Position numbers and translations under genes: made by a program. Shown in pieces: positions 1-64,000 of a stretch of DNA of 64,000 bases (positions are counted from its first letter, which is position 1; each line of letters begins with the position of its first letter). The notes under the pieces were generated by a model. That model was not told the origin of the DNA. It saw nothing but the letters and a program-made list of their open reading frames with translations, and did no database searches. The stretch is from Actinophytocola gossypii (lineage in GTDB: Bacteria > Actinomycetota > Actinomycetes > Mycobacteriales > Pseudonocardiaceae). The stretch spans positions 340,047 through 404,046 of the forward strand of contig NZ_JAFFZE010000016.1 in NCBI RefSeq assembly GCF_025165815.1, given 5' to 3'.

Positions 1-147
1 GGCGAACACCTCGCGGGCGATCCGGGTCCGGTCCACCTGCAAGCGGCCCACGCTGGGGATCTGGAACGGGAACTGCCGGACGTTGGCGCCGAGCAGCTGC
101 GCCAGGATGTCGACCTCGGTCAGCGACAGGAAGAAGGGTCCGCCCAT
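1..147 (-). CDS. EspG-like ESX secretion-associated protein, 5' part only
   Basis: Only the first 49 codons lie in the window; the gene runs off the left edge. The N-terminus reads MGGPFFLSLTEVDILAQLLG, the opening pattern of EspG-type chaperones (conserved LS..E.D.L), and it resembles the start of the EspG-like gene at 36680-37492. EspG proteins bind PE/PPE-type substrates in the cytosol before type VII export. The ATG shares one base with the TGA of the PPE-like gene just upstream, so the two are translationally coupled and probably form a chaperone-substrate pair. Family call is moderate because so little is visible. Confidence 0.65.
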   Translation of the reverse strand, partial: MGGPFFLSLTEVDILAQLLGANVRQFPFQIPSVGRLQVDRTRIAREVFA

Positions 148-1751
148 CACTCACCGATCACGGGCGGCGCGGTCATCTGGTCGGTGCCGAACACGGCGTC
201 CGGGTCACCCTCGACCAGGAACGACGGCCGGGTGTGCTCTTCGTCGTCCTCGCCCTGGCCTCGGCCGCCGCCCATACCGCCCATCATGCCGGTGCCACGG
301 GCGCCCGCCGCGCCGGCGCCGCCGACACCGCCGCCGCGCATGGCCGCGTTCTCCGCCGCCATCGCGCCGGCGCCGCCCATCGGGCCCATGCCGGGCCGGC
401 CGCCCATGCCGCTGCTGCCGGCACCGCCGCCGGAGCCGAACCCTCCGCCACCGCCGCCCGGCCCGAAGCCGCGCCCGCCGCCGTAACGTCCGCCGCCGCG
501 TTCCATGTCGTTGGGCCCGCCGGGGCCGCCACCCAGACCGAGCGGCATCGGCGCGCCGGGGAAGTGCTGGTTGTTGCCCGGGTTGGGGCCGGGGCCCGGA
601 CCGGGCGTCGGCACGGGCATCGGTCCCGGTCCGGGGAGGAGCCCGTCGCCGCTCGGCCCGGTACCGCCCCAGTTGTTGCCGCCGTTGCTTCCGCCGTTGT
701 TGCCCGAGCCGTCGTACCCGTTGCCGCCGTTGGGCGTCGGGACCGAGTAGACGCCGCTGCCGGAGCCGCCCCCGGCGTCCCCGTAGCCGCCGACGCCGCC
801 GCTGCCCCCGGTGCCGCCGCTGTCGACCGAGCCGCCGGGCCCCATCGAGTCGATGTTGCTGGTGCCGGGGTCGGAGGTGCCGCCGTTAGGGTTGTTCATC
901 ACCGGCGGCGGTGCGAAGGCGGGCATCTGGCTGGCGCCGGACAGGCCGCTGTCGTAGGTCCCGACGACCTGCGCGGCTTGCTGGTGGGCGGCCTGCTGCT
1001 GGTGGTACTGGGCCATGTAGTTGGCGTACTTGAACATCATGTCGGCCGGGTTGCTGGTGGTCTGCAGGTCCCGGTTGGCCGCGGCGGCGTCGAACTCGAC
1101 GGGCTCTGGCATGGTGTTCTTCGCCTCGGCGAGCGACTCGGCCTGGATGTTGGTCTGGGTGCCGGCGAGCTGCGCGCTCTGCCCGGCGGTGCCGACCCAG
1201 TTGCCGACGTCGGCCATGAACTTGCGGGCCGAGTTGCCGGCCTCGCCCTGCCAGTCGGTCTCGCTGTTGTTGATGGCCGTGGCGACGCCGGACTGGAAGC
1301 GGACCATGGCGTTACCCGCCTCGATCCACTTGTCACCCATCTGCCCGACCTGGTCCGGGTCGACGCCGTCGGTGACCATCGTCTTGAGCGCGCCGTGGTC
1401 GTAGCTCATGTAGTTCGAGCACATCATCATCGGCGGCTGCCGAGTCTCCACACCCTGCGCCAGCTCGGCGGCCTGTCCGCTCAGCTCCTGGTCGTAGGCC
1501 TCGTCGACCCGCCCCTGCCGGGTGAAGATGTCGATGACGTCGTCGATGAAGGTGCCACCGGACTCCTGCTGGTCGGCGGTCTGCTCAGCGTTCCGCTGCG
1601 CCTGCTCACTCGTGATCGACGTATCACCGCGGTCGATGTAGTACGGGCTGCTCTGGTCGTACGTAGCGTCGTAATCGCCCTGGCGGTTGCGCCCTTCGCT
1701 GTTGTAACCATCGGCGCCGTAGCCACCGTTGTACGGATCCTGAGGTGCCAT
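147..1751 (-). CDS. PPE-like type VII secretion substrate with Gly-rich C-terminal half
   Basis: A 534-residue protein. Residues about 1-280 are helical, with a W-x-G turn (DWQGEAGN) as in WXG100/PPE-type proteins. From about 290 the sequence becomes Gly/Pro-rich low complexity (GGxGG, PxPGPGP). It ends in a non-repetitive acidic tail containing DPDAVFGTDQ and PPVIGE, which closely matches the tail of the PPE-like protein at 37571-38947. The ATG is chosen because GGGAGTTGGAG lies just before it; the reading frame is open further upstream but without signals. It follows a DUF3558 lipoprotein gene and is coupled to an EspG-like gene, so it is probably an ESX-exported, envelope-associated protein. 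Its specific role is unknown. Confidence 0.7.
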   Translation of the reverse strand: MAPQDPYNGGYGADGYNSEGRNRQGDYDATYDQSSPYYIDRGDTSITSEQAQRNAEQTADQQESGGTFIDDVIDIFTRQGRVDEAYDQELSGQAAELAQGVETRQPPMMMCSNYMSYDHGALKTMVTDGVDPDQVGQMGDKWIEAGNAMVRFQSGVATAINNSETDWQGEAGNSARKFMADVGNWVGTAGQSAQLAGTQTNIQAESLAEAKNTMPEPVEFDAAAANRDLQTTSNPADMMFKYANYMAQYHQQQAAHQQAAQVVGTYDSGLSGASQMPAFAPPPVMNNPNGGTSDPGTSNIDSMGPGGSVDSGGTGGSGGVGGYGDAGGGSGSGVYSVPTPNGGNGYDGSGNNGGSNGGNNWGGTGPSGDGLLPGPGPMPVPTPGPGPGPNPGNNQHFPGAPMPLGLGGGPGGPNDMERGGGRYGGGRGFGPGGGGGGFGSGGGAGSSGMGGRPGMGPMGGAGAMAAENAAMRGGGVGGAGAAGARGTGMMGGMGGGRGQGEDDEEHTRPSFLVEGDPDAVFGTDQMTAPPVIGE

Positions 1752-1764
1752 CTCCAACTCCCGA

Positions 1765-2328
1765 TCAGGGCAGCTTCGGCTCAACGAGTTCAGCGGCCTG
1801 CTTCGCGTGATCACAGGCCTTGGCCATGTCACCACCGGCAACGCTGCTCACATCGACCCTGGACGAGTCGGTCACCGCGATTGAGACAGCGCAGACATCC
1901 AAGGCTCCCGTGTACTGCACGGCGTCGTGCGATCCGACCGTCAGTGGCTCCGGTGGAGTCTCGGACTGCACCTGGTCGATGCCGAGTTCGTCGATGATGC
2001 CCACACCGACGAGGTGGCTGCCTGAGGTTTGCCAGTAACAGCTACGCGCAGGACCGAGTTCCTCTTCCTCTTTGGGCTCGCTCGGCAAGCCGAGTGCAGC
2101 CAGATCCTGCTCGGTGAACAACTCACACGGCTCCAGGCCGGTCGTACCCGACTCGGACTCGCTCGGCGAGGTGGTCTCCTCGTCGGTGGGGGAGTCCTCG
2201 GGGAAAGACGGGGTATTCCCGCCACTGTTCTCGGTCGGGCTCGCGTTGCCCGGAGTCTCCGACGAGCAGCCCGACAACCCAACCGCGAGCGCAGCCGCAA
2301 ACGTCACGATCAAGGCCGTACGCCTCAC
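1765..2328 (-). CDS. DUF3558 family lipoprotein (copy 1)
   Basis: A 187-residue secreted lipoprotein. The N-terminus VRRTALIVTFAAALAVGLSGC has a positive start, a hydrophobic segment and a lipobox with Cys near residue 21. A Ser/Thr/Glu-rich linker follows, then a globular domain with conserved cysteines (EPCELF, RSCYW, DVCAV) typical of DUF3558. GTG at 2328 is preceded by GGAAGG. It is a close paralog of the gene at 2752-3324: the signal sequences differ at only a few positions. DUF3558 proteins are often found with ESX-substrate genes in actinomycetes, as here, but their function is not known. Confidence 0.82.
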   Translation of the reverse strand: MRRTALIVTFAAALAVGLSGCSSETPGNASPTENSGGNTPSFPEDSPTDEETTSPSESESGTTGLEPCELFTEQDLAALGLPSEPKEEEELGPARSCYWQTSGSHLVGVGIIDELGIDQVQSETPPEPLTVGSHDAVQYTGALDVCAVSIAVTDSSRVDVSSVAGGDMAKACDHAKQAAELVEPKLP

Positions 2329-2341
2329 TGGTCGCCTTCCC

Positions 2342-2719
2342 TCACACCTGTTGAAATCCGCCGCCGATGCCGGTGTCCGTCTCCTGGTAGGACGCCATGG
2401 CGGCCTGAATCCCCCGCTCCGCGTCGTCCAACGAGGTACGGAACTCCTGCAGCATCGTAATGAAGCCCTGCTTGTCCGAGGCGACATCGGCTACGTACGG
2501 CTTCATGGTCTCAGCGCCGTGACTCGACCCTAGCGGAGGCTGCTGAGCGAGCATGTTGAGTCCGTAGCCCTGCGCGTCGATCCAATCGCGCATCTCGCGG
2601 ATCGCGGCCAGCAACGCCTGGCCGCCGGTTTCGTTGACAGCGAAACCACCGGTTGACGCCAGATTGGCAAACGATTTCGCGCTGCCGACGATGCTGCCGA
2701 TACCGCCTGCAACATGCAT
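2342..2719 (-). CDS. Small ESX-type protein with YxxxD export motif
   Basis: A 125-residue, mostly helical protein without a signal peptide. Near the C-terminus it carries YQETD, fitting the general type VII secretion signal YxxxD/E. It lies 13 bases upstream of the DUF3558 gene at 1765-2328 and heads a cassette with a PPE-like and an EspG-like gene. The layout parallels the 38962-39342 protein, which precedes the other PPE-like gene. I infer a PE-like partner or ESX substrate; no specific family beyond that is recognised. Confidence 0.6.
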   Translation of the reverse strand: MHVAGGIGSIVGSAKSFANLASTGGFAVNETGGQALLAAIREMRDWIDAQGYGLNMLAQQPPLGSSHGAETMKPYVADVASDKQGFITMLQEFRTSLDDAERGIQAAMASYQETDTGIGGGFQQV

Positions 2720-2751
2720 GATCGAGCCCCCGTTGTCCCACGGTCACAGAC

Positions 2752-3324
2752 CTACCCCCGAACGGTACCAAGCGGTGTGTTCGGGAGACCTGGTTCTGAC
2801 GAAATCCGAACCTGCCGGGTTCCCGCGATCACGGGCAGCCTGGGTTCGATGGGTTCAGCGGCCCGCTGCGCGTACTCACAAACCTTGGTCATGTCGCCAC
2901 CGGTGAGGCCGTTCACATCCACACGGGACGAATCGGTCACCGCGATCGCGGTAACGCAGGCACCCCGGGCTCCGCTGACCTTCACAGCGTGGTCCGAGCC
3001 GGGCGAGGGACTGACCCGAAGCCTGCCACCGCAGCTGCGACCAGGCCCGACTTCTCCCGAGCCGAACGGCTCGGTCGGCAGGCCGAGCGCAGTGAGGTCC
3101 GCAGAGCTGAGCAGCTCACACGGATCGAGATCGACGGAGTCCGACTTCGCTCCGCTGGGCTCGGTGGTCTCCTCGCCGGTCGAGGTACCTTCGGGAAAGG
3201 ACGGTGCGTTCCCGCCACCGTCGTCTTCCGTCGGGCTCGCGCTGCCCGGCATTTCCGATGAACAGCCAGCCAGGCCGACCGCGAGGTCGGCCGCGAGCGT
3301 CACGATCAGAGCGGTGCGTCTCAC
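2752..3324 (-). CDS. DUF3558 family lipoprotein (copy 2)
   Basis: A 190-residue lipoprotein beginning MRRTALIVTLAADLAVGLAGC, with the lipobox Cys at residue 21. The middle section (DPCELL, GLPTEP, GRSC, ACVTAIAVTDSSRVDV) aligns with the neighbouring copy at 1765-2328, so the two arose by tandem duplication around the small ESX-type gene. The C-terminus extends past the point where copy 1 stops, with about 25 unrelated residues. It is exported and membrane-anchored; the role is unknown. A possible promoter lies in the hairpin at 3346-3381. Confidence 0.8.
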   Translation of the reverse strand: MRRTALIVTLAADLAVGLAGCSSEMPGSASPTEDDGGGNAPSFPEGTSTGEETTEPSGAKSDSVDLDPCELLSSADLTALGLPTEPFGSGEVGPGRSCGGRLRVSPSPGSDHAVKVSGARGACVTAIAVTDSSRVDVNGLTGGDMTKVCEYAQRAAEPIEPRLPVIAGTRQVRISSEPGLPNTPLGTVRG

Positions 3325-3345
3325 TGGTCGCCCTCCCCCTCAGGG

Positions 3346-3381
3346 CTGCGGACTTCTGCGGTATTGTAGCGAAGTCCGCAG
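3346..3381 (-). promoter_or_regulatory. 11-bp inverted repeat enclosing a TACAAT box
   Basis: CTGCGGACTTC at 3346-3356 is repeated perfectly inverted at 3371-3381. On the minus strand the 14-base loop contains TACAAT, a good -10 hexamer for the DUF3558 gene that starts at 3324. The same structure lies just after the pstB stop and could fold as a terminator for the pst mRNA. Either role, or an operator around a promoter, fits; no U-tract is present. Confidence 0.45.
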
Positions 3382-3391
3382 CGGCGAGGGG

Positions 3392-4171
3392 TCAGCCGAA
3401 GCGGCCGGAGATGTAGTCCTCGGTGGCCTTCTCGGTGGGGTTGGAGAAGATCTTCTCGGTCGCGTCCATCTCGATGAGTCTGCCCGGTTGGCCTACGCCG
3501 GCGAGGTTGAAGAACGCGGTCCGGTCGCTCACCCGCGCTGCCTGCTGCATGTTGTGGGTGACGATCACGATCGTGTAGTCCTGCTTCAGTTCGCCGATCA
3601 GGTCCTCGATGGCCAGGGTCGAGATCGGGTCCAGCGCGGAGCACGGCTCGTCCATCAGCAGTACGTCCGGCTGGACGGCGATCGCCCTCGCGATGCACAA
3701 GCGCTGCTGTTGGCCACCTGACAACGACGAGCCCGGACGGTTCAGGCGGTCCTTGACCTCGTTCCACAGGTTCGCCCCGCGCAGGGAACGCTCGACGATC
3801 TCGTCGGCCTGCTTCTTCGACATGCGCTTGTTGTTCAGCTTCATCCCCGCGATCACGTTCGCGTGGATCGACATCGTCGGGAACGGGTTGGGCCGCTGGA
3901 AGACCATGCCGATCTGCCGGCGCACCCGCACCGGGTCGACCTCGCGGGCGTACAGGTTCTCGCCGTCCAGTGCGATGCTGCCCTCGATCCGCGCCCCGGG
4001 GATCACCTCGTGCATCCGGTTCAGCGACCGGATCACCGTCGACTTCCCACAGCCGGACGGGCCGATGAACGCGGTCACCGCGCGCGGCTCGACCGCCATC
4101 GACACGCCTTCCACCGCCAGGAAGTCGCTGTAGTAGATGTTCAGGTCCTTGATGTCCAGTCGCTTTGCCAT
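3392..4171 (-). CDS. pstB: Phosphate ABC transporter ATP-binding protein PstB
   Basis: A 259-residue ABC ATPase that drives high-affinity phosphate uptake on the cytosolic face of the membrane. Visible motifs are Walker [10 protein letters not shown] (37-45), Q-loop Gln92, signature LSGGQ (150-154), Walker B VLLMDE (170-175) and the H-loop His206. Segments such as RPNPFP and the ending [14 protein letters not shown] are typical of PstB. Length is normal. It is the last gene of pstS-pstC-pstA-pstB, 8 bases after pstA, and should follow the PHO-box promoter upstream of pstS. Confidence 0.97.
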
Positions 4172-4179
4172 CGTGTTCC

Positions 4180-5277
4180 TTACCGGCGGCCGGTCTTGGG
4201 GGCGAAGAATCGGGAGACGAGCCGGGCCACGGCGAACAGCAGCATGACGATGAGGATCAGCGTCAGCGCCGCGGCCCAGGCCCGGTCGTAGTTGATCGTG
4301 GTGATGCCGTTCGGCGCGAAGCCCTGACTGTACTGCCGGTACACGTACACCGGCAGTGTCATCATCCGGCCGTCGAACAGGTCGAAGTTCGCCGAGTTGA
4401 CCACCCCGACCGTGAGCAGCAGCGGAGCGGTCTCGCCGATGATCCTGGCGATCGCCAGCATCACGCCGGTGACGATGCCCGCCGCTGCGGTGCGCAGCAC
4501 GACCTTGACGATCGTCAGCCACTTGGGCACCCCCAGCGCGTACGCGGCCTCGCGCAGCTCGTTGGGCACCAGCTTGAGCATCTCCTCGGTCGCCCGCACC
4601 ACCACGGGAATCATCAGCACCGACAGCGCCACCGAACCGACCACACCCATCCGCACGCCCGGCCCGAAGAACAGCACGAACAGCGCGTACGCGAACAGGC
4701 CGGCCACGATCGACGGGATACCGGTCATCACGTCGACGAAGAACGTGATGGCCTTCCCGAGCCTGGTCGGTCCGTACTCCACCAGGTACACGGCCGTCAG
4801 CAGGCCGATCGGCACCGAGATCAGCGTGGCGAACAGGGTGATCTCGAGCGTGCCGATGATCGCGTGGTACGCGCCGCCGGCGTCCATGCCGCCGAACACG
4901 CCACGCATCGTGTAGGTCAGGAAGTACAGGTCGAACCGCTTGAGGCCGTTCTGCAGCACCGTCCACATCAGGCTGATCAGCGGGATCAGCGCGAGGCCGA
5001 ACGCGGAGTACATCAACGTCGTGGCCAGCCGGTCCTTCGCGGCACGACCGCCCTCGACCATCCGGGTGACCACCAGCAGCACGACCGCGTGCAGCAGCAC
5101 CCCCAGGAACACCGTCAGCGGGATCGAGAACGAGCCGAGCACCGCCAGCAGGCCACCGACCAGCACCAGCGACCCGACGAACACCGCCATCGGCGTGTAC
5201 CGGGGCAGCTTGCCGTGGGTGAGCTTGCGGCCGGCGAGGCTGGCCTCGATGTCGACCGGAGTCTGAACGTCGGTCAT
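4180..5277 (-). CDS. pstA: Phosphate ABC transporter permease PstA
   Basis: A 365-residue integral membrane permease. After a polar N-terminus there are about two hydrophobic segments, then the six-segment binding-protein-dependent permease domain with the EAA loop region (around [20 protein letters not shown]) that contacts PstB. It is longer than E. coli PstA because of the extra N-terminal membrane segments, which is common in actinobacteria. The ATG overlaps the pstC TGA by one base. It pairs with PstC to form the phosphate channel. Confidence 0.96.
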
Positions 5278-6260
5278 CAGTTCGCCCCCGAGAACTCGGC
5301 GCGCCGCGACACGATCCACCGCGCGAGCATGTTGACCACCAGCGTGATCACGAACAGCACCAGGCCGGTGAAGATCAGCACGTTGATCCCGACTCCGCTG
5401 GACTCCGGGAACTTCAGCGCGATGTTCGCGGCGATGTTCTGCTGCTGGCCGGGCCGCAGGATGAGGAACGAGTACAGCAGCCCGGGCGAGAGGACCATGG
5501 CGACGGCCATCGTCTCGCCGAGCGCGCGGCCGAGGCCGAGCATCGCGGCGCTGATCACGCCGGACCGGGCGAACGGCAGCACCGTCATCCGGATCATCTC
5601 CCAGCGGGTGGCCCCGAGCGCGAGCGCCGCCTCCTCGTGCAGCGTCGGCGTCTGCAGGAACACCTCGCGGGACACCGCGGTGATGATCGGCAGGATCATC
5701 ACCGCGAGCACGATGCCGGCGGTGAGGATCGTGCGCGGCGGGTCGGCGGCCGGGCCCTCGAAGATCGGGATGAAGCCCAGGTTGGTGGCCAGCCAGTCGA
5801 ACACCGGGTACAGCTTGGGCATCAGCCACAGGCCGCCCCACAGGCCGTACACGACGCTGGGGATCGCGGCGAGCAGGTCGATCACGTAGGCGAAGCTCGT
5901 GGCCAGCCGCCGCGGCGCGTAGTGCGAGATGAACAACGCGACGCCGATGGCGATCGGCGTCGCGATGATCAGTGCGATGAGTGCGGCCAGGATGGTGCCG
6001 AACACCAGTGGGCCGACGTAGTCGAGCAGCGACTGGGCCTCGCCGATCCAGTGCACCTCCTCGGCGAGCTCGGCCGAGTCGAGTTGGATCGCCGGCCAGG
6101 CCTGCACGATGAGGAACAGGGCGACGGCGGCGAGGATCACCAGGATCAGCACGCCGGCGGCCTTGGCGCTGATCGAGAAGATGAGGTCGCCCGGTCGCTG
6201 TGGCGCGCGTTGCTTACCCGGCCGCGCGGGCTTGGCCGCCGGGTCGCCCGTTGTGGTCAC
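5277..6260 (-). CDS. pstC: Phosphate ABC transporter permease PstC
   Basis: A 327-residue inner-membrane permease with about six membrane segments and an EAA-type loop ([18 protein letters not shown]) for contact with the ATPase. The basic N-terminus ([16 protein letters not shown]) is cytosolic. It is coupled to pstA by a one-base stop/start overlap and lies 95 bases downstream of pstS. With PstA it forms the translocation pore that receives phosphate from PstS. Confidence 0.96.
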
Positions 6261-6355
6261 TGCAGAGTCTCCGGTAACGGGGTGGGACGGGCCGGACCGG
6301 CTGGGCGGTCACCGTGCGGTGTTCGCCCAGCCGGCCGGAACCGTAGCAAGGTCAC

Positions 6356-7477
6356 TCAGCTGCCGACGGTGATGGACTCGACCGCGGCCTCGACGTCGCC
6401 GCGGAGCGTGGCGGAGATCGGCGCGGAGCCGGCGGCCTGCTCGGCCGCGGCCTGGCCCTCCTCGCTGGCGACGTAGCTGACGAAGCCCTTCACCAGGTCA
6501 CCCTCGGCGGCGTCCTCGTAGCTCTTGCAGACGATCAGGTAGGACACCAGCACGATCGGGTAGGTGCCCTCGGCGGTGGTGTCGCGCTGCAGGTCGATGG
6601 CGAGGTCGCCCTCCGGCACGCCCTCGGCGCGCGGGGACTCGTCGACGACCTTGGCCGCGGCCTCGGCCGAGTACTCGACGTAGCTCTCGCCCACCTTGAT
6701 CTTGGCGACGCCGAGGTCACTGGCCTGGCTGGCGTCGGCGTAGCCGATGGTGCCGTCGCCGCCCTTGACGGTCTGCACCAGGCCCGCGGTCTGCGCACCG
6801 GACTGCCCGCCCTGCAGCGGCCAGTCACCGCTCGGCTCGTGCGGCCAGGCCTCGCCCGCCGTGGCGGCCAGGTACTCGGTGAAGTTCTCGGTGGTGCCGG
6901 ACTCGTCCGAGCGGTTCACCGGGATGATCCGCTTGTTCGGCAGCGTGGCGTCCGGGTTGTCCGCCTTGATCGCCGGGTCGTCCCAGTTGGTGATCTGGCG
7001 GTTGAAGATGCCGGCCAGCGTCGCCGGCGAGAGCTGCAGGCCCTCGACGCCCTCGAGGTTGTAGATGACGGCGATCGGGCTGATGTACAGCGGCAGGTGG
7101 ATGGCGTCGGTGCCGCCGCACCGCTCCTGGGCGGCGGCGCGCTCCTCGTCGTCCATCACGGAGTCGGAGCCGGCGAAGGCGACCGCGCCCTCCCCGAACT
7201 GGGTGCGGCCACCGCCGGACCCGATGGGGTCGTAGGTCACCGTGGCGTCCGGGTTCTCCGAGCCGAAGCCCGCGATCCACGCCTGCATGGCGGCTTCCTG
7301 GGAACTGGCACCGGCACCGGCGAGGTCGCCGGAGAGGCTCTCCTCGGAGCCCCCGCCGTTGCCACCATTGCCACCGTTGTCCCCGCCCGACTCGACGGGG
7401 TCACTGCCGCACGCGGTCAGTGCGATCGCACTGGCGGCGACAAGGGCCGCGATGCGGCCGTAGCGGATGCGCTTCAC
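6356..7477 (-). CDS. pstS: Phosphate-binding lipoprotein PstS
   Basis: A 373-residue extracytoplasmic phosphate receptor. The signal peptide ends in a lipobox with Cys23 (ALTAC), followed by an Asn/Gly/Ser-rich linker. The periplasmic-binding domain contains the phosphate-contact patterns typical of PstS (AGASSQEAAMQAW, SGGGRTQF, NRSDESGTTENF). The start is GTG with AGAGGA just upstream. It is the first gene of the pst operon, downstream of a two-unit PHO box, so induction at low phosphate is expected. Confidence 0.97.
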   Translation of the reverse strand: MKRIRYGRIAALVAASAIALTACGSDPVESGGDNGGNGGNGGGSEESLSGDLAGAGASSQEAAMQAWIAGFGSENPDATVTYDPIGSGGGRTQFGEGAVAFAGSDSVMDDEERAAAQERCGGTDAIHLPLYISPIAVIYNLEGVEGLQLSPATLAGIFNRQITNWDDPAIKADNPDATLPNKRIIPVNRSDESGTTENFTEYLAATAGEAWPHEPSGDWPLQGGQSGAQTAGLVQTVKGGDGTIGYADASQASDLGVAKIKVGESYVEYSAEAAAKVVDESPRAEGVPEGDLAIDLQRDTTAEGTYPIVLVSYLIVCKSYEDAAEGDLVKGFVSYVASEEGQAAAEQAAGSAPISATLRGDVEAAVESITVGS

Positions 7478-7559
7478 TGGATCCTCTCGAGATATGTCGA
7501 TGTCAAGTCATGCTCAGCGCGGACGCTAGGGAAGAGGGGTGGACGTGCGCCCCTCTAGA

Positions 7560-7577
7560 GATGAACGGCAGGTGAAC
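7560..7577 (-). promoter_or_regulatory. PHO box (PhoP/PhoB operator) upstream of pstS
   Basis: On the minus strand the sequence reads GTTCACCTGCCGTTCATC: two heptamers, GTTCACC and GTTCATC, as direct repeats exactly 11 bases apart. This is the arrangement known for PhoP-binding direct repeat units in Streptomyces pho promoters. It lies 83 bases upstream of the pstS GTG, in the only gap between mshD and pstS, and fits activation of pstSCAB on phosphate starvation. Confidence 0.8.
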
Positions 7578-7595
7578 AACCCCGAATTGTGACTT

Positions 7596-8453
7596 TTACC
7601 GCTGGTAGGCGACGTCCGTTTCGGTGACTTTGAATCCGAGTCGTGTGTAGACCGCTACCGCCGGTGCATTGTCCGATTCCACGTACAGAATGATCTCAGG
7701 GATCCCGACGCGCCGCAGATGATGCAGTCCGACCAGGGTCAGGGCCTTCCCGAGGCCCCCACCCTGGGCCGCCGGGTCGACGCCGACGACGTAGACCTCA
7801 CCGACCCCGTCCGGGTGAATTTTGGTCCAGTGAAACCCGACGGTCTTTCCCCGTTGGTCGGCCAGAAAGAACCCGGCCGGATCGAACCAGGACTCGATCT
7901 CGGCCGCGATGAGCTCGTCGACGGTGAGCTGCCCCTGCTCGGGATGCCAGTCGAAGGCACGGGCGTTCACGCCGATCACCGCGTCCTCGTCCCGGCCCGG
8001 CTCGAACGCGCGGATCGTGACGTCGTCCGGGAGCTTCGGCTCGGGCAGCTCCGTGTCCGCGCCGAGGCCCATCCGCAGCAGCTCGCGGACCCTGGCGAGC
8101 CTCGCGCGCCCGGCGATGGCAGCGGCCGCCGGGTGGTCGCCGTGCGACCAGATCCGCAGCGGGCCGTCGGTCGCGGCGAGGGCGTCGGTGACGAGGCGGG
8201 TGCCGTGCCCCCGGCCGCGGTGGTCGGGGTGCACGATCGCCTCGACGATCTGGTTGCCGTACGCGTCGCCGCGCGGGTCGAGGTGCGCGTAGCCGACCAG
8301 GGTGCCGCCGTCGTGCCGGAGCAGGTGCCGGCCGCCGCGGAACTCGCGCGGCAGCGGACCGGTCTCGTCGACCTCGGGGCGTCCGTCATGTGCCCGGGCG
8401 GCGAGCAGCAGCGCGCGCACCTCGTCGCCTGGCTCGGCGTCCTGCCAGCTCAC
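7596..8453 (-). CDS. mshD: Mycothiol synthase (acetyl-CoA:Cys-GlcN-Ins acetyltransferase)
   Basis: A 285-residue cytosolic enzyme for the last step of mycothiol synthesis, acetylating Cys-GlcN-Ins. It contains two GNAT domains. The first has an acetyl-CoA loop HRGRGHGTRL near residue 80; the second has AQGGGLGKAL near 230, followed by LYVESDNAPAVAVYTRLGF, a classic GNAT C-terminal pattern. GTG start. It lies directly downstream of glnR, the same order as Rv0818-Rv0819 in M. tuberculosis, which supports the assignment. Confidence 0.95.
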   Translation of the reverse strand: MSWQDAEPGDEVRALLLAARAHDGRPEVDETGPLPREFRGGRHLLRHDGGTLVGYAHLDPRGDAYGNQIVEAIVHPDHRGRGHGTRLVTDALAATDGPLRIWSHGDHPAAAAIAGRARLARVRELLRMGLGADTELPEPKLPDDVTIRAFEPGRDEDAVIGVNARAFDWHPEQGQLTVDELIAAEIESWFDPAGFFLADQRGKTVGFHWTKIHPDGVGEVYVVGVDPAAQGGGLGKALTLVGLHHLRRVGIPEIILYVESDNAPAVAVYTRLGFKVTETDVAYQR

Positions 8454-8511
8454 CGTGGCCTCCGGAGCGGATCGGGAACCCGTACCCGCTCGACCATAGC
8501 GCCGAACCGGA

Positions 8512-9210
8512 TCAGTGCGCGGGCACCGTGTCGCCGGTCGGCTTCTGCGGCTGGACGAACTTGTAGCCGACGTTGCGCACGGTTCCGATCATCTGCTCGT
8601 GCTCGGTGCCGAGCTTCGCGCGCAGCCGTCGGACGTGCACGTCGACGGTCCTGGTGCCGCCGAAGAAGTCGTAGCCCCAGACCTCCTGGAGCAGCTGCGC
8701 CCTGGTGAACACCCGCCCCGCGTGCTGGGCGAGGTACTTGAGCAGCTCGAACTCCTTGTAGGTGAGGTCGAGCGGCCGGCCGCGCAGCCGCGCGGTGTAC
8801 GTCGCCTCGTCGATCACCAGCTCGCCGAGCCGCAGCGCGCCGTCCGCGCCGGGGCCGGCCGGTCCCCGGGAGGTCAGCAGGCGCAGCCGGGCGTCCACCT
8901 CGGCCGGCCCGGCGGTCGGCAGGACGATGTCGTCCACCCGCCACTCGGCGCTGACCGCGACCAGTCCGCCCTCGTTCACGATCGCCACCACCGGCACGCT
9001 GTCACCGCCGCTGGTGAGCAGCCGGCACAGGCTCTTGGCCGCGGCGAGGTCCACCCGCGCGTCGACCAGCACGACGTCGCGCGATCCGGCGTCGAGCAGG
9101 GCCGTCACCTCCGGCGCCTGGGTGCGCACGTGGTGGGGCAGCAGCATCAGGGAAGGCACCACCGAGCCCGGCGTTGGGTCCGCGGTGAGCAGCAGCAGGT
9201 CGAGGCTCAT
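8512..9210 (-). CDS. glnR: Global nitrogen regulator GlnR (OmpR-type)
   Basis: A 232-residue winged-helix regulator. The N-terminal receiver-like domain is atypical, as in GlnR, which is not controlled by a standard phosphorelay. The C-terminal domain (about 130-225) is a highly conserved OmpR DNA-binding domain ([52 protein letters not shown]). The sequence closely follows Streptomyces GlnR as I recall it, and the mshD neighbour agrees. It controls nitrogen assimilation genes. It is divergent from the hydrolase at 9262. Confidence 0.93.
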
Positions 9211-9261
9211 CTGGGCCCGCCTCTCTGGGTAGCTCCGTGGCTATCCGGGAGAATAGCCGCC

Positions 9262-10074
9262 GTGCCCGCGAAATGTCCTGGTCGTGACACTTGTGTCACA
9301 CGAGTGCACCAACGCACGACCGACGGTGTGCGACTCACGGGGCTCCTGGTGCGAAATCAACGCGGCCGGCAACACGCCCGTAACACGACGGCGGTGGTCG
9401 TCGGGCACGGCTTCACCAACCACGTCCGCAAACCGTTCGTCACCCGGCTGCTGCACCGGCTCGCCCGCGAGCACACCGTGATCGCGCTCGACTTCCGCGG
9501 GCACGGCCGTTCCGGCGGACGCAGCACCGCCGGCCCGCTCGAGGTGCACGACCTGGACGCGGGCGTCCGGCTCGCCCGCGAGTACGGGCACGAGCGGGTG
9601 GCCACCCTGGGCTTCTCGATGGGCGGCACGGTCGCCCTGCTGCACGCGGCCACCGGCACCCACCGGCCGGACGCGGTCGTGGCGGTCAGCGCCGCCTGCC
9701 GTTGGTGGGTCCGCGACACCGACGCCATGCGCCGGCTGTTCTGGCTGGCCGAGCTGCCGCACGGGCGGCTGGCGCTGCGGACGCTCGGGGTGCGGCTGGC
9801 GCGGCCGGTCGCCGGGATCCCGACCAGTCCGATCGAGGTCGCGCACCGAATCCCACCCACCCCCTTACTGCTCGTGCACGGCACCGAGGATCATTACGTC
9901 GGGGTGGACCACCCGCTGGCCGTGCACCGGGCCACCGAGGGCCGTGCGGAGCTGTGGCTCGAGCGCGGTGTGCGGCACGCGGAGACCGCGATGACCCCGG
10001 AGCTGGTCGACCGGATGACGGCCTGGCTGGGCGCCGCGACCCATGAACAGCGATCGGAGCGAACGGCGGCATGA
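9262..10074 (+). CDS. Alpha/beta hydrolase
   Basis: A 270-residue alpha/beta-fold hydrolase. The oxyanion-hole motif VVGHGFTNH is near residue 45, the nucleophile elbow GFSMGG near 118, the acid in LLVHGTEDHYV near 210, and the catalytic His in GVRHAE near 240. GTG at 9262 is chosen because GGGAG lies about 10 bases upstream and the glnR promoter region lies before it; the frame is open further upstream. Its stop overlaps the lmeA start (ATGA), so the two are co-translated. The substrate is unknown, possibly a lipid or ester given the LmeA partner. Confidence 0.85.
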   Translation: MPAKCPGRDTCVTRVHQRTTDGVRLTGLLVRNQRGRQHARNTTAVVVGHGFTNHVRKPFVTRLLHRLAREHTVIALDFRGHGRSGGRSTAGPLEVHDLDAGVRLAREYGHERVATLGFSMGGTVALLHAATGTHRPDAVVAVSAACRWWVRDTDAMRRLFWLAELPHGRLALRTLGVRLARPVAGIPTSPIEVAHRIPPTPLLLVHGTEDHYVGVDHPLAVHRATEGRAELWLERGVRHAETAMTPELVDRMTAWLGAATHEQRSERTAA

Positions 10075-10973
10075 CGATGACCGACACCGGGACGACCGAC
10101 CCCGGCAAGCCCCGCGTGAAGCCCAAGCGGCGGCGCCGGACCCGCCGGCTCGTCATCGCGCTCGCGGTGCTCCTCGGCCTGCTGGTGGTGGCCGACTTCG
10201 GCGCGGCGGCGGTGTTCGAGTACCAGGTGTCCAAGCGCGCCCGCGAGCAGTTCGACCTCACCGACGACCCGTCGGTGAAGGTGCACGGGTTCTCCTTCCT
10301 CGCCCAGGCCATCTCCGGCGAGTACGACAACGTGGCGATCGACGCGAAGGGCGTTCCGGTTCAGGACACGCTGCGTGACCTGGAGGTGCACGTCGACCTG
10401 CGCGGCGTCATCGCCCCGCTCGGCGACCTGGTGTCCGGGTCGCTGCGGGGCGTCGAGGTGCGCGAGGTCGAGGGACAGGTCCGGGTCAAGGCCTCGGACG
10501 TGAACCGGGCGATCCTGGAGAACGAGAACCCGCTGATCAGCTCGATCGCCAACGTCACCATCGACCCGATCAGCGAGCAGGACGCCCAGTCCGACCCCGA
10601 GGAGCGCACCGACTCCGAGCAGGCCGCCGCCGAGCGCGCCGAGGAGCTGGAGAACGACGACGACACCACCGCGGGCGCCCGGATCTGCGCGACCGTCGAC
10701 TTCAGCGGCGAGGAGACCGACCTCTGCGCGTTCGGCCTGATCACCCTGGTCGACGCGAAGGCGAGCTTCGTGCCGTCGCGGGTGGAGCTGCGCAACAACG
10801 TGCTCGGCACCAGCCAGTTCCCCGAGCAGCTGGAAGGCGCGATCCTGCAGGCGCTGACGATCACCCTCGACCCCGGCGAGCTGCCGTTCACGGTCACCCC
10901 GACCGCCGTGGCCGTCGAACCCGGCGTGCTGTCGGTGAAGGGCAAGGCCTGGGACGTCATGCTCGGGGGCTGA
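10071..10973 (+). CDS. lmeA: LmeA-like DUF2993 lipid-binding membrane protein
   Basis: A 300-residue protein with a very basic start (KPKRRRRTRR), one membrane segment (about 27-48) and an external DUF2993 domain. The protein resembles mycobacterial LmeA (Rv0817c), a phospholipid-binding protein involved in lipoarabinomannan/lipomannan mannan elongation, and gene position next to glnR matches. An acidic Glu/Asp-rich stretch sits near residues 165-200. It overlaps the hydrolase gene by four bases. Family assignment is secure; the role in this organism is inferred. Confidence 0.82.
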   Translation: MTMTDTGTTDPGKPRVKPKRRRRTRRLVIALAVLLGLLVVADFGAAAVFEYQVSKRAREQFDLTDDPSVKVHGFSFLAQAISGEYDNVAIDAKGVPVQDTLRDLEVHVDLRGVIAPLGDLVSGSLRGVEVREVEGQVRVKASDVNRAILENENPLISSIANVTIDPISEQDAQSDPEERTDSEQAAAERAEELENDDDTTAGARICATVDFSGEETDLCAFGLITLVDAKASFVPSRVELRNNVLGTSQFPEQLEGAILQALTITLDPGELPFTVTPTAVAVEPGVLSVKGKAWDVMLGG

Positions 10974-11043
10974 CCTGCGGAAACCACGCCTTCGCGACCG
11001 TCTCACGAAGTGGACGCCGCTCCCAGGAGCAGGGAGTCGGCGG

Positions 11044-11049
11044 TAGGGT
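11044..11049 (+). promoter_or_regulatory. -10 box TAGGGT of a leaderless transcript
   Basis: TAGGGT ends seven bases before the GTG of the leader peptide at 11057, the spacing at which transcription starts on the start codon itself. No clear -35 is seen. It should drive the leader peptide and the downstream rhodanese/DUF1416 operon. Confidence 0.6.
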
Positions 11050-11056
11050 TGGCGCC

Positions 11057-11134
11057 GTGTACACCTTGCTGACCAGGCGCCGCGCGGTCGACTACTGCCG
11101 CGTCGACTCCAGCCTGTGTCCGGCGAGCGTCTGA
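11057..11134 (+). CDS. Cysteine-containing leader peptide of the sulfurtransferase operon
   Basis: A 25-codon reading frame encoding V-Y-T-L-L-T-R-R-R-A-V-D-Y-C-R-V-D-S-S-L, then CPASV and TGA. It has the TRRRAVD...R.xxSxLC pattern I associate with the putative leader peptides found before sulfur-metabolism genes in actinobacteria. The start coincides with the expected transcription start, so it would be translated leaderless. It contains two Cys codons (TGC, TGT). It ends 82 bases before the sulfurtransferase ATG, with a 7-bp stem (11136-11142/11156-11162) right after its stop. Cysteine-dependent ribosome stalling is inferred, by analogy with mycobacterial cysteine-responsive attenuators. 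Confidence 0.72.
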   Translation: MYTLLTRRRAVDYCRVDSSLCPASV

Positions 11135-11204
11135 CGAGCGGACCCCTTCTCGGCCTCCGCTCATCCCGCGTATCCCCGCGCGTCCTGATCCACCCAACGA
11201 AGGA

Positions 11205-11216
11205 GAGAGCGCTCTC
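11205..11216 (+). promoter_or_regulatory. Perfect palindrome between ribosome site and start codon
   Basis: GAGAGCGCTCTC is a perfect 12-base palindrome placed between the AAGGAG ribosome site (11200-11205) and the ATG at 11217. In RNA it could pair and reduce access to the start, which would suit control by the upstream leader peptide. It could equally be a DNA operator half-site arrangement. Confidence 0.4.
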
Positions 11217-12059
11217 ATGAGCCGCGAAGACGTGTTGGTCACGGCCGAGTGGGCCGAAGAGAACCTCGGCACCGCCGGGGTGGTGTTCGTCGAGGTCGAC
11301 GAGGACACCTCCGCGTACGACGGCGGGCACATCCCGGGCGCGGTGAAGATCGACTGGAGGACCGAGCTGCAGGACCCGGTGCGCCGCGACTTCGTCGACC
11401 GCGCCGGCTTCGAGAAGCTGCTGTCCGGCAAGGGCATCGCCAACGACGACCGGGTGGTCCTCTACGGCGGCAACAACAACTGGTTCGCCGCGTACGCGTA
11501 CTGGTACTTCAAGCTGTACGGCCACGACAAGGTGCAGCTGCTCGACGGCGGCCGCAAGAAGTGGGAGCTCGACGGGCGCCCGCTGTCCGCCGACGCGGTG
11601 ACCCGCGAGGAGACCTCGTACTCGGCCAAGGAGCAGGACACGGCGATCCGCGCGTTCCGCGACGAGGTCGTCGAGGCCATCAACGCCAAGAACCTGGTCG
11701 ACGTGCGCTCCCCCGACGAGTTCTCCGGCAAGCTGCTCGCCCCGGCGCACCTGCCGCAGGAGCAGGCGCAGCGCGGCGGGCACATCCCGTCGGCGATCAA
11801 CGTGCCGTGGAGCAAGGCGGCCAACGAGGACGGCACCTTCAAGTCCGCCGACGAGCTGCGTGAGCTGTACTCCGACGCCGGGATCGACGAGGGCAAGGCG
11901 ACCATCGCCTACTGCCGCATCGGCGAGCGGTCCTCGCACACCTGGTTCGCGCTGCACGAGCTGCTCGGCTACTCGGACGTGAAGAACTACGACGGCTCGT
12001 GGACCGAGTACGGCTCGCTGGTCGGCGTGCCGGTCGAGACCGGTCCCGGCACCCAGTGA
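11217..12059 (+). CDS. cysA2: Thiosulfate/3-mercaptopyruvate sulfurtransferase (rhodanese)
   Basis: A 280-residue protein of two rhodanese domains. The N-terminal domain (about 1-140, VEVDEDTSAYDGGHIPGAV) lacks a catalytic Cys; the C-terminal domain has the active loop YCRIGERS with Cys233. It transfers sulfane sulfur from thiosulfate or mercaptopyruvate to an acceptor. AAGGAG precedes the ATG. The next gene is a DUF1416 protein, the same pair as cysA2-sseC2 (Rv0815c-Rv0814c) in M. tuberculosis. Regulation probably involves the upstream leader peptide. The gene name follows synteny. Confidence 0.93.
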   Translation: MSREDVLVTAEWAEENLGTAGVVFVEVDEDTSAYDGGHIPGAVKIDWRTELQDPVRRDFVDRAGFEKLLSGKGIANDDRVVLYGGNNNWFAAYAYWYFKLYGHDKVQLLDGGRKKWELDGRPLSADAVTREETSYSAKEQDTAIRAFRDEVVEAINAKNLVDVRSPDEFSGKLLAPAHLPQEQAQRGGHIPSAINVPWSKAANEDGTFKSADELRELYSDAGIDEGKATIAYCRIGERSSHTWFALHELLGYSDVKNYDGSWTEYGSLVGVPVETGPGTQ

Positions 12060-12069
12060 GGAGACCGCT

Positions 12070-12393
12070 ATGACCACCACCGTGACGAGTGACGGGTGCG
12101 GCGCGCCCGAGCAGACCGCCGAGCTGCCGGCCGGGATCGACCTGGCCAAGGAGATCGTGCTCGGCGGCAAGGTGACCGCGGACGGCGCGCCGGTCGGCGG
12201 CGCGTACGTGCGGCTGTTGGACGCGAGCGGCGAGTTCACCGCCGAGGTGGTGTCCTCGGCCGACGGTGACTTCCGGTTCTTCGCCGCGCCCGGCCGGTGG
12301 ACCGTGCGCGCCCTGCACCGCACCGGCAACGGCGAGACGACGGTGACCGCGGACGGCCCCGGGCTGCACCCGGTGGCGGTCACGGTCGAGTAG
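12070..12393 (+). CDS. sseC: DUF1416 protein (SseC-like)
   Basis: A 107-residue protein of the DUF1416 family, a small Ig-like or carboxypeptidase-regulatory-like beta fold (GGKVTADGAPVGGAYVRLLD, FFAAPGRWTVRALH). A Cys sits in the conserved N-terminal segment SDGCGAP. It starts 10 bases after the rhodanese stop with GAGGAG in between, so the two are co-transcribed. The family is restricted to actinobacteria and always tracks with this sulfurtransferase; its biochemical role, presumably in sulfur transfer, is not established. Confidence 0.9.
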   Translation: MTTTVTSDGCGAPEQTAELPAGIDLAKEIVLGGKVTADGAPVGGAYVRLLDASGEFTAEVVSSADGDFRFFAAPGRWTVRALHRTGNGETTVTADGPGLHPVAVTVE

Positions 12394-12413
12394 CAGCCAG
12401 CCGATCACCTGAG

Positions 12414-12445
12414 CGCGGGACGGCCGTTGGTTCGGCCGTCCCGCG
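12414..12445 (+). terminator. Strong hairpin after the sulfur operon
   Basis: A perfect 12-bp stem (CGCGGGACGGCC with GGCCGTCCCGCG) and an 8-base loop, 20 bases after the DUF1416 stop, followed only by TTCGC. It is an intrinsic-type terminator without a U-tract, as is usual in high-GC actinobacteria. Confidence 0.7.
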
Positions 12446-12451
12446 TTCGCA

Positions 12452-12457
12452 TATCCT
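12452..12457 (+). promoter_or_regulatory. -10 box TATCCT of a leaderless transcript
   Basis: TATCCT lies six bases before the GTG of the 33-residue membrane peptide at 12464 and just after the terminator hairpin, so a new transcript probably starts at that GTG. Confidence 0.55.
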
Positions 12458-12463
12458 CGCCGG

Positions 12464-12565
12464 GTGGAACTGTTCTGGACCATCCTGCTGAGCGTCGCCG
12501 GCGTGGCCGGCACGGGCTACCTGGCCGTCGTGGCCTACCGCCTGCAGACCGGGCTGGAACGATGA
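12464..12565 (+). CDS. 33-residue single-pass membrane peptide
   Basis: A short frame starting VELFWTILLSVAGVAGTGYL, then AVVAYRLQTGLER and TGA: one membrane helix and a short basic end. Codon use has the G/C-rich third positions of its neighbours. The start follows a -10 box at leaderless distance, and the stop overlaps the next start as ATGA, so it is almost certainly translated together with the nitrobindin-like gene. No named family is recognised. Confidence 0.6.
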   Translation: MELFWTILLSVAGVAGTGYLAVVAYRLQTGLER

Positions 12566-13197
12566 CCGAACCCGACTCCCCGGTCCCCGGCAGCGGCGAC
12601 GCGGCGGTCCGCGCGGCCGCCGAACGCGCCGAGACGACCCGTGCCCGCAACCTCCCGCAGTGGGCGGACCTGCCCATTCCGAACGACACGGCGAACCTGC
12701 GTGAGGGCGCGGACCTCGACGACCGCCTGCTCGCGCTGCTGCCGCTGATCGGCGTGTGGCGCGGTGAGGGCGAGGTCGTGTACCCGACGATCGAGTCCCA
12801 GCACTTCGGACAGCAGGTCACCTTCGCGCACGACGGCCGCCCGTTCGTGTACTACGAGTCCCGCGCGTGGCTGCTGGACGACGACGGCAAGGTCATCCGG
12901 CCGGCGGCCCGCGAGGTCGGCTGGTGGCGCCCGCAGCCGGACGACACGATCGAGCTGCTGCTGGCGCACGCGACCGGCGTGGTGGAGATCTTCTACGGCG
13001 AGCCGCGCACGCAGACGTCCTGGGAGCTGGCCACGGACATGACCATGCGCACCGCGTCGGCCAAGGAGGTCAACGGCGCCAAGCGGCTGTACGGCCTGGT
13101 CAACAACGGCGACCTGGCCTACGTCGAGGAACGCGCGATGGTCGGCCAGCCGCTCCAGCCGCACACGTCCGCCTACCTGCGCCGCGTCGCCGGCTGA
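12562..13197 (+). CDS. Nitrobindin-like beta-barrel protein (Rv0813c type)
   Basis: A 211-residue cytosolic protein of the FABP-like/nitrobindin family. The hallmark GxWxGxG-type motif is visible as LIGVWRGEGEVVYPTI near residue 70, followed by alternating beta strands (FVYYESRAWLLDD, EVGWWRPQPDDTIELLL). M. tuberculosis Rv0813c, its positional counterpart, is a fatty-acid-binding-like barrel; related proteins bind ferric haem. The ATG overlaps the stop of the small membrane peptide gene. The ligand here is unknown. Confidence 0.85.
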   Translation: MTEPDSPVPGSGDAAVRAAAERAETTRARNLPQWADLPIPNDTANLREGADLDDRLLALLPLIGVWRGEGEVVYPTIESQHFGQQVTFAHDGRPFVYYESRAWLLDDDGKVIRPAAREVGWWRPQPDDTIELLLAHATGVVEIFYGEPRTQTSWELATDMTMRTASAKEVNGAKRLYGLVNNGDLAYVEERAMVGQPLQPHTSAYLRRVAG

Positions 13198-13770
13198 CTA
13201 CGGCACGCAGGGCGGGCGGGTGACGTCCGCCGGGTCCCAGTCGCGGTGCCAGAAGTCCTCGAGCCCGTGTTCGTGGATGTACTCGCGCTCGACGTCGTGG
13301 ATTGGGTAGAGCCCGGCGATGTGCACGACGTCGTGGCCCTCGTGACCCGGCGGACCCACGTCGATGTCCGCGTAGTCCTTCAGATCGAGGACGAACGGCG
13401 CGAACACGAAGACCGAGGTCATCGCCGACTCGGGCGACACCTGTTCGCGGAAGTCGATCGTGTCGCCATAGCGGAACGGGCAGTCGCCGCGCAGCCGACC
13501 GGCGACCCAGCCCGCGGCGTGCGCCCAGGCCGGATCGTCGGAGCGGACGGACAGGCACAGCTCGGGCCGCCCGTGCCGCCATTCCGGGTGCTCGGCGAGG
13601 GACAACCCGTACGTGATCCCGGTGACGTGGCCCGGCTCCGGGAGGTCCCGGTAGATCATCACCGTGACGTCCGGGAGGTCGCCCTCGGACGGGACCGGCT
13701 GGAAGACCGGCTCGATCCCGCCGGAGAGGCGGTCCAGGTGTGCGAGGTAGCGCTCGACCCGACTGGACAC
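13198..13770 (-). CDS. Suppressor-of-fused (SUFU) domain protein
   Basis: A 190-residue cytosolic protein of the bacterial SUFU family: N-terminal VERYLAHLDRLSGGIEPVFQ, conserved ITYGLS, PELCLSV, and C-terminal FLDLKDYADIDVGP-like and HIAGLYPIHDVEREYI segments. In bacteria such proteins are often immunity proteins for polymorphic toxins, but single copies like this one have no known role. GTG start, five bases after the pabC stop, so it is the second gene of a pabC operon. It converges with the nitrobindin-like gene. Confidence 0.75.
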   Translation of the reverse strand: MSSRVERYLAHLDRLSGGIEPVFQPVPSEGDLPDVTVMIYRDLPEPGHVTGITYGLSLAEHPEWRHGRPELCLSVRSDDPAWAHAAGWVAGRLRGDCPFRYGDTIDFREQVSPESAMTSVFVFAPFVLDLKDYADIDVGPPGHEGHDVVHIAGLYPIHDVEREYIHEHGLEDFWHRDWDPADVTRPPCVP

Positions 13771-13775
13771 GCGGC

Positions 13776-14621
13776 TCAGGCGTACTCGGACTCGTACAGC
13801 GCGTTCAGCTCGCGGTGCAGCGCCGAGGCGTCCGGCAGGGCCTCGCCGTCCAGGGTGTGCACCCGGGTGATCTTGCGGACGCTGGAGGCGAGGAACAGCC
13901 CGTCGGCGGCGCGCAGCTCGGGCAGCGTCAGCGGCTCGACCTTGGTGACCCAGCCTGCCTGCTCGGCGGCGCGGAACAGGGCGCCCTGGGTGGTGCCGCG
14001 GAGGATCCCGCTGGACGGCGGGGTGGTGCGCAGCGTCCGGCCCTCGGCGATGACGACGTTCGAGGTGGGGCCCTCCAGCACCGAACCGTCGGCGGCCATG
14101 AAGATGACCTCGTCGGCGTCGTGCGCCTCGGCCCAGCGGCCGGCGGCCATGTTGACCGCGTAGGAGAGGGTCTTCGCGCCGAGCAGCAGCCACGGGGCGC
14201 GGTCGACGATCTCCGGGTCGAAACCGCGGTCGAGGGTCAGCGCGCGCACGCCGGACTCCCGGTTGCGCAGCACCTTCTCGCCGATCGGCATGCCGATGGC
14301 GAATCCGGTGGGGGTGCCGTCGCCGAACTCCGGCCCGCGGGTGTGGACGAGCTTGAGCGCCATCTCGGCCGGGCCCCGCCAGGCGTCCAGCACGACCTGG
14401 ACGCAGGCCTCCCAGGCCGCGCGGTCGGGTGCTGGCAGCTCCAACATGCGCGCGGACCGCTCGAGCCGGTCGAGGTGCGGGCCGAGCTCCCTCGGCTTCC
14501 CGTCGACCACGAGCACGGTCTCGAACACCCCGTCACCCCGGAGCAGCCCCAGGTCGTCGACCCGGATGTGGGCCGCCTCGGGGTCGGCCAGGGTCCCGTC
14601 CAGCATCGCAAGCACCCGCAT
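13776..14621 (-). CDS. pabC: Aminodeoxychorismate lyase (class IV aminotransferase)
   Basis: A 281-residue PLP enzyme of the branched-chain aminotransferase/PabC fold. Typical features are DDLGLLRGDGVFET, the PLP-lysine region LLGAKTLSYAVN near residue 155, EGPTSNVV near 195 and GILRGTTQ near 220. PabC releases p-aminobenzoate from 4-amino-4-deoxychorismate for folate synthesis. The position corresponds to Rv0812, which has this function. A D-amino-acid or branched-chain transaminase is the alternative. The ATG lies six bases after a TAGGCT -10 box, so the message is likely leaderless. Confidence 0.82.
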   Translation of the reverse strand: MRVLAMLDGTLADPEAAHIRVDDLGLLRGDGVFETVLVVDGKPRELGPHLDRLERSARMLELPAPDRAAWEACVQVVLDAWRGPAEMALKLVHTRGPEFGDGTPTGFAIGMPIGEKVLRNRESGVRALTLDRGFDPEIVDRAPWLLLGAKTLSYAVNMAAGRWAEAHDADEVIFMAADGSVLEGPTSNVVIAEGRTLRTTPPSSGILRGTTQGALFRAAEQAGWVTKVEPLTLPELRAADGLFLASSVRKITRVHTLDGEALPDASALHRELNALYESEYA

Positions 14622-14627
14622 ACCCGG

Positions 14628-14633
14628 AGCCTA
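14628..14633 (-). promoter_or_regulatory. -10 box TAGGCT for pabC
   Basis: On the minus strand TAGGCT is followed by CCGGGT and the pabC ATG, a six-base gap typical of leaderless promoters. The same layout (TAGGTT-CCGGGT-ATG) occurs before the DUF3558 gene at 39464-40057. Confidence 0.6.
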
Positions 14634-14751
14634 CTGTTACATGGTTCGCTGCGCGTCGCCGCTAACACGCCGTCTTCCCTCCCTGACGGCGCACGCGGCG
14701 CCGCTCCGCTCACGCAGCCCGCCGCGCGCGGCCACGCTCTCGTTCACGGCC

Positions 14752-14757
14752 TACGAT
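14752..14757 (+). promoter_or_regulatory. -10 box TACGAT for the Fur-family gene
   Basis: TACGAT is followed by seven bases and the GTG at 14765; no ribosome site is present, so transcription probably starts at the start codon. Confidence 0.55.
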
Positions 14758-14764
14758 TCATGGT

Positions 14765-15217
14765 GTGGAGACCGCGAGCGCGCGCGACATCGACGCCGAA
14801 CGGGCCGAGCTGAGGCAGACCCTGCACCAGCGCGGCATGCGCATGACCCCACAACGCCAACTCGTGCTCGACGCGCTGCTCGAGATGGAGCACGGTACGC
14901 CAGAGCAGGTCTGCCAGCGGGTGCAGCGCAGCACGCCCACGGTCAACATCACCACCGTCTACCGGACCCTCGAGCTGCTGGAGAGCCTCGGCATCGTCCG
15001 GCACACCCATCTCGGGCACGGCGCGCCCACCTACTCCGTGCACGAGCACCAGCACGTCCACCTGGTCTGCCACACCTGCGGCGACGTCGTCGAGGCACCG
15101 TGCGAGGTGATGGAGGGCCTGCGCGGAACACTGCGCGACCGGCACGGGTTCGCACTGGATGTCAGCCATCTCGCGCTCTCCGGCACCTGCCGGAACTGCA
15201 CCAGGGAGACGCCGTGA
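14765..15217 (+). CDS. Fur-family metal- or redox-responsive repressor
   Basis: A 150-residue Fur-type regulator. The winged helix is at about 20-85 (MRMTPQRQLVLDAL, TVNITTVYRTLELLESLGIV). The metal-binding domain holds HEHQHVHLVC and two CxxC pairs (Cys102/105 and Cys142/145) for structural zinc. The order and His pattern could fit Fur, Zur or PerR; sequence alone does not decide. It overlaps ygfZ by four bases (GTGA), suggesting a link to iron-sulfur metabolism. Confidence 0.9.
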   Translation: METASARDIDAERAELRQTLHQRGMRMTPQRQLVLDALLEMEHGTPEQVCQRVQRSTPTVNITTVYRTLELLESLGIVRHTHLGHGAPTYSVHEHQHVHLVCHTCGDVVEAPCEVMEGLRGTLRDRHGFALDVSHLALSGTCRNCTRETP

Positions 15218-16296
15218 GCACACTCGACCAGCCGGGCGCCGTGCCGGCGCCCGACGGCTCGCCCGACGCCGGCGTGCCGTGGCACTTCGGCGACCCGTTC
15301 GCCGAGCAGCGGGCCGCCGCGCGCGGGGTCGCCGTCGTCGACCGGTCGAACCGGGAGCTGATCGCGGTCACCGGTCCGGAGCGGCTGTCCTGGCTGCACC
15401 TGGTGATCTCCCAGCACATGACCGAGCTGGCCGACGGTGCCGGCACCGAGGCGCTGGTGCTGGACAGCCAGGGCCGGGTCGACGCGCACATGAACGTCGC
15501 CCACCTCGACGAGACCGTGTGGCTGGACACCGAGCCGGGCGCCCAGGCCACCGGGGCCCGCGGCGGCCCCCAGCCGCTGCTCGCCTACCTCGAGTCGATG
15601 GTGTTCTGGTCGAAGGTCGAACCGCGCGACGCCACGCCGGAGCGCGCGGTGCTGTCCCTGGTCGGCCCGAACACCGGCGACCTGCTCCCGGTGCCCGCCG
15701 AGCCGTACGCGGTGGCCGCCGTGGACGGGGCGATCGTGCGCCGCATGCCGCTCGGCGTCGACCTGCTGGTGCCGCGCGACGCCGTGGACGCCTGGTGGCA
15801 GCGGTTGACCGGCGCCGGCGCCCGGCCGATGGGCACCTGGGGCTACGAGGCGCTGCGGGTGGAGGCGGTCCGCGCCCGGCTTGGCGTGGACACCGACGAC
15901 CGCACGATCCCGCACGAGACCGGCTGGGTGCACGTCGCCGCGCACGTCGCGAAGGGCTGCTACCGCGGCCAGGAGACCGTGTCGAAGGTGCACAACGTCG
16001 GTCGCCCGCCGCGCCGGATGCTGCTGCTGCACCTGGACGGCTCCCCCGAGGTGCTGCCGGAGACCGGCGACCCGGTGCGCGTCGGCGAGAAGACCGTCGG
16101 CCGGGTCGGCTCGGTCGCGCGGCACCACGAGCTGGGTTCGATCGCGCTCGCGCTGGTCAAGTACTCGGTGCCGCTGGACGCCGAACTGCTCGCCGGCGAC
16201 GAGGACCGGGTGGTGCAGGCCGCCATCGACCCCGACTCGGTGCCGGGGGACACTCCCGCGCTCGGTCGCGAGGCTGCCAAGCGCCTGCGCGGCTGA
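15214..16296 (+). CDS. ygfZ: Folate-binding Fe-S cluster protein YgfZ
   Basis: A 360-residue protein of the YgfZ/GcvT fold. The signature KGCYRGQE with Cys249 is intact. YgfZ proteins use a tetrahydrofolate to help assemble or maintain certain iron-sulfur enzymes. The N-terminal half shows GcvT-like segments (VVDRSNRELIAVTGPERLSWLH). It is translationally coupled to the Fur-family gene upstream, so expression is probably tied to metal or redox state. Confidence 0.92.
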   Translation: MSTLDQPGAVPAPDGSPDAGVPWHFGDPFAEQRAAARGVAVVDRSNRELIAVTGPERLSWLHLVISQHMTELADGAGTEALVLDSQGRVDAHMNVAHLDETVWLDTEPGAQATGARGGPQPLLAYLESMVFWSKVEPRDATPERAVLSLVGPNTGDLLPVPAEPYAVAAVDGAIVRRMPLGVDLLVPRDAVDAWWQRLTGAGARPMGTWGYEALRVEAVRARLGVDTDDRTIPHETGWVHVAAHVAKGCYRGQETVSKVHNVGRPPRRMLLLHLDGSPEVLPETGDPVRVGEKTVGRVGSVARHHELGSIALALVKYSVPLDAELLAGDEDRVVQAAIDPDSVPGDTPALGREAAKRLRG

Positions 16297-16297
16297 C

Positions 16298-16303
16298 TAC
16301 CCT
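16298..16303 (+). promoter_or_regulatory. Possible -10 box TACCCT for the BKACE gene
   Basis: TACCCT overlaps the end of ygfZ and lies eight bases before the ATG at 16312. It may give a separate leaderless transcript, though read-through from ygfZ is equally possible. Confidence 0.35.
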
Positions 16304-16311
16304 GCCGGGGC

Positions 16312-17139
16312 ATGACAGGGACCCTGATCACGGTGGCGCCGACCGGAGCGGAACACGCCAAGTCGGACGTGCCGAACCTGCCGGTCACCCTCGACGAGCT
16401 GGTCGCCGAGGCGGTCGCGTGCGAGGCGGCCGGCGCGGCGATGATCCACGTGCACATCCGCGGCGCCGACACCAAACCGACACTCGACCTCGGACGGCTC
16501 AAGGAGACGGTCGCGGCGCTGCGCGAGCGCACGGACCTCGTCGTGCAGCTGTCCACCGGCGGCGCCGTCACCGACCCCGAGGCCGACCGCCTGCGCGTGC
16601 TGGAGGCGATGCCCGACTCGGCGTCCTGCACGATGGGCACCGTCAACTTCGGCGACGACGTGTTCATGAACCGCTGGGAGTTCGTGGTCGAGCTGCACCG
16701 GCGGATGCGGGAGCGCGGGATCGTCCCGGAGTACGAGATCTTCGACGTCGGCCAGCTGGCCAGCCTGCGCCGGCTGCTCGACGAGCACGGCCTGCCGGCG
16801 GGCGGGAAGGTGCACGTCGACCTGGTCATGGGAGTGCCGGGCGGGATGCCGGGCGACACGGAGACGTTGGTCGCGGCCCTGCGCGCGATCCCGCCGGGTG
16901 CGACGTTCTCGGCCACCGGCATCGGCCGGACCACGGTGCCGGTACTGCTGGCGTCCCTGTCGGCCGGCGGACACGTCCGCGTCGGGATGGAGGACACCGT
17001 GTCGTTCGCCCGAGGGGAGCGGGTGCGGGACAACGCGCAGCTGGTGGAGCGGGCGGCGGCGTTCGCGACGCTGGCGCAGCGGCCGCCGCTGACGCCGTCC
17101 GAGGTCCGGGATCTCATCGGGGTTGCGGAAAGCAACTGA
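16312..17139 (+). CDS. BKACE family (3-keto-5-aminohexanoate cleavage type) enzyme
   Basis: A 275-residue TIM-barrel enzyme of the beta-keto acid cleavage family. The zinc ligands of the HxH motif are visible in MIHVHIRG (near 44-51), with further family motifs VQLSTGGA, EYEIFDVGQL and GGHVRVGMEDTV. These enzymes condense a beta-keto acid with acetyl-CoA to give acetoacetate and a CoA ester. BKACE members act on many substrates, from lysine-derived to carnitine-derived keto acids, so the true substrate is unknown. It starts 15 bases after ygfZ. Confidence 0.85.
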   Translation: MTGTLITVAPTGAEHAKSDVPNLPVTLDELVAEAVACEAAGAAMIHVHIRGADTKPTLDLGRLKETVAALRERTDLVVQLSTGGAVTDPEADRLRVLEAMPDSASCTMGTVNFGDDVFMNRWEFVVELHRRMRERGIVPEYEIFDVGQLASLRRLLDEHGLPAGGKVHVDLVMGVPGGMPGDTETLVAALRAIPPGATFSATGIGRTTVPVLLASLSAGGHVRVGMEDTVSFARGERVRDNAQLVERAAAFATLAQRPPLTPSEVRDLIGVAESN

Positions 17140-17187
17140 CTCCGTAACGACTTGGCGACAGACCCCTCGGTACCGGAGGATGAGCAC

Positions 17188-17766
17188 GTGATCGAAGTCC
17201 GACCAGGTGGCCGCAGGCGAATAGACCGGGTGCTCGCGCCGGACTACGTGGCCGACCTGAGTGAGCTCGACCTGACCGAGGTCCGTGCGCGGCGTGACGA
17301 CGCGGCCCAGGAGGAGACGGATCTGTCGTACCTGCGCAGGCTGCTGCACGGGCGGATAGACATCGTGAAGGCGGAACGGTCGCGCCGGGTGGACGGCGGC
17401 TCCGCGTCGGTGGTGGAGCGGCTGGCGGAGATCCTGGCGGACAACGCGGTCGGCCCGGTGCCGGTGGGGTCGGGCCGGCACCAGACGCTGGAGCCGTCGC
17501 GGGCGGAGGCGCACCGGCGGCACGTGGAGGCGCTGGTGTCGGACACGGACCTGTCGGACGTGACGTCGCTGCCGGACGAGCGGCTGGACCTGGCGCTGCG
17601 GACGTACGTGGCCGAGGAGGCCTCGGTGTCCCAGCGGCGGCGCGAGGTGCAGGTCGTCGTGGACGTCCTGAACGACGAGATCGCCCGCCGCTACCGCGCC
17701 GGCAGCGCCTCGGTGGACCAACTCCTCGCCGCCGAACGCGGCGAGGACCCGCCCGGCGTCAGTTGA
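17188..17766 (+). CDS. rsiG: RsiG-type c-di-GMP-responsive anti-sigma factor
   Basis: A 192-residue helical protein. Two copies of the c-di-GMP-binding helix motif E(x3)S(x2)R(x3)Q(x3)D are recognisable: the second (E-A-S-V-S...R...Q...D near 155-170) is exact, the first (E-T-D-L-S...R...H...D near 45-57) has His for Gln. In Streptomyces, RsiG holds sigma WhiG inactive when bound to c-di-GMP. GTG at 17188 is chosen because GGAGGA lies seven bases before it; a TTG at 17152 is the alternative. No whiG lies in the window. Function is inferred from the motifs. Confidence 0.75.
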   Translation: MIEVRPGGRRRIDRVLAPDYVADLSELDLTEVRARRDDAAQEETDLSYLRRLLHGRIDIVKAERSRRVDGGSASVVERLAEILADNAVGPVPVGSGRHQTLEPSRAEAHRRHVEALVSDTDLSDVTSLPDERLDLALRTYVAEEASVSQRRREVQVVVDVLNDEIARRYRAGSASVDQLLAAERGEDPPGVS

Positions 17767-18658
17767 AGCGTTCGCGGATGGCGAGGTCGCCCCAGAAGTC
17801 GCGGAGGCGTTCGAAGCGGGCGGCGATGGCCTCGACGTCCTCGCGTTCCAGGGCCGCGACGATGGCGTTGACGTCCTCGGCGGAGGTGTCGGACTCCAAC
17901 TCCTCGTCGTCCAGGAGTTGGACCAGGCCGCCGTAGTCGAGTTCCACCGCGGAGTGTGGGTGGAAGTGCTCCAGCCAGCGGCCGGTGTCCTCCAGGACCT
18001 TCGTGGGGCCCTGGTCACCCAGTACCCGCTCGGCCAGCGAGTGCGCCTTGGCGACCCGACGCCTGGCGTCCGACATCGCCACGCGCCAGCAGACCTGGCG
18101 GCGGGGGTCCTCGCGGGTGGCCAGGACCAGGTGGCGGTGCTCGGGGTCGACCAGGGTGAACCACGGGAGTGGCACCGTCCACGTCGTGGACACGATGTGC
18201 ACGGCGCCGCCGGGGAGGTCGGAGAGGACGGCGGCGGCCTTCTCCCGAACGCTGTCCGTCGACGTGGGGAGTGCGGCGGTGCGCAGGGCCTGGTGGGCCG
18301 ACGACAGGAAGCCGACCAGCGCCGCGGCCGAGCGGGCGCGGACGTCCAGCGGGCAGACCAGCGGGCCGGGGCCGACCGTGGCCTGCTCGACGGGGACCTC
18401 GGCGGGATCCAGGACCAGGAGCTCGCGGGCGGCACGCGGGGACGGGTCGCCGTTGGCCAGTTCACCCGGGAGCAACGTCGGGGGCTGCGAGAGCTGTGAT
18501 CTGAGCCACATGTCGCGCTCGCGTTCGCCCACCGTCGTGTGGTCCAGATGGTCCGTTTCCAGGGCCGCGCGCAGTGGTTTGGCGACCTCATCGTCGAACG
18601 AGGACAACGGTTCGTACACCCGGAGGTAGGCGACGAACGGTCGAGGCACGGGACGCAT
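17759..18658 (-). CDS. Conserved actinobacterial protein of unknown function
   Basis: A 299-residue soluble protein starting MRPVPRPFVAYLRVYEPLSS. No catalytic motif, signal peptide or membrane segment is visible. It is rich in helices, with conserved-looking segments VHIVSTTWTVPLPWFTLVDP and RQVCWRVAMSDARRRVAKAH. I know similar proteins only as hypothetical actinobacterial proteins beside DUF3073 genes. Its 3' end overlaps the 3' end of rsiG by eight bases, and it is divergent from the DUF3073 gene. Confidence 0.7.
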   Translation of the reverse strand: MRPVPRPFVAYLRVYEPLSSFDDEVAKPLRAALETDHLDHTTVGERERDMWLRSQLSQPPTLLPGELANGDPSPRAARELLVLDPAEVPVEQATVGPGPLVCPLDVRARSAAALVGFLSSAHQALRTAALPTSTDSVREKAAAVLSDLPGGAVHIVSTTWTVPLPWFTLVDPEHRHLVLATREDPRRQVCWRVAMSDARRRVAKAHSLAERVLGDQGPTKVLEDTGRWLEHFHPHSAVELDYGGLVQLLDDEELESDTSAEDVNAIVAALEREDVEAIAARFERLRDFWGDLAIRERFN

Positions 18659-18821
18659 CGTGTCACGGACCGAAAACCTGGGCGAAGGTGCCCAGGAACA
18701 CCGTGCCCCTTCGCGCGGAACCCCGTCGGCACGGTACGGTAGTTGGCAGGAACCACTAGTCGAGATCTGCGGGGCCGCCGATTCCCCCGGCCGCCCCGTC
18801 ACTGTGCGAGGGGGTCGAGCC

Positions 18822-19004
18822 ATGGGGCGCGGCCGGGCGAAGGCTAAGCAGACCAAGGTAGCCCGCGAGCTCAAATACAGCACTCCCCACACGGACTTCG
18901 AGGCTCTGCAACGCGAGCTGTCGGGTCCGTCGTCGTCGGACGGCAACGGGGAGCGGTTCGATGACGACACCGACGACTACGAGGACGACGACTACCGTCG
19001 TTGA
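18822..19004 (+). CDS. DUF3073 protein
   Basis: A 60-residue protein. The start MGRGRAKAKQTKVARELKYS is basic and highly conserved in actinobacteria; the end is very acidic (DDDTDDYEDDDYRR). This matches DUF3073 (Rv0810c type). The small size and charge split suggest a nucleic-acid or ribosome partner, but nothing is established. GAGGGGG precedes the ATG. The 163-bp upstream gap is shared with the divergent gene at 18658 and must hold both promoters; no clear boxes were found. Confidence 0.9.
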   Translation: MGRGRAKAKQTKVARELKYSTPHTDFEALQRELSGPSSSDGNGERFDDDTDDYEDDDYRR

Positions 19005-19013
19005 CCGGCTGGT

Positions 19014-20864
19014 TCAGGGGCGGCCCAGGTAACGCACCTGGTCCGACTTCGCCTTGTCCAGCTCCTCGCGGGCGTCGGTGACGGCTGGGTAGGTCGACTG
19101 CTCCGGCACGCCGACCTCCCACCACGCCCCGGCGTCCGTCCACGCCGACGGGTGCGTGGGGATCACCACGACGGCCACGCGGCCGTCACGCGCGTGCGTT
19201 CGCGCCTGCGCGTAGGCGGCCCGTAGCTCGTCGACGTCCCGCGCGGCGAGCACGGCGCAGCCGAGCGACGCCGCGTGGGACGCGAAGTCGACCCGTGGCG
19301 TGTTCGCCTGCCGCGAACGCGCGTCGGCGTACATGTTGTTGAACGCGGGCGCTCCGTTGCCGCGTTGCAGCCGGTCGATCACCGCGTAGCCGTCGTTGTC
19401 GCAGACCACGGCGACGAAGCCGTGACCGGCGAACGCCGCGGAGAACAGCTCCGAGTTCAGCATCAGGTACGAACCGTCGCCGACCAGCGTGGTCACCACG
19501 CCGGACGGGCGGGCCATCGCCGCACCCCAGGCCCCGGCGATCTCGTACCCCATGCACGAGAAGCCGTATTCGACGTCCATCGACGCCACGTCCGCACCAC
19601 GCCAGCCGCCGATCAGCTCGCCGGGCAGGCCGCCGGACGCCGTCATCACGTAGTCGCCGGGCTCGCTCGCCTCGTTGACCACGCCGACCACCTGCGCGTA
19701 CGTCGCGGGCTCATCCGACGGCGCGCGCAGGGCGTCGATGTAGGCGTCCCACCGCGCCCGCTCCTCGGTCGCCCTGGCCGTCCACGCCGACCCGGAACGC
19801 CAGCCGGTCAGCAGTGGCGCCAGTTCCGCCATGGCCTCCCGCGCGTCGGCGACCAGCGCGAGCGCGCCGTGCTTGACCGCGTCGAACCGGGCGGCGTTCA
19901 CCGTGACCAGCCGCACGTCCTGGCCGAACAGCGACCAGGACGCCGTGGTGAAGTCCTGCAGCCGGGTACCGACGGCGAGCACCAGGTCGGCCTCGGCGGC
20001 CAGCGCGTTCGCCGACGCCGAGCCGGTGATGCCGAGCGGGCCGGCGTGCAGCGGGTGGTCGTGCGGGACGAGCGTGCGCCCGGCGGTGGTCTCGGTGACC
20101 GGGACGCCGTGCGCCTCGGCGAGCGCGACGGCCTCGCCCACCGCGTCGGAGTACCGCACGCCGCCGCCGAGTACGAGCAGCGGCCGCCGGGACGCCCGGA
20201 CCGCCTCGGCGACCCTGGCGAGCGCGTCCCGGTCCGGGCGGGGCCGCGGCGGGTGGTGGGTGACCGGCTCGAACAGCGCGTCTGGGAAGTCGAACGCCTC
20301 GGCCTGCACGTCCTGCGGCAGCGCGAGGGTGACCGGGCCGCAGTCGGCCGGATCGGTGAGCACCCGCGCGACCTGCGGCAACGTGGCGACGAGCTGCTCG
20401 GGCCTGGTGATCCGGTCGAACCAGCGGCTCACCGCGCGGAACGCGTCGTTGGCCGTGCCGGTGCCGTCGCCGAACGGCTCCACCTGCTGGAGCACCGGGT
20501 CGGGCGCGCGGTTGACGAACGTGTCGCCGGGCAGCAGGAGCAGCGGCAGCCGGTTGGCGTGCGCGACCCCGGCGGCGGTGACCATGTTCAGCGCGCCCGG
20601 CCCGATCGACGACGTGGCCACGCCGACCTGCCGGCGGTGCGTGGCCTTGGCGTGGGCGACGGCGGCCAGCGCCATGCCCTGCTCGTTGTGCCCGCGCCAC
20701 ACCGGCAGGTCGCTCTCCGACAGCGCGGTCCCCAGCCCGAGCACGTTGCCGTGCCCGAAGATCGCGAACACGGCCGGGAACAGCGGGGCTTCGGTGCCGT
20801 CCACCAGCACCGTCCGCTGCGCCGCCAGCCACCGGACCAGGGCCTGCGCGGTCGTGAGAATCAC
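19014..20864 (-). CDS. iolD: Trihydroxycyclohexanedione hydrolase IolD
   Basis: A 616-residue thiamine-diphosphate enzyme that opens the ring of 3D-trihydroxycyclohexane-1,2-dione in inositol breakdown. The N-terminal domain holds [20 protein letters not shown]; the cofactor motif [16 protein letters not shown] near residue 465 matches IolD rather than acetolactate synthase. GTG at 20864 overlaps the transporter ATPase stop (GTGA). It is the last gene of a six-gene operon read from 25655 down, placing it in cyclitol catabolism. iolB, iolC, iolJ and iolA are not in the window. Confidence 0.88.
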
Positions 20865-21643
20865 GGTGACGAGACCTCCCGCAGTTCGTGTTCCAGGGCC
20901 TCCAGCTCGGCACCGCCGGCCATCTGGCGGGTCAGCTCCTCGAGCGTGATGTCCTTCTTCTCCGCCGAGCGGAGGCTGGCGCCGCGCTTGAGGACGAGGA
21001 ACCGGCTGCCGACCGGGTACGCGTGGTGCGGGTTGTGCGTGATCAGCACGACGCCGAGCCCCCGGTCCCGCGCCTGCGCGACGTGCCGCAGCACCAGCCC
21101 GGCCTGCTTGACGCCCAGCGCCGCGGTCGGCTCGTCCAGGATCAGCACCTTCGCGCCGAAGTGGACCGCCCGGGCGATCGCCACGCACTGCCGCTCGCCG
21201 CCGGACAGGGTGCCGACCGGCTGCTCCACGTCACGCAGGTCGATGCCCAGGTCGGCGAGCGCCTTGCGGGCGGTCTCGCGGCCCGTGCGCCGGTCGAGCC
21301 GCTGGAACGGTCCGAACCCGACGGTCGGCTCGGAGCCGAGGAAGAAGTTCCGCCACACGCTCATCAGCGGCACCACGGCGAGGTCCTGGTAGACGGTCGC
21401 GATGCCCAGGTCCAGCGCGTCCCGCGGCGACCCGAGCCGCACCTCCTCGCCCTCGACCAGGAACCGGCCGGAGTCGTGCTGGTGCACGCCGGCCAGGATC
21501 TTGATCAGCGTGGACTTGCCGGCGCCGTTGTCGCCGAGCACGCAGGTGACCTCGCCCGCGTTGACCACCGTGGACACGTCGTGCAGGGCGACCACGTTGC
21601 CGTAGTTCTTGCCGATGCCGTCGACCTCGATCAGCGCGCTCAT
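20861..21643 (-). CDS. Sugar/cyclitol ABC transporter ATPase (single domain)
   Basis: A 260-residue ABC ATPase with Walker [10 protein letters not shown] (near 38-46), signature LSGGERQ (near 145) and Walker [13 protein letters not shown] (near 163). It has one nucleotide-binding domain, like FrcA-type importers, not the double domain of RbsA. ATGA overlap with the permease and GTGA overlap with iolD show tight coupling. It powers uptake of the operon's substrate, probably an inositol or related sugar. Confidence 0.92.
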
Positions 21644-22668
21644 CGCCGGACCCTCTCCGCTCGACGCCGGAACGTGTTGTTCACCAGCACCGCGCCGAGC
21701 AGCATGATGCCGAGGAAGAGCATGAACCAGTCGGAGTTCCAGTTCGCGAACACGATCCCCTGCCGGGCCATGCCGAAGATCAACGCGCCGATCGCCGCCC
21801 CGATCGCCGAGCCGAACCCGCCGGTGAGCAGGCAGCCGCCGATCACCGCGGCGATGATGAACTGGAACTCCAACCCGATGCCCTGGTTGGCCTGCACGGT
21901 GGTGAACCGCAGGATGTTGATCGACCCGACCAGCCACCCGGCCGCGGCGGTCGTCATGAACAGCAGGATCTTCGTCCGCCGCACCGGCACGCCGACCGCC
22001 CGCGCGCTGGGCGCCGAGCCGCCGACCGCGAACGTCCAGTTGCCGAACTTCGTGCGCACCAGGACCCACGCGGCCAGCGCGGCGAACCCGAGCCACCACA
22101 CGATCGAGATCTGGAACGGGGTGTCGCCGACCTGGAACGTCGAGGCGAACACGAACCCGGCCGACTCGTAGCCGTCGGTCGAGCGCATCCCGGACACCTG
22201 CACGGAGTTGGTGACCAGCCGGGTGATGCCGAGGTTGAGGCCCTGCAGCGCGAGGAACGTGCCGAGCGTGACGATGAAGCTCGGCAGCCCGGTGCGCACC
22301 ACGATCCAGCCGTTCAGCGCGCCGACGCCGAGCGCGAACACCAGCGACAGCAGCAGCGCGAGCCACACGTTCAGTCCGACCTCGACCGCGAGGATCGCGG
22401 TGACCAGCGCGGTCGACGCGGTCATCACGCCGGCGGACAGGTCGAACTCGCCGCCGATCATCAGCAGCGCCACCGCGACCGCCATGATGCCGAGCGTCGC
22501 CGAGTCGTCCAGCCAGGTCGCCACGCCGGCCGCGGTGAGGAACTTGTCGGCGACGATCGAGAAGAACACGAACACCGCGAGTGCGCCGATCAGCGCGCCG
22601 ATCTCCGGCCGCACGATCAGACGGCTGACCAGCCCGTTCTGGGCGACACGTTCGTCCAAGGTTGTCAT
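21640..22668 (-). CDS. Sugar/cyclitol ABC transporter permease (RbsC-like)
   Basis: A 342-residue integral membrane protein with about nine hydrophobic segments and the RbsC-family signatures [36 protein letters not shown] and [15 protein letters not shown]. It would form the homodimeric channel of the carbohydrate importer with the ATPase at 20861-21643 and the binding protein at 22680-23699. The start ATG lies 11 bases after the binding-protein stop. Confidence 0.94.
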
Positions 22669-22679
22669 GGAAGGGCTCC

Positions 22680-23699
22680 TCAGCGCGTGCCGCGTTCGGT
22701 GTACGGACGCACCAGGTCCGCGTTGGACTGGTCGACGAAGCCGGGCCCGGTGAGCACCGGCTGCCCGCCGCCGAGCGTGTTGCCGTTCTCCCGGTACAGC
22801 TTCAGCATCACGATCGGCAGGTAGCCCTGCTGGTACTGCTGCTGGTCGACGGCGAAGACGATGTCGCCGTCGCGGATCGCGTCCACCACGTCGGTGTTGA
22901 GGTCGAAGGTGGCGACCTCGGCGTCCGAGCCGGCCCCGGCGGCCGCGGTGACCGCGCGGTCGGCGACCTGGGAGTTGAGCGTGAGCACGGCGTCCACGTC
23001 CGGGTTGGTCCGCAGCGCGCCGCGGATGCGGGCCTCGATGTCGGTCGGGTTGGCGATGTCGACCTGGAGGTTGGTCACCTCGCCGTCCCCGAAGCCGTCG
23101 CGGGCGCCGTCGCAGCGGTCGGCCAGGCCGGAGTTGCCTGCCTCGTGGATCACGCAGATCATCCTCTTCCTGCCTGCCTGCGCGAACCGCTCGCCGGCGG
23201 CCTGGCCGGCGATGAACTCCTCCTGGCCGACGTGCGCGATGGCGCCGAACTCCTCGCTGCGGTCGGTGCCGGAGTTGATCGTGATGACCGGGATGCCGGC
23301 GTCGACGGCTGCCTCGATGGACGCCTTGAGCGCGTCCGGGTTGGCCATCGACACGACGAGGCCGGTCTTGCCCTGCGCGACGGCGTTGTCGATGAGCTTG
23401 GCCTGCGCGCCGGGGTCGCCGTTGGACACGTAGGTGACGTCGACACCCAGGTCGCGGCCGGCGGCCTCGGCGCCGTTCTTGACCACGCTCCAGAAGGCGT
23501 CGCCCTCGGTGCCGTGGGTGATCACCGCGAAGTCGAGTGGGGCCTCCGGGTCGAACTCGGTGTCGCCGCCACCGCCCCCGCCGCCGGCGGGTGGGGTGGC
23601 CGACTCGGCGCTCGGACCGGTGCAGGCCGCGAGCACCAGCGCGAGTGCCGCCAGCGCGGCGGCGAGTAAGGCGGGCTTGCTACGCCCTCGGTCGGACAT
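22680..23699 (-). CDS. Sugar/cyclitol-binding lipoprotein
   Basis: A 339-residue secreted binding protein. The signal peptide ends at a lipobox (VLAAC, Cys near 26), followed by a Gly-rich linker. The type I periplasmic-binding fold ([40 protein letters not shown]) is typical of ribose/inositol receptors. It delivers substrate to the permease encoded just downstream. The neighbouring catabolic genes suggest myo-inositol or a stereoisomer as ligand. Confidence 0.92.
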
Positions 23700-23730
23700 C
23701 GTTGTCTCTCCCCTCAGGCCGTTCGCGTCC

Positions 23731-24603
23731 TCAGTGGACGGAATGGAGGAAGGCCAGACTACGCGCGGTGTCCCGGCGTGGCACGGCCTCGACGTCCGCG
23801 CCGGGATCCTCGGGCAGCGCGGTGTCCTGCTCGAGTACGTACCAGCCCTGGTAGTCGTTGTCACGCAACAGTTTCAGCAGAGCGGCGACATCGACGTCAC
23901 CGTCGCCGAGCGGCACGTACACGCCGCGTGCGACCGCCTCGGTGTAGCCGAGCCGGCCGTCGCGCACGGCGTCGGTGAGGTCGGCGCGGACGTCCTTGAG
24001 GTGCACGTGGCCGATCCGGTCCGGGTACCGGCGGACCAGCTCGACCGGGTCGGTGCCGCCGATCAGCAGGTGCCCGGTGTCGACGCACAGCGGCAGGTCG
24101 GAGTCGGTGAGGAACCGCCGGACCTCGGCCGCGGTCTCGACCTGGGTGCCGACGTGCGGGTGCAGCACGGTGCGCAGCCCGGCGCGCACGGCGGTGTCGC
24201 GGATCATGCCGGCGGTGTCGACGAGTGTCCGCCACTGCTCGGGGCGCAGCGGCGGGCGTTCGTCGTAGCCGTGCAGCCCGGTGTTCGCGGCGAGCACGAG
24301 CACGTCGGCACCGGCGGCGGCGAGCAGGTCCGCCTGCCGGGCCGCCTCGTCCACAGTGGATCGTTGGCGGTCCGGGTCGTGCAGGACGACCGCGAGGAAC
24401 CCGCCGACCAGCCCGAGCCGGTGCGCGGCGAGGGTCTCCCGCAGCGTGGCCGGCTCGGTCGGCAGGTAGCCGGGCGGGCCGAGTTCGGTGGCGGTGATGC
24501 CGAGGTCGGTCATCTCGCCGAGGACGGTGGCCGGATCGAGCACGCGGCCCCAGCCGGGGACCTCGCAGACTCCCCAGGAGATGGGCGCGGCGGCGATCCT
24601 CAT
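23731..24603 (-). CDS. IolE-like sugar phosphate isomerase/epimerase family enzyme
   Basis: A 290-residue TIM-barrel protein of the xylose-isomerase-like family. N-terminal AAPISWGVCEVPGWG and VLHPHVGTQVET resemble inosose dehydratase IolE, and the metal site residues are visible in LCVDTGHLLIGG and HVHLKDV. Inosose dehydratase would make the diketone substrate of IolD, encoded in the same operon. An inosose isomerase (IolI) activity is the main alternative. The ATG overlaps the dehydrogenase stop (ATGA). Confidence 0.82.
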   Translation of the reverse strand: MRIAAAPISWGVCEVPGWGRVLDPATVLGEMTDLGITATELGPPGYLPTEPATLRETLAAHRLGLVGGFLAVVLHDPDRQRSTVDEAARQADLLAAAGADVLVLAANTGLHGYDERPPLRPEQWRTLVDTAGMIRDTAVRAGLRTVLHPHVGTQVETAAEVRRFLTDSDLPLCVDTGHLLIGGTDPVELVRRYPDRIGHVHLKDVRADLTDAVRDGRLGYTEAVARGVYVPLGDGDVDVAALLKLLRDNDYQGWYVLEQDTALPEDPGADVEAVPRRDTARSLAFLHSVH

Positions 24604-25655
24604 ACCGGGCTCCGCACGTCGAGCCGGACCGGGGCGCCGGTGCGCATGGACTGCTCGCACGCCTCGGCGAGCCGCAGGCTGGCCAGGCTGTCCCTGGCCG
24701 GCGACGGGTTCTCGGCGGTGTCGGTGAGTACGTCCACGAAGACGCTCATCTCGTTCAGGTAGGCGCGCCGGAACCGCTGCGGGAAGCCCGGATACGGGTC
24801 GGGCGCGAGCGGCGCCGCGTCGGGTTCCAGTGATCGCAGCGGGGTGCGCGGATCGAGCCCGACGGTGACGGAGTCCTTCGCGGCGAGCACCTCGAGGCGG
24901 TGGTCGTAGCCGAGCGGGTCGTGCCGGCCGGCGGCGAGGACCGCGAGCGCGCCGCCGGCGAACCGCAGCAGCACCACGGCGTTGTCCACGTCGCCCGCGG
25001 CGGCGAAGGCGTCGTCGACGAGCACCGAGCCGTAGGCGCAGACCTCGGTGACCGGCTCGCCGACCAGCCAGGGCACGGCGTCCAGGTCGTGGATCAGCAG
25101 GTCGCGGAAGATGCCGCCGGAGGAGGGCAGGTAGGCGAGGTCGGGCGGCTCGGCGTCGTAGCCGACCGCGCGGACGTGGTAGATCGGCCCGAGCGCGCCG
25201 GCGCGGATGCGGCTGTGCAGGTCGAGCATCGCCGGGTCGAAGCGGCGCTGGAAGCCGACCAGTACCGGCACCGAGGTGCGCTCGATGTCCTCGACCAGCG
25301 CGGCGGTGCCGTCGAGGTCGGCGGCGATCGGCTTCTCGCACAGCACGGGCATGCCGGCGGCGAGGCAGGCGCGGACGAGGTCGGCGTGCGTGGTGGTGGG
25401 GGTCGCGACGACGACGCCGTCGGCGAGTTGCAGGAGCGTGTCGAAGTCGGGGACGGCACGGGTGCCCGAGCCCCAGCCGGCGCCGCCGCTGGCCCGGCCG
25501 CCGGCGCCGCCGTGCCCCTCGAGCGCGTCGGCGGCCTGCTCGGCGCGCCCGGGTACGGGGTCGTACAGCAGAACCTGGTCGACCTTGTCCAGCGACGCCA
25601 GATGCGTCGCGTGCATGGTCCCGATCCGGCCGACGCCGGCCACGCCGATACGCAT
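24600..25655 (-). CDS. Gfo/Idh/MocA dehydrogenase, inositol dehydrogenase-like
   Basis: A 351-residue NAD(P)-dependent oxidoreductase, first gene of the cyclitol operon. The nucleotide-binding motif GVGRIG is at 8-13, the catalytic Lys in CEKPIAAD at about 108, and HDLDAVPW at about 180. It probably oxidises inositol or an isomer to the inosose used by the IolE-like enzyme. An unusual Gly/Ala-rich insertion (about residues 47-65) interrupts the Rossmann fold and is not typical of the family. The LacI operator lies 19 bases upstream. Confidence 0.85.
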   Translation of the reverse strand: MRIGVAGVGRIGTMHATHLASLDKVDQVLLYDPVPGRAEQAADALEGHGGAGGRASGGAGWGSGTRAVPDFDTLLQLADGVVVATPTTTHADLVRACLAAGMPVLCEKPIAADLDGTAALVEDIERTSVPVLVGFQRRFDPAMLDLHSRIRAGALGPIYHVRAVGYDAEPPDLAYLPSSGGIFRDLLIHDLDAVPWLVGEPVTEVCAYGSVLVDDAFAAAGDVDNAVVLLRFAGGALAVLAAGRHDPLGYDHRLEVLAAKDSVTVGLDPRTPLRSLEPDAAPLAPDPYPGFPQRFRRAYLNEMSVFVDVLTDTAENPSPARDSLASLRLAEACEQSMRTGAPVRLDVRSPV

Positions 25656-25673
25656 TCCGCTCCACTTCTCGGG

Positions 25674-25687
25674 TTAGAGCGCTCCAA
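25674..25687. promoter_or_regulatory. LacI-type operator between the cyclitol operon and its regulator
   Basis: TTAGAGCGCTCCAA is a near-perfect palindrome with the central CG step and TT...AA ends typical of LacI/GalR operators. It lies between the divergent starts at 25655 and 25734, so one repressor bound here can control both. Confidence 0.75.
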
Positions 25688-25733
25688 CGGCACCATCCTG
25701 TAATGTCGGTCACAGAGTGTCAAGGGAGGGCCG

Positions 25734-26738
25734 GTGCCCCGACCGACGATCGAGGACGTGGCGGCCAGAGCGGGCGTGTCCCGGGCGTTGGTGTCGCTGG
25801 TGCTGCGGGGTTCGCCGAAGGTGAGCGCGGGCCGGCGCGCGGCGGTGCTGCGGGCGGCGGAGGAGCTGGGGTACTCGCCGCACCTGATGGCCAGGTCGCT
25901 GGCGAGCCGGACGTCGCACGTGCTCGGCGTGATGGTGTCGGACCTGCACAACCCGTTCTGGGCCGAGGTGGTCGACGGCCTGGACGCCGGGGCGAGGTCG
26001 GCGGGCTTCGAACTGGTGATCAACACGGGCGGGCGGTCGCCGGCGCGCGAACGCCAGGCACTGACCGGCCTGTTGTCGTTCCGGCCTGCCGGGGTCGCGC
26101 TGCTCGGGCCCGTGCTGCCGGCGTCCGCGTTCACCGGCGCGTCGGCGCACACCCCGGTGGTGCTGGTCTCGCGCTCGTCCCGGGTGTCCACGGTGGACAC
26201 GGTGAACGACGACGGCCGCGCCGGCTCCGCGATGGCGGTGGATCACCTGGTGTCGTTGGGGCACCGGGAGATCGCCCACATCGACGGCGGCAACGGTTCC
26301 CAGTCCGCGCCCCGCCGCACGGGGTACGTGACCGCGATGCGCCGGCACGGCCTGACGCCGAGAGTGGTGCGCGGCGAGTACACCGAGGCGGCCGGCGCCG
26401 CGGCGGTGCGTGCGCTGCTGTCGCCCGCGCCGCCGACCGCCGTGCTGGCGGCCAACGACCTGAACGCGGTCGGCGCGATCTCGGCGCTGGAGGAGGCCGG
26501 CCTGTCGGTACCCGGCGACGTGTCGGTGGTCGGCTACGACAACACCTGGCTCGCGGCCCTACGCCACGTCTCGCTGACGACGATCGACCAGCCCCGCGCC
26601 GAGATGGGCCGGCTGGCCGCGGAGGCCCTGGTCCACCGCGTCCGCGGCGAGCGCGTGACCCCGGCCCGCCACCTCCTCCCCCCACGTTTGGTTGTCCGTG
26701 CAACGACGGCGGCTCCCCGTGCGATGAGTGGGCTGTGA
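25734..26738 (+). CDS. LacI-family transcriptional repressor
   Basis: A 334-residue regulator. The helix-turn-helix is at the very N-terminus ([20 protein letters not shown], 5-24), with hinge helix residues [14 protein letters not shown] (about 50-63). The sugar-binding domain follows ([41 protein letters not shown]). GTG start preceded by AAGGGAGG. It is divergent from the cyclitol catabolic/transport operon and very likely represses it until inducer binds. Its stop overlaps the next start (GTGA). Confidence 0.94.
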
Positions 26739-27163
26739 ACCTTCCCCGATACCTGGCGGTCGCCGCGATCGCCGTCGCCGCCGTGGGCTGCGCGTCGCCG
26801 ACCAGCACCCCCGAAGACGTCGCGACGGCCGAGGTGGAACACCAGGACGAGTCCGGCATGCCGTCGATGCCACCCGAGTCCGCGACGGCCATCGCGACGC
26901 CGCCACCGGCGGAAACGCCCGAGCAGTGGCCGATGCCGTCCGTGGTCGGGATGAGCCTGCAGGACGCGCAGGACAGCATCCAGGCGCTGACCGGCGGCGC
27001 CGTGTTCTACAGCGATTCCCACGACCTGACCGGCGAGGACCGCAACCAGGTGCTGGACGCCAACTGGCAGGTGTGCACCCAGAACATCCCCGCCGGCACC
27101 CCGATCACTGCCACGTCCGCGATCGACCTCGGCGCCGTCAAGCTCACCGAGACCTGCCCGTGA
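26735..27163 (+). CDS. Lipoprotein with a PASTA-like domain
   Basis: A 142-residue exported lipoprotein. The signal peptide ends in AAVGC (Cys near 19). A Thr/Ser/Pro/Glu-rich linker (about 20-65) leads to a PASTA-type domain (MPSVVGMSLQDAQDSIQALTG, ..TPITATSAIDLGAVKLTETCP). Similar small PASTA lipoproteins are common in actinomycetes; a cell-wall binding role is assumed. It overlaps the lacI stop by four bases, though a functional link to inositol use is not evident. Confidence 0.8.
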   Translation: MNLPRYLAVAAIAVAAVGCASPTSTPEDVATAEVEHQDESGMPSMPPESATAIATPPPAETPEQWPMPSVVGMSLQDAQDSIQALTGGAVFYSDSHDLTGEDRNQVLDANWQVCTQNIPAGTPITATSAIDLGAVKLTETCP

Positions 27164-27164
27164 G

Positions 27165-27365
27165 AGTTCCTCGTCAAGGCCCTGACCTGAAGTAGCCCCT
27201 GTCGAGCACCTCGGCTGCGATCCGCTCGCGCAGGATCGACGCGCACTCCTCGAACACCCGGACGACGTCGTGAACCGATATCGAACCGCGTTCGTCAGCC
27301 GACGATACGCGGCGGCTCGTACACCACCTCGCGAATCCACGTCAACAGCACGGAGTCAGGGTGCC
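27165..27365 (-). other. Intergenic stretch with gene remnant and element-like end
   Basis: No intact gene. Just after the PASTA gene stop, AGTTCCTCGTCAAG (27165-27178) differs at one base from the ends of the palindromic element at 33173-33339 (AGTGCCTCGTCAAG). On the minus strand, coding-looking fragments follow in two frames: one ends REVVYEPPRIVG, another contains VHDVVRVFEECASILRERI and ends DRGYFRSGP. This looks like a decayed gene, possibly from a mobile element, but I cannot name it. Confidence 0.3.
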
Positions 27366-27388
27366 GGATCGGGGCCGGTTCGGGTCCG

Positions 27389-29314
27389 TCAGAACAGGCG
27401 GCCGAGGGTGTTCTCGTAGAGGTCGCGGCCGCCCTCGACGGCGTCGCCGACCGTGCCGAGGACCAGGTCGCCGGCGTCGTTGAGCAGTTCGCCGCCGGTG
27501 TCGGTGAGTTCGTTCCAGGCGGAGTCCCAGTCGCCGTTCACGACGTGGCCGCCGGTGTTCCACAGGCCGCTGCCCACGTCCTCGACGATGTCGACGGTTT
27601 CGCGGCCGGCGCCGGCGGCGGCGTCGATCGCCGGGCCGACGATCGGGAGGTCGGACCCGGGCAGCTCGGGCGGCAGGGGCTGGTCCTGCCAGCGCGGCTC
27701 GGTGACGGCGTCGTAGTTGCCGGTCGCGATGTTGCCCAGGTTCCGCAGGGACTCGGTTCCCTCGTCGTAGTAGCCGACGTGGGCGTCGATCGCGTTGCCG
27801 CCGTCGGAGGCGCCGAAGCCGTTGGCGCCGAAGGACTCGTCGTACGGGCCCGTCGACGAACCGTCCGCGGTGAACCAGTCGCCGCTGGTGCCCTGGACGA
27901 CGGGGTCGTGCTCGGTGCTGCCGGCCCAGACGTGGCCTTCGCCGGGGGACAGCTGGTCGGCGTTGGAGGCGCCGACGCCCGGCGAGCCGATGAACGCCAC
28001 GTCGTCGGCGGCCAGGCCGTTCATGCCGGCGTAGCCGACGGTCACGCTGCCGTAGCTGTGGCCGATCACCGTGATGTGCTGGTCGCCCTGGGCGGACGCG
28101 CGGTAACCCTCCACATCCGACACCAGTAGGTCGCCGCCCTCGATGGCGTTGTCGGGGGTCGCCACGCTCATGTCCCACGTCGGCGCGTCGTAGCCCAGCC
28201 AGGCGATGGTGACGTTCCTCGCGTTCGGGTCGGCGGCGTCCATCTGCGCACGCAGCGCGGACGCGTCGCCGTTGGGGAAGCTGGTCAGGGTCGATCCGGT
28301 GCCGGGCACCACGACCGCCACGTTGTCGGCCAGGTCGGGGTTGCCGTACGCGACGGCGAGGATGCCCTCCTGGGCACCGGGGCCGACCGGGTCGTAGGAC
28401 AGGACGTACGCGCCGTCCGGGGACGCCTCGGTGGCCTCGGCCACCCGCTGCTCGGCGGCCTCGGCGTTCTCCAGCTGGCGGGTGACGTCCTGGCGCTGGT
28501 CGAGCAGGTCCGCCAGCTCCGGGTTCTCGCGCAGGGCGCCCTCGTCCGACGGGTCGAGGCCCAGCTCCTCGGCACGCTGCTCGATCCGGGCGTTCAGGTC
28601 CGCGTGCTCGGCGCCCAGCCGGGCCTGGTCGACCTCGATCCGGCGACGGTTGGCGTCGTCGAGCACGTCCGCCGGCAGGCCGCGGAGGCGACCCAGCTCG
28701 TCGTACCTGGTCGCCAGGAGCTGGTCGCGTTCGGTCTCCGACAGGCCGGCCCACCACTGCGCCACGGCGTTCGGGTCCGAGCCGGGCGGGGGAACGGTCA
28801 GGCCGGTGACCGGCGCGGTGCGCGCCCACGACTCGTCGCCGGCCGCCTTCTCGGCGAACGCCGGGGCGATGTGGCCGAGCGCGCCGGCGTACGCGCGAAG
28901 GGTGCGCTCGTAGCCGTCGCGTACGCCGGTGAGGGCCTCGTTCACGCGGGTGGCGAGGGCCTCGGTGGCGGCGGCGTCCATGCCGGACGGGCGCGTGCGC
29001 CAGGCGCGGATCGCGTTGTCGGCGGCGCCGCGCATGGTCCGGTACGCGCCGGCGGCCGCCTCGACGATCAGTTTCGCCTGGCCGAGCCGGTCGTGTGCGG
29101 TGGAGGTCGCGGTGCCGGACAGGTCGGCGCGGGCCGCGAACCCGGTCGCGGCCTCGCCCTGCCAGCCGGAGGCCGCGGTCGAGCCGCCGCCGTCGATGGC
29201 CGCGCGGGCGTCGGTGAGGGCGGACATCGCGGAGCCGATCGGCTCGGCGACGGCCTCGATTCGGCCGGCGTCGCCGCTGGCCAGCTTGCCGTAGAGGATC
29301 TCCGGGTCGGTCAT
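27389..29314 (-). CDS. DUF1023 alpha/beta hydrolase with WXG-like N-terminal domain
   Basis: A 641-residue protein without signal peptide. Residues about 1-260 are helical, with a W-x-G turn in SGWQGEAATGF, and about 220-330 is charged coiled-coil-like. The DUF1023 alpha/beta hydrolase domain follows: VVVPGTGSTL, nucleophile elbow VIGHSYGS (Ser near 419), FIGSPGVG, and late HVGYYDEGT with a candidate catalytic His. The C-terminal part is Asp/Gly-rich. The ATG overlaps the stop of the EspC-like gene. I infer an enzyme exported by type VII secretion, substrate unknown. Confidence 0.82.
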   Translation of the reverse strand: MTDPEILYGKLASGDAGRIEAVAEPIGSAMSALTDARAAIDGGGSTAASGWQGEAATGFAARADLSGTATSTAHDRLGQAKLIVEAAAGAYRTMRGAADNAIRAWRTRPSGMDAAATEALATRVNEALTGVRDGYERTLRAYAGALGHIAPAFAEKAAGDESWARTAPVTGLTVPPPGSDPNAVAQWWAGLSETERDQLLATRYDELGRLRGLPADVLDDANRRRIEVDQARLGAEHADLNARIEQRAEELGLDPSDEGALRENPELADLLDQRQDVTRQLENAEAAEQRVAEATEASPDGAYVLSYDPVGPGAQEGILAVAYGNPDLADNVAVVVPGTGSTLTSFPNGDASALRAQMDAADPNARNVTIAWLGYDAPTWDMSVATPDNAIEGGDLLVSDVEGYRASAQGDQHITVIGHSYGSVTVGYAGMNGLAADDVAFIGSPGVGASNADQLSPGEGHVWAGSTEHDPVVQGTSGDWFTADGSSTGPYDESFGANGFGASDGGNAIDAHVGYYDEGTESLRNLGNIATGNYDAVTEPRWQDQPLPPELPGSDLPIVGPAIDAAAGAGRETVDIVEDVGSGLWNTGGHVVNGDWDSAWNELTDTGGELLNDAGDLVLGTVGDAVEGGRDLYENTLGRLF

Positions 29315-29628
29315 GACGCCTCCGCCGCGTGCAGGCCGGTGGTGGCGTTCTCGTCGCGACGCTCGTAGTCGTCGGCGCTCGCGACCAGGCCGTCGGCGGC
29401 GTCGTTGACCCAGACCGAGCCGTGCCGGAGGTCGTCGCCGTGCTCGCCGACGAAGGTCGCGAACGCGGTGGCCAGCTCGTCGGCCGCGGCGACCTCGCCG
29501 AGCGCGGCCGGCACGAGCTGGGCGACCGACAGCAGCGCCGCCGCGTCCCCCACGCCGTCCGAGCCCTCGTAGATCCGGTTCGACGCGTCCCGCAGTGTGG
29601 CGGGCTCCACCTGGTAACCGTCGGGCAC
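29311..29628 (-). CDS. EspC-like type VII secretion protein with YxxxD motif
   Basis: A 105-residue helical protein without signal peptide. The pattern VEPATLRDASNRI...ELATAFATFV...AADGLVASADDYERRDEN fits EspC-type (ESX target) proteins, and YERRD near residue 93 matches the YxxxD/E secretion signal. GTG start with GGGAGG upstream. It is coupled by ATGA overlap to the WXG-like hydrolase gene, so the two are likely exported as a pair. Confidence 0.72.
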   Translation of the reverse strand: MPDGYQVEPATLRDASNRIYEGSDGVGDAAALLSVAQLVPAALGEVAAADELATAFATFVGEHGDDLRHGSVWVNDAADGLVASADDYERRDENATTGLHAAEAS

Positions 29629-29725
29629 AGGGTCCTCCCTTGGTTCGGCAAAACGACGCTACCGCGCACCCACGCCGCATAGGGTTCGTTCGCGCACACT
29701 GTGTGCATCCGGGAAGGAGGAGCCC

Positions 29726-30454
29726 ATGCCGGAGTGGACCCCGCGGCGGTGGACCGAGGTGTTCGGCGAGCAGGCGGCGTCGTTCCGCGCGGCGGTGGCG
29801 CAGGCCGACCTCGCCGCGCCGGTGCCGTCCTGTCCGGGGTGGACCTTCACCGAGCTGACCGTGCACGTCGCCCGGTTCCTCGCGCAGGTCACCCGGTACC
29901 TGTCCAGCGGGAGCACCGTCCAGCTCCGGCCGGTCGCCCCCGCGCCGGTCCTGGACCCGCTCGGGCACCTCGACGACGAGCTGGCGCAGGCGACCGTCGC
30001 GCTCGGGGCCGCGCCGGGGAACCGGCCGGTGTGGACGTTCTCCCCCGCCGCGCCCGACCTCGCCCGGGTGTGGCACCGGCGGGCGGCGCACGAGCTGAAC
30101 CTGCGCCGCTGGGACGCCCAGGCCGCGCTGCGCACCCTCGACCCCACCGACCCCGACCAGGCCACCGACGCCATCGACGAGCTGCTCGGCACCCTGCTCG
30201 CCGCCCGGCAGCTGCTCGACGCTCCCCCGTCGAACACCGGCACCGCGGTGGTGTCCACCACGGACCGTCCACACGCGTGGTTCGTCCGGTTGCTGCCGGG
30301 CCAAGCCCCGGAGGTGCGGGCGGCGAACCCGGACGAACCCGCGGACGCGTACCTGACCGGAAAGGCCGCGAACCTGCTCTACCAGCTGTGGGGCCGGATG
30401 CAGTTGACCGGATCGGGTGATGAACGGGTACTCCGCGCGCTCAGAATGAGCTGA
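29726..30454 (+). CDS. DinB-like maleylpyruvate isomerase family protein
   Basis: A 242-residue cytosolic protein of the mycothiol-dependent maleylpyruvate isomerase/DinB-like superfamily. The N-terminal four-helix domain contains the metal-binding pattern (PSCPGWTFTELTVHVARF, HRRAAHELNLRRWDAQ), followed by an SCP2-like C-terminal part (PDEPADAYLTGKAANLLYQLWG). Members use or are linked to mycothiol; the reaction is unknown. The start has GGAAGGAGG just upstream. It sits directly before purF, as does its counterpart in mycobacteria. Confidence 0.82.
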   Translation: MPEWTPRRWTEVFGEQAASFRAAVAQADLAAPVPSCPGWTFTELTVHVARFLAQVTRYLSSGSTVQLRPVAPAPVLDPLGHLDDELAQATVALGAAPGNRPVWTFSPAAPDLARVWHRRAAHELNLRRWDAQAALRTLDPTDPDQATDAIDELLGTLLAARQLLDAPPSNTGTAVVSTTDRPHAWFVRLLPGQAPEVRAANPDEPADAYLTGKAANLLYQLWGRMQLTGSGDERVLRALRMS

Positions 30455-30496
30455 CCGCCACGTCGGCGCGTCGGGGTGTCGCCCCGCTCGGCGACC

Positions 30497-30502
30497 TACA
30501 CT
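30497..30502 (+). promoter_or_regulatory. Possible -10 box TACACT for purF
   Basis: TACACT lies 37 bases upstream of the purF GTG, leaving a short leader that contains the GGGGAG ribosome site. No good -35 was seen. Confidence 0.4.
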
Positions 30503-30539
30503 GGAGTCACCTGACACCGTCCGCAGGGGAGTTGACTCG

Positions 30540-32051
30540 GTGGTCACCGACCGACAAGACGTGCCGGAAACCGAGCCCCGCGAGGAGTGCGGTGTGTTCG
30601 GCGTGTGGGCTCCCGGCGAGGACGTCGCCAAGCTCACCTACTACGGCCTGTACGCGCTTCAACACCGCGGGCAGGAGGCCGCCGGCATCTCGGTGTCCGA
30701 CGGCCAGCGGATCGTGGTCTTCAAGGATCTCGGCCTGGTCAGCCAGGTGTTCGACGAGCAGGTGCTCTCGTCCCTGCGCGGCCACGTCGCGGTGGGCCAC
30801 TGCCGCTACTCCACCACCGGCTCCACCACCTGGGAGAACGCCCAGCCCACGTTCCGCAACACCGCGATCGGCAGCGGGCTGTCCCTCGGCCACAACGGCA
30901 ACCTGGTGAACACCGCCGAACTGCTCGACCGGGCCACCGCGGCCGGCATGCGCACCAACAACGGCGCCACCACCGACTCCGACCTGCTGTGCGGGCTGCT
31001 CGCCTCGGCCGCCGCCGACCGGGGCATCGAGCAGGCCGCCATGGAGCTGCTGCCCGACGTCAAGGGCGCGTTCTGCCTGGTCTTCGCCGACGAGACCACC
31101 CTCTACGCCGCCCGCGACCCGCACGGCGTCCGCCCGCTGGTCATCGGCAGGCTGGAGCGCGGCTGGGTGGTCGCCAGCGAGACCGCGGCGCTGGACATCG
31201 TCGGCGCGTCGTTCGTCCGCGAGGTGGAGCCGGGCGAGCTGCTGGCCATCGACGACGACGGGCTGCGCTCCTCGCGGTTCGCCAACCCGGAGCCGAAGGG
31301 CTGCGTCTTCGAGTACGTCTACCTGGCCCGCCCGGACACCACCATCTCCGGCCGCTCGGTGCACGCCACCCGGGTCGACATCGGCCGCCGGCTGGCCAAG
31401 GAGGCGCCGGTGGAGGCCGACCTGGTCATCCCGGTGCCCGAGTCCGGCACACCGGCCGCGATCGGCTACGCGCAGGGCTCGGAGATCCCCTACGGCCAGG
31501 GCCTGGTCAAGAACGCCTACGTCGGCCGCACCTTCATCCAGCCGTCGCAGACGATCCGCCAGCTCGGCATCCGGCTCAAGCTCAACCCGCTCAAGGACGT
31601 GATCCGCGGCAAGCGGCTGGTCGTGGTGGACGACTCGATCGTCCGCGGCAACACCCAGCGCGCGCTGGTCCGGATGCTGCGCGAGGCGGGCGCGCTGGAG
31701 GTGCACGTGCGGATCGCGTCGCCGCCGGTGCGCTGGCCCTGCTTCTACGGCATCGACTTCGCCTCCCGCGCCGAGCTGGTCGCCAACGGGCTCGACCTGG
31801 AGGGCATCCGCCGGTCGATCGGCGCGGACTCGCTCGGCTACGTCTCGCTCGACGGCCTGGTCGCGGCCAGTGAGCAGCCGCGCAGCCGGCTGTGCACGGC
31901 CTGCTTCGACGGGCAGTACCCGATCGAGCTGCCCGAGGAGACCAGGATCGGCAAGCACCTCCTCGAAGGGCTGGAGAAGGGCGTCGCGGGCTCCGCCGCC
32001 CCGGTCGTGCCCGCCGGATATGGTGCTGGGGACGCACTCCAGCGACCCTGA
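30540..32051 (+). CDS. purF: Amidophosphoribosyltransferase
   Basis: A 503-residue cytosolic enzyme making 5-phosphoribosylamine from PRPP and glutamine, the first step of purine synthesis. After a propeptide of about 16 residues, Cys17 in EECGVFGVW is the glutaminase nucleophile. The PRPP loop LVVVDDSIVRGNT is near 360. Fe-S cluster cysteines typical of the Bacillus-type enzyme are present (KGCVFEY, WPCFYG, RLCTAC). GTG start with GGGGAG upstream. purM follows 40 bases later, as in mycobacteria. Confidence 0.97.
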   Translation: MVTDRQDVPETEPREECGVFGVWAPGEDVAKLTYYGLYALQHRGQEAAGISVSDGQRIVVFKDLGLVSQVFDEQVLSSLRGHVAVGHCRYSTTGSTTWENAQPTFRNTAIGSGLSLGHNGNLVNTAELLDRATAAGMRTNNGATTDSDLLCGLLASAAADRGIEQAAMELLPDVKGAFCLVFADETTLYAARDPHGVRPLVIGRLERGWVVASETAALDIVGASFVREVEPGELLAIDDDGLRSSRFANPEPKGCVFEYVYLARPDTTISGRSVHATRVDIGRRLAKEAPVEADLVIPVPESGTPAAIGYAQGSEIPYGQGLVKNAYVGRTFIQPSQTIRQLGIRLKLNPLKDVIRGKRLVVVDDSIVRGNTQRALVRMLREAGALEVHVRIASPPVRWPCFYGIDFASRAELVANGLDLEGIRRSIGADSLGYVSLDGLVAASEQPRSRLCTACFDGQYPIELPEETRIGKHLLEGLEKGVAGSAAPVVPAGYGAGDALQRP

Positions 32052-32091
32052 GACAGCGACTCTCCGAGACCGACTCCGAGATCCGGGAACG

Positions 32092-33174
32092 ATGACCGAC
32101 AACAGTGACTCCCCGCACGCGACCTACGCCGCCGCGGGGGTGAACATCGAGGCCGGCGAAGAGGCCGTCGAGCAGCTGAAGCCGTTCGCGGAGAAGGCCA
32201 TGCGGCCGGAGGTACTCGGCGGCATCGGCGGGTTCGCCGGCCTGTTCAAGCTCAAGCTCGACCGCTGGCGGGAGCCGATCCTCGCCGCGTCCACCGACGG
32301 CGTCGGCACCAAGATCGCGGTCGCGCAGGCCCTGGACGTGCACGACACCGTCGGCCTCGACCTGGTCGCCATGGTCGTCGACGACCTCGTGGTGTGCGGG
32401 GCCGAGCCGGTGTTCCTGCAGGACTACATCGCCGTCGGCGCGGTCGTGCCGGAGCGGATCGCCGCCCTGGTCAAGGGCATCTCCGACGGCTGTGTGCAGG
32501 CCGGCTGCGCGCTGCTCGGCGGCGAGACCGCCGAGCACCCCGGGCTGATGACCGACGGCGCCTACGACCTGTCGGCCACCGGCATCGGCGTCGTCGAGGC
32601 GGACTCCGTGCTCGGCCCGGAGCGGGTCCGGCCGGGTGACGTGGTGATCGCGATGGGCTCCACCGGGCTGCACTCCAACGGGTTCTCCCTGGCCAGGCAC
32701 GTGCTGCTGGAGATCGGCCGGATGCCGCTGGAAGGGCACGTCGAGGAGTTCGGGCGGACGCTCGGCGAGGAGATGCTGGAACCGACCAGGATCTACGCCA
32801 AGGACTGCCTCGCGGTGGTCGCCGAGGCCGAGGTGCGCACGTTCGCGCACATCACCGGCGGCGGCATGGCGGCCAACGTGGCCAGGGTGATCCCGCCCGG
32901 GCTGCGCGCCGTGCTCGACCGGGGCACCTGGACCCCCGCGCCGGTGTTCTCGATGATCGCCCAGCGCGGCCGGGTGGACCGCGCCGAGATGGAACGCACC
33001 TTCAACATGGGCGTCGGGATGGTGGCCGTGGTGGCCCCCGAGGACGTCGACCGCACGCTCGCGGTGCTCACCGCCCGGCACGTGCCGGCCTGGGTGCTCG
33101 GCGAGATCACCCCGACCGGGGACGACCCGGACGCCCCACGCGCCGAGCTCACCGGGGACCATCCCAGGTTCTAG
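32092..33174 (+). CDS. purM: Phosphoribosylformylglycinamidine cyclo-ligase
   Basis: A 360-residue AIR synthetase. Typical segments are ASTDGVGTKIAVAQ (near 65), CGAEPVFLQDYIA, LLGGETAEHPGLM and HITGGGMAANVARV. It closes the imidazole ring in purine synthesis using ATP. ATG at 32092 is preceded by GGGAA. The stop codon TAG overlaps the first bases of the palindromic element at 33173, so that element was inserted at, or has replaced, the very end of the gene. Confidence 0.97.
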   Translation: MTDNSDSPHATYAAAGVNIEAGEEAVEQLKPFAEKAMRPEVLGGIGGFAGLFKLKLDRWREPILAASTDGVGTKIAVAQALDVHDTVGLDLVAMVVDDLVVCGAEPVFLQDYIAVGAVVPERIAALVKGISDGCVQAGCALLGGETAEHPGLMTDGAYDLSATGIGVVEADSVLGPERVRPGDVVIAMGSTGLHSNGFSLARHVLLEIGRMPLEGHVEEFGRTLGEEMLEPTRIYAKDCLAVVAEAEVRTFAHITGGGMAANVARVIPPGLRAVLDRGTWTPAPVFSMIAQRGRVDRAEMERTFNMGVGMVAVVAPEDVDRTLAVLTARHVPAWVLGEITPTGDDPDAPRAELTGDHPRF

Positions 33175-33339
33175 TGCCTCGTCAGGGAAGGTTGGTGCGT
33201 TTATCGGTGGATCCAGGCGTTCGCTGGCAAGGCGGCGGAAGGTCTCTCATACCGGGTCGTATTCGGGCCTTCCGCCAACGCCGCCAGCGGGCGCCTGGGC
33301 CGCCGAGAAACGTGCCGAACCTTTCTTGACGAGGCACTG
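33173..33339. repeat. 167-bp imperfect palindrome, MITE-like element
   Basis: The two halves are inverted copies along their whole length. Ends AGTGCCTCGTCAGGGAAGGTT (left) and the inverse of AGTGCCTCGTCAAGAAAGGTT (right) match at all but two positions; inner blocks CCAGGCGTTCGCTGGC and CCAGGCGCCCGCTGGC, and GGCGGAAGG, also pair. It has no coding capacity. It starts within the purM stop codon. Such structures fit a non-autonomous mobile element or a large transcript hairpin that ends purFM transcription. No clear target duplication was found. Confidence 0.72.
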
Positions 33340-33396
33340 GCAACCCGTCGGGGGCGGTGCGCCGTCTGACGGGAGAGGCGAGAGGAACGCGGGTTC

Positions 33397-33906
33397 GTGC
33401 AGGACCGGGACACGGAGTTCGGGGAGTACCTCGAGAGCCGCGCCGTCGTCATGCGCCGGACCGCTTACCTGCTGTGTGGAGGCGATTGGCATCGGGCGGA
33501 GGATCTCGTGCAGACCACGCTGACGAAGATCTACGTCGCCTGGTCCCGCATCCGGCGCGACGGCAGCGTCGACGCGTACTCCCGCAAGATCATGGTGCGG
33601 GCCGCGATCGACGAGTCCCGGCGGGCCTGGCGGCGGCGCGAGTCCCCGGTCGAGACGCTGCCGGAGACGCCGAGCGCGCCGCACCAGGTCGAGGAGTCGG
33701 TGGACGTGCGCCGGGCGCTGTCCCAGCTTCCGGCCGGCCAGCGGGCGGTCGTGGTGCTGCGGTACTGGGAGGACCTGTCGGTCGCCGAGACCGCGGCGGC
33801 GCTCGGCAAGAGCGAGGGCACGATCAAGAGCCAGGCGGCGAAGGGCCTGGCGTCGATGCGGCGGATGCTGTCCAGCGACGAACCGGCGGGGGCGGGTGAG
33901 GCATGA
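33397..33906 (+). CDS. SigE-family ECF sigma factor
   Basis: A 169-residue sigma-70 family factor. Region 2 (FGEYLESRAVVMRRTAYLLC, DLVQTTLTKIYVAW) and region 4 (LPAGQRAVVVLRYWEDLSVAETAAALG, SEGTIKSQAAKGL) are both complete. The pattern is that of the actinobacterial SigE family (Streptomyces-type small ECF factors). GTG start. Its stop overlaps the start of the next gene (ATGA), which encodes a membrane protein likely to act on it. Confidence 0.93.
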   Translation: MQDRDTEFGEYLESRAVVMRRTAYLLCGGDWHRAEDLVQTTLTKIYVAWSRIRRDGSVDAYSRKIMVRAAIDESRRAWRRRESPVETLPETPSAPHQVEESVDVRRALSQLPAGQRAVVVLRYWEDLSVAETAAALGKSEGTIKSQAAKGLASMRRMLSSDEPAGAGEA

Positions 33907-34721
33907 GCGGCGACAACGACGGCGACGACGTCAAGCGGTGGTTGGGCAGCGCGCTGTCCGACGAGCCCCCGCTGCGGCTCGACCGGGACGCGGTGCTCCG
34001 GCAGGGCAGGCGCAGGTTGCGGAACCGCAGGCTGTTGGCGGCCGGCGGCTCCGGAGCCGCGGTGGTGGCCGCCGTGGTCGGCACGGTGCTGGTCACCGGG
34101 CTGGTGAGCGAGGAGCCGTCGCTGCCCCCGGCCGCCGGCCAGACCGAGCGGCCACCGGTGTCGGCCTCGACCACGCAGTCCCCGCCGTCGAGCACGACCA
34201 CCCGGAAGCCGCCGTCGGCGTCCACGGTCGACGACAACAGCGTCCGGCTGATGGCCGGGCTGACCACGTCCGGCCTGCTGCCCGACAACGCGAAGCTCCG
34301 ACCGCCGCCCGGCGCGGACGGCGAGGTGACGTTCCGGCTGACCGACGGCCGGACCTACCAGCTGACGACCGACGTGCACACGGCGGACGGCGATGGTTCG
34401 CTGTCGGTGCTGGTCGAGCCGCCGGGCGTGCACCCCGGCACGACGTGCGACGTGCCGGGGACGCCGTTCGCGCACTGCGACGTGCGTGAGGAGTACGACC
34501 TGCCGATGGCGGTGGCGGTGCAGAAGCTGGCGGGCGGCGAGCTGCGGCGGTGGGTCCGGTCGGCGCGCCCGGACGGCACGTTCGTGACGGTCGTCGCGTC
34601 GAACCTGTCGGAGAGCGCCCGGCAACGCGGTGACCGGGTCAGCTACGACAAGCCGACCGTGGTGCCGGAGAAGAAGCTGATCGCGATCGCCGCGCTGCCG
34701 GAGTTCGTGCTCCATGGATGA
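33903..34721 (+). CDS. Membrane protein coupled to the sigma factor (putative regulator)
   Basis: A 272-residue single-pass protein. The cytosolic N-terminus (about 1-45) contains EPPLRLDRDAVLRQGRRRLRNRR, a segment also present in the 63066-63863 protein (EPPLRLDPDALMATARRQVRRR). A membrane helix follows (about 46-67), then a Thr/Ser/Pro linker and an external domain with two Cys. Layout suggests a membrane anti-sigma or sigma-associated sensor, though no zinc-type anti-sigma motif is seen. It overlaps arfB by eight bases. Confidence 0.75.
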   Translation: MSGDNDGDDVKRWLGSALSDEPPLRLDRDAVLRQGRRRLRNRRLLAAGGSGAAVVAAVVGTVLVTGLVSEEPSLPPAAGQTERPPVSASTTQSPPSSTTTRKPPSASTVDDNSVRLMAGLTTSGLLPDNAKLRPPPGADGEVTFRLTDGRTYQLTTDVHTADGDGSLSVLVEPPGVHPGTTCDVPGTPFAHCDVREEYDLPMAVAVQKLAGGELRRWVRSARPDGTFVTVVASNLSESARQRGDRVSYDKPTVVPEKKLIAIAALPEFVLHG

Positions 34722-35139
34722 CCTGGTGGTGACCCCGCAGCTGGTGATCCCGGACGGCGAGCTGCGGGAACGGTTCTCCCGGTCCTCCGGGCCCGGCGGG
34801 CAGGGCGTGAACACGACGGACAGCCGGGTGGAGCTGTCGTTCGACGTCGCGCGCTCCCCGTCGGTGCCGGAGTCGCTGCGGGAGCGGCTGGTGTCCCGGC
34901 TGGGCGGGCGGCTGGTGGACGGGGTGCTCACCGTGACGGCGAGCACCCAGCGAGCGCAGCTGGCGAACCGGATGGCGGCCCGGGAGCGGCTGGCGTCGAT
35001 GCTGCGCGCGGCCGCGGAGCCCCCGCCGCCGCGCCGCCGCCCCACCAAGCCGACGAAGGGCTCGAAGGAACGCCGGCTGTCGGCGAAGAAGCGCCGGAGC
35101 GAGGTCAAACGGGGCCGCCGCGCCCGCCCGGACGACTGA
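34714..35139 (+). CDS. arfB: Alternative ribosome-rescue factor ArfB (YaeJ)
   Basis: A 141-residue peptidyl-tRNA hydrolase that frees stalled ribosomes. The catalytic loop SSGPGGQGVN contains the GGQ motif (28-30). The C-terminal tail is long and basic (KPTKGSKERRLSAKKRRSEVKRG-type, given here in part), as needed to enter the mRNA channel. Length is normal. It overlaps the preceding membrane protein gene by eight bases in another frame. Confidence 0.93.
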   Translation: MDDLVVTPQLVIPDGELRERFSRSSGPGGQGVNTTDSRVELSFDVARSPSVPESLRERLVSRLGGRLVDGVLTVTASTQRAQLANRMAARERLASMLRAAAEPPPPRRRPTKPTKGSKERRLSAKKRRSEVKRGRRARPDD

Positions 35140-35190
35140 GGCGGGCTTATTCGGTGGCCGGCCGGGCGCGGGGTCTGGTTGCGTGGCCGG

Positions 35191-35919
35191 ATGAGCGGAT
35201 TCGACGACCCCGCGTTCTTCGGGGACCGGTGGGCACGACGGTTCGAGGATCTGACCTCGGGGCCCGATCCGACCGCGGCGGTGGAGTTCCTCGCCCCGCT
35301 CGCCGGGGACGGCGGCCGGGTGCTGGAGCTGGCGATCGGCGGCGGCCGGGTCGCGTTGCCGCTGGCCGCGCGCGGGCTCGCGGTCGAAGGCGTCGAGGCG
35401 TCGGCGGCGGTGGCCGAGCGGCTGCGGGCCGCGCCGGGCGGGGACGCGGTGCCGGTGGCCGTCGCGGACATGGCGGACGTGCCGGTCGACGGGCCGTTCC
35501 GGCTGGTGTACCTGGTGTGGAACTCGCTGTTCAACCTGACCAGCCAGGAGCGCCAGGTCGACTGCTTCCGCAACGTGGCGCGGGTGCTCGAACCGGGCGG
35601 GACGTTCGTCATCGAGTGTTACGTGCCCGACCAGGGCCAGGGGGTGACGGCGAGCGCCGTCACCGAGGACTCCGCCACGATCACCGTCACCCACCACGAC
35701 CCGGTGGCGCAGCGGCTCACCAAGCAGCACATCACGTTGAGCGAGCAGGGGACGCGCCTGCTGCCCGTCGCCCACCGGTACTGCTGGCCCGGTGAGCTGG
35801 ACCTGATGGCCCGGCTCGCCGGGCTGCGGCTGCGGGAACGGCACGCGGACTGGCACCGCGTCCCGTTCACCTCGGACAGCCGCTCGCACGTCTCCGTGTA
35901 CGAGCGTCCGCTGCCATGA
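35191..35919 (+). CDS. Class I SAM-dependent methyltransferase
   Basis: A 242-residue methyltransferase. Motif I is GGRVLELAIGGGRVALPLA (near 45-63, with an Ile-Gly-Gly variant), then the acidic end of strand 2 (VEGVEASAA) and motif II/III (VADMADVPV, RVLEPGGTFVIECY). ATG at 35191 is taken; a TTG four codons upstream is also in frame. The substrate is unknown. Its stop overlaps the ATG codons before the next gene. Confidence 0.82.
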   Translation: MSGFDDPAFFGDRWARRFEDLTSGPDPTAAVEFLAPLAGDGGRVLELAIGGGRVALPLAARGLAVEGVEASAAVAERLRAAPGGDAVPVAVADMADVPVDGPFRLVYLVWNSLFNLTSQERQVDCFRNVARVLEPGGTFVIECYVPDQGQGVTASAVTEDSATITVTHHDPVAQRLTKQHITLSEQGTRLLPVAHRYCWPGELDLMARLAGLRLRERHADWHRVPFTSDSRSHVSVYERPLP

Positions 35920-35927
35920 TGGGGGGC

Positions 35928-36296
35928 GTGGAGTCGACTCGGGTGGATCGGTGGCTGTGGGCGGTCCGGCTGACCAAGACGCGCCCGGACGCGGCGGCGG
36001 CGTGCCGGGGCGGACACGTGCGGATCAACGACAAGCCGGCCAAACCGGCGACGACCGTGGTACCGGGTGACGAGGTCCGGGTCCGGGTCGCCGGCACCAC
36101 CAAGGTCGTCGAGGTGGTGCGGGTGATCCAGAAGCGGGTCGGCGCGGCGGACGCGGCCACCTGCTACCTCGACCGCACCCCCAAGCCACCGCCCGAGGCG
36201 CTCATGCCCGTCGCCCGGCGGGACCGCGGCGCCGGCCGCCCGACCAAGCGCGAACGCCGCGTCCTCGACCGCTTCCGCGCGGGGAGAACGCCGTGA
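35928..36296 (+). CDS. S4-domain RNA-binding protein (Hsp15-like)
   Basis: A 122-residue protein with an S4 RNA-binding domain at the N-terminus (RVDRWLWAVRLTKTRPDAAA, GGHVRINDKPAKP) and a basic tail (RRDRGAGRPTKRERR). It resembles Hsp15/HslR, which binds stalled 50S subunits. The GTG at 35928 has a G-run just upstream; ATG at 35916, overlapping the methyltransferase stop, is the alternative and adds four residues. The nearby arfB gene makes a ribosome-rescue theme plausible. Confidence 0.88.
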   Translation: MESTRVDRWLWAVRLTKTRPDAAAACRGGHVRINDKPAKPATTVVPGDEVRVRVAGTTKVVEVVRVIQKRVGAADAATCYLDRTPKPPPEALMPVARRDRGAGRPTKRERRVLDRFRAGRTP

Positions 36297-36305
36297 AGGT
36301 CACCT

Positions 36306-36683
36306 TCATGCCATGCGGAGCAGGGGGAGGTGCGGGGCGAGGTCGGCGCGGTTGCCGGAGGCGGTGATGCGGCCGGCGGCTTCGGCCTCGGACCAGGTGA
36401 GGGTGCCAGTGGCCAGTTCGAGCCAGGTGCGGGGGTCGGTCTCGACCACGTTCGGCGGGGTGCCCCGGGTGTGGCGGGGGCCCTCGACGCACTGGACGGC
36501 CGCGAACGGCGGCACCCGGACCTCGACGCTGCGGCCGGGGGCGTCCTGGGCCAGCGTGCGCAGGCTCAGGCGGACCGCGGCGGCCAGCGCGGGGCGGGCG
36601 GGCCGGTCGGCGGGACCGGTCAGCCACGGCCAGACGGCCTCGACGGCGGCGCGGAGTTCGTGAGGGTCGACGGGCCTGGTCAG
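36306..36683 (-). CDS. SCP-like (sterol carrier family) protein, probable CTG start
   Basis: A 125-residue protein of the actinobacterial sterol-carrier-like family (WPWLTGPADRPARPALAAAV, RSVEVRVPPFAAVQCVEGPRH, TPPNVVETDPRTWLELATGTLTW). No ATG, GTG or TTG is available near the conserved start. The only signal is CTG at 36683, overlapping the TGA of the EspG-like gene upstream (CTGA) just as ATGA/GTGA overlaps do elsewhere. Translation by coupling from a CTG is inferred. Function is unknown; lipid binding is possible. Confidence 0.75.
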   Translation of the reverse strand: MTRPVDPHELRAAVEAVWPWLTGPADRPARPALAAAVRLSLRTLAQDAPGRSVEVRVPPFAAVQCVEGPRHTRGTPPNVVETDPRTWLELATGTLTWSEAEAAGRITASGNRADLAPHLPLLRMA

Positions 36684-37492
36684 GACGCCGCCTCGGTCAC
36701 GATGTCGGTCAGCAGTTCCTCCACGTGGTGGGTCAGCTTGCGGGCGTCCGCGGGCGAGATCGTGGTCCACAGGGTGCCGTCCGGCCCGGGCCGCCTGATC
36801 TGCACGTAGCGGCCGTCCTCGGTGTCGAAGAAGGACACCACGCGCTCGGCTCTTCGGCGCCGGCCGAGGCGGTCGCGGGCGGCGGCGCCGAAGTTGCCCA
36901 TCCCGGACACGTCCTTGATCATCTCGGCGAGGGCGGTCGCGTCGTCGGTGCGGACGCCCTGGGCGAGCAGTGCCTTGTGGAAGCCCTCCTGGGTGCCACC
37001 ACCCGCGGTCGCGGCGGCCTCGAAGTCGGTGGTGCGCAGCGTCACCGACTGGCCGGGGCCGGCGGGTTCGCTGGTCAGCGAACGCAGGGCCGCCCCGGGC
37101 AGGCCGGAGGCCGACGCCCGGCGCAACGTCACCCAGCCGTCGCTCAGCTCGGCGACCGCCGCGGACTCGCCGACGGCGGCGGCGAGGGCGCGGATGTTCC
37201 GGCCGGCGTAGGCCCGCACGTCGACCTCGCGGTCCGGCTTGGCCAGCAGCACCAGCATGTCCTCGAGCTCCGGGTGCGGCTCGACCGGCCGGCCGAGCCC
37301 CCGGCCCTCCAGCCCGGCCCACGCCTGCCGCTCCAGCCGGGCCCGCTCCTCGAAGGTCTTCCCCGGCGAGGGCACCTTCACCACCAGCGGCAGCTGACCG
37401 AGCCGCAGATGCTCCCACAGCACGTCGAACTCGAGGGCGGACAGGGAGATCGGATCGCTTCCGCCCTCGCCGAGGGAGAACGTGCTGGTCAC
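36680..37492 (-). CDS. EspG-like ESX secretion-associated protein
   Basis: A 270-residue soluble protein of the EspG family: N-terminal ISLSALEFDVLWEHLRLG, central beta/alpha core, and C-terminal VVSFFDTEDGRYVQIRRPGPDG followed by a helix. EspG proteins recognise PPE-type substrates. It lies 78 bases downstream of the PPE-like gene at 37571-38947, its likely client. GTG at 37492 follows a TAAGGT box at leaderless distance; a TTG three codons upstream is an alternative. It is complete, unlike the copy at the left window edge. Confidence 0.8.
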   Translation of the reverse strand: MTSTFSLGEGGSDPISLSALEFDVLWEHLRLGQLPLVVKVPSPGKTFEERARLERQAWAGLEGRGLGRPVEPHPELEDMLVLLAKPDREVDVRAYAGRNIRALAAAVGESAAVAELSDGWVTLRRASASGLPGAALRSLTSEPAGPGQSVTLRTTDFEAAATAGGGTQEGFHKALLAQGVRTDDATALAEMIKDVSGMGNFGAAARDRLGRRRRAERVVSFFDTEDGRYVQIRRPGPDGTLWTTISPADARKLTHHVEELLTDIVTEAAS

Positions 37493-37500
37493 GAGGCACA

Positions 37501-37506
37501 ACCTTA
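37501..37506 (-). promoter_or_regulatory. -10 box TAAGGT for the EspG-like gene
   Basis: On the minus strand TAAGGT is followed by eight bases and the GTG at 37492, with no ribosome site, fitting a leaderless start separate from the PPE-like gene. Confidence 0.5.
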
Positions 37507-37570
37507 GCTAGAGACGGCGAAGCGGGCGCCGCGAACGCGGCTCCCGCTCCATCCGTCGTTCTACGTCAGC

Positions 37571-38947
37571 TCACTGTTGCGGCGCGGAACCACCAATCAC
37601 CGTTGGTGCCACCTTGCGGTCGTCCCCGAACACGTCGTCGGTCTCCATCAGGTAGTCCGCCGCGAAGTGCTCGTCGTCGTCCTCGCCGTCCGCGCGCCGG
37701 CCGCCGGCACCCATCGCGCCGGGCGCGCCGCCGCGGCCACCGGCCGCACCGCCACCGACACCGCCGCCACCGGGACCACCGCGCAGCACGCTCTCACCCG
37801 GCACGCCGCCCATGCCGCGACCGAGCTGCGAGGCCGCCCGCGACCCGTCCGGGTCGATGCCGCCGGGCAGGCCGCCACCGGGCAGACCGCCGGGCAGGCC
37901 ACCGCGCAGCGGCTGCGCCCCGCGCACGATGTCGCCCGCGTTGCCGCTGGTCCCCGGCATGCCGGTGATCGGGAAGCCGCCGTTCGGGTTGCCGTACGGC
38001 GGCAGGCCGCCCTGGTTGGGCAGGTACTGCGGCGGGTTGCCGCCGGGCATCATGGGCGGGCCACCGAGCGGGGGCGGGGCCGGCGCCGGCGGCAGGCCGG
38101 ACGGTGTGGTGTTCTGCGGCGGCAGCCCGGAACCGCCGCCGATCGGCGGCACGTTCCCGACGCTGCCGCCACCACCGCCGCCGCCACCACCACCGCCGCC
38201 GTTGAAGCCGCCGGACAGGTGGCCGCCGTTCGGCGTGGGCGAGCTGGTGTTGCCGCCGGTCGGGATGCTGACGCCACTGGTGTTGGTACCCCCGCCACCG
38301 CCACCGCCGCCGATCGAGTCGGCCTGGGCACCGGTGCCGGTGACCGTGAACGCCGTGCCGCCCTGCGGCGGCGGGCTGCTCACCACGACGTCCGGCGGCG
38401 CCACGAACGTGCCGAGGCTCTCCCGGTTCCAGGTGCTGGACGACTCGTAGCTCTGCATGGTCTCGACCGCGCGCTGCGCGGCCTCGTCCTGCGCGGCCTC
38501 CTGCGCCTCGTGGTCGGCGGCCTGCGCGGCCACCCCGAGGGCGGGGCCGGGGTTGCCGATCACCGCGGCCGCGGCGGCGCCGGCGACCTGCCAGCCGGAC
38601 GGCGACGGCGTGGTCACCTTGACCGGCTCCGGCATCCTGGCCCGGGCGTCGGAGATGTAGTCGGCCTGCAGTTCGGTGGAGGTGCGCATCACCGAGCTCG
38701 CCGACTCGGCGTCGTTGGCCCACAGCGCGAGCGGGGTCAGGCCGGACTGCGCGCGCTCGGCGGCCTCGCCCTCCCAGGTCGCGTTGAGGCTCGTCAGCTT
38801 CTGGTTGAGGTCCTGGTCGACCTGGGTGAGTTCCTCGGACAGACCTTGCCAGTACGTCGTCTGCGGATCGGAAGCGGACGCACCCGGACCAGAGTTGATC
38901 ATGTTGTAGAGCTCGGGGTGGTCATAACCCCGCCAGCGGTTGCCCAT
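37571..38947 (-). CDS. PPE-like type VII secretion substrate with Gly/Pro-rich C-terminal half
   Basis: A 458-residue protein. The helical N-terminal domain (about 1-190) has a W-x-G turn (ATWEGEAAERAQ). A long Gly run and Pro/Gly-rich region (about 220-420) follow, then an acidic tail DYLMETDDVFGDD...VAPTVIGG. This tail matches that of the PPE-like protein at 147-1751, while the low-complexity parts differ. It is preceded by the ESX-like gene at 38962 and followed by an EspG-like gene. Surface or wall localisation is inferred. Confidence 0.72.
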   Translation of the reverse strand: MGNRWRGYDHPELYNMINSGPGASASDPQTTYWQGLSEELTQVDQDLNQKLTSLNATWEGEAAERAQSGLTPLALWANDAESASSVMRTSTELQADYISDARARMPEPVKVTTPSPSGWQVAGAAAAAVIGNPGPALGVAAQAADHEAQEAAQDEAAQRAVETMQSYESSSTWNRESLGTFVAPPDVVVSSPPPQGGTAFTVTGTGAQADSIGGGGGGGGTNTSGVSIPTGGNTSSPTPNGGHLSGGFNGGGGGGGGGGGGSVGNVPPIGGGSGLPPQNTTPSGLPPAPAPPPLGGPPMMPGGNPPQYLPNQGGLPPYGNPNGGFPITGMPGTSGNAGDIVRGAQPLRGGLPGGLPGGGLPGGIDPDGSRAASQLGRGMGGVPGESVLRGGPGGGGVGGGAAGGRGGAPGAMGAGGRRADGEDDDEHFAADYLMETDDVFGDDRKVAPTVIGGSAPQQ

Positions 38948-38961
38948 CGGGATCCCTCGTC

Positions 38962-39342
38962 CTAGTCGTAGATGCCCCAGCGGGCGCTGTTCGTGCCCTC
39001 GATCGCGAGGTACTGCCGCTCGGTGGACTCGAGCGACTCGATCGCGTTGGCCAGCTGCTTCTGGTAGCCGAGCAGGCACTCGTACGCGGAGTCGGCGCCG
39101 CCGCCGTTGGTGCGCTGACCGAACTGGCTGGCCGTCTCGTTGCTGACCGGGTCGCCCGCCCAGTCGTTCACCGGCAGCCCGGCCAGCTCGTTGACCTTGC
39201 GGGACACCCGGTCGTACGCGTCGCGGAACGCGGCCAGGGCCCCCGGGATCGCGGAGGGCTCGATACGCAGGCGCTGGTTGCCGCTGAAGGTCGGCCCCGG
39301 CGACGCGGACCCACCGCCACCGCCGTCGTAGCTCAGGAACAC
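38962..39342 (-). CDS. Small ESX-type protein with YxxxE export motif
   Basis: A 126-residue protein. After a Gly-rich start it is helical, and near the C-terminus it has QYLAIEGT, giving YLAIE, a fit to YxxxD/E. The segment NDWAGDPVSNETASQF occupies the turn position of WXG/PE-like proteins. GTG with GAGGAG upstream. It lies 14 bases before the PPE-like gene, like a PE-PPE pair. A similar layout is seen with the 2342-2719 protein. Confidence 0.65.
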   Translation of the reverse strand: MFLSYDGGGGGSASPGPTFSGNQRLRIEPSAIPGALAAFRDAYDRVSRKVNELAGLPVNDWAGDPVSNETASQFGQRTNGGGADSAYECLLGYQKQLANAIESLESTERQYLAIEGTNSARWGIYD

Positions 39343-39463
39343 GGCTCGTCTCCTCGGGATGTGCGATCGCGACGACTGTATCTCTGATGCGGTCCGCTGT
39401 GGACCGGTTCCCCCACAGTGGGCGAAACTTCTCCTGGGACGCGAGCCGGGCCCGTTCGTGACG

Positions 39464-40057
39464 TCAGTCGAGCGCCCCGATCGCGGCCGTCGCGATCCCG
39501 GGCACCGCACGGCAGAGCTCCGGCTGCGGCGTGACCGGCTGTTCGAGCGGACTGCTCAGCCCGTAGGAGACGTACAGCAGCTGCTCGTCGTGCACGTCGA
39601 CGACGCCGAGGCAGCTGTTCGGGTTGGCCGGGGTGAGCACGGTGAGCGGGTAGCCGGCGGCGTCGGCCTCGGACTTCCCGGCGTTCGCGGTCTCCACATA
39701 GGACCGCGCGTCCTGGTCGGTGACCGCGACGATCAGCAGCGAGACGTTGTTGGTCGTGCCGTTGGCGAAGCAGTCCTTCGCGCCGGGGAACAGATCGGAC
39801 TCCCCGGCCAGCGGCGGCCGGTCGGCGTCGAGCCCGAAGTCGGCCAGCGGCATCGCGGACACCACCTGGCAGACGTCGACGGTCGTCAGGTCGATCGGCG
39901 CCGGCCGGTCGACGCCCGTTGCCGAGGTGGTCTCCCGCTCGGTCTCCGACGGCGGATCCTGGGCCGGATCCTGGGCCGTGGGCGAGCCGGACTCACCGCT
40001 CGAGCAGCCCACCGCGAGCAGGGTGACGAGCAGCAGTGGCGCGAGCACGGTCGGCAT
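39464..40057 (-). CDS. DUF3558 family lipoprotein (copy 3)
   Basis: A 197-residue exported lipoprotein. The signal peptide ends in LLAVGC (Cys18), followed by a Ser/Glu/Thr-rich linker and a DUF3558-like domain (TTVDVCQVVSAMPLADFGLD, SLLIVAVTDQDARSYVETAN, NSCLGVVDVHD). It is more divergent than the two copies near the left end. It lies upstream of the second secretion cassette. Promoter TAGGTT is six bases before the ATG. Confidence 0.78.
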   Translation of the reverse strand: MPTVLAPLLLVTLLAVGCSSGESGSPTAQDPAQDPPSETERETTSATGVDRPAPIDLTTVDVCQVVSAMPLADFGLDADRPPLAGESDLFPGAKDCFANGTTNNVSLLIVAVTDQDARSYVETANAGKSEADAAGYPLTVLTPANPNSCLGVVDVHDEQLLYVSYGLSSPLEQPVTPQPELCRAVPGIATAAIGALD

Positions 40058-40063
40058 ACCCGG

Positions 40064-40069
40064 AACCTA
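40064..40069 (-). promoter_or_regulatory. -10 box TAGGTT for the DUF3558 gene
   Basis: Minus-strand TAGGTT, then CCGGGT and ATG at 40057: a leaderless start. It stands back to back with the plus-strand box at 40076-40081. Confidence 0.55.
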
Positions 40070-40075
40070 CCCGCT

Positions 40076-40081
40076 TACCAT
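40076..40081 (+). promoter_or_regulatory. -10 box TACCAT for the 40090 gene
   Basis: TACCAT is followed by eight bases and ATG at 40090, with no ribosome site; a leaderless start in the 32-bp gap shared with the divergent DUF3558 gene. Confidence 0.5.
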
Positions 40082-40089
40082 GAACAACC

Positions 40090-40497
40090 ATGCCGGAACA
40101 GGCCGCGCCGAACGCCAGGCGCCACGCGACCGAGTACCGCCCGACGCCGGAGCGGCGCACCGAGCTGGAGCGGGCGCTGCGGCTGGTCCGGGCCGGCTTC
40201 CGGGAGGAGGCGACGCTGCCGGACGCGGTACTGCGCGCCGAGCTGCTCGTCTACGCGGCCACCCCCGACGACGACACGGTCACCGCGTTCCCCAACCCGG
40301 ACGGCGAGCTGATGGTTCCGGCCTGCACGGCGGAGGAACGGGTGCCGGCGGCGTGGCCGGGCTGGCGCCGGGTGTCCGGCTGGGACCTGGTGCCCCAGCT
40401 CAACGGTCACCCGCTGCTGGTGGACCCGGAGGGGCCGGTGACCGCGACGTTCCCGGCCGAGCTGCTCCGGGCCAGGCTCAGCGCAGCCATCGGGTGA
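40090..40497 (+). CDS. SseB-like/type VII secretion-associated small protein (tentative)
   Basis: A 135-residue soluble protein. The segment LLVYAATPDDDTVTAFPNPDGELMVPACTAEER and the ending GHPLLVDPEGPVTATFPAEL resemble SseB-like domains that occur near type VII secretion genes in actinomycetes (only part of the match is certain). No signal peptide. It is divergent from a DUF3558 gene and close to a secretion cassette. The last 20 bases overlap the end of the convergent GGDEF-EAL gene. Confidence 0.55.
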   Translation: MPEQAAPNARRHATEYRPTPERRTELERALRLVRAGFREEATLPDAVLRAELLVYAATPDDDTVTAFPNPDGELMVPACTAEERVPAAWPGWRRVSGWDLVPQLNGHPLLVDPEGPVTATFPAELLRARLSAAIG

Positions 40498-42550
40498 TCT
40501 CCTCCGGCGGCCCCGGCTTGGCGTAGAGCCAGCCCTGGGCCGAGTCGCAGCCCAGCGCGGTCAGGCGGTCGGCCTGGTCCCGGGTCTCCACGCCCTCGGC
40601 GACGACGTCCAGCCGCAGCGTGTGCGCCAGCGAGACGAGGGCGTGCACGATCTGCGAGTCGACCGAGTCCGGCTCGTCGGCGCGCAGGCCCTCCACGAAC
40701 GAGCCGGCGATCTTGAGCGCGTGCACCGGCAGGTGACGCAGGTAGGCCAGGTTGGAGTAGCCGGTGCCGAAGTCGTCGATCGCGATGCGGACGCCCAGGT
40801 CGACGAGCTTGTGCAGGGCGCCGAGCGGCTCACCGGTGGTACCCATGATCGCGCTCTCGGTCAGCTCCAGCTGCAGGCTCGTCGGCGGCAGGCCGGTGTC
40901 GCGCAGGACGTTGGCGATGTCGTCGACCACGCCCGGCTCCTCGACCTGCCGGGCGGCGAGGTTCACGCTCACCACCGGCGCGATCCCGCCGAGGCGCGCC
41001 CACTCGGCGGCCTGCCGGCACGCCGTGGTCAGCACCCAGCGGCCGAGCGACACGATCAGCCCGGTCTCCTCGGCGAGCCCGATGAACCGGTCCGGCCCGA
41101 GCCGCCCGAACTCCGGGTGCGCCCAGCGCACCAGCGCCTCGGCGCCGATCAGCGTGCCGTCGGAGAACCGGACGATCGGCTGGTAGTCGACGTAGAACTC
41201 GTCCCGTTCCAGGGCCGCCGGCATCGACGCGGACAGCGTGATCCTGGCGATCTCGCGGGCGTTGCGTTCCGGGTCGAAGCAGGCCCAGCGGTTCTTCCCG
41301 TCGACCTTCGCCCAGTGCAGGGTGACGTCGGCGTCGCGCATGGTGTCGGCCGGGTTGGAGGTGCCGACCGCCCGCTCGACGATCCCGACGCTGGCCGACA
41401 CGGTCAGCCGGTGGCCGCCGACGTGCACCGGCTCGGCCACCGCGGCCAGGAGCTGCTCGGCCAGCTCGGTCAGCTCCGGGATGCCGGTGGTGCGCTCGAC
41501 CAGCACCACGAACTCGTCGCCGCCCATCCTGGCGACCAGCCGGCCGGGCGCGGACACCAGCCGGGACAACCGGTCGGCGATCACCACCAGCAGCTGGTCG
41601 CCGACGACGTGGCCGAGGGTGTCGTTGACCGCCTTGAAGCCGTCGAGGTCCAGGTAGCACAGCCCGATCCGCGAGTCGTTCGGGCCGGCGAACGCGGCGT
41701 GCAGCCGCTCGGTGAACAGCGCCCGGTTGCCCAGGCCGGTCAGCGGGTCGTGGTTGGCCTGGTGGCGCAGCTGCTCGGAGAGCGCGTGCCGCTCGGTGTC
41801 GTCCTCGACCATGCCGACCAGCAGCTGCGGGGCCCCGGTCTCGTCGCGCACCAGCGACACCGTCACGTTCGTCCACAGGGGCGAGCCGTCGCGCTTGCGG
41901 AAGCGGCGCTCGATCCGGTAGTGGTCGCGCTCGCCGCTGACCATCTCGTCGAAGTACCGGCGCAGCTCGGGCGGGTCGTCCTCGTGCAGGAAGTCACCCA
42001 GGTTCCGGTCGTGCAGCTGCTCGGGGTCCAGCTCCAGCATCTCGGCCATCGCGGAGTTGATCTCCAGCAGCCGCCCGGTGGTGTCGGTGATGCCGATGCC
42101 GATGGCCGCGTCGGAGAACATCGCGCGGAACCGGGCCTCGCTGCGCCTGCGCGCCGCCTCGGCCTGGTCGCGGGCGTCCAGCGCGGCGTGCCGCAGGGTC
42201 TCCTGCTCGCGGAAGATCCGCAGCTGCACGGCGCGGACGAACCCGCAGGCCAGCGCGGACTGCACGTCGGCGAGGACCGGCGCCCCGGCCAGCAGGTCGC
42301 CGACCAGCCGAACGGTGACCGCGAGCGCCTCCGGGGTGATGAACCGCAGGGCGACCAGCTCCGCGCCGACCCGCTCGATCGGGCCGGGAAGGAACGGCGT
42401 CGCGGCCGCGGCGGCCACCAGGGAGTCGGCGAGTACACCCACCCGGTCGAGCAGTTCCGCCCGTTCGGCCGCCACGAACCCGGTGCCCTCGAGCGCGTTC
42501 GCCCACGCCACCGCGAACGTGTCGCGGGCCGAGCATGTCCCGCCAGCCAC
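40478..42550 (-). CDS. PAS-GGDEF-EAL c-di-GMP signalling protein
   Basis: A protein of about 690 residues, cytosolic. Order: an N-terminal helical sensor-like region (1-130), a PAS/PAC domain (about 140-265), a GGDEF domain with intact MGGDEF, and an EAL domain with intact GAEALVRW, DDFGTGYS and AEGVET. Both cyclase and phosphodiesterase activities are therefore possible. GTG at 42550 is chosen because GAAAGG lies seven bases before it; GTG 42556 and ATG 42619 are in frame. It may feed the RsiG-type protein at 17188-17766, but no genetic link is seen. Confidence 0.92.
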   Translation of the reverse strand: MAGGTCSARDTFAVAWANALEGTGFVAAERAELLDRVGVLADSLVAAAAATPFLPGPIERVGAELVALRFITPEALAVTVRLVGDLLAGAPVLADVQSALACGFVRAVQLRIFREQETLRHAALDARDQAEAARRRSEARFRAMFSDAAIGIGITDTTGRLLEINSAMAEMLELDPEQLHDRNLGDFLHEDDPPELRRYFDEMVSGERDHYRIERRFRKRDGSPLWTNVTVSLVRDETGAPQLLVGMVEDDTERHALSEQLRHQANHDPLTGLGNRALFTERLHAAFAGPNDSRIGLCYLDLDGFKAVNDTLGHVVGDQLLVVIADRLSRLVSAPGRLVARMGGDEFVVLVERTTGIPELTELAEQLLAAVAEPVHVGGHRLTVSASVGIVERAVGTSNPADTMRDADVTLHWAKVDGKNRWACFDPERNAREIARITLSASMPAALERDEFYVDYQPIVRFSDGTLIGAEALVRWAHPEFGRLGPDRFIGLAEETGLIVSLGRWVLTTACRQAAEWARLGGIAPVVSVNLAARQVEEPGVVDDIANVLRDTGLPPTSLQLELTESAIMGTTGEPLGALHKLVDLGVRIAIDDFGTGYSNLAYLRHLPVHALKIAGSFVEGLRADEPDSVDSQIVHALVSLAHTLRLDVVAEGVETRDQADRLTALGCDSAQGWLYAKPGPPEEITRWLR

Positions 42551-42780
42551 CGTCACACCTTTCGGCTTCGAAGGTCTACCGAGGATAGAACCGTCCTCAC
42601 CGTGCGTCCACGCCGCCATCCTCCGCGTCGTACCTGGTCATCACGACGCGGCGGCGAACTTGTCGTTACCAATTCACCGGACAGGGTGACAAATCGGTAG
42701 CGCGCGACGACAATCTGTATCTTGGCAGCTCCGGCCCGCGAGCTGCCGAACGCGAGGGCAATTCGGAAAGGGCGAACAGG

Positions 42781-43647
42781 ATGAACAGTATCTTTCGCGA
42801 CAGGCGTCGTGGACTGCTGAGCGTGGCGGCCGCCGCCATCTCGGTGGTCACGGCGGCAGTGCTAGCCAGCCCCGCATCGGCCGACCAGGACGCCACCCCT
42901 GCAGGCGACCAGGCGGCCATCGACGCGTACGTGCGCAAGTACGACCACCCGATGGGTTCGCAGATCCGCAAACACGAGGACACCTCGGCCATGCCGGCCA
43001 CGGTCGACCCCCGCGACGTCGGCGTCATGGCGTCGGTGCCGGGCATCGACGTGAGCGGCTGGCAGGGCAACGTCGACTGGAACGCCCAGTGGAACGCCGG
43101 CAAGCGGTTCGTCTGGGTCAAGGCGACCGAGGGCACCGGGTACACCAGCCCGTACTTCGCCCAGCAGTACAACGGCTCGTACAACCGGGGCTTCATCCGC
43201 GGCGCGTACCACTTCGCGCTCCCGGACCGGTCAAGCGGCGCCGCGCAGGCGACCTTCTTCTCCAACAACGGTGGCGGCTGGTCCGGTGACGGCAAGACGC
43301 TGCCGGGCGCGCTGGACATGGAGTACAACCCGTACGGCGCGACCTGCTACGGAAAGTCCAAGTCGGCGATGGCGGCGTGGATCAGGGACTTCAGCGACAC
43401 CTACCACGCGCGGTGGAACAAGTACCCGGCGATCTACACCTCCACCAGCTGGTGGAACCAGTGCGTCGGGGCGAGCTTCAGCCGCACCAACCCGCTGTGG
43501 GTCGCGCGGTACTCCTCCACCGTCGGCCAGCTCCCGTACGACTGGAGCTTCTACACGGTGTGGCAGTACAGCTCGACGCCGATCGACCAGAACACGTTCA
43601 ACGGCAGCTACGACCGGCTCCAGGTGTTCGCCACGAACAGCGACTGA
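42781..43647 (+). CDS. Secreted GH25 lysozyme (N-acetylmuramidase)
   Basis: A 288-residue secreted peptidoglycan hydrolase. The signal peptide ends near ASPASA (residue 34). A short propeptide-like stretch precedes the GH25 domain: GIDVSGWQG (Asp90), VWVKATEGTGY, YHFALPD, and the catalytic pair in LDMEYNP (Asp179/Glu181). Aromatic-rich segments (STSWWNQCVG, SFYTVWQYSS) are typical of the family. It cleaves the MurNAc-GlcNAc bond. A strong hairpin follows, so it is monocistronic. Confidence 0.95.
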   Translation: MNSIFRDRRRGLLSVAAAAISVVTAAVLASPASADQDATPAGDQAAIDAYVRKYDHPMGSQIRKHEDTSAMPATVDPRDVGVMASVPGIDVSGWQGNVDWNAQWNAGKRFVWVKATEGTGYTSPYFAQQYNGSYNRGFIRGAYHFALPDRSSGAAQATFFSNNGGGWSGDGKTLPGALDMEYNPYGATCYGKSKSAMAAWIRDFSDTYHARWNKYPAIYTSTSWWNQCVGASFSRTNPLWVARYSSTVGQLPYDWSFYTVWQYSSTPIDQNTFNGSYDRLQVFATNSD

Positions 43648-43666
43648 GACCGGCACGATTCCCCCG

Positions 43667-43710
43667 CGAAGGGGGCCTTCGTCACCCACCCGGGCGCGAA
43701 GGCCCCCTTC
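43667..43710 (+). terminator. Hairpin terminator after the lysozyme gene
   Basis: CGAAGGGGGCCTTCG pairs with CGAAGGCCCCCTTC across a 15-base loop, giving a 14-bp stem 19 bases after the stop. No U-tract follows. Confidence 0.7.
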
Positions 43711-43800
43711 CGGCATTTAAGCTCCGCGTGAGCAGGGGAACGGTGTCCCCGGTGGCCACGTCGAACTGTCCGGGCCGGGACAACGAGTAGGGGAGAGGGC

Positions 43801-44871
43801 ATGAGCTATCCGCAGCAACCGTACGGTGGACAGGACCCGTACGGTCAGGGACAGCAGTACGGGGGTCAGCAGTACGGCGGCTACCCGCAGCAGCCGGATG
43901 GCGGCCAGCAGCAGTATGGCGGCTACCCGCAGCAGCAGCCTGGCGGGCAGTACGGCGGCTACCCCGGCGGCCAGTACGGCGGTGGCTTCGGCGGCCCGCC
44001 GCCCCCGCAGAAGAAGAACACCGGCGCGATCGTGGCGGTCGTCGCGATCGTCGTGCTGGTCCTCGGCGGGCTCGGCATCACCGGCTTCGTGGCGCCCGGC
44101 TTCTTCCTCTCCGACGACGAGGGCAACAACGCGGGCGGCGGCACCGAAACCTCGCAGAACAAGGACGAGGGCGGCGGCGACGAGGGCAGCGGCGCGGACA
44201 CGTTCATCGACGAGCTGGTGGCCGCGGCGGACTCGCAGGACAAGGACGCGCTGACCGAGATGGCGTGCGAGGACGCCACCTCCAACGTGGAGGGCGCGAC
44301 CCGCGACATCGACGAGACCTCCGGCGTCGAGCTGGTCGACACCGAGGAGGTGTCCGACGACGAGGTCAAGCTCACCCTGGAGATCACCCTCGACAGCAAC
44401 TCGGCGACGTTCAGCGCGGTGGTCGCCAAGGACGGCGACGCCTGGTGCTGGCAGGACATCGCACCGGACAGCGGCTCCCTGGACGAGGACTCCGGGAGTT
44501 CCGCGCCCTCCACCGGCAGCGGCGACAGCGACGACACCGGCGGCACCAGCGGCGGCGGCGGTGGCGGCGGCGAGCCGACCGCCGAGGACGGCCAGGCGTT
44601 CGTCGAGGACTTCCTCGCCGCCATCAAGGCCGGCGACTCGGACGCGGTGAACGGCGTGCTCTGCGCGGACAGCTCCGCCCAGACCAACGTCTCGGAAGCG
44701 ATCACCCAGAAGGCCGACCTGGCGATGGACCCGAACGCGATCACCGGTGACGACACCTACGTCGGCGTCGACCTGACCGGCACCCTCGGCGGCGCGCCGG
44801 TGGAGACCGCCCGCACCAGCGCGTTCTACAAGGAGCAGGGCTGGTGCATCCTCACCTTCTACGCCTACTGA
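43801..44871 (+). CDS. YGG-rich single-pass membrane protein with two NTF2-like segments
   Basis: A 356-residue protein. Residues about 1-66 are repeats of Gln/Pro/Tyr/Gly (YGGYPQQ type) on the cytosolic side, then KKN and one membrane helix (about 75-97). Outside are two related segments (FIDELVAAADSQDKDALTEMACEDA and FVEDFLAAIKAGDSDAVNGVLCADS), each with one early Cys and one late Cys (DAWCWQD, QGWCILTF), separated by an acidic Ser/Gly linker. They look like DUF4878/NTF2-like domains. Function unknown. Strong GGGGAGAGGG precedes the ATG. Confidence 0.78.
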   Translation: MSYPQQPYGGQDPYGQGQQYGGQQYGGYPQQPDGGQQQYGGYPQQQPGGQYGGYPGGQYGGGFGGPPPPQKKNTGAIVAVVAIVVLVLGGLGITGFVAPGFFLSDDEGNNAGGGTETSQNKDEGGGDEGSGADTFIDELVAAADSQDKDALTEMACEDATSNVEGATRDIDETSGVELVDTEEVSDDEVKLTLEITLDSNSATFSAVVAKDGDAWCWQDIAPDSGSLDEDSGSSAPSTGSGDSDDTGGTSGGGGGGGEPTAEDGQAFVEDFLAAIKAGDSDAVNGVLCADSSAQTNVSEAITQKADLAMDPNAITGDDTYVGVDLTGTLGGAPVETARTSAFYKEQGWCILTFYAY

Positions 44872-44889
44872 GTTGAGGAGGTGGCGCCG

Positions 44890-46035
44890 ATGATCAGCGT
44901 GGTGTTCATGATCGTCGGCGCCACCGCCGTCCTCGGTGGCGTGGTGGTGTTCGCGTTCCCCGCGCTGCGCGGCCGGTTCCGGCTGGTCGGCACCGTGTCG
45001 CTCGCGGTCGGGACGCTGGCGCTGGTCACCGGCTGGCTGCTGACCGGCGAGAACCCGAACCGCCGCGAGGCGCTGCAGGCGGGCGGGCTCGCGGCCGGCT
45101 CGGTGGTGGCGCTGTACGCGCTGTGGCTCAACGACCGCAGGCGCCGGGTCGACGAGGAACGCCAGGAGCTGGACCGCGAGCGGCAGCGGCTGGAGAGCGA
45201 CCGCGCCGAGCACGACCGCGAACGGGCGGCCGACGAGCGTTTCCTGCGCGCGGTGGAGTTGCTGGGCAGCGAGGCGGACCAGGTGCGGGTGGGGGCGCTG
45301 CACGCGCTCGGCGGCCTGGCGCGCAGCCGGCCCGCGTACACCCAGGACGTGCTGGACGTGATCTGCTCGTACCTGCGGCGCCCGTTCGACCACCCGCGCT
45401 GGGAGGCCGTCCGGGGTACGGAGCCGACGCTGGACCGGGCCGAGGCGGACCGGTGGCTCCAGGTGCGGCAGACCGCGCAGGCGCTGATCGCCGACCTGCT
45501 GCCGGAGGCGGGTACGGCGGACGCGCCCGCGTACGACCTGGACCTGAACGGCGCCGCCCTGGAGTACTTCAACATCTCGGGCCGGGTGGTCGGACAGCTG
45601 CGGCTGCGGCACCTGCGCCTGTACGAGTCGAACTCGATGCACCACTGCGAGGTCCGCGGCCCGGCGTGGTTCACCGGCAGCCGCAGCTGGGGGCGGCTGT
45701 GGCTGCACCACATGGTGTTCGAGGACCGGGCGTGGTTCAGCCGCGTCACGGTGCACGACAAGGCCGACTTCGAGGCGACGGTGTTCCACGGCGCGACGAA
45801 GTTCGAGGGCTCGACCTGGGACGCCGAGGTCAGCTTCCGCGGCGCGGTCTTCGACCACCCGACCGACCTCGGCGAGACCCACTTCGGCGGTGGCCTCGAC
45901 CTGCGGGTGGCCGGCGAGCACCTCACCGCCCGCACCTACGCGATGAAGGTCTCCCTGGCCCACGACAACCACCTGCCGCCGAGCTGGAACGTCGACTCGT
46001 CCCGCGACCCGGACCTGGGCCTCGTCCGCCCCTGA
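44890..46035 (+). CDS. Membrane protein with pentapeptide-repeat-like C-terminal domain
   Basis: A 381-residue protein. Three hydrophobic segments lie in the first 80 residues, then a charged coiled-coil (about 85-125, RRRRVDEERQELDRERQRLE). The C-terminal half has strand-like repeats (FTGSRSWGRLWLHHMVFEDRAWFSRVTVHD, then KADFEATVFHGATKFEG) typical of pentapeptide-repeat proteins with plasma-membrane tethers. ATG 44890 is chosen because GAGGAGG lies eight bases upstream; GTG 44881 is inside that site. Ten bases after the YGG-rich gene, so co-transcribed. Function unknown. Confidence 0.75.
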   Translation: MISVVFMIVGATAVLGGVVVFAFPALRGRFRLVGTVSLAVGTLALVTGWLLTGENPNRREALQAGGLAAGSVVALYALWLNDRRRRVDEERQELDRERQRLESDRAEHDRERAADERFLRAVELLGSEADQVRVGALHALGGLARSRPAYTQDVLDVICSYLRRPFDHPRWEAVRGTEPTLDRAEADRWLQVRQTAQALIADLLPEAGTADAPAYDLDLNGAALEYFNISGRVVGQLRLRHLRLYESNSMHHCEVRGPAWFTGSRSWGRLWLHHMVFEDRAWFSRVTVHDKADFEATVFHGATKFEGSTWDAEVSFRGAVFDHPTDLGETHFGGGLDLRVAGEHLTARTYAMKVSLAHDNHLPPSWNVDSSRDPDLGLVRP

Positions 46036-46039
46036 CCGC

Positions 46040-47074
46040 TCAGTCCAGATCGGACAGGTCGAGGACGAAGCGGTAGCGGACGTCGTTGCGTTCGAGTCGG
46101 TCGAGGGCCTCGTTCACCCGCGCCGACGGCAGGAGCTCGATGTCGGCGGTGACGCCGTGCTCGGCGCAGAACTCCAGCATGGCCTCTGTCGCGGGGAGCC
46201 CGCCGCTGCCCGCCGAGGTGAGCTTCTTCCGTCCGACCAGCAGGTCCATGGTGTCGACGGTGACCGGCCCGAGGTACCCGACCTGGCTGAGCGTGCCGTC
46301 CATGGCGAGCAGCCGCAGGTACGGCCCCAGCTCGTGCGGTACGGAGATGGTGTCGACGACGACGTCGAACCGTTCCCGCGCGTCGGCCGGCCGCGCGGGG
46401 TCCGAGGTGACGACGAAGTCGTGGGCACCGAGCCGCCCGGCGTCGTCGGCCTTGTCCGCCGAGCGGCTGAGGACCGTGGTCTCGGCGCCGAGAGCCACCG
46501 CCAGTTTGACCGCGAGATGACCCAGCCCGCCGAGCCCCGCCACGGCGACCCGGCTGCCCGGACCCACGTCGAGGCTGCGCAGCGGTTCCCACACGGTGAT
46601 GCCGGCGCAGAGCAGCGGAGCCGCCGCGGCGGGATCGAGGCCGGCCGGGAGGCGATGGGCGAACCGGTCGCGGAGGACGTACTCGCGGGCGTACGCGCCA
46701 AGGGTGGTCGAGCCGTCGAGGCGGTCGGTGCCGCCGTAGGTCAGCGTGGGGAACTCGTGGCAGAAGTTCTCCTGGCCCGCCCGGCACATGGCGCAACCGC
46801 CGCACGAGTCGACGATGTTGCCGACCGCGACCGGGTCGCCGGGGGCGAACCGGGTGACCTCGGAGCCGGTCTCGGTGACCACGCCGGTGAACTCGTGACC
46901 GGGCACCAGGGGCCCACCGTCCCGGTTCCGGACGGCGTGCAGGTCGGTGTGGCAGACGCCGCAGTGGTCGACGCGTACCGCGATGTCGTCGGGGCGGAGG
47001 TCGCGACGTTCGACGAACGCCCGCCGCAGCGCCGTCGCGGAGCCGTCCGCCCGCCAACCGGTGGTGGTTCTCAT
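46040..47074 (-). CDS. Zinc-dependent NAD(P) alcohol dehydrogenase
   Basis: A 344-residue medium-chain dehydrogenase. Catalytic zinc ligands are Cys38 (CGVCHTDLH) and GHE (60-61); structural zinc is held by Cys91, 94, 97 and 105. The nucleotide motif is VAVAGLGGLGHLAVKLA. The pattern is that of the cinnamyl-alcohol-dehydrogenase-like/YahK group that reduces aldehydes. It is divergent from a TetR regulator, which likely controls it through the operator at 47088-47105. Confidence 0.92.
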   Translation of the reverse strand: MRTTTGWRADGSATALRRAFVERRDLRPDDIAVRVDHCGVCHTDLHAVRNRDGGPLVPGHEFTGVVTETGSEVTRFAPGDPVAVGNIVDSCGGCAMCRAGQENFCHEFPTLTYGGTDRLDGSTTLGAYAREYVLRDRFAHRLPAGLDPAAAAPLLCAGITVWEPLRSLDVGPGSRVAVAGLGGLGHLAVKLAVALGAETTVLSRSADKADDAGRLGAHDFVVTSDPARPADARERFDVVVDTISVPHELGPYLRLLAMDGTLSQVGYLGPVTVDTMDLLVGRKKLTSAGSGGLPATEAMLEFCAEHGVTADIELLPSARVNEALDRLERNDVRYRFVLDLSDLD

Positions 47075-47087
47075 CTCGCCTCTTTAA

Positions 47088-47105
47088 ACAGACTGTTCGG
47101 TCTAT
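47088..47105. promoter_or_regulatory. TetR-type operator in the divergent promoter region
   Basis: ACAGACTGTTCGGTCTAT is an imperfect palindrome (AGAC...GTCT half-sites with matching flanks) in the 51-bp gap between the dehydrogenase and the tetR gene. It lies where a repressor would cover both promoters. Confidence 0.6.
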
Positions 47106-47112
47106 CCGAGCG

Positions 47113-47118
47113 TACACT
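47113..47118 (+). promoter_or_regulatory. -10 box TACACT for the TetR gene
   Basis: TACACT is followed by seven bases and ATG 47126 without a ribosome site: a leaderless start eight bases after the operator. Confidence 0.6.
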
Positions 47119-47125
47119 CAGCGAC

Positions 47126-47716
47126 ATGTACGACCACGCCATGACGTCCCGTGGAGCCGCGACGCATCGCCGCATCGTCGACGCGGCCACCCGAGAGTTC
47201 GCCGAGCACGGCATCGCCGGGGCGCGCGTGGAACGGATCGTGGCCGCCGCCCGGACCAACAAGGCACAGCTCTACGGCTACTTCGGCAGCAAGGAAGGGC
47301 TGTTCGACGCGATCTTCGCCGACTCGCTCGAACGGATCGTGAACGTGGTCCCCATCGACGCCACCGACCTCGCCGACTGGGCGGTACGGCTCTACGACGA
47401 GTACCTGCGCCACCCCGAGCTGATCCGGCTCGCCACGTGGGCACGGATGGAGCGGCGCCCGGCCGGGCACCTCGTCGAGGACGCCGACCGGCTCGACGAC
47501 GGCAAGCTCCGCGCCATCGCCGACGCGCAGGCGGCCGGGCTGGTGCGACCGGGTGACCCGTTCGACGTGATGGCCATGGTCATCGCGATGTCGATGGCCT
47601 GGTCACCGGTCAGCAACGTCTACGCCGCGACCGCCGACGAGCCGGCGGACCTGCACGAGCGTCGGCGCGCCCTGTTGCGCGACAGTGTCGAGCGCGCCGT
47701 CCACACCCGTCGGTGA
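47126..47716 (+). CDS. TetR-family regulator
   Basis: A 196-residue repressor. The N-terminal helix-turn-helix is clear (RIVDAATREFAEHGIAGARV, VAAARTNKAQLYGYFGSKEG, about 16-58). The C-terminal ligand domain is helical and of TetR_C type (LADWAVRLYDEYLRHPELIRL). Divergent from the alcohol dehydrogenase, it probably represses that gene and itself, with an aldehyde or similar molecule as inducer. Confidence 0.92.
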   Translation: MYDHAMTSRGAATHRRIVDAATREFAEHGIAGARVERIVAAARTNKAQLYGYFGSKEGLFDAIFADSLERIVNVVPIDATDLADWAVRLYDEYLRHPELIRLATWARMERRPAGHLVEDADRLDDGKLRAIADAQAAGLVRPGDPFDVMAMVIAMSMAWSPVSNVYAATADEPADLHERRRALLRDSVERAVHTRR

Positions 47717-47799
47717 CCCGGGCGGTCGTGGCCGACGTTCGGCGGGCCGACCTCGGAAACACTCGCGTACGTGTCGGCGTGCTCCGCGTACTCCACGGC

Positions 47800-50055
47800 T
47801 CAGTCGAACAGGGCCGGCAGGGTCGCCTCCCAGGCCTCGCGGAGTTCCGTCAGGGGCAGGGCGGGAATGCCGGCGATCTCCAGGGTCTCGGTCGGTTCGA
47901 CGGTACCCAGGCGGTGCGCGGGCAGGCCGGCCTCGGCGCAGCGGGTGGCGAACGCGTCCGCCCGGTCGGCGGGGACGGAGACCAGGACGCGCGCACTCGA
48001 CTCGCTGAACAGCGCCACGAACGGGTCACCGGGGAGGGTGACCCGGCAGCCGGTGCCGGTCAGCAGGCACGCCTCGACCAGGGCCTGGGCCAGGCCGCCT
48101 TCGGACAGGTCGTGTGCCGCGGACACGTCACCGGCGCGGAGGATCTCGGCCAGGGTGCGTTCGCGGGCCAGGTCGACCTGTGGCGGGCGCCCGCCGAGGT
48201 GACCGTGGGCGACGTTGGCCCACTCCGAGCCGTCGAGTTCCTCGCGGGTCTCGCCCAGGAGGAACAGGGTGTCGCCGGGGGCGCCGAGGCCGGTGGGGAT
48301 CCGGGTGGTCACGTCGTCGATGACGCCGAGGACGCCGACGACCGGGGTGGGGAGGATGGCGGTGGCGCCGGTCTGGTTGTAGAAGCTGACGTTGCCGCCG
48401 GTGACCGGGATGCCCAGTTCGGCACAGCCGTCGGCCAGGCCGCGGACCGCCTGCTGGAACTGCCACATGACGCCGGGGTCCTCGGGGGAACCGAAGTTGA
48501 GGCAGTTCGTGACCGCGATCGGGCGGGCGCCGGACGCGGCCACGTTGCGGTAGGCCTCGGCCAGGGCGAGTTGGGCGCCGGTGTACGGGTCCAGCCTCGT
48601 GTAGCGGCCGTTGCAGTCGCAGGAGACGGCCACGCCGCGGTTGGTGGACTCGTCGATCCGGATCATGCCGGCGTCGGCGGGTTGGGCCAGGACGGTGCCG
48701 CCGCGGACGTAGCGGTCGTACTGCTCGGTCACCCACCTGCGGGACGCCAGGTTGGGTGACGCAGCCATGCGGAGGATCTCCTCGCGCAGGTCGGTGGGGC
48801 GCGGGAGCGTGCTCGTGGACGCGGCGGCCAGGGTGTCCTGGTCGGTGGGGCGTTCCACGGGCCGCTCGTAGACCGGGCCCTCGTGGGCGACGGTGCGCGG
48901 GGGGACGTCGACGACGGTCTCGCCGTGCCAGGTGATGACCAGGTGGTCGCCGTCGGTGACCTCGCCGATCTCGGTGGCGATGACGTCCCACTTGCGGCAG
49001 ACGGCCATGAAGGCGTCCACATCGGACGGTCGGACGACCGCGCACATGCGCTCCTGGGACTCCGACGAGAGGATCTCGGCGGGGGTCATTCCCTTGGCGC
49101 GCAACGGAACGCGGTCAAGCTCGACGTGCATGCCGCCGTCGCCGGCGGAAGCCAGCTCGCTGGTGGCGCAGGAGAGGCCGGCGCCGCCGAGGTCCTGGAT
49201 GCCTACGACGATGCCTTTTCGGAACAGTTCCAGGCAGCACTCGATCAGCACCTTCTCGGTGAAGGGGTCGCCGACCTGGACGCTGGGAAGCTTCTTGCGG
49301 CCGCTGCCGCCCTCGTCGCCGGCGAAGGTGTCCGACGCCAGGACCGAGACGCCGCCGATGCCGTCCAGGCCGGTGCGGGCGCCGAACAGGATCACCTTGT
49401 TGCCGGTGCCGGACGCGTGCGCCAGGTGCAGGTCCTCGGCCCTCATCGCGCCGACGCACAGGGCGTTGACCAGTGGGTTTCCCTGGTACGACGGGTCGAA
49501 CACGACCTCGCCGCCGATGTTGGGCAGGCCGAGGCAGTTGCCGTAGCCGCCGACCCCGGCGACGACGCCGGGGAGTACGCGGCGGGTGTCGGGGTGGTCC
49601 GCCGCGCCGAAGCGCAGGGAGTCCATCACGGCGAGCGGGCGGGCGCCCATGGCGAGGATGTCGCGGACGATGCCGCCGACGCCGGTCGCTGCGCCCTGGT
49701 AGGGCTCCACATAGGACGGGTGGTTGTGCGACTCGACCTTGAACGTCACCGCCCAGCCGTCGCCGATGTCGACCACACCGGCGTTCTCGCCGATGCCGGC
49801 GAGCATCGAGGCACGCATCTCGTCGGTGGTGGTCTCGCCGAAGTAGCGCAGGTGCACCTTGGAGGACTTGTAGGAGCAGTGCTCGCTCCACATCACCGAG
49901 TACATCGCCAGTTCGGCGTCGGTGGGGCGGCGGCCGAGGATCTCGCGGATGCGGGCGTACTCGTCGTCCTTGAGGCCCAGCTCGCGGTACGGCTGCGGGA
50001 TGTCCGGAGTGGACGCGGCGAGCCCGACGGTGTCGACCTGTGCGGTGGCGGTCAC
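47800..50055 (-). CDS. purL: Phosphoribosylformylglycinamidine synthase, large subunit
   Basis: A 751-residue small-type PurL, which needs PurS and PurQ to convert FGAR to FGAM with glutamine and ATP. Recognisable segments are [50 protein letters not shown] and [17 protein letters not shown] start overlaps the purQ stop (GTGA). Last gene of purS-purQ-purL; it converges with the TetR gene, 83 bases away. Confidence 0.97.
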
Positions 50056-50720
50056 GCGGCCACCGAACCCAGGACGGAGCGGAACATGCCGAGGCCGTCG
50101 GCGCTGGGCCCGGTGAGGGCGTCGATGGCGTGCTCCGGGTGTGGCATCAGGCCGACGACGCGGCCGTCGGCGGAGCTGATGCCGGCGATCTCGCCGAGCG
50201 AGCCGTTCGGGTTTCCGTTGACGTAGCGGAAGACCACGCGGCCCTCACCCTCCAACTCGTCCACAGTGGACTTCTCGGCGGCGAACCGGCCGTCCATGTT
50301 CTTGACCGGGATGACGATCTCGGCGCCGTCGGCGTACCCGCCGGTCCAGGCGGTGGTGGTGCGCTCGACGCGCAGGGTCTGGTCGCGACAGACGAAGTGC
50401 AGGCCGGCGTTGCGCAGCAGCGCGCCGGGCAGCAGACCCGCCTCGCAGAGGATCTGGAAGCCGTTGCAGATGCCCAGGACCGGCATGCCGCCGCGCGCGG
50501 CCTCGACCACCGGGGTCATCACGGGCGCGAACCGGGCGATGGCACCGGCGCGCAGGTAGTCGCCGTAGGAGAAGCCGCCGGGGACGACGACCGCGTCGAC
50601 GCCGCGCAGGTCCTCGTCGCCGTGCCAGAGCGCGACCGGCTCGGCGCCGGCGTAGCGGACCGCGCGGGCGGCGTCGATGTCGTCGAGCGTGCCGGGGAAG
50701 GTGATGACGCCGATCTTCAT
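50052..50720 (-). CDS. purQ: Phosphoribosylformylglycinamidine synthase, glutaminase subunit
   Basis: A 222-residue class I glutamine amidotransferase that supplies ammonia to PurL. The nucleophile elbow VLGICNGFQ holds Cys85, and the His/Glu pair is in GLMPHPEHA near residue 195. [14 protein letters not shown] is typical of PurQ. It overlaps both purS (ATGA) and purL (GTGA), so all three subunits are made in step. Confidence 0.97.
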
Positions 50721-50956
50721 GCGCCGATCCTCCGGACCGTGAAGTCCTCGATCACCGGGTTGGACAGGAAGCCTTCGGCGATCTTGGCGAGCGTCTCGTC
50801 GTCGACGGAGTCGTCCACCTCCAGCTCGAAGTGCTTGCCCTGGCGGACATCGGAGATCCCGGTGAACCCGAGGCGCGGCAGGGCGCGGGCCACGGCCTGA
50901 CCCTGGGGGTCGAGAATCTCGGGCTTGGGCATGACATCGACGACGACTCGGGCCAC
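50717..50956 (-). CDS. purS: Phosphoribosylformylglycinamidine synthase, PurS subunit
   Basis: A 79-residue small subunit that links PurL and PurQ. The family pattern is clear: [43 protein letters not shown], ending [15 protein letters not shown] start with AGGAGCAG upstream. It is the first gene of the operon; TAGGCT at 50994-50999 (minus strand) is the likely -10. Confidence 0.96.
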
Positions 50957-50993
50957 GACAGGCTGCTCCTGGGTCGAGAGGCGGTACTACCGA

Positions 50994-50999
50994 AGCCTA
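50994..50999 (-). promoter_or_regulatory. -10 box TAGGCT for purS-purQ-purL
   Basis: Minus-strand TAGGCT lies 37 bases before the purS GTG, leaving a short leader with a ribosome site. A TTGACA (51005-51010) sits only five bases upstream of it, too close to be its -35. Confidence 0.4.
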
Positions 51000-51088
51000 C
51001 CCTGTGTCAAGATGCGAGACGGCGGGCCGTGAGTGCACCCTTGGGGTGGAGTTCGCGGGAGTGTGCGGACATCTACGGTCCGTGGTCA

Positions 51089-51094
51089 TAGCGT
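51089..51094 (+). promoter_or_regulatory. -10 box TAGCGT for the XRE gene
   Basis: TAGCGT is followed by six bases and ATG 51101, fitting a leaderless start. The same hexamer and following GTCG occur before the 58073 gene. Confidence 0.5.
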
Positions 51095-51100
51095 GTCGGA

Positions 51101-52120
51101 ATGGGCATCAGCAATCCAACGGCCGCCTACCGCGAGTTGGGCGGCGCGCTGCGCCGGTTGCGCCAGAGCGCGGGGTTCACGGGCGCCGAACTCGCGCGGA
51201 AGCTGGCGTGGCCGCCGTTGATGGTCTCCCGCATGGAGACCGGCAAGCGGGACTCGACGACTGTGGACGTGGTCCAGTACGCGGTGATGTGCGGGCTGAA
51301 TCTGCCGCAGGCGCAGCCGCTGCTGGAGTTGACCAGGCTCGCCGAGCGCAGGCAGGGCTACTGGCTGTCGGACAAGCGGATCGGGAACTCACTGAGGTCC
51401 CTGATCTTCCACGAGTCCGCAGCCAAGCACTCGATCATCTACGAGCCGCTGGCTATCCCCGGCCTGTTGCAGACCGCCACCTACGCCGAAGCCCGAATTT
51501 CGGCGCGGGAGCCGGACCTGCCCGAGGAAGAACTGAAGGGCGCGGTTCGCACTCGCGAGCAGCGGCAGCGCATCCTGCACTGGTCGACCCCCACGCGGTT
51601 CACCTTCTACGTGCACGAGCAGGCCCTACGGCTGCGGGTTGGCAGTGCCGCGATCATGCAGGAACAGCTCCTGCACCTGGTGCTTTCGGCCGACTCGAAC
51701 AAGATCAAGCTGCGCATCTTGCCAAACGCAGTCGGGAAACGCTCCGACTTCGGTGGCCCGTTCCAGCTGATGGAGTCCGACGAACACGCTCCGCTGCTGT
51801 ATCTGGATCACCTCTTCGGTGGTCTGATCCTCGATGACCGGAGCTATGTAAACGATTATCAACAGCTCCTGCCCATGCTCGCTGACGTCGCGCTGGATGA
51901 GGGACAATCTCGGGAGTTCACGGCCAGCCTGGCCGACGAGTACGACCGAGGGAGCCAACCGGATGTCGCTCACCGCCTGGAGGAAGAGCAGCTTCAGCGG
52001 CACGTCGGGCAGCGACTGCGTGGAAGTGGCGTGGCGGAAGAGCAGCTTCAGCGAAGGGTCGGGGAGTTCGTGTGTCGAAGTAGCTTTTCCAATCCCACCG
52101 CACCGATCTACGAGGGATGA
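51101..52120 (+). CDS. XRE-family regulator with DUF5753 domain
   Basis: A 339-residue regulator. The helix-turn-helix is at about 11-65 (ALRRLRQSAGFTGAELARKL, MVSRMETGKRDSTTVDVVQY). The DUF5753 ligand-like domain covers about 95-275 (YEPLAIPGLLQTATYAEA, SDFGGPFQLMES). The family usually ends soon after DYQQLL...LADEYDRG; here the frame continues about 55 residues inside the DUF397 gene, in another frame, with repeated EEEQLQRHVG/AEEQLQRRVG. XRE/DUF397 pairs are common in Streptomyces and relatives. Confidence 0.9.
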   Translation: MGISNPTAAYRELGGALRRLRQSAGFTGAELARKLAWPPLMVSRMETGKRDSTTVDVVQYAVMCGLNLPQAQPLLELTRLAERRQGYWLSDKRIGNSLRSLIFHESAAKHSIIYEPLAIPGLLQTATYAEARISAREPDLPEEELKGAVRTREQRQRILHWSTPTRFTFYVHEQALRLRVGSAAIMQEQLLHLVLSADSNKIKLRILPNAVGKRSDFGGPFQLMESDEHAPLLYLDHLFGGLILDDRSYVNDYQQLLPMLADVALDEGQSREFTASLADEYDRGSQPDVAHRLEEEQLQRHVGQRLRGSGVAEEQLQRRVGEFVCRSSFSNPTAPIYEG

Positions 52121-52214
52121 CCTCGCGGTCGCCGTGCGGGACTCCAAGAACGCGACCGGTCCGATGCTCACCGTTCCCCGTGCCAGTTGGCGTCGGTTCG
52201 TCGAGGCCTGCTGA
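51963..52214 (+). CDS. DUF397 protein with duplicated N-terminal motif
   Basis: An 83-residue protein of the DUF397 family, partner of the XRE regulator. The family core is WRKSSFSxxxGxxCVEVA...VAVRDSKxxxGPxLxVPRxxWxxFV, all visible. The first part occurs twice in a row (AWRKSSFSGTSGSDCVEV and AWRKSSFSEGSGSSCVEV), matching a 54-bp tandem duplication. The ATG lies inside the XRE gene, and the two genes overlap by 158 bases in different frames, far more than the usual few. Confidence 0.88.
   Translation: MSLTAWRKSSFSGTSGSDCVEVAWRKSSFSEGSGSSCVEVAFPIPPHRSTRDDLAVAVRDSKNATGPMLTVPRASWRRFVEAC
51975..52082 (+). repeat. Diverged 54-bp tandem duplication inside the XRE/DUF397 overlap
   Basis: Units 51975-52028 and 52029-52082 share GCSTGGMGGAAGAGCAGCTTCAG and later matching positions. 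Being a multiple of three, the duplication keeps both overlapping frames open: it doubles WRKSSFS...CVEV in DUF397 and EEQLQR.VG in the XRE tail. Confidence 0.75.
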
Positions 52215-52560
52215 GTCGTCAGCTTGGCGAGCAGGCGCAGTGCCTGCTCGTCCGGCGTGCCCGGGTCCGCGACCTGGCGAACGACCAGCACGTCGGGCAT
52301 GTCCACCGCCGTAGCGCAGGGTGAACTCGCCCACGTCCGGGTGGCGGTAGCGGTGGTAACCCTTCGTCTTCTCACGCACTCGGTGTGACTCCCAGAACCT
52401 CGCGAAGGTCCGCCACGAGCGCGGTGAGCGTCTCGTCGTCGGGCGTGCGGCTGATCTCCATCCGCAGTAGCGCGACCAGGTCACGGGCCTTGGGTTCCCA
52501 CTCGACGAACCGGGACGCGACCTCGTCGTTCCGGAACACCAGCCGCGCCACCTGCGCTCG
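52206..52560 (-). pseudogene. Decayed MmyB-type XRE regulator, C-terminal part
   Basis: Read on the minus strand, three pieces of an MmyB-like ligand domain appear in order in different frames: VFRNDEVASRFVEWEPKARD and LVALLRMEISRTPDDETLTA, then FARFWESHRVREKTKGYHRY and RHPDVGEFTLRYG, then VLVVRQVADPGTPDEQALRL. Frameshifts fall near 52393-52410 and 52301-52319. The N-terminal DNA-binding half is absent, and no own stop precedes the DUF397 gene end. It is clearly inactive. Confidence 0.75.
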
Positions 52561-53328
52561 TCACCACTTGTCGGAGGTGACGAGCGCGGTCAGCTGGTCG
52601 AGGGTCAGCGGCGGCCGCGGCGCGTGGAACTCGCCGCCCGGCGAGTCGAGCGCAGCGCCCCTGGGGTCCTCCTGGTTGCCGACGTGCATGAGGACCAGCG
52701 TCCCGTCGGGCCGCTTGAGACTCGCCAGGTGCGACACCGCGCCGGGAGCCGGCCGCGCGGTCCCGGTCGCCAGCCGGGAGCCGTCGGGCAGCGTGCTGAC
52801 GTCGCAGTCCTCGGTACGGGAAAGGGTGCACCACGCGTCGGGCTCGGAATCGGTGGGGTAGATCATCAGGGAGAAGCTTCCGGTGACACCCCCGGCGGTC
52901 AGGGTTCCGCCGATGAGCGGGCTGCTGGGGGCGTCCGGGTCCTCCGGCTGGGGTCCTGTCGACGTCCCCGGTTGCTTGGACGGGAAAGCCCCTGGCACGG
53001 TGTTCTTGCTGGTCACCTCGAACGTCGCGGTGTCGCCGAGCACCACCCTGAACCGGGCGATCAGGTCGTCCGGTGAGGTGGGGGCCGAGCCGTGCGTCGT
53101 GCTGGTGGACGGTGTGGTCGGCGGGCCGGCGGCGGGCGTGCCGGGGCGGCCAGGCAGCACCCACACCGCACCCGCGATCATGACCGCCACCGCGACGACG
53201 GTGACCGCGACGGGGATCAGCCGGACGGCCCGGTGCGTCCGCGCGGCCGGGGCCGTGCCCACGGTCGCGGCGTCCGCGCGCCGCTCCAGCTCGGCGAAGG
53301 CGTCGTGGAGGGTGCGAAGGTCACTCAT
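52561..53328 (-). CDS. Membrane protein coupled to a SigE-family sigma factor
   Basis: A 255-residue single-pass protein. Cytosolic N-terminus (about 1-38, LRTLHDAFAELERRADAATV), membrane helix (about 39-60), Thr/Ser/Pro linker, and an external domain (IARFRVVLGDTATFEVTSKN, PDAWCTLSRTEDCDVSTLPD). ATGA overlap with the sigma gene upstream suggests a sensor or anti-sigma role. It is not closely similar to the partner proteins at 33903 and 63066 beyond layout. Confidence 0.75.
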   Translation of the reverse strand: MSDLRTLHDAFAELERRADAATVGTAPAARTHRAVRLIPVAVTVVAVAVMIAGAVWVLPGRPGTPAAGPPTTPSTSTTHGSAPTSPDDLIARFRVVLGDTATFEVTSKNTVPGAFPSKQPGTSTGPQPEDPDAPSSPLIGGTLTAGGVTGSFSLMIYPTDSEPDAWCTLSRTEDCDVSTLPDGSRLATGTARPAPGAVSHLASLKRPDGTLVLMHVGNQEDPRGAALDSPGGEFHAPRPPLTLDQLTALVTSDKW

Positions 53329-53816
53329 GAGGTCTCCTGGAAGTCGGCGACGCCGGCGGTGAGGTCGATGCGCAGCGCGTTGAGGGCCCGGTGGATCTGG
53401 CTGCGCACGGTCGGTTCCCGGCACCCCAGCTGGGCGGCGATCTCCCGGTCGGACAGGCCCGCGTAGTAGCGCAGGACCACGGCCGCGCGCTGCTTCCTCG
53501 GCAGGCCGGCGAGGCGCCGGATCATCGCGTCCCGCTCGGCCCGCTCGTCCGCGCCGTCGGAGATCACCCTCGGCTCGACGTCGGCGCGCGAGGAGATGCG
53601 GGTCAGCCTTCTGCGCCAGGACAGGTACTCGTTGACGACCATCCGCCGCACGTAGGCGTGCGGCTCGGCCATCCCCGAGATCCGTTCCCAGTGCTCGAAC
53701 GCCCGGCCCAACACGTCGCTCACCAGGTCCTCGGCCAGCCACGTCCGGCAGGTCAGGACCGTGGCGAACCGCATCAGCGCGGGACGCTGCCTCGCCACGT
53801 ACTCAGCAAACTCCAT
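53325..53816 (-). CDS. SigE-family ECF sigma factor
   Basis: A 163-residue factor with region 2 (RQRPALMRFATVLTCRTWLA, DLVSDVLGRAFEHW) and region 4 (LPRKQRAAVVLRYYAGLSDREIAAQLG, CREPTVRSQIHRALNAL). The start ATG is followed by EFAEYVARQR, typical of the SigE family. It is divergent from the epimerase gene at 53947 and co-translated with the downstream membrane protein. Confidence 0.93.
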   Translation of the reverse strand: MEFAEYVARQRPALMRFATVLTCRTWLAEDLVSDVLGRAFEHWERISGMAEPHAYVRRMVVNEYLSWRRRLTRISSRADVEPRVISDGADERAERDAMIRRLAGLPRKQRAAVVLRYYAGLSDREIAAQLGCREPTVRSQIHRALNALRIDLTAGVADFQETS

Positions 53817-53946
53817 CGGCCACTCCCGATCGTCGATTTCGCACCTCTAATGCGGAAGCGACCCCTTTCGTTGCATGGTCGCGCGCGCTGTTTCGCCCTG
53901 GGCGAGAAGGGTGGCGACCGGCCTGGTCGGCAGCGAGAGTGGGCGC

Positions 53947-54954
53947 ATGCGACTTCTCGTCCTGGGTGGAACGATCTTCGTCGGGTATGCCGTGGCCGCG
54001 GAGGGGGTGCGGCGGGGGCACGAGGTGGTGTGCGCGGCGCGTGGCGAGTCCGGCTCGGTGCCGGACGGCGCCACCCTGGTGCGGGTCGATCGGGACGCCG
54101 ACGACGGGCTCACGCCGCTGACCGGTGAGTTCGACGCGGTGGTGGACGTCTCTCCCCTGTCCCACCCGTGGGTGGCGCGGGCACTGCGTGACCTCGGTGG
54201 CCGGGCCGGGCACTGGTCGTTCGTCTCCACGATCAACGTCTACGCCGACAACGCGACCGTCGGGCAGACGCCGGCGACCGGGCCGCTGGTGCCCGCCCTC
54301 GCCCAGCACTCGGACCGGGACGCGATGGCGGCGGCCGGCGAGGACGGGGTGGCGCTGTACGGCGGGATCAAGGTCGCCAGCGAGAACGCCGTGCGCGCGG
54401 CCATGGGTGACCGCGCGTTTGTCACCCGTCCGGGGTTGATAACCGGATCGTGGGACAGGAGTGACCGGTTCGGGTACTGGCCGGGCCGGTTCGCGCGCGG
54501 CGGCCGGGTGCTGGTGCCGGACGCGCCGGACCAGCCGGTCCAGCACATCGACGTGCGGGACTACGCCTCCTGGATCGTCGACGCCGGGGAGCGGGGCATC
54601 GCCGGCACCTACGACGCGATCGGGCCGGTGCGGCCGCTGCCGGCGGTGCTCGCCGACATCGCCGAGGCCGTCGGCGTGGACGTCGAGCTGGTTCCGGTGT
54701 CCCCGGAGCGGCTGGTGGCGGCGAAGGTCCAGCCGTGGGGCGGGCCGCGGTCGCTGCCGCTGTGGCTGCCCGATGACTACGCCGGGATGCAGACCCACGA
54801 CCCGGCGCCGTCGCTCGCCGCCGGGCTGGCGGTGCGCCCGCTGGCCGACACGGTCGCCGACGCGCTGGCCCGCGAACGGGAGCTGGGCCTGGACCGGGAG
54901 CGCCGGGCCGGCCTGTCCGCCGACGAGGAACTGGAGATCCTGGCCGACGTGTAG
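53947..54954 (+). CDS. NAD-dependent epimerase/dehydratase family protein
   Basis: A 335-residue short-chain-type enzyme. The nucleotide motif is LLVLGGTIFVGYAVA (near 3-17), a variant GGTxFxG common in actinobacterial sugar-nucleotide-like reductases. FVSTINVYAD and the YGGIK (Tyr near 137, Lys near 141) supply the catalytic Ser/Tyr/Lys. LPLWLPDD near 275 is typical of the subgroup. Reaction and substrate unknown. A GMC oxidoreductase follows 12 bases later, so they are likely co-expressed. Confidence 0.82.
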   Translation: MRLLVLGGTIFVGYAVAAEGVRRGHEVVCAARGESGSVPDGATLVRVDRDADDGLTPLTGEFDAVVDVSPLSHPWVARALRDLGGRAGHWSFVSTINVYADNATVGQTPATGPLVPALAQHSDRDAMAAAGEDGVALYGGIKVASENAVRAAMGDRAFVTRPGLITGSWDRSDRFGYWPGRFARGGRVLVPDAPDQPVQHIDVRDYASWIVDAGERGIAGTYDAIGPVRPLPAVLADIAEAVGVDVELVPVSPERLVAAKVQPWGGPRSLPLWLPDDYAGMQTHDPAPSLAAGLAVRPLADTVADALARERELGLDRERRAGLSADEELEILADV

Positions 54955-54966
54955 CAGGCTCGGTGG

Positions 54967-56502
54967 ATGGCCTTCGACTACATCGTGGTGGGCGCGGGCA
55001 GCGCCGGCTGTGTGCTCGCGAACCGGCTGACCGAGGACCCGAACCGCACCGTCCTGCTGCTCGAGGCCGGCGGCGAGGACGACGCCGACGAGCTGCACGT
55101 CCCGGCGGCGTTCTCGACCCTGTTCAAGACCCGGTACGACTGGAACTACGAGACCGTCGAGCAGAAGCAGCTCGGCCGGCGGCGCGCGTACTGGCCGAGG
55201 GCCAAGGTGCTCGGCGGCTGCTCGTCGATGAACGCGATGATCTACATCCGCGGCAACCGGGCCGACTACGACGGCTGGGGCGACGGCTGGACCTTCGACG
55301 ACGTGCTGCCGTACTTCGTCAAGGCCGAGCGCAACTCCCGGCTCGGTGGTCCGCTGCACGGCACCGACGGCCCGCTGCACGTCGAGGACCGGCGGTACAC
55401 CCACGAGCTGTCGCACGCGTGGGTGGACGCGGCGGTGTCGTGGGGCCTCAAGCCGACCGACGACTTCAACGGCGCCACCCAGGAGGGCGCCGGGCTGTAC
55501 CAGGTGACCTGCCGGAACGGCCGCCGCTGGTCGGCGGCGGACGCGTACCTGCGGCCGGCCCTGGAGCGGCCGAACCTGACCGTCCGCACGCACGCCCTGG
55601 CCGAGCGGGTGGTGTTCGACGGCACCCGGGCCGTCGGGGTGGCGTACCGGCGCCGGGGTGTGTCGGAGGTGGAGCACGCCGACGCCGAGGTGATCCTGGC
55701 GGGCGGGGCGGTGAACTCGCCGCAGCTGCTGATGCTGTCCGGGGTCGGGCCGGCCGAGCACCTGCGCGAGCACGGCGTCGAGGTGGTGGCGCACCTGCCG
55801 GAGGTCGGCGAGAACCTGCACGACCACCCGGCCGCGCCGGTCCTGTGGCGCACCAGGGGGACAACCGATCTGGTGAACCTGGCGACCACGACCGGGTTAC
55901 TCCGCTGGAAGCTGACCGGCCGCGGCCCGCTCGCCTCGAACGTCGGCGAGGCGGGCGCGTTCTACGCCGTCGGCGACGGGCTGCCGGACATGCAGTTCCA
56001 CGTCGCGCCGACGCTGTTCTACGACAACGGCCTGCGCGAGCCGACGGTCACCGGCTTCACCATCGGCGCGACGCTGGTGGCGCCGAGGAGCCGCGGCCGG
56101 CTGCGCCTGCGCTCGGCCGATCCGGCGTGGCGCCCGGAGATCGACCCCGGCTACTACGACGACCCCGCCGACCTGGACGTGATGACCAGGGCCGTGCGGG
56201 ACGCGACGGCGATCGGCGCCCGAGCGCCGCTGGCGCGCTACCTGGACGCGCCGCACGCGCCCGCGTCGCACACCCTGTCCGACGAGGACCTCGCCGAGCA
56301 CGTCCGGTCGATGACCCAGACCCTCTACCACCCGGTCGGCACGTGCGCGATCGGCACGGTCGTGGACCCGTCACTGCGGGTGCAGGGCGTCGAGGGTCTG
56401 CGGGTGGTGGACGCGTCGGTGATGCCGGTCGTGCCGAGGGGCAACACGAACGCCCCGACGATCATGGTCGCGGAGAAGGCGGCGGACCTGGTCACCTCGT
56501 GA
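54967..56502 (+). CDS. GMC-family FAD oxidoreductase (choline dehydrogenase-like)
   Basis: A 511-residue flavoenzyme. FAD motif [15 protein letters not shown] (7-21), GMC signature [20 protein letters not shown] (near 77-96), second signature [16 protein letters not shown], and the active site His in [12 protein letters not shown] (near 456) with Asn in [10 protein letters not shown] (near 495). It oxidises primary alcohols, perhaps choline; the aldehyde dehydrogenase convergent to it could act next, but betaine genes are not otherwise seen. Confidence 0.92.
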
Positions 56503-56510
56503 GGCCCGGT

Positions 56511-57998
56511 TCACCGGCGCTTGCCGTGCAGGAGCGTGATCAGCTTGGCGAGGTTGGCGTCGGTCTTGGCGGTGCGGGTGAACGTGGTCAGGTTCATCGG
56601 CGAGCGGAAGCGCTGGCGGGCGATGGCCTTCGGGCGCGCGAACTCCTTGAGGCCTTCGGGGCCGTGGATGCGGCCGAAGCCGGACTCGCCGATGCCGCCG
56701 AACGGCAGGGACGGGATGCCGGCGAAGCTGATCACGCTGTTCACCGCCGTCATGCCGGAACGCAGGCGGGCGGCCAGCTCCATGCCGCGGGTCCTGGCGA
56801 ACACGGTGGCACCGAGGCCGTACTCGGTCGCGTTGGCCTTCTCGACGGCCTCGTCCATGTCGCGGACCCTGGCGATGGTCAAGGTCGGGCCGAAGGTCTC
56901 CTCGCGGACGGCCGCGGAGTCCTCGGGGACGTCGACCAGGACCGTCGGCTGGACGTACCGGTCGCCGACCGCGTCCGCGCCGCCGACCAGCGCGCGGCCG
57001 CCGCGGGCCAGGGCGTCGGCGATGTGCCGGCGGATGATGTCCAGCTGCTTGGGCATGGTGATCGGGCCGATGTCGGCCTCGGCGTCGCCACCCGCGCGGA
57101 CCTTGCCGGCGATGTCGACGACCTTGGCGACGAACTCGTCGTACACCCGTTCGTGTACGTACACCCGCTCGACGCCGGTGCAGGTCTGGCCGGCGTTGGA
57201 CATGCCGCCCCACACCGCCGCGTCGGCCGCCGCGGCCAGGTCGGCGTCGGCGTCGACCAGCAGGGCGTCCTTGCCGCCTGCCTCGATCAGCACCGGGGTG
57301 AGGGTCTCGGCGCAGGTGGCCATGATCTTCTTGCCGGTCGCGGGCGAGCCGGTGAACGCGATCTTGGCCACGCCCGCGCGGCACAGTGCCGCCCCGGTCT
57401 CGCCGTAGCCGGTGACGACCTGGAGCACCGGGTGCTCGGGCACCACCTCGGCGAACGTGTCGGCCAGCCACTTCCCCACGCCCGGCGTGTACTCCGACGG
57501 CTTGAACACGACCGCGTTGCCGGCCGCGAGCGCGTAGGCGATGGAGCCCATCGGGGTGAACACCGGGTAGTTCCACGGGCCGATCACGCCGACCACGCCG
57601 AGCGGCTGGAACTCCACGGTCGCCGCCTGGTTGGCCATCAGCAACCCGGACGAGCGGCGTTTGCGGCCGAGCACCCGGCGCGCGTTCTTCGCCGCCCACG
57701 CCGTGTGGTCGATGCCGAGGACGATCTCCAGCATGGCGTCGCCGTGCGGCTTGCCGGTCTCGGCGTGCACCAGCTCGGCGAGTTGGGCGCTGCGGCGGGT
57801 GACCACGCCCTTCCAGCGCTGCAGCCGTTCCGCGCGACCGGCGAACCCGAGGCCGGCCCACCAGTCGGCCGCGGCCCGTGCCCGTTCGACCGCGGCCTCG
57901 ACGTCGGCGGCGGTGTGGATCGGGTGGCTCCCGACGACCTCACCGGTGGCCGGGTCGAGCGAGTCGAAGGTGTCGGGCTTGGCCTGTACGGCGGTCAT
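56511..57998 (-). CDS. Aldehyde dehydrogenase (succinate-semialdehyde dehydrogenase-like)
   Basis: A 495-residue NAD(P)-dependent aldehyde dehydrogenase. Visible are the cofactor region GVIGPWNYPVFTPMG, Glu in LIEAGGKDALLV (near 240), the catalytic Cys in NAGQTCTGVERV (near 271) and the late FGPTLTIARV and PFGGIGESGFG. The C-terminal FRSPMNLTTFTRTAK is typical of an actinobacterial subgroup annotated as succinate-semialdehyde dehydrogenase; substrate not certain. A palindrome 36 bases upstream may be its operator. Confidence 0.92.
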   Translation of the reverse strand: MTAVQAKPDTFDSLDPATGEVVGSHPIHTAADVEAAVERARAAADWWAGLGFAGRAERLQRWKGVVTRRSAQLAELVHAETGKPHGDAMLEIVLGIDHTAWAAKNARRVLGRKRRSSGLLMANQAATVEFQPLGVVGVIGPWNYPVFTPMGSIAYALAAGNAVVFKPSEYTPGVGKWLADTFAEVVPEHPVLQVVTGYGETGAALCRAGVAKIAFTGSPATGKKIMATCAETLTPVLIEAGGKDALLVDADADLAAAADAAVWGGMSNAGQTCTGVERVYVHERVYDEFVAKVVDIAGKVRAGGDAEADIGPITMPKQLDIIRRHIADALARGGRALVGGADAVGDRYVQPTVLVDVPEDSAAVREETFGPTLTIARVRDMDEAVEKANATEYGLGATVFARTRGMELAARLRSGMTAVNSVISFAGIPSLPFGGIGESGFGRIHGPEGLKEFARPKAIARQRFRSPMNLTTFTRTAKTDANLAKLITLLHGKRR

Positions 57999-58033
57999 GC
58001 TGGGCCTCCCTCTGGTCGGCGTTCGCCTTCAAA

Positions 58034-58047
58034 CTACCGGCCGGTAG
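58034..58047. promoter_or_regulatory. Perfect 14-bp palindrome between divergent genes
   Basis: CTACCGGCCGGTAG lies between the aldehyde dehydrogenase (start 57998) and the metallo-hydrolase (start 58073). The length and TACCGG/CCGGTA half-sites fit a TetR-type operator, but no TetR gene is adjacent. Confidence 0.6.
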
Positions 58048-58060
58048 GGGTCGTGACGAG

Positions 58061-58066
58061 TAGCGT
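58061..58066 (+). promoter_or_regulatory. -10 box TAGCGT for the metallo-hydrolase gene
   Basis: TAGCGT is followed by six bases and GTG 58073, a leaderless arrangement, 13 bases after the palindrome. Confidence 0.55.
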
Positions 58067-58072
58067 GTCGTC

Positions 58073-58714
58073 GTGCAGATCGTTCACTACGGCCATGCGT
58101 GCGTTCTCGTCGACACCGGCTCGGCCCGGCTGCTGTTCGACCCGGGGACGTTCTCCCACGGGTTCGAGGAGCTGCGCGACCTCGACGCCATCCTGATCAC
58201 CCACCAGCACTTCGACCACCTCGACCAGGACCGGCTGCCCGCGCTGGTCGCGGCGAACCCGACGGCGGCGCTTATCGTCGACCCGGGTTCGGTCGAGGAC
58301 GTGAGCAAGCTCGGGCTCGACGCGGAACAGGTGGGGCCCGGCGACGCGCTGACCCTCGCCGGGGCGTCGGTGAACGTCACCGGCGGGAAGCACGCCATCA
58401 TCTACGACGACCTGCCGAAGGCGCCGAACGTGGCGTACGTGGTGGACCACGGCGCGTTCTTCCATCCTGGCGACTCGTTGTTCGTGCCGGAGCAGAAGAT
58501 CGACGTGCTGGCGCTGCCGACCCAGGCGCCGTGGCTGCGGACCGGCGAGGCGATCGACTACCTGCGCGCGGTGTCACCCCGGGTCGCGGTGCCGATCCAC
58601 CAGGCACTGCTCACCAAGGAGGCGATGAGGATGAGCTACAGCTGGTTCGAGCGGATGGCGCCGGACGGCTGCGAGCTGCGCCCCCTGACACCGGGCGAAC
58701 CCGCCGAAGTCTGA
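58073..58714 (+). CDS. Metallo-beta-lactamase-fold hydrolase (UlaG-like)
   Basis: A 213-residue cytosolic metal hydrolase. The metal motif HxHxDH is intact (THQHFDHLD, His44, His46, Asp48, His49); ILITHQH and VDHGAFFHPGDSL and a late His in VPIHQALL complete the site. It belongs to the small UlaG/L-ascorbate-6-phosphate-lactonase-like group of beta-lactamase-fold proteins; the substrate is unknown. The possible operator suggests shared control with the aldehyde dehydrogenase. Confidence 0.88.
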   Translation: MQIVHYGHACVLVDTGSARLLFDPGTFSHGFEELRDLDAILITHQHFDHLDQDRLPALVAANPTAALIVDPGSVEDVSKLGLDAEQVGPGDALTLAGASVNVTGGKHAIIYDDLPKAPNVAYVVDHGAFFHPGDSLFVPEQKIDVLALPTQAPWLRTGEAIDYLRAVSPRVAVPIHQALLTKEAMRMSYSWFERMAPDGCELRPLTPGEPAEV

Positions 58715-58720
58715 CCCCCC

Positions 58721-58847
58721 GGAACGTACGACTCGCGCGACCGGAACGTACGACTCGCACGACGGGAACGTACGACTCGCGCAACCGGAACGTACGACTC
58801 GCGAGCGTCGCGAGTCGTACGTTCCCGTGCGGTGAGTTGTACGTTCC
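58721..58847. repeat. Array of 16-bp repeats with exact 22-bp period, four direct and two inverted
   Basis: GGAACGTACGACTCGC starts at 58721, 58743, 58765 and 58787 (one copy has a single change at its end context). It then recurs inverted at 58810 and, with changes, at 58832, again 22 bases apart. The fourth and fifth copies form a perfect 18-bp stem with a GCG loop. The array fills the gap between two convergent genes, so it may end transcription from both sides, but the regular spacing of six copies is more than a terminator needs. Confidence 0.85.
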
Positions 58848-58865
58848 CGGCGCGGGCGGTGTGGG

Positions 58866-59573
58866 TCAGGCCGCGTGCGCCCGGGGGCGGGGTAGGAGGG
58901 CCGGGTAGGTCACCGGGCGGGCGTCGTGGTGTAGGGCGATGTCGATGGCGTCCAGGAGGGCCCGGTGGGGGCCGGGGCGGGTGAGGTCGGCGGTGTCGGC
59001 GGCGAGGCGGATGGTGGCGCCGCGGCGGGCCTGGCGGGCGGTGGTCATCACCAGGGCGAAGCACCACCATGGCTCGGTGCGTTCGCCGAAACCGAAGCCC
59101 TGGACGCGGCCGCGGTGGACGGTGCCGGCGCGCAGGTCGCGGACGCCGATGGCGTCGGCGCACAGGGGTACGCCGTGGCGGCGCAGCGCGGTGAGGGTGC
59201 CGGGGGACGCGAGCCAGCGTGGCGGGACGAAGCCGTCCGGGGTCAGGCCGAGGCGTTCCATGGTCGTCGCGGCGGCGATCAGGCGGAGGTTGGCCTCGTG
59301 CGCGGGCAGGGCGGCGAACTCGGCGCGGCGACGGCGGGCGGCGGTGGCCGGGTCGAAGCCGTGCTGCAGGAGCGCGTCGCCGGCGGAGACACGGGTGCGG
59401 ACCCACGTGCGGACGGCGTCGGGGTGGTGGGCGCCGGCCAGGCGGGGCGCGAGCAGCAGCGACAGCGGGACGCCCCGAGCGGCGAGCTCGGTGCACAGGT
59501 CGTCGGCGCGGTCGAGGGTCGAGGCGGTGATTCCGGACAGTGACACCAGCAGGCGTGCGGTCACGGCCACCAT
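58866..59573 (-). CDS. DUF2334 polysaccharide-deacetylase-like protein
   Basis: A 235-residue protein of the DUF2334 group within the NodB-like deacetylase fold: TARLLVSLSGITAST, then ALLQHGFDP with a His of the metal site, GFVPPRWLASPGTLTALR and a late LHHDARPVTYP. No signal peptide is visible. ATG 59573 is chosen to match the family start; ATG 59594 adds seven residues. The substrate is unknown. Confidence 0.75.
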   Translation of the reverse strand: MVAVTARLLVSLSGITASTLDRADDLCTELAARGVPLSLLLAPRLAGAHHPDAVRTWVRTRVSAGDALLQHGFDPATAARRRRAEFAALPAHEANLRLIAAATTMERLGLTPDGFVPPRWLASPGTLTALRRHGVPLCADAIGVRDLRAGTVHRGRVQGFGFGERTEPWWCFALVMTTARQARRGATIRLAADTADLTRPGPHRALLDAIDIALHHDARPVTYPALLPRPRAHAA

Positions 59574-59621
59574 GAGGCCATACCGGAATGACATCCGCCT
59601 GACGGCGAGGTGACAGGCGGT

Positions 59622-60434
59622 TCAGGGTCGGGCGAACAACAGCAGGACCTGATCACCGAGCGTGGCACCGTAGTCCGCCGCGGCCGAGCCGCCGTTCACC
59701 GCGAGCGCGACCCGGCCCGCCGAATCCAGGTACACGACCACCTCGGCGTGCTCCGCGTCGCCGAAGGTGCGGGCGACCAGGGCCTTGACCGAGCGGCCGG
59801 CGAGGTTGACGTGCGCGGTGGTGCCGGGCCGCGCGCCGGCGGCGTCGAGGTCGGCGCCGGTGGCGACCAGCTGGATGTTGCCGAAGCTGTCGATCGACAA
59901 CACCTCGGTGGCCAGCTTGCCCTGCTCGGCGACGGTCTCCGGCTCGGGGTGGCGGACCAGCGCGCCGAGGTCGACCGGCGCGCCGAAGTTCTCCGGGGCG
60001 ATCCCGGCGGCCAGGTGCGCGGCGGCCGGCGCGAAGATGTCCCGGCCGTGGAAGGTCGCCGACACCCGGGACAGCTGGTACGCGGGCTCGGTCAGCTCGT
60101 AGGCGGCGCGGACCCCGCCGAGCGCCTCCGCGGCCGGCACCAGCAGGCCGTTGTCCGGCCCGACCAGCAGACCCTCGGCGGCGACCAGCACCACCCCGCG
60201 CCGCTCGGTGCCGACCCCGGGGTCGACGACCGCGAGGTGCACGGCGGGCGGCAGGTAGGGCACGGTCTGCGCGAGCGTCGCGGCGCCCCGGCGCACGTCC
60301 TGCGCCGGCACGGTGTGGGTGACGTGCAGTACCCGGACCGGCGGGGTGATCCGGGCGATGACGCCCTCGCACGCGGCGACGAAGCCGTCGTCGGTGCCGT
60401 AGTCGGTCGTGAAGGAGACCCAGTCGTAGCTCAT
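59622..60434 (-). CDS. SAM hydroxide adenosyltransferase (DUF62, SAM hydrolase)
   Basis: A 270-residue enzyme of the fluorinase/chlorinase-related family. The Asp-Arg-His triad of the hydrolase branch is intact: Asp71 and Arg78 in VDPGVGTERR, His129 in TFHGRDIF. SAM-binding segments TTDYGTDDGFV, GPDNGLL and SIDSFGNIQL are present. It splits SAM to adenosine and methionine using water; halide-using enzymes lack this triad. Physiological reason unknown. Confidence 0.9.
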   Translation of the reverse strand: MSYDWVSFTTDYGTDDGFVAACEGVIARITPPVRVLHVTHTVPAQDVRRGAATLAQTVPYLPPAVHLAVVDPGVGTERRGVVLVAAEGLLVGPDNGLLVPAAEALGGVRAAYELTEPAYQLSRVSATFHGRDIFAPAAAHLAAGIAPENFGAPVDLGALVRHPEPETVAEQGKLATEVLSIDSFGNIQLVATGADLDAAGARPGTTAHVNLAGRSVKALVARTFGDAEHAEVVVYLDSAGRVALAVNGGSAAADYGATLGDQVLLLFARP

Positions 60435-60446
60435 GGCGCAACGACC

Positions 60447-61262
60447 CTAGCGGTCCGCGCTCCAGGACAGTTCGTCGCCGACCGCGATCGGGCCGGGGGA
60501 CGCCACCCGCAGCTTGATCCCGAAGCTCACTCCGCCCTCCGGTTCACGGCGGTACGTCGCCAGCGTGCGCAGCGGCTCCGGGCCGGCGCGTTCCCCGGTC
60601 TCCTGGTCGACCATCGTGACCTTGCACCGGACGTCCGGCTTCACCCAGCGCATCCGCAGTGCCCCGGCCTCGATGGCGCGCACGTCGTCCTCCCCGTACG
60701 CCGCCACGCCCGTGACCACGACGTTCGGCCGGAACCGGGCCATCGGAACGGGCTCCGCGCCGGCCTCCAGGATCCGCGCGTTCAGGTCGTCCAGCGACGC
60801 CTGCGCGATCAGGTGCAGGGCGGTCGAGTCGGTGAACGTGACCGGGCCGTGCCGCTCGTCGAGCATCCGGTCGTGGTCCGGCGGCACCCGCACCAGGCGT
60901 ACCCGCTCGCCGACCAGGTCGCTCAGCCAGGCCGCCGCGTCCGTGCCCTGGTCGACGCCGTCGCCCTGCCAGACGCCGTGCACGTCGACCGTGCGGCGCG
61001 GTCCGTCGAGCAGCACGTCGACGACCAGGTCCTCGCGGCCGGACGCGGACAGGGTCAGCTTGCTCCCGTCGGTCTCCAGCGCCGGGCGGACCACCGCGAG
61101 CGCCGGGGTGCGGCGCTGGCTGCGGAACAGCCCGTCCTCGGCGCTCACGACCATGAACGTCCGGTCGTGCACCGGCCCGGCCGGCGTGACGTCCATGCTG
61201 GACACGGACACCCCGGCACAGCCCTTGATCGGGTAGTACGTCAGCGCGGCTACGGTCGGCAC
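60447..61262 (-). CDS. MOSC-domain molybdenum-cofactor-type protein
   Basis: A 271-residue protein. N-terminal MOSC beta-barrel domain (about 1-90, YYPIKGCAGVSVSSMDVTPAG) and MOSC domain with the conserved Cys213 in DVRCKVTMVD, preceded by ARFRPNVVVTG. The family includes mARC-type proteins that bind sulfurated molybdenum cofactor through that Cys. GTG start seven bases after a TAGGCT box. Role here unknown. Confidence 0.88.
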   Translation of the reverse strand: MPTVAALTYYPIKGCAGVSVSSMDVTPAGPVHDRTFMVVSAEDGLFRSQRRTPALAVVRPALETDGSKLTLSASGREDLVVDVLLDGPRRTVDVHGVWQGDGVDQGTDAAAWLSDLVGERVRLVRVPPDHDRMLDERHGPVTFTDSTALHLIAQASLDDLNARILEAGAEPVPMARFRPNVVVTGVAAYGEDDVRAIEAGALRMRWVKPDVRCKVTMVDQETGERAGPEPLRTLATYRREPEGGVSFGIKLRVASPGPIAVGDELSWSADR

Positions 61263-61269
61263 GCCCCGA

Positions 61270-61275
61270 AGCCTA
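61270..61275 (-). promoter_or_regulatory. -10 box TAGGCT for the MOSC gene
   Basis: Minus-strand TAGGCT, seven bases, then GTG 61262: a leaderless start in the 18-bp gap after purB. Confidence 0.55.
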
Positions 61276-61280
61276 GCCGG

Positions 61281-62714
61281 TCAGAGAATCGCACCCGGCG
61301 TGTATTTCGCCGCGTCCGCGTGCCGGCCGGTGACCTCGCCGACCCGCTTGACCACGGCCGCCACCTGCGCGCCCGCCACCCCGGTGAACGACAGGCGGTC
61401 GGCGAGCAGCGCGTCGAGCCCTGGCCGGTCGAGCGGGATCCGGTCGTCGGCGGCCAGGCGGTCGAGCAGGTCGTTGCGCTCGATTCCGCGCTCGCGCATG
61501 GCCAGCGCCACCGCGACCGCGTGCTCCTTGATCGCCTCGTGCGCGGTCTCCCGGCCGACGCCGGCGCGCACGGACGCGATCAGGACCTTCGTGGTGGCGA
61601 GGAACGGCAGGTACCGGTCCAGCTCGCGGGCGATCACCGCCGGGTACGCGCCGAACGAGTCGAGCACGGTGAGGAACGTCTCGAACAGGCCGTCGAGCGC
61701 GAAGAACGCGTCCGGCAGCGCGACGCGGCGCACCACCGAGCAGGACACGTCACCCTCGTTCCACTGGTCACCGGCCAGCTCGCCGACCATCGAGGCGTAG
61801 CCGCGCAGGATCACCGCGAACCCGTTGACCCGCTCGCTGGAACGGGTGTTCATCTTGTGCGGCATCGCCGAGCTGCCGACCTGCCCGGCGCGGAAGCCCT
61901 CGGTGGCCAGCTCGTGCCCGACCATCAGCCGGATCGTCTTCGCCAGCGACGACGGCGCGGCCGCCAGCTGGACCAGCGTGGACACCACGTCGTGGTCCAG
62001 CGAGCGCGGATACACCTGGCCGACCGAGTCGAACACCCTGGTGAACCCCAGGTACTCGGCGATCCGCCGCTGGAAGGCGTCCAGCGCGGAGACGTCCCCG
62101 TCGAACAGGGCGAGCATGTCCTGCCCGGTGCCGACCGGGCCCTGCACACCGCGCAGCGGATAGCGCTCGATCAGCCCGTCCAGCCGTTCGAACGCCACCA
62201 GCAGTTCCTCGGCGGCCGAGGCGAACCGCTTGCCGAGCGTGGTGGCCTGCGCGGCGACGTTGTGCGAGCGGCCGGCCATGACCAGGTCGGCGTGCTCGGC
62301 GGCGAGCGCGGCCAGCCGGGCCAGCACGGCGACCGCGCGGTCACGAACCAGCACCAGCGAGTCGCGGACCTGGAGCTGCTCGACGTTCTCGGTGAGGTCG
62401 CGGGAGGTCATGCCCTTGTGCACGTGCTCGTGCCCGGCCAGCGCGTTGAACTCCTCGATCCGGGCCTTCACGTCGTGCAGCGTCACCCGCTCGCGGGCCG
62501 CGATCGACTCCAGGTCGACCTGGTCGACGACGCGCTCGTAGTCGACCAGCACCCCGTCCGGGACCTCGGCCCCGAGCGCGGACTGGGCCCGCAGGACCGC
62601 GAGCCACAGCCGCCGCTCCAGGACGATCTTGTGCTCCGGCGACCACAGGGTGGCGAGCTCCGCGGAGGCGTAGCGACCGGCGAGCACGTTGGGGATGCGC
62701 GGCTTGACTGTCAC
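61281..62714 (-). CDS. purB: Adenylosuccinate lyase
   Basis: A 477-residue lyase used twice in purine synthesis (SAICAR to AICAR, and adenylosuccinate to AMP). The fumarase-superfamily signature GSSAMPHKMN is near 276-285 with the catalytic Ser; HKGMTSRDLTEN and AGRSHNVAAQATTLG (catalytic His region) are also present. GTG start eight bases after TAGGCT, without a ribosome site, so probably leaderless. Confidence 0.96.
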   Translation of the reverse strand: MTVKPRIPNVLAGRYASAELATLWSPEHKIVLERRLWLAVLRAQSALGAEVPDGVLVDYERVVDQVDLESIAARERVTLHDVKARIEEFNALAGHEHVHKGMTSRDLTENVEQLQVRDSLVLVRDRAVAVLARLAALAAEHADLVMAGRSHNVAAQATTLGKRFASAAEELLVAFERLDGLIERYPLRGVQGPVGTGQDMLALFDGDVSALDAFQRRIAEYLGFTRVFDSVGQVYPRSLDHDVVSTLVQLAAAPSSLAKTIRLMVGHELATEGFRAGQVGSSAMPHKMNTRSSERVNGFAVILRGYASMVGELAGDQWNEGDVSCSVVRRVALPDAFFALDGLFETFLTVLDSFGAYPAVIARELDRYLPFLATTKVLIASVRAGVGRETAHEAIKEHAVAVALAMRERGIERNDLLDRLAADDRIPLDRPGLDALLADRLSFTGVAGAQVAAVVKRVGEVTGRHADAAKYTPGAIL

Positions 62715-62722
62715 GTCGGGCC

Positions 62723-62728
62723 AGCCTA
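62723..62728 (-). promoter_or_regulatory. -10 box TAGGCT for purB
   Basis: Minus-strand TAGGCT, eight bases, then GTG 62714. Its first three bases coincide with the stop of the upstream gene remnant. Confidence 0.55.
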
Positions 62729-62893
62729 GCCGCCCGGTCGGAAGCGCAGGTCGCGGTCGGACACCAGGTTCCGCAGGAGGTGATTAACCCCATGTCGTCG
62801 GTGCCGTTGAGGGTGACCTCGGCGACCAGGCCGTCGGGGTCCAGCCGGGTCGCGGGGGCGCGGGCGAACTCGCGGAACCGGACACTGGCCGCT
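62726..62893 (-). pseudogene. Unidentified gene remnant with a frameshift
   Basis: On the minus strand, coding-looking sequence VRFREFARAPATRLDPDGLV and AEVTLNGTDDM is followed, after a frame change near 62785-62795, by VNHLLRNLVSDRDLRFRPGG and a stop. The two parts together look like the C-terminus of one protein whose front part is missing. I do not recognise the family. Confidence 0.35.
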
Positions 62894-63057
62894 CACGGCC
62901 AGAGGGTGGAAAGGGTTGCCAGCGTGACGAGCACGGCGAGGGTGACCGCGAGCCGGAGCGCTCTGCGGTGGCGCGCGGCCCTGGCGACCAGCGCGTCGAG
63001 GTCGAGCAGCAGTGCCGGCTCGTCCAGCCGGACCTCGCGCAACCGGTCCTCGATCAC
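62893..63057 (-). CDS. 54-residue membrane protein in the sigma-factor operon
   Basis: A short protein: VIEDRLREVRLDEPALLLDL, a basic stretch (ARAARHRRALRL) and a C-terminal membrane helix (AVTLAVLVTLATLSTLWP). GTG start eight bases after the stop of the membrane protein gene at 63066, so it is probably the third gene of that operon. No family is recognised; a small regulator or partner of the membrane protein is possible. Confidence 0.55.
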   Translation of the reverse strand: MIEDRLREVRLDEPALLLDLDALVARAARHRRALRLAVTLAVLVTLATLSTLWP

Positions 63058-63065
63058 GGCGGTGC

Positions 63066-63863
63066 CTACAGGCCGAGTGCCGGGTCCACGGCGAGCCGGG
63101 CGAGCTGCTCGGCGGTCACCGGCATGGGTGGCGTGCTCATGGGCAGGGTGGCGGCGGGGTCGTAGTCGTAGCCGACGACCGAGACCACCGAACCGTCCCG
63201 GCGGAAGTGGTAGACGGCCAGGATCGTGATGGGTGGGTCGCCCCTCCCGGTCCGCACGTCGACGGCCAGCACCTGGCCCCCGCGCTCGGTGTCGAGGGTC
63301 TCGCAGCCGTCCGGGTCGGGGACGCACACCTCGTCGGGGCCCTCGGAGTGCGCGCCGGGGGCGTAGACGTTGACGCCGAGCGCGAAGCGGTTGCCGTCGA
63401 GGGTGTAGTGGGCGAAGGAGGTCAGGTAGCCCTGGCCGTCGTCGACGTCACCCGCTGCCTCGCCGGCGAACGGCGCGACCTCGACGTCGGTGGCGCCGGG
63501 CAGCACGGTGGGCGCGACGTCGCCGAGGAACGCGCGCATCTGGTCGCCTCGGCGGTACAGCTCGGCGGCGGTGTGCACCCGGGGCTCGACGTCCGGCGGC
63601 GGCCAGGGCGGCGGGGTCGGTGCGGTGGTCGTCGAGGTGGTCACGGGGGGCGCGGCCGGGGCGAGGTCGTCGCGGGGGCCGATGGCGGCCGGCAGGGTCA
63701 CCGCGGCGACCGCGACCGCCGCCGTCGCCAGGCTCACCGCCACCAGCGCCCGGCGGCGGACCTGGCGGCGCGCGGTGGCCATCAGCGCGTCCGGGTCGAG
63801 ACGCAGCGGCGGCTCCCCGGCCACCGCGTTGGCCAGTCCGTCCCGAACGTCCTGCTCGGTCAC
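63066..63863 (-). CDS. Membrane protein coupled to a SigE-family sigma factor
   Basis: A 265-residue single-pass protein. Cytosolic N-terminus with EPPLRLDPDALMATARRQVRRR (shared with the 33903-34721 protein), membrane helix (about 41-62), Thr/Pro linker, and an external domain (FLGDVAPTVLPGATDVEVAP, VCVPDPDGCETLDT with two Cys). GTG start overlaps the sigma factor stop (GTGA). A membrane regulator of the sigma factor is inferred. Confidence 0.78.
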   Translation of the reverse strand: MTEQDVRDGLANAVAGEPPLRLDPDALMATARRQVRRRALVAVSLATAAVAVAAVTLPAAIGPRDDLAPAAPPVTTSTTTAPTPPPWPPPDVEPRVHTAAELYRRGDQMRAFLGDVAPTVLPGATDVEVAPFAGEAAGDVDDGQGYLTSFAHYTLDGNRFALGVNVYAPGAHSEGPDEVCVPDPDGCETLDTERGGQVLAVDVRTGRGDPPITILAVYHFRRDGSVVSVVGYDYDPAATLPMSTPPMPVTAEQLARLAVDPALGL

Positions 63864-64000
63864 GTCACGACCCTCCCCGCGGTCGGGCCCAACTCCTCGG
63901 CCGAGAGCCGGGCGACCGAGGCCCGCAGGGTGTCCAGGCCGCGGGCCGTCTGGCTCTTCACGGTGCCCTCCGAGCAGCCGAGCACCGCCGCGGTCTCGGC
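63860..64000 (-). CDS. SigE-family ECF sigma factor, 3' part only
   Basis: The last 46 codons of a sigma factor running off the right edge. Region 4 helix-turn-helix is visible (AETAAVLGCSEGTVKSQTAR, then GLDTLRASVARL). It matches the C-terminal part of the complete sigma factor at 33397-33906. Its stop overlaps the start of the membrane protein gene. Confidence 0.88.
   Translation of the reverse strand, partial: AETAAVLGCSEGTVKSQTARGLDTLRASVARLSAEELGPTAGRVVT

Follow-up and report, generated by a model that had tools for sequence, protein, structure and literature searches.

The locus described here raises two related questions: (i) whether a 25-codon reading frame with two separated cysteine codons, lying ahead of a sulfurtransferase gene, is a leader that responds to cysteine; and (ii) how such a leader could do so, when accounts of actinobacterial cysteine attenuation have so far relied on consecutive cysteine codons. 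The frame lies in a 64,000-nucleotide stretch of Actinophytocola gossypii DNA, here called the window. An earlier note on this DNA had read it as a leaderless cysteine leader of the mycobacterial kind in front of a sulfurtransferase operon, with a regulatory role for a palindrome next to the first gene. The leader, the operon and the mycobacterial kinship held up in the analysis that follows, and the role of the palindrome did not. Most likely, the ribosome itself would act as the sensor of cysteine shortage by means of a tiny leader gene at the 5′ end of the transcript. The switch is of a known type; what is different here is that there are only two cysteines, set apart from each other, and that the terminal cysteine codon is an unusual one, a trait shared with its relatives across the actinobacteria.

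Organization of the locus

The features of the locus, with the basis for each, are as follows.

11044-11049, + strand: -10 element TAGGGT, of the TAnnnT type (sequence; spacing in homologues)
11057-11134, + strand: leader peptide ORF, almost certainly leaderless, 25 codons plus TGA (conserved upstream of cysA)
11096-11098, + strand: Cys14 codon, TGC (sequence; leader comparison)
11117-11119, + strand: Cys21 codon, TGT, the proposed sensing codon (sequence; leader comparison)
11136-11162, + strand: post-stop stem-loop of 7 bp, with arms GAGCGGA (11136-11142) and TCCGCTC (11156-11162) (family-wide enrichment)
11193-11216, + strand: remnant of a DUF4395 coding tail, holding the cysA SD and the palindrome (blastn to G001, G003 and G005; frame)
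11200-11205, + strand: cysA SD, AAGGAG (sequence)
11205-11216, + strand: 12-bp palindrome GAGAGCGCTCTC, between the SD and the ATG (sequence)
11217-12059, + strand: cysA, rhodanese-type sulfurtransferase of 280 aa (PF00581, E 1.2e-35, two stretches)
12070-12393, + strand: DUF1416 protein of 107 aa (PF07210, E 2.3e-43)

Seven bases (11050-11056) separate TAGGGT from the GTG at 11057, and the frame, which encodes MYTLLTRRRAVDYCRVDSSLCPASV, ends with the TGA at 11132-11134. Cys14 and Cys21 are seven codons apart, and there is no run of adjacent cysteine codons. The element, the 7-base gap, the 25-codon frame with its two cysteines and the stem all agree letter for letter with the earlier description. 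After a distance of 82 nt come cysA and then the DUF1416 gene at 12070, which we take to be sseC-like, confirming the arrangement of a cysteine leader before a sulfurtransferase operon. The closest named CysA match is that of Actinophytocola xinjiangensis (91%). An LmeA-like gene in the same orientation (PF11209, 10071-10973) lies just ahead of the leader. Between 10000 and 13000 we found no sigma-70 consensus site, and on neither strand an intrinsic terminator, so that the terminator looked for in an attenuator is missing from this interval. Comparison with known RNA families gave only a chance-level match, on the opposite strand (17.7 bits against a gathering score of 37).

Conservation of the leader upstream of cysA

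CysA (E <= 1e-60) was present in 54 of the 60 genomes of the relatives search, A. gossypii itself included, and in 53 of these 54 the leader lies upstream of cysA (51 by motif pattern, plus G016 and G054). The remaining genome, G040, is 86% complete; CysA is present and the leader was not seen. Loss of the peptide from relatives that keep the operon had been named in advance as evidence against the leader, and the finding is that peptide and operon are retained together in these 53 of 54 genomes. Across the class, a leader precedes cysA at 103 of 106 further loci (81 + 5 + 17 by relaxed pattern); two of the remaining three are contig ends, with G153 and G090 stopping short of the site, and in G185 the leader was not seen. 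Among named loci, 78 of 80 have a leader (74 by pattern, 4 by eye), and the upstream DNA of the other two, L305 and L340, is missing. All of these counts are of related genomes rather than of independent events. Matches in G119, G148 and G083, together with weaker paralogues, fall outside the fetched set, and tallies at E <= 10 are excluded, because 8 of 14 control genomes also match at that level.

The leader at 11057 is almost certainly leaderless and translated, judging from its conserved spacing to the promoter. In a set of 52 homologues, which includes G046 (a weaker CysA, with the leader present), 50 have TAnnnT 6-8 nt ahead of an RTG in the reading frame, the distance being 7 nt in 45; shuffled sequences gave a mean of 0.4 and a maximum of 3 of 52 (200 shuffles), and the start codons were picked among in-frame RTGs with TAnnnT as one criterion. 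The same 6-8 nt spacing occurs in all 74 pattern-found named leaders. The earlier placement of a leaderless start at 11057 is thus supported, as a position deduced from spacing.

The terminal cysteine codon

A family-wide pattern appears in the codon at position +7, which corresponds to Cys21 of the window. All 155 cysA leaders compared, from 38 families, have cysteine there, and in 152 the codon is TGT; G016 and G054 each add a further TGT, for a total of 154 of 157. The motif patterns required parts of the peptide, so that amino-acid conservation is partly by construction, and the pattern for named loci additionally required Cys at +7; the third base of the codon was imposed by none of them. 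The three TGC codons at +7 all come from one family, f8, where they occur with adjacent cysteine codons. Elsewhere most cysteine codons are TGC. For the other cysteines of a 138-leader set, position 0 is TGC in 123 and TGT in 9, and the remainder are TGC in 92 and TGT in 28; the background is 50 TGC and 0 TGT in cysA, 86 and 5 in DUF4395, and 218 and 20 in the CDS-like ORFs of the window. In the named set the terminal cysteine is TGT in 74 of 74, and the other cysteines are TGC in 60 and TGT in 55, i.e., polycysteine tracts mix both codons. A rare TGT as the near-fixed terminal cysteine codon, family-wide, is newly described here. These codon counts, too, come from related genomes, a dependence that the Fisher values calculated for them leave out of account.

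Two candidate causes of the TGT were tried and rejected. Across 51 homologues, changing the T to C shifts the predicted opening of the SD by 0.12 (sd 1.33), which speaks against RNA folding; in the window alone, the same change at codon 21 weakens the predicted fold from -72.1 to -69.1 (about 3 kcal/mol). Pairing beside the D codon was seen in 60 of 137 cases against 69.1 expected.

The number of cysteines is variable. Cys14 is kept in only 132 of 155 leaders and is therefore dispensable. One cysteine is found in 17 of the 155 leaders, two in 69 and three in 48; G016 supplies an eighteenth one-cysteine leader; in all eighteen the only cysteine is the terminal one, within the conserved peptide. 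The one-cysteine cysA leaders of family f34 (L172, L179, L180, L181, L183, L187, L196 and others) read WKRRAIDFGRAASMLC, with TGT last. The unclustered cysteines of the window had been taken as a hint that the mechanism may differ; separated cysteines are, however, nothing odd, and two cysteines are the commonest state (69 of 155).

The peptide around the terminal cysteine is also constrained. All 155 leaders have R at -6; L at -9 and D at -2 are each present in 154 of them and R at +1 in 150. Synonymous codons vary freely within the core, e.g., Val at -3 is GTC in 58, GTG in 45, GTT in 17 and GTA in 9. The pN/pS ratio is 0.45 for the core from -9 to +6 without its cysteines, compared with 0.98 for codons 2-4 (3000 sampled pairs).

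Relation to other leaders

The window leader clearly matches NCBIfam NF042933 (leader_Ms5788A) with 34.2 bits (E 1.5e-8; curated cut-off of 45 not reached) and NF042934 (cis_reg_atten) with 22.1 bits (E 8.2e-5; curated cut-off of 27 not reached). This sub-cut-off similarity and the position before cysA bear out the proposed kinship with mycobacterial cysteine leaders. In common with Ms5788A, the window has a leaderless short ORF with a terminal cysteine before an orthologous sulfurtransferase gene, and a core LTxRRAVDxCRV; unlike Ms5788A, it lacks a polycysteine tract, its two cysteines standing apart, scores below the cut-off, and lies directly before cysA after loss of DUF4395. Earlier papers describe a cysteine uORF with ribosome occupancy before cysA2/Msmeg_5788 in Mycobacterium smegmatis (PMC4633059) and report cysteine attenuation by such leaders in that species (PMC13236596, PMC9031893); PMC9094748, PMC13236596 and PMC9031893 report or cite Canestrari 2020. 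A further case, from PMC8632094, is uORFC-8-2 before cysS in Rhodobacterales, likewise a short ORF whose cysteine codons are proposed to sense charged tRNA-Cys; it has tandem cysteines, dominant UGC and a U-run terminator, whereas the window leader has separated cysteines, UGU last and no terminator found. Among the papers listed by literature searches, none dealt with a role for UGU, with the peptide motif or with nascent-chain arrest in such leaders; papers beyond those searched, Canestrari 2020 among them, may do so.

The same 19-position core is shared by the NF042934 leaders, a wider family not shown upstream of cysA, in which the terminal cysteine is TGT in 53 of 54 and TGC in one (57 rows less the mis-oriented L210 and L211, and L220, which is the cysA leader of G066). 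Most of those read have one cysteine, and TAnnnT lies 6-8 nt upstream in only 18 of the 57 rows. A leader with this core, L215, is 384 nt upstream of a cysteine-synthase-like ORF with a PALP domain. A clear exception to the TGT pattern is the sulfite-reductase leader of the genus. The second leader of the A. gossypii genome (L062, 1486-1571; G000:C4, match 5589-5645), MSAAKEVRLVARRHVDFVRVSSAMCQRVR, precedes a NIR_SIR (nitrite/sulfite reductase) gene and has a single cysteine, encoded by the one TGC among those 54 leaders; the terminal codon is TGC in all six genomes of the genus counted (its own and five congeners), L352 being outside the count because it does not match the pattern.

Loss of DUF4395 between the leader and cysA

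In 39 of 52 loci the gap between leader and cysA is at least 300 nt and contains an ORF of about 145 aa with a shared DPRGxRF start; the one copy scanned, from G005, is DUF4395 (E 9e-45). The congeners G001, G003 and G005 have this gene, which ends in TPTKERALx and overlaps cysA at ATGA. The window, G002 and G004 are without it at this place, and no DUF4395 match is left anywhere in the A. gossypii genome. Similarity between the window and G005 covers 11062-11160 and resumes at 11193, with about 470 more bases in G005 where the window has 32, and the frame ahead of cysA still reads HPTKERALS-stop. From the blastn match and this residual frame it follows that the cysA SD and the palindrome are a former DUF4395 coding tail. 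The 32 unmatched bases (11161-11192) are the deletion junction; G002 and G004 have other remnants. As read from these comparisons, loss of DUF4395 placed cysA directly behind the leader, an order found in other families too.

Predicted folding of the spacer

In 55 of 138 leaders a stem of 7 bp or more begins within 5 nt past the stop, compared with a mean of 23.9 in shuffled sets (sd 4.1, maximum 40; 100 sets). That of the window begins two bases past the stop, and its length of 7 bp was equalled or exceeded in 3 of 100 shuffles. Because the post-stop alignment of six congeners is too gappy for covariation, their stems were scored by search and shuffling: five of the six have a stem, with differing arms and individually matched by 3-15 of 100 shuffles, and G004 is without one. 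At one locus, L028 (G025), a 39-codon leader has its stop inside the DUF4395 SD, one base from the ATG, and so there is no room for a spacer hairpin.

In silico, the energy needed to open the SD changes by a mean of -1.14 kcal/mol over 50 homologues when a ribosome mask covers the second cysteine, compared with -0.44 kcal/mol in shuffles (sd 0.30, largest drop 1.01; 20 sets), and by +0.08 when the mask covers the first. Among positions with at least 50 leaders, the mean effect peaks at +7 and +8. The effect is -1.42 against -0.54 shuffled in the 37 DUF4395-bearing loci, and -0.36 against -0.17 in the 13 loci with cysA directly behind the leader. In the window a stall moves the opening only from 9.2 to 8.7, a predicted effect of 0.5, compared with 2.8, 3.3 and 1.4 in G001, G003 and G005. 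The unstalled SD is not shut more tightly than in shuffles (homologues 8.67; shuffles 8.36, sd 0.41), and that of the window, at 9.2, opens more readily than its counterpart in 16 of 20 shuffled sequences. The model thus weakly suggests a stall-driven release of the SD that is modest family-wide and weak in the window; it gives the coupling step little support here and does not support strong sequestration.

Possible mechanisms

In our preferred reading, the leader is probably a cis attenuator of the Ms5788A kind, i.e., a leaderless, cysteine-responsive leader that controls cysA and the DUF1416 gene. Transcription would begin at the GTG itself, as the conserved spacing suggests, and the ribosome would translate the constrained peptide up to the last cysteine codon, UGU at codon 21. 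When cysteinyl-tRNA is scarce the ribosome would wait there, a step for which published support comes from the M. smegmatis homologues; sensing at codon 21 is probable. The waiting ribosome might then refold the short spacer and improve cysA translation. On the modelling, it is possible, at somewhat less than an even chance, that in this species the stall is coupled to cysA through freeing of its ribosome site.

A variant that refines and overlaps this explanation is that the ribosome becomes prone to arrest through the conserved peptide lying in its exit tunnel, and that one wobble-read UGU is then enough to sense cysteine or a different sulfur signal. Known arrest peptides include TnaC and SecM, and by analogy the spread conserved residues would act in the tunnel. 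The near-invariant R, D, R and L amid free synonymous variation, the low core pN/pS, the leaders with a single cysteine and a TGT unexplained by folding across homologues or by D-codon pairing all argue for it; together, the near-fixed TGT and the one-cysteine leaders with their conserved peptide make sensing at a single codon, assisted by the nascent chain, a better fit than simple stalling on a polycysteine run. Against this, the core could be inherited or serve another level, the genus's sulfite-reductase leader uses TGC, mycobacterial polycysteine tracts show repetition as an alternative, and in the window the T-to-C change does weaken the fold. We consider the variant a serious candidate that falls a little short of even odds, and hold with the same reserve that leaders of this class are single-UGU nascent-chain cysteine sensors, of which the mycobacterial polycysteine tract would be a special case.

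Other readings are less probable. Transcription attenuation in the spacer, intrinsic or Rho-dependent and set by leader translation, could draw on the stem past the stop and on the C-rich spacer, but with no terminator-like site on either strand between 10000 and 13000 it is unlikely. An equally doubtful proposal is that the leader is partly uncoupled here, the DUF4395 deletion having taken the original target site and left a relic translation; the deletion scar, the disappearance of DUF4395 from the genome and the small predicted stall effect fit it, but the peptide, its TGT and the spacing to the promoter have all been kept, the stem is retained, and other families also have the leader directly before cysA. 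The earlier suggestion that termination-linked unmasking of the palindrome governs cysA translation is very improbable. The palindrome does sit between the SD and the ATG, but it is leftover coding sequence, is not perfect in G002 and G004, which likewise lack DUF4395, and is one of 46 perfect palindromes of 12 bp that the window contains; we rejected it as a regulatory element.

Finally, we return to the preferred reading of a ribosome that would sense cysteine shortage on a leader peptide. The leader of the window and those of most relatives examined have no run of cysteine codons, and some have a single cysteine, yet their last cysteine codon is almost always the rare UGU and the peptide before it is constrained. 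If both the codon and the nascent chain contribute, one sensing principle would extend across many, mostly unannotated, leaders. The window provides an example of how such a leader may come to stand directly before a different first gene once the intervening one is lost.
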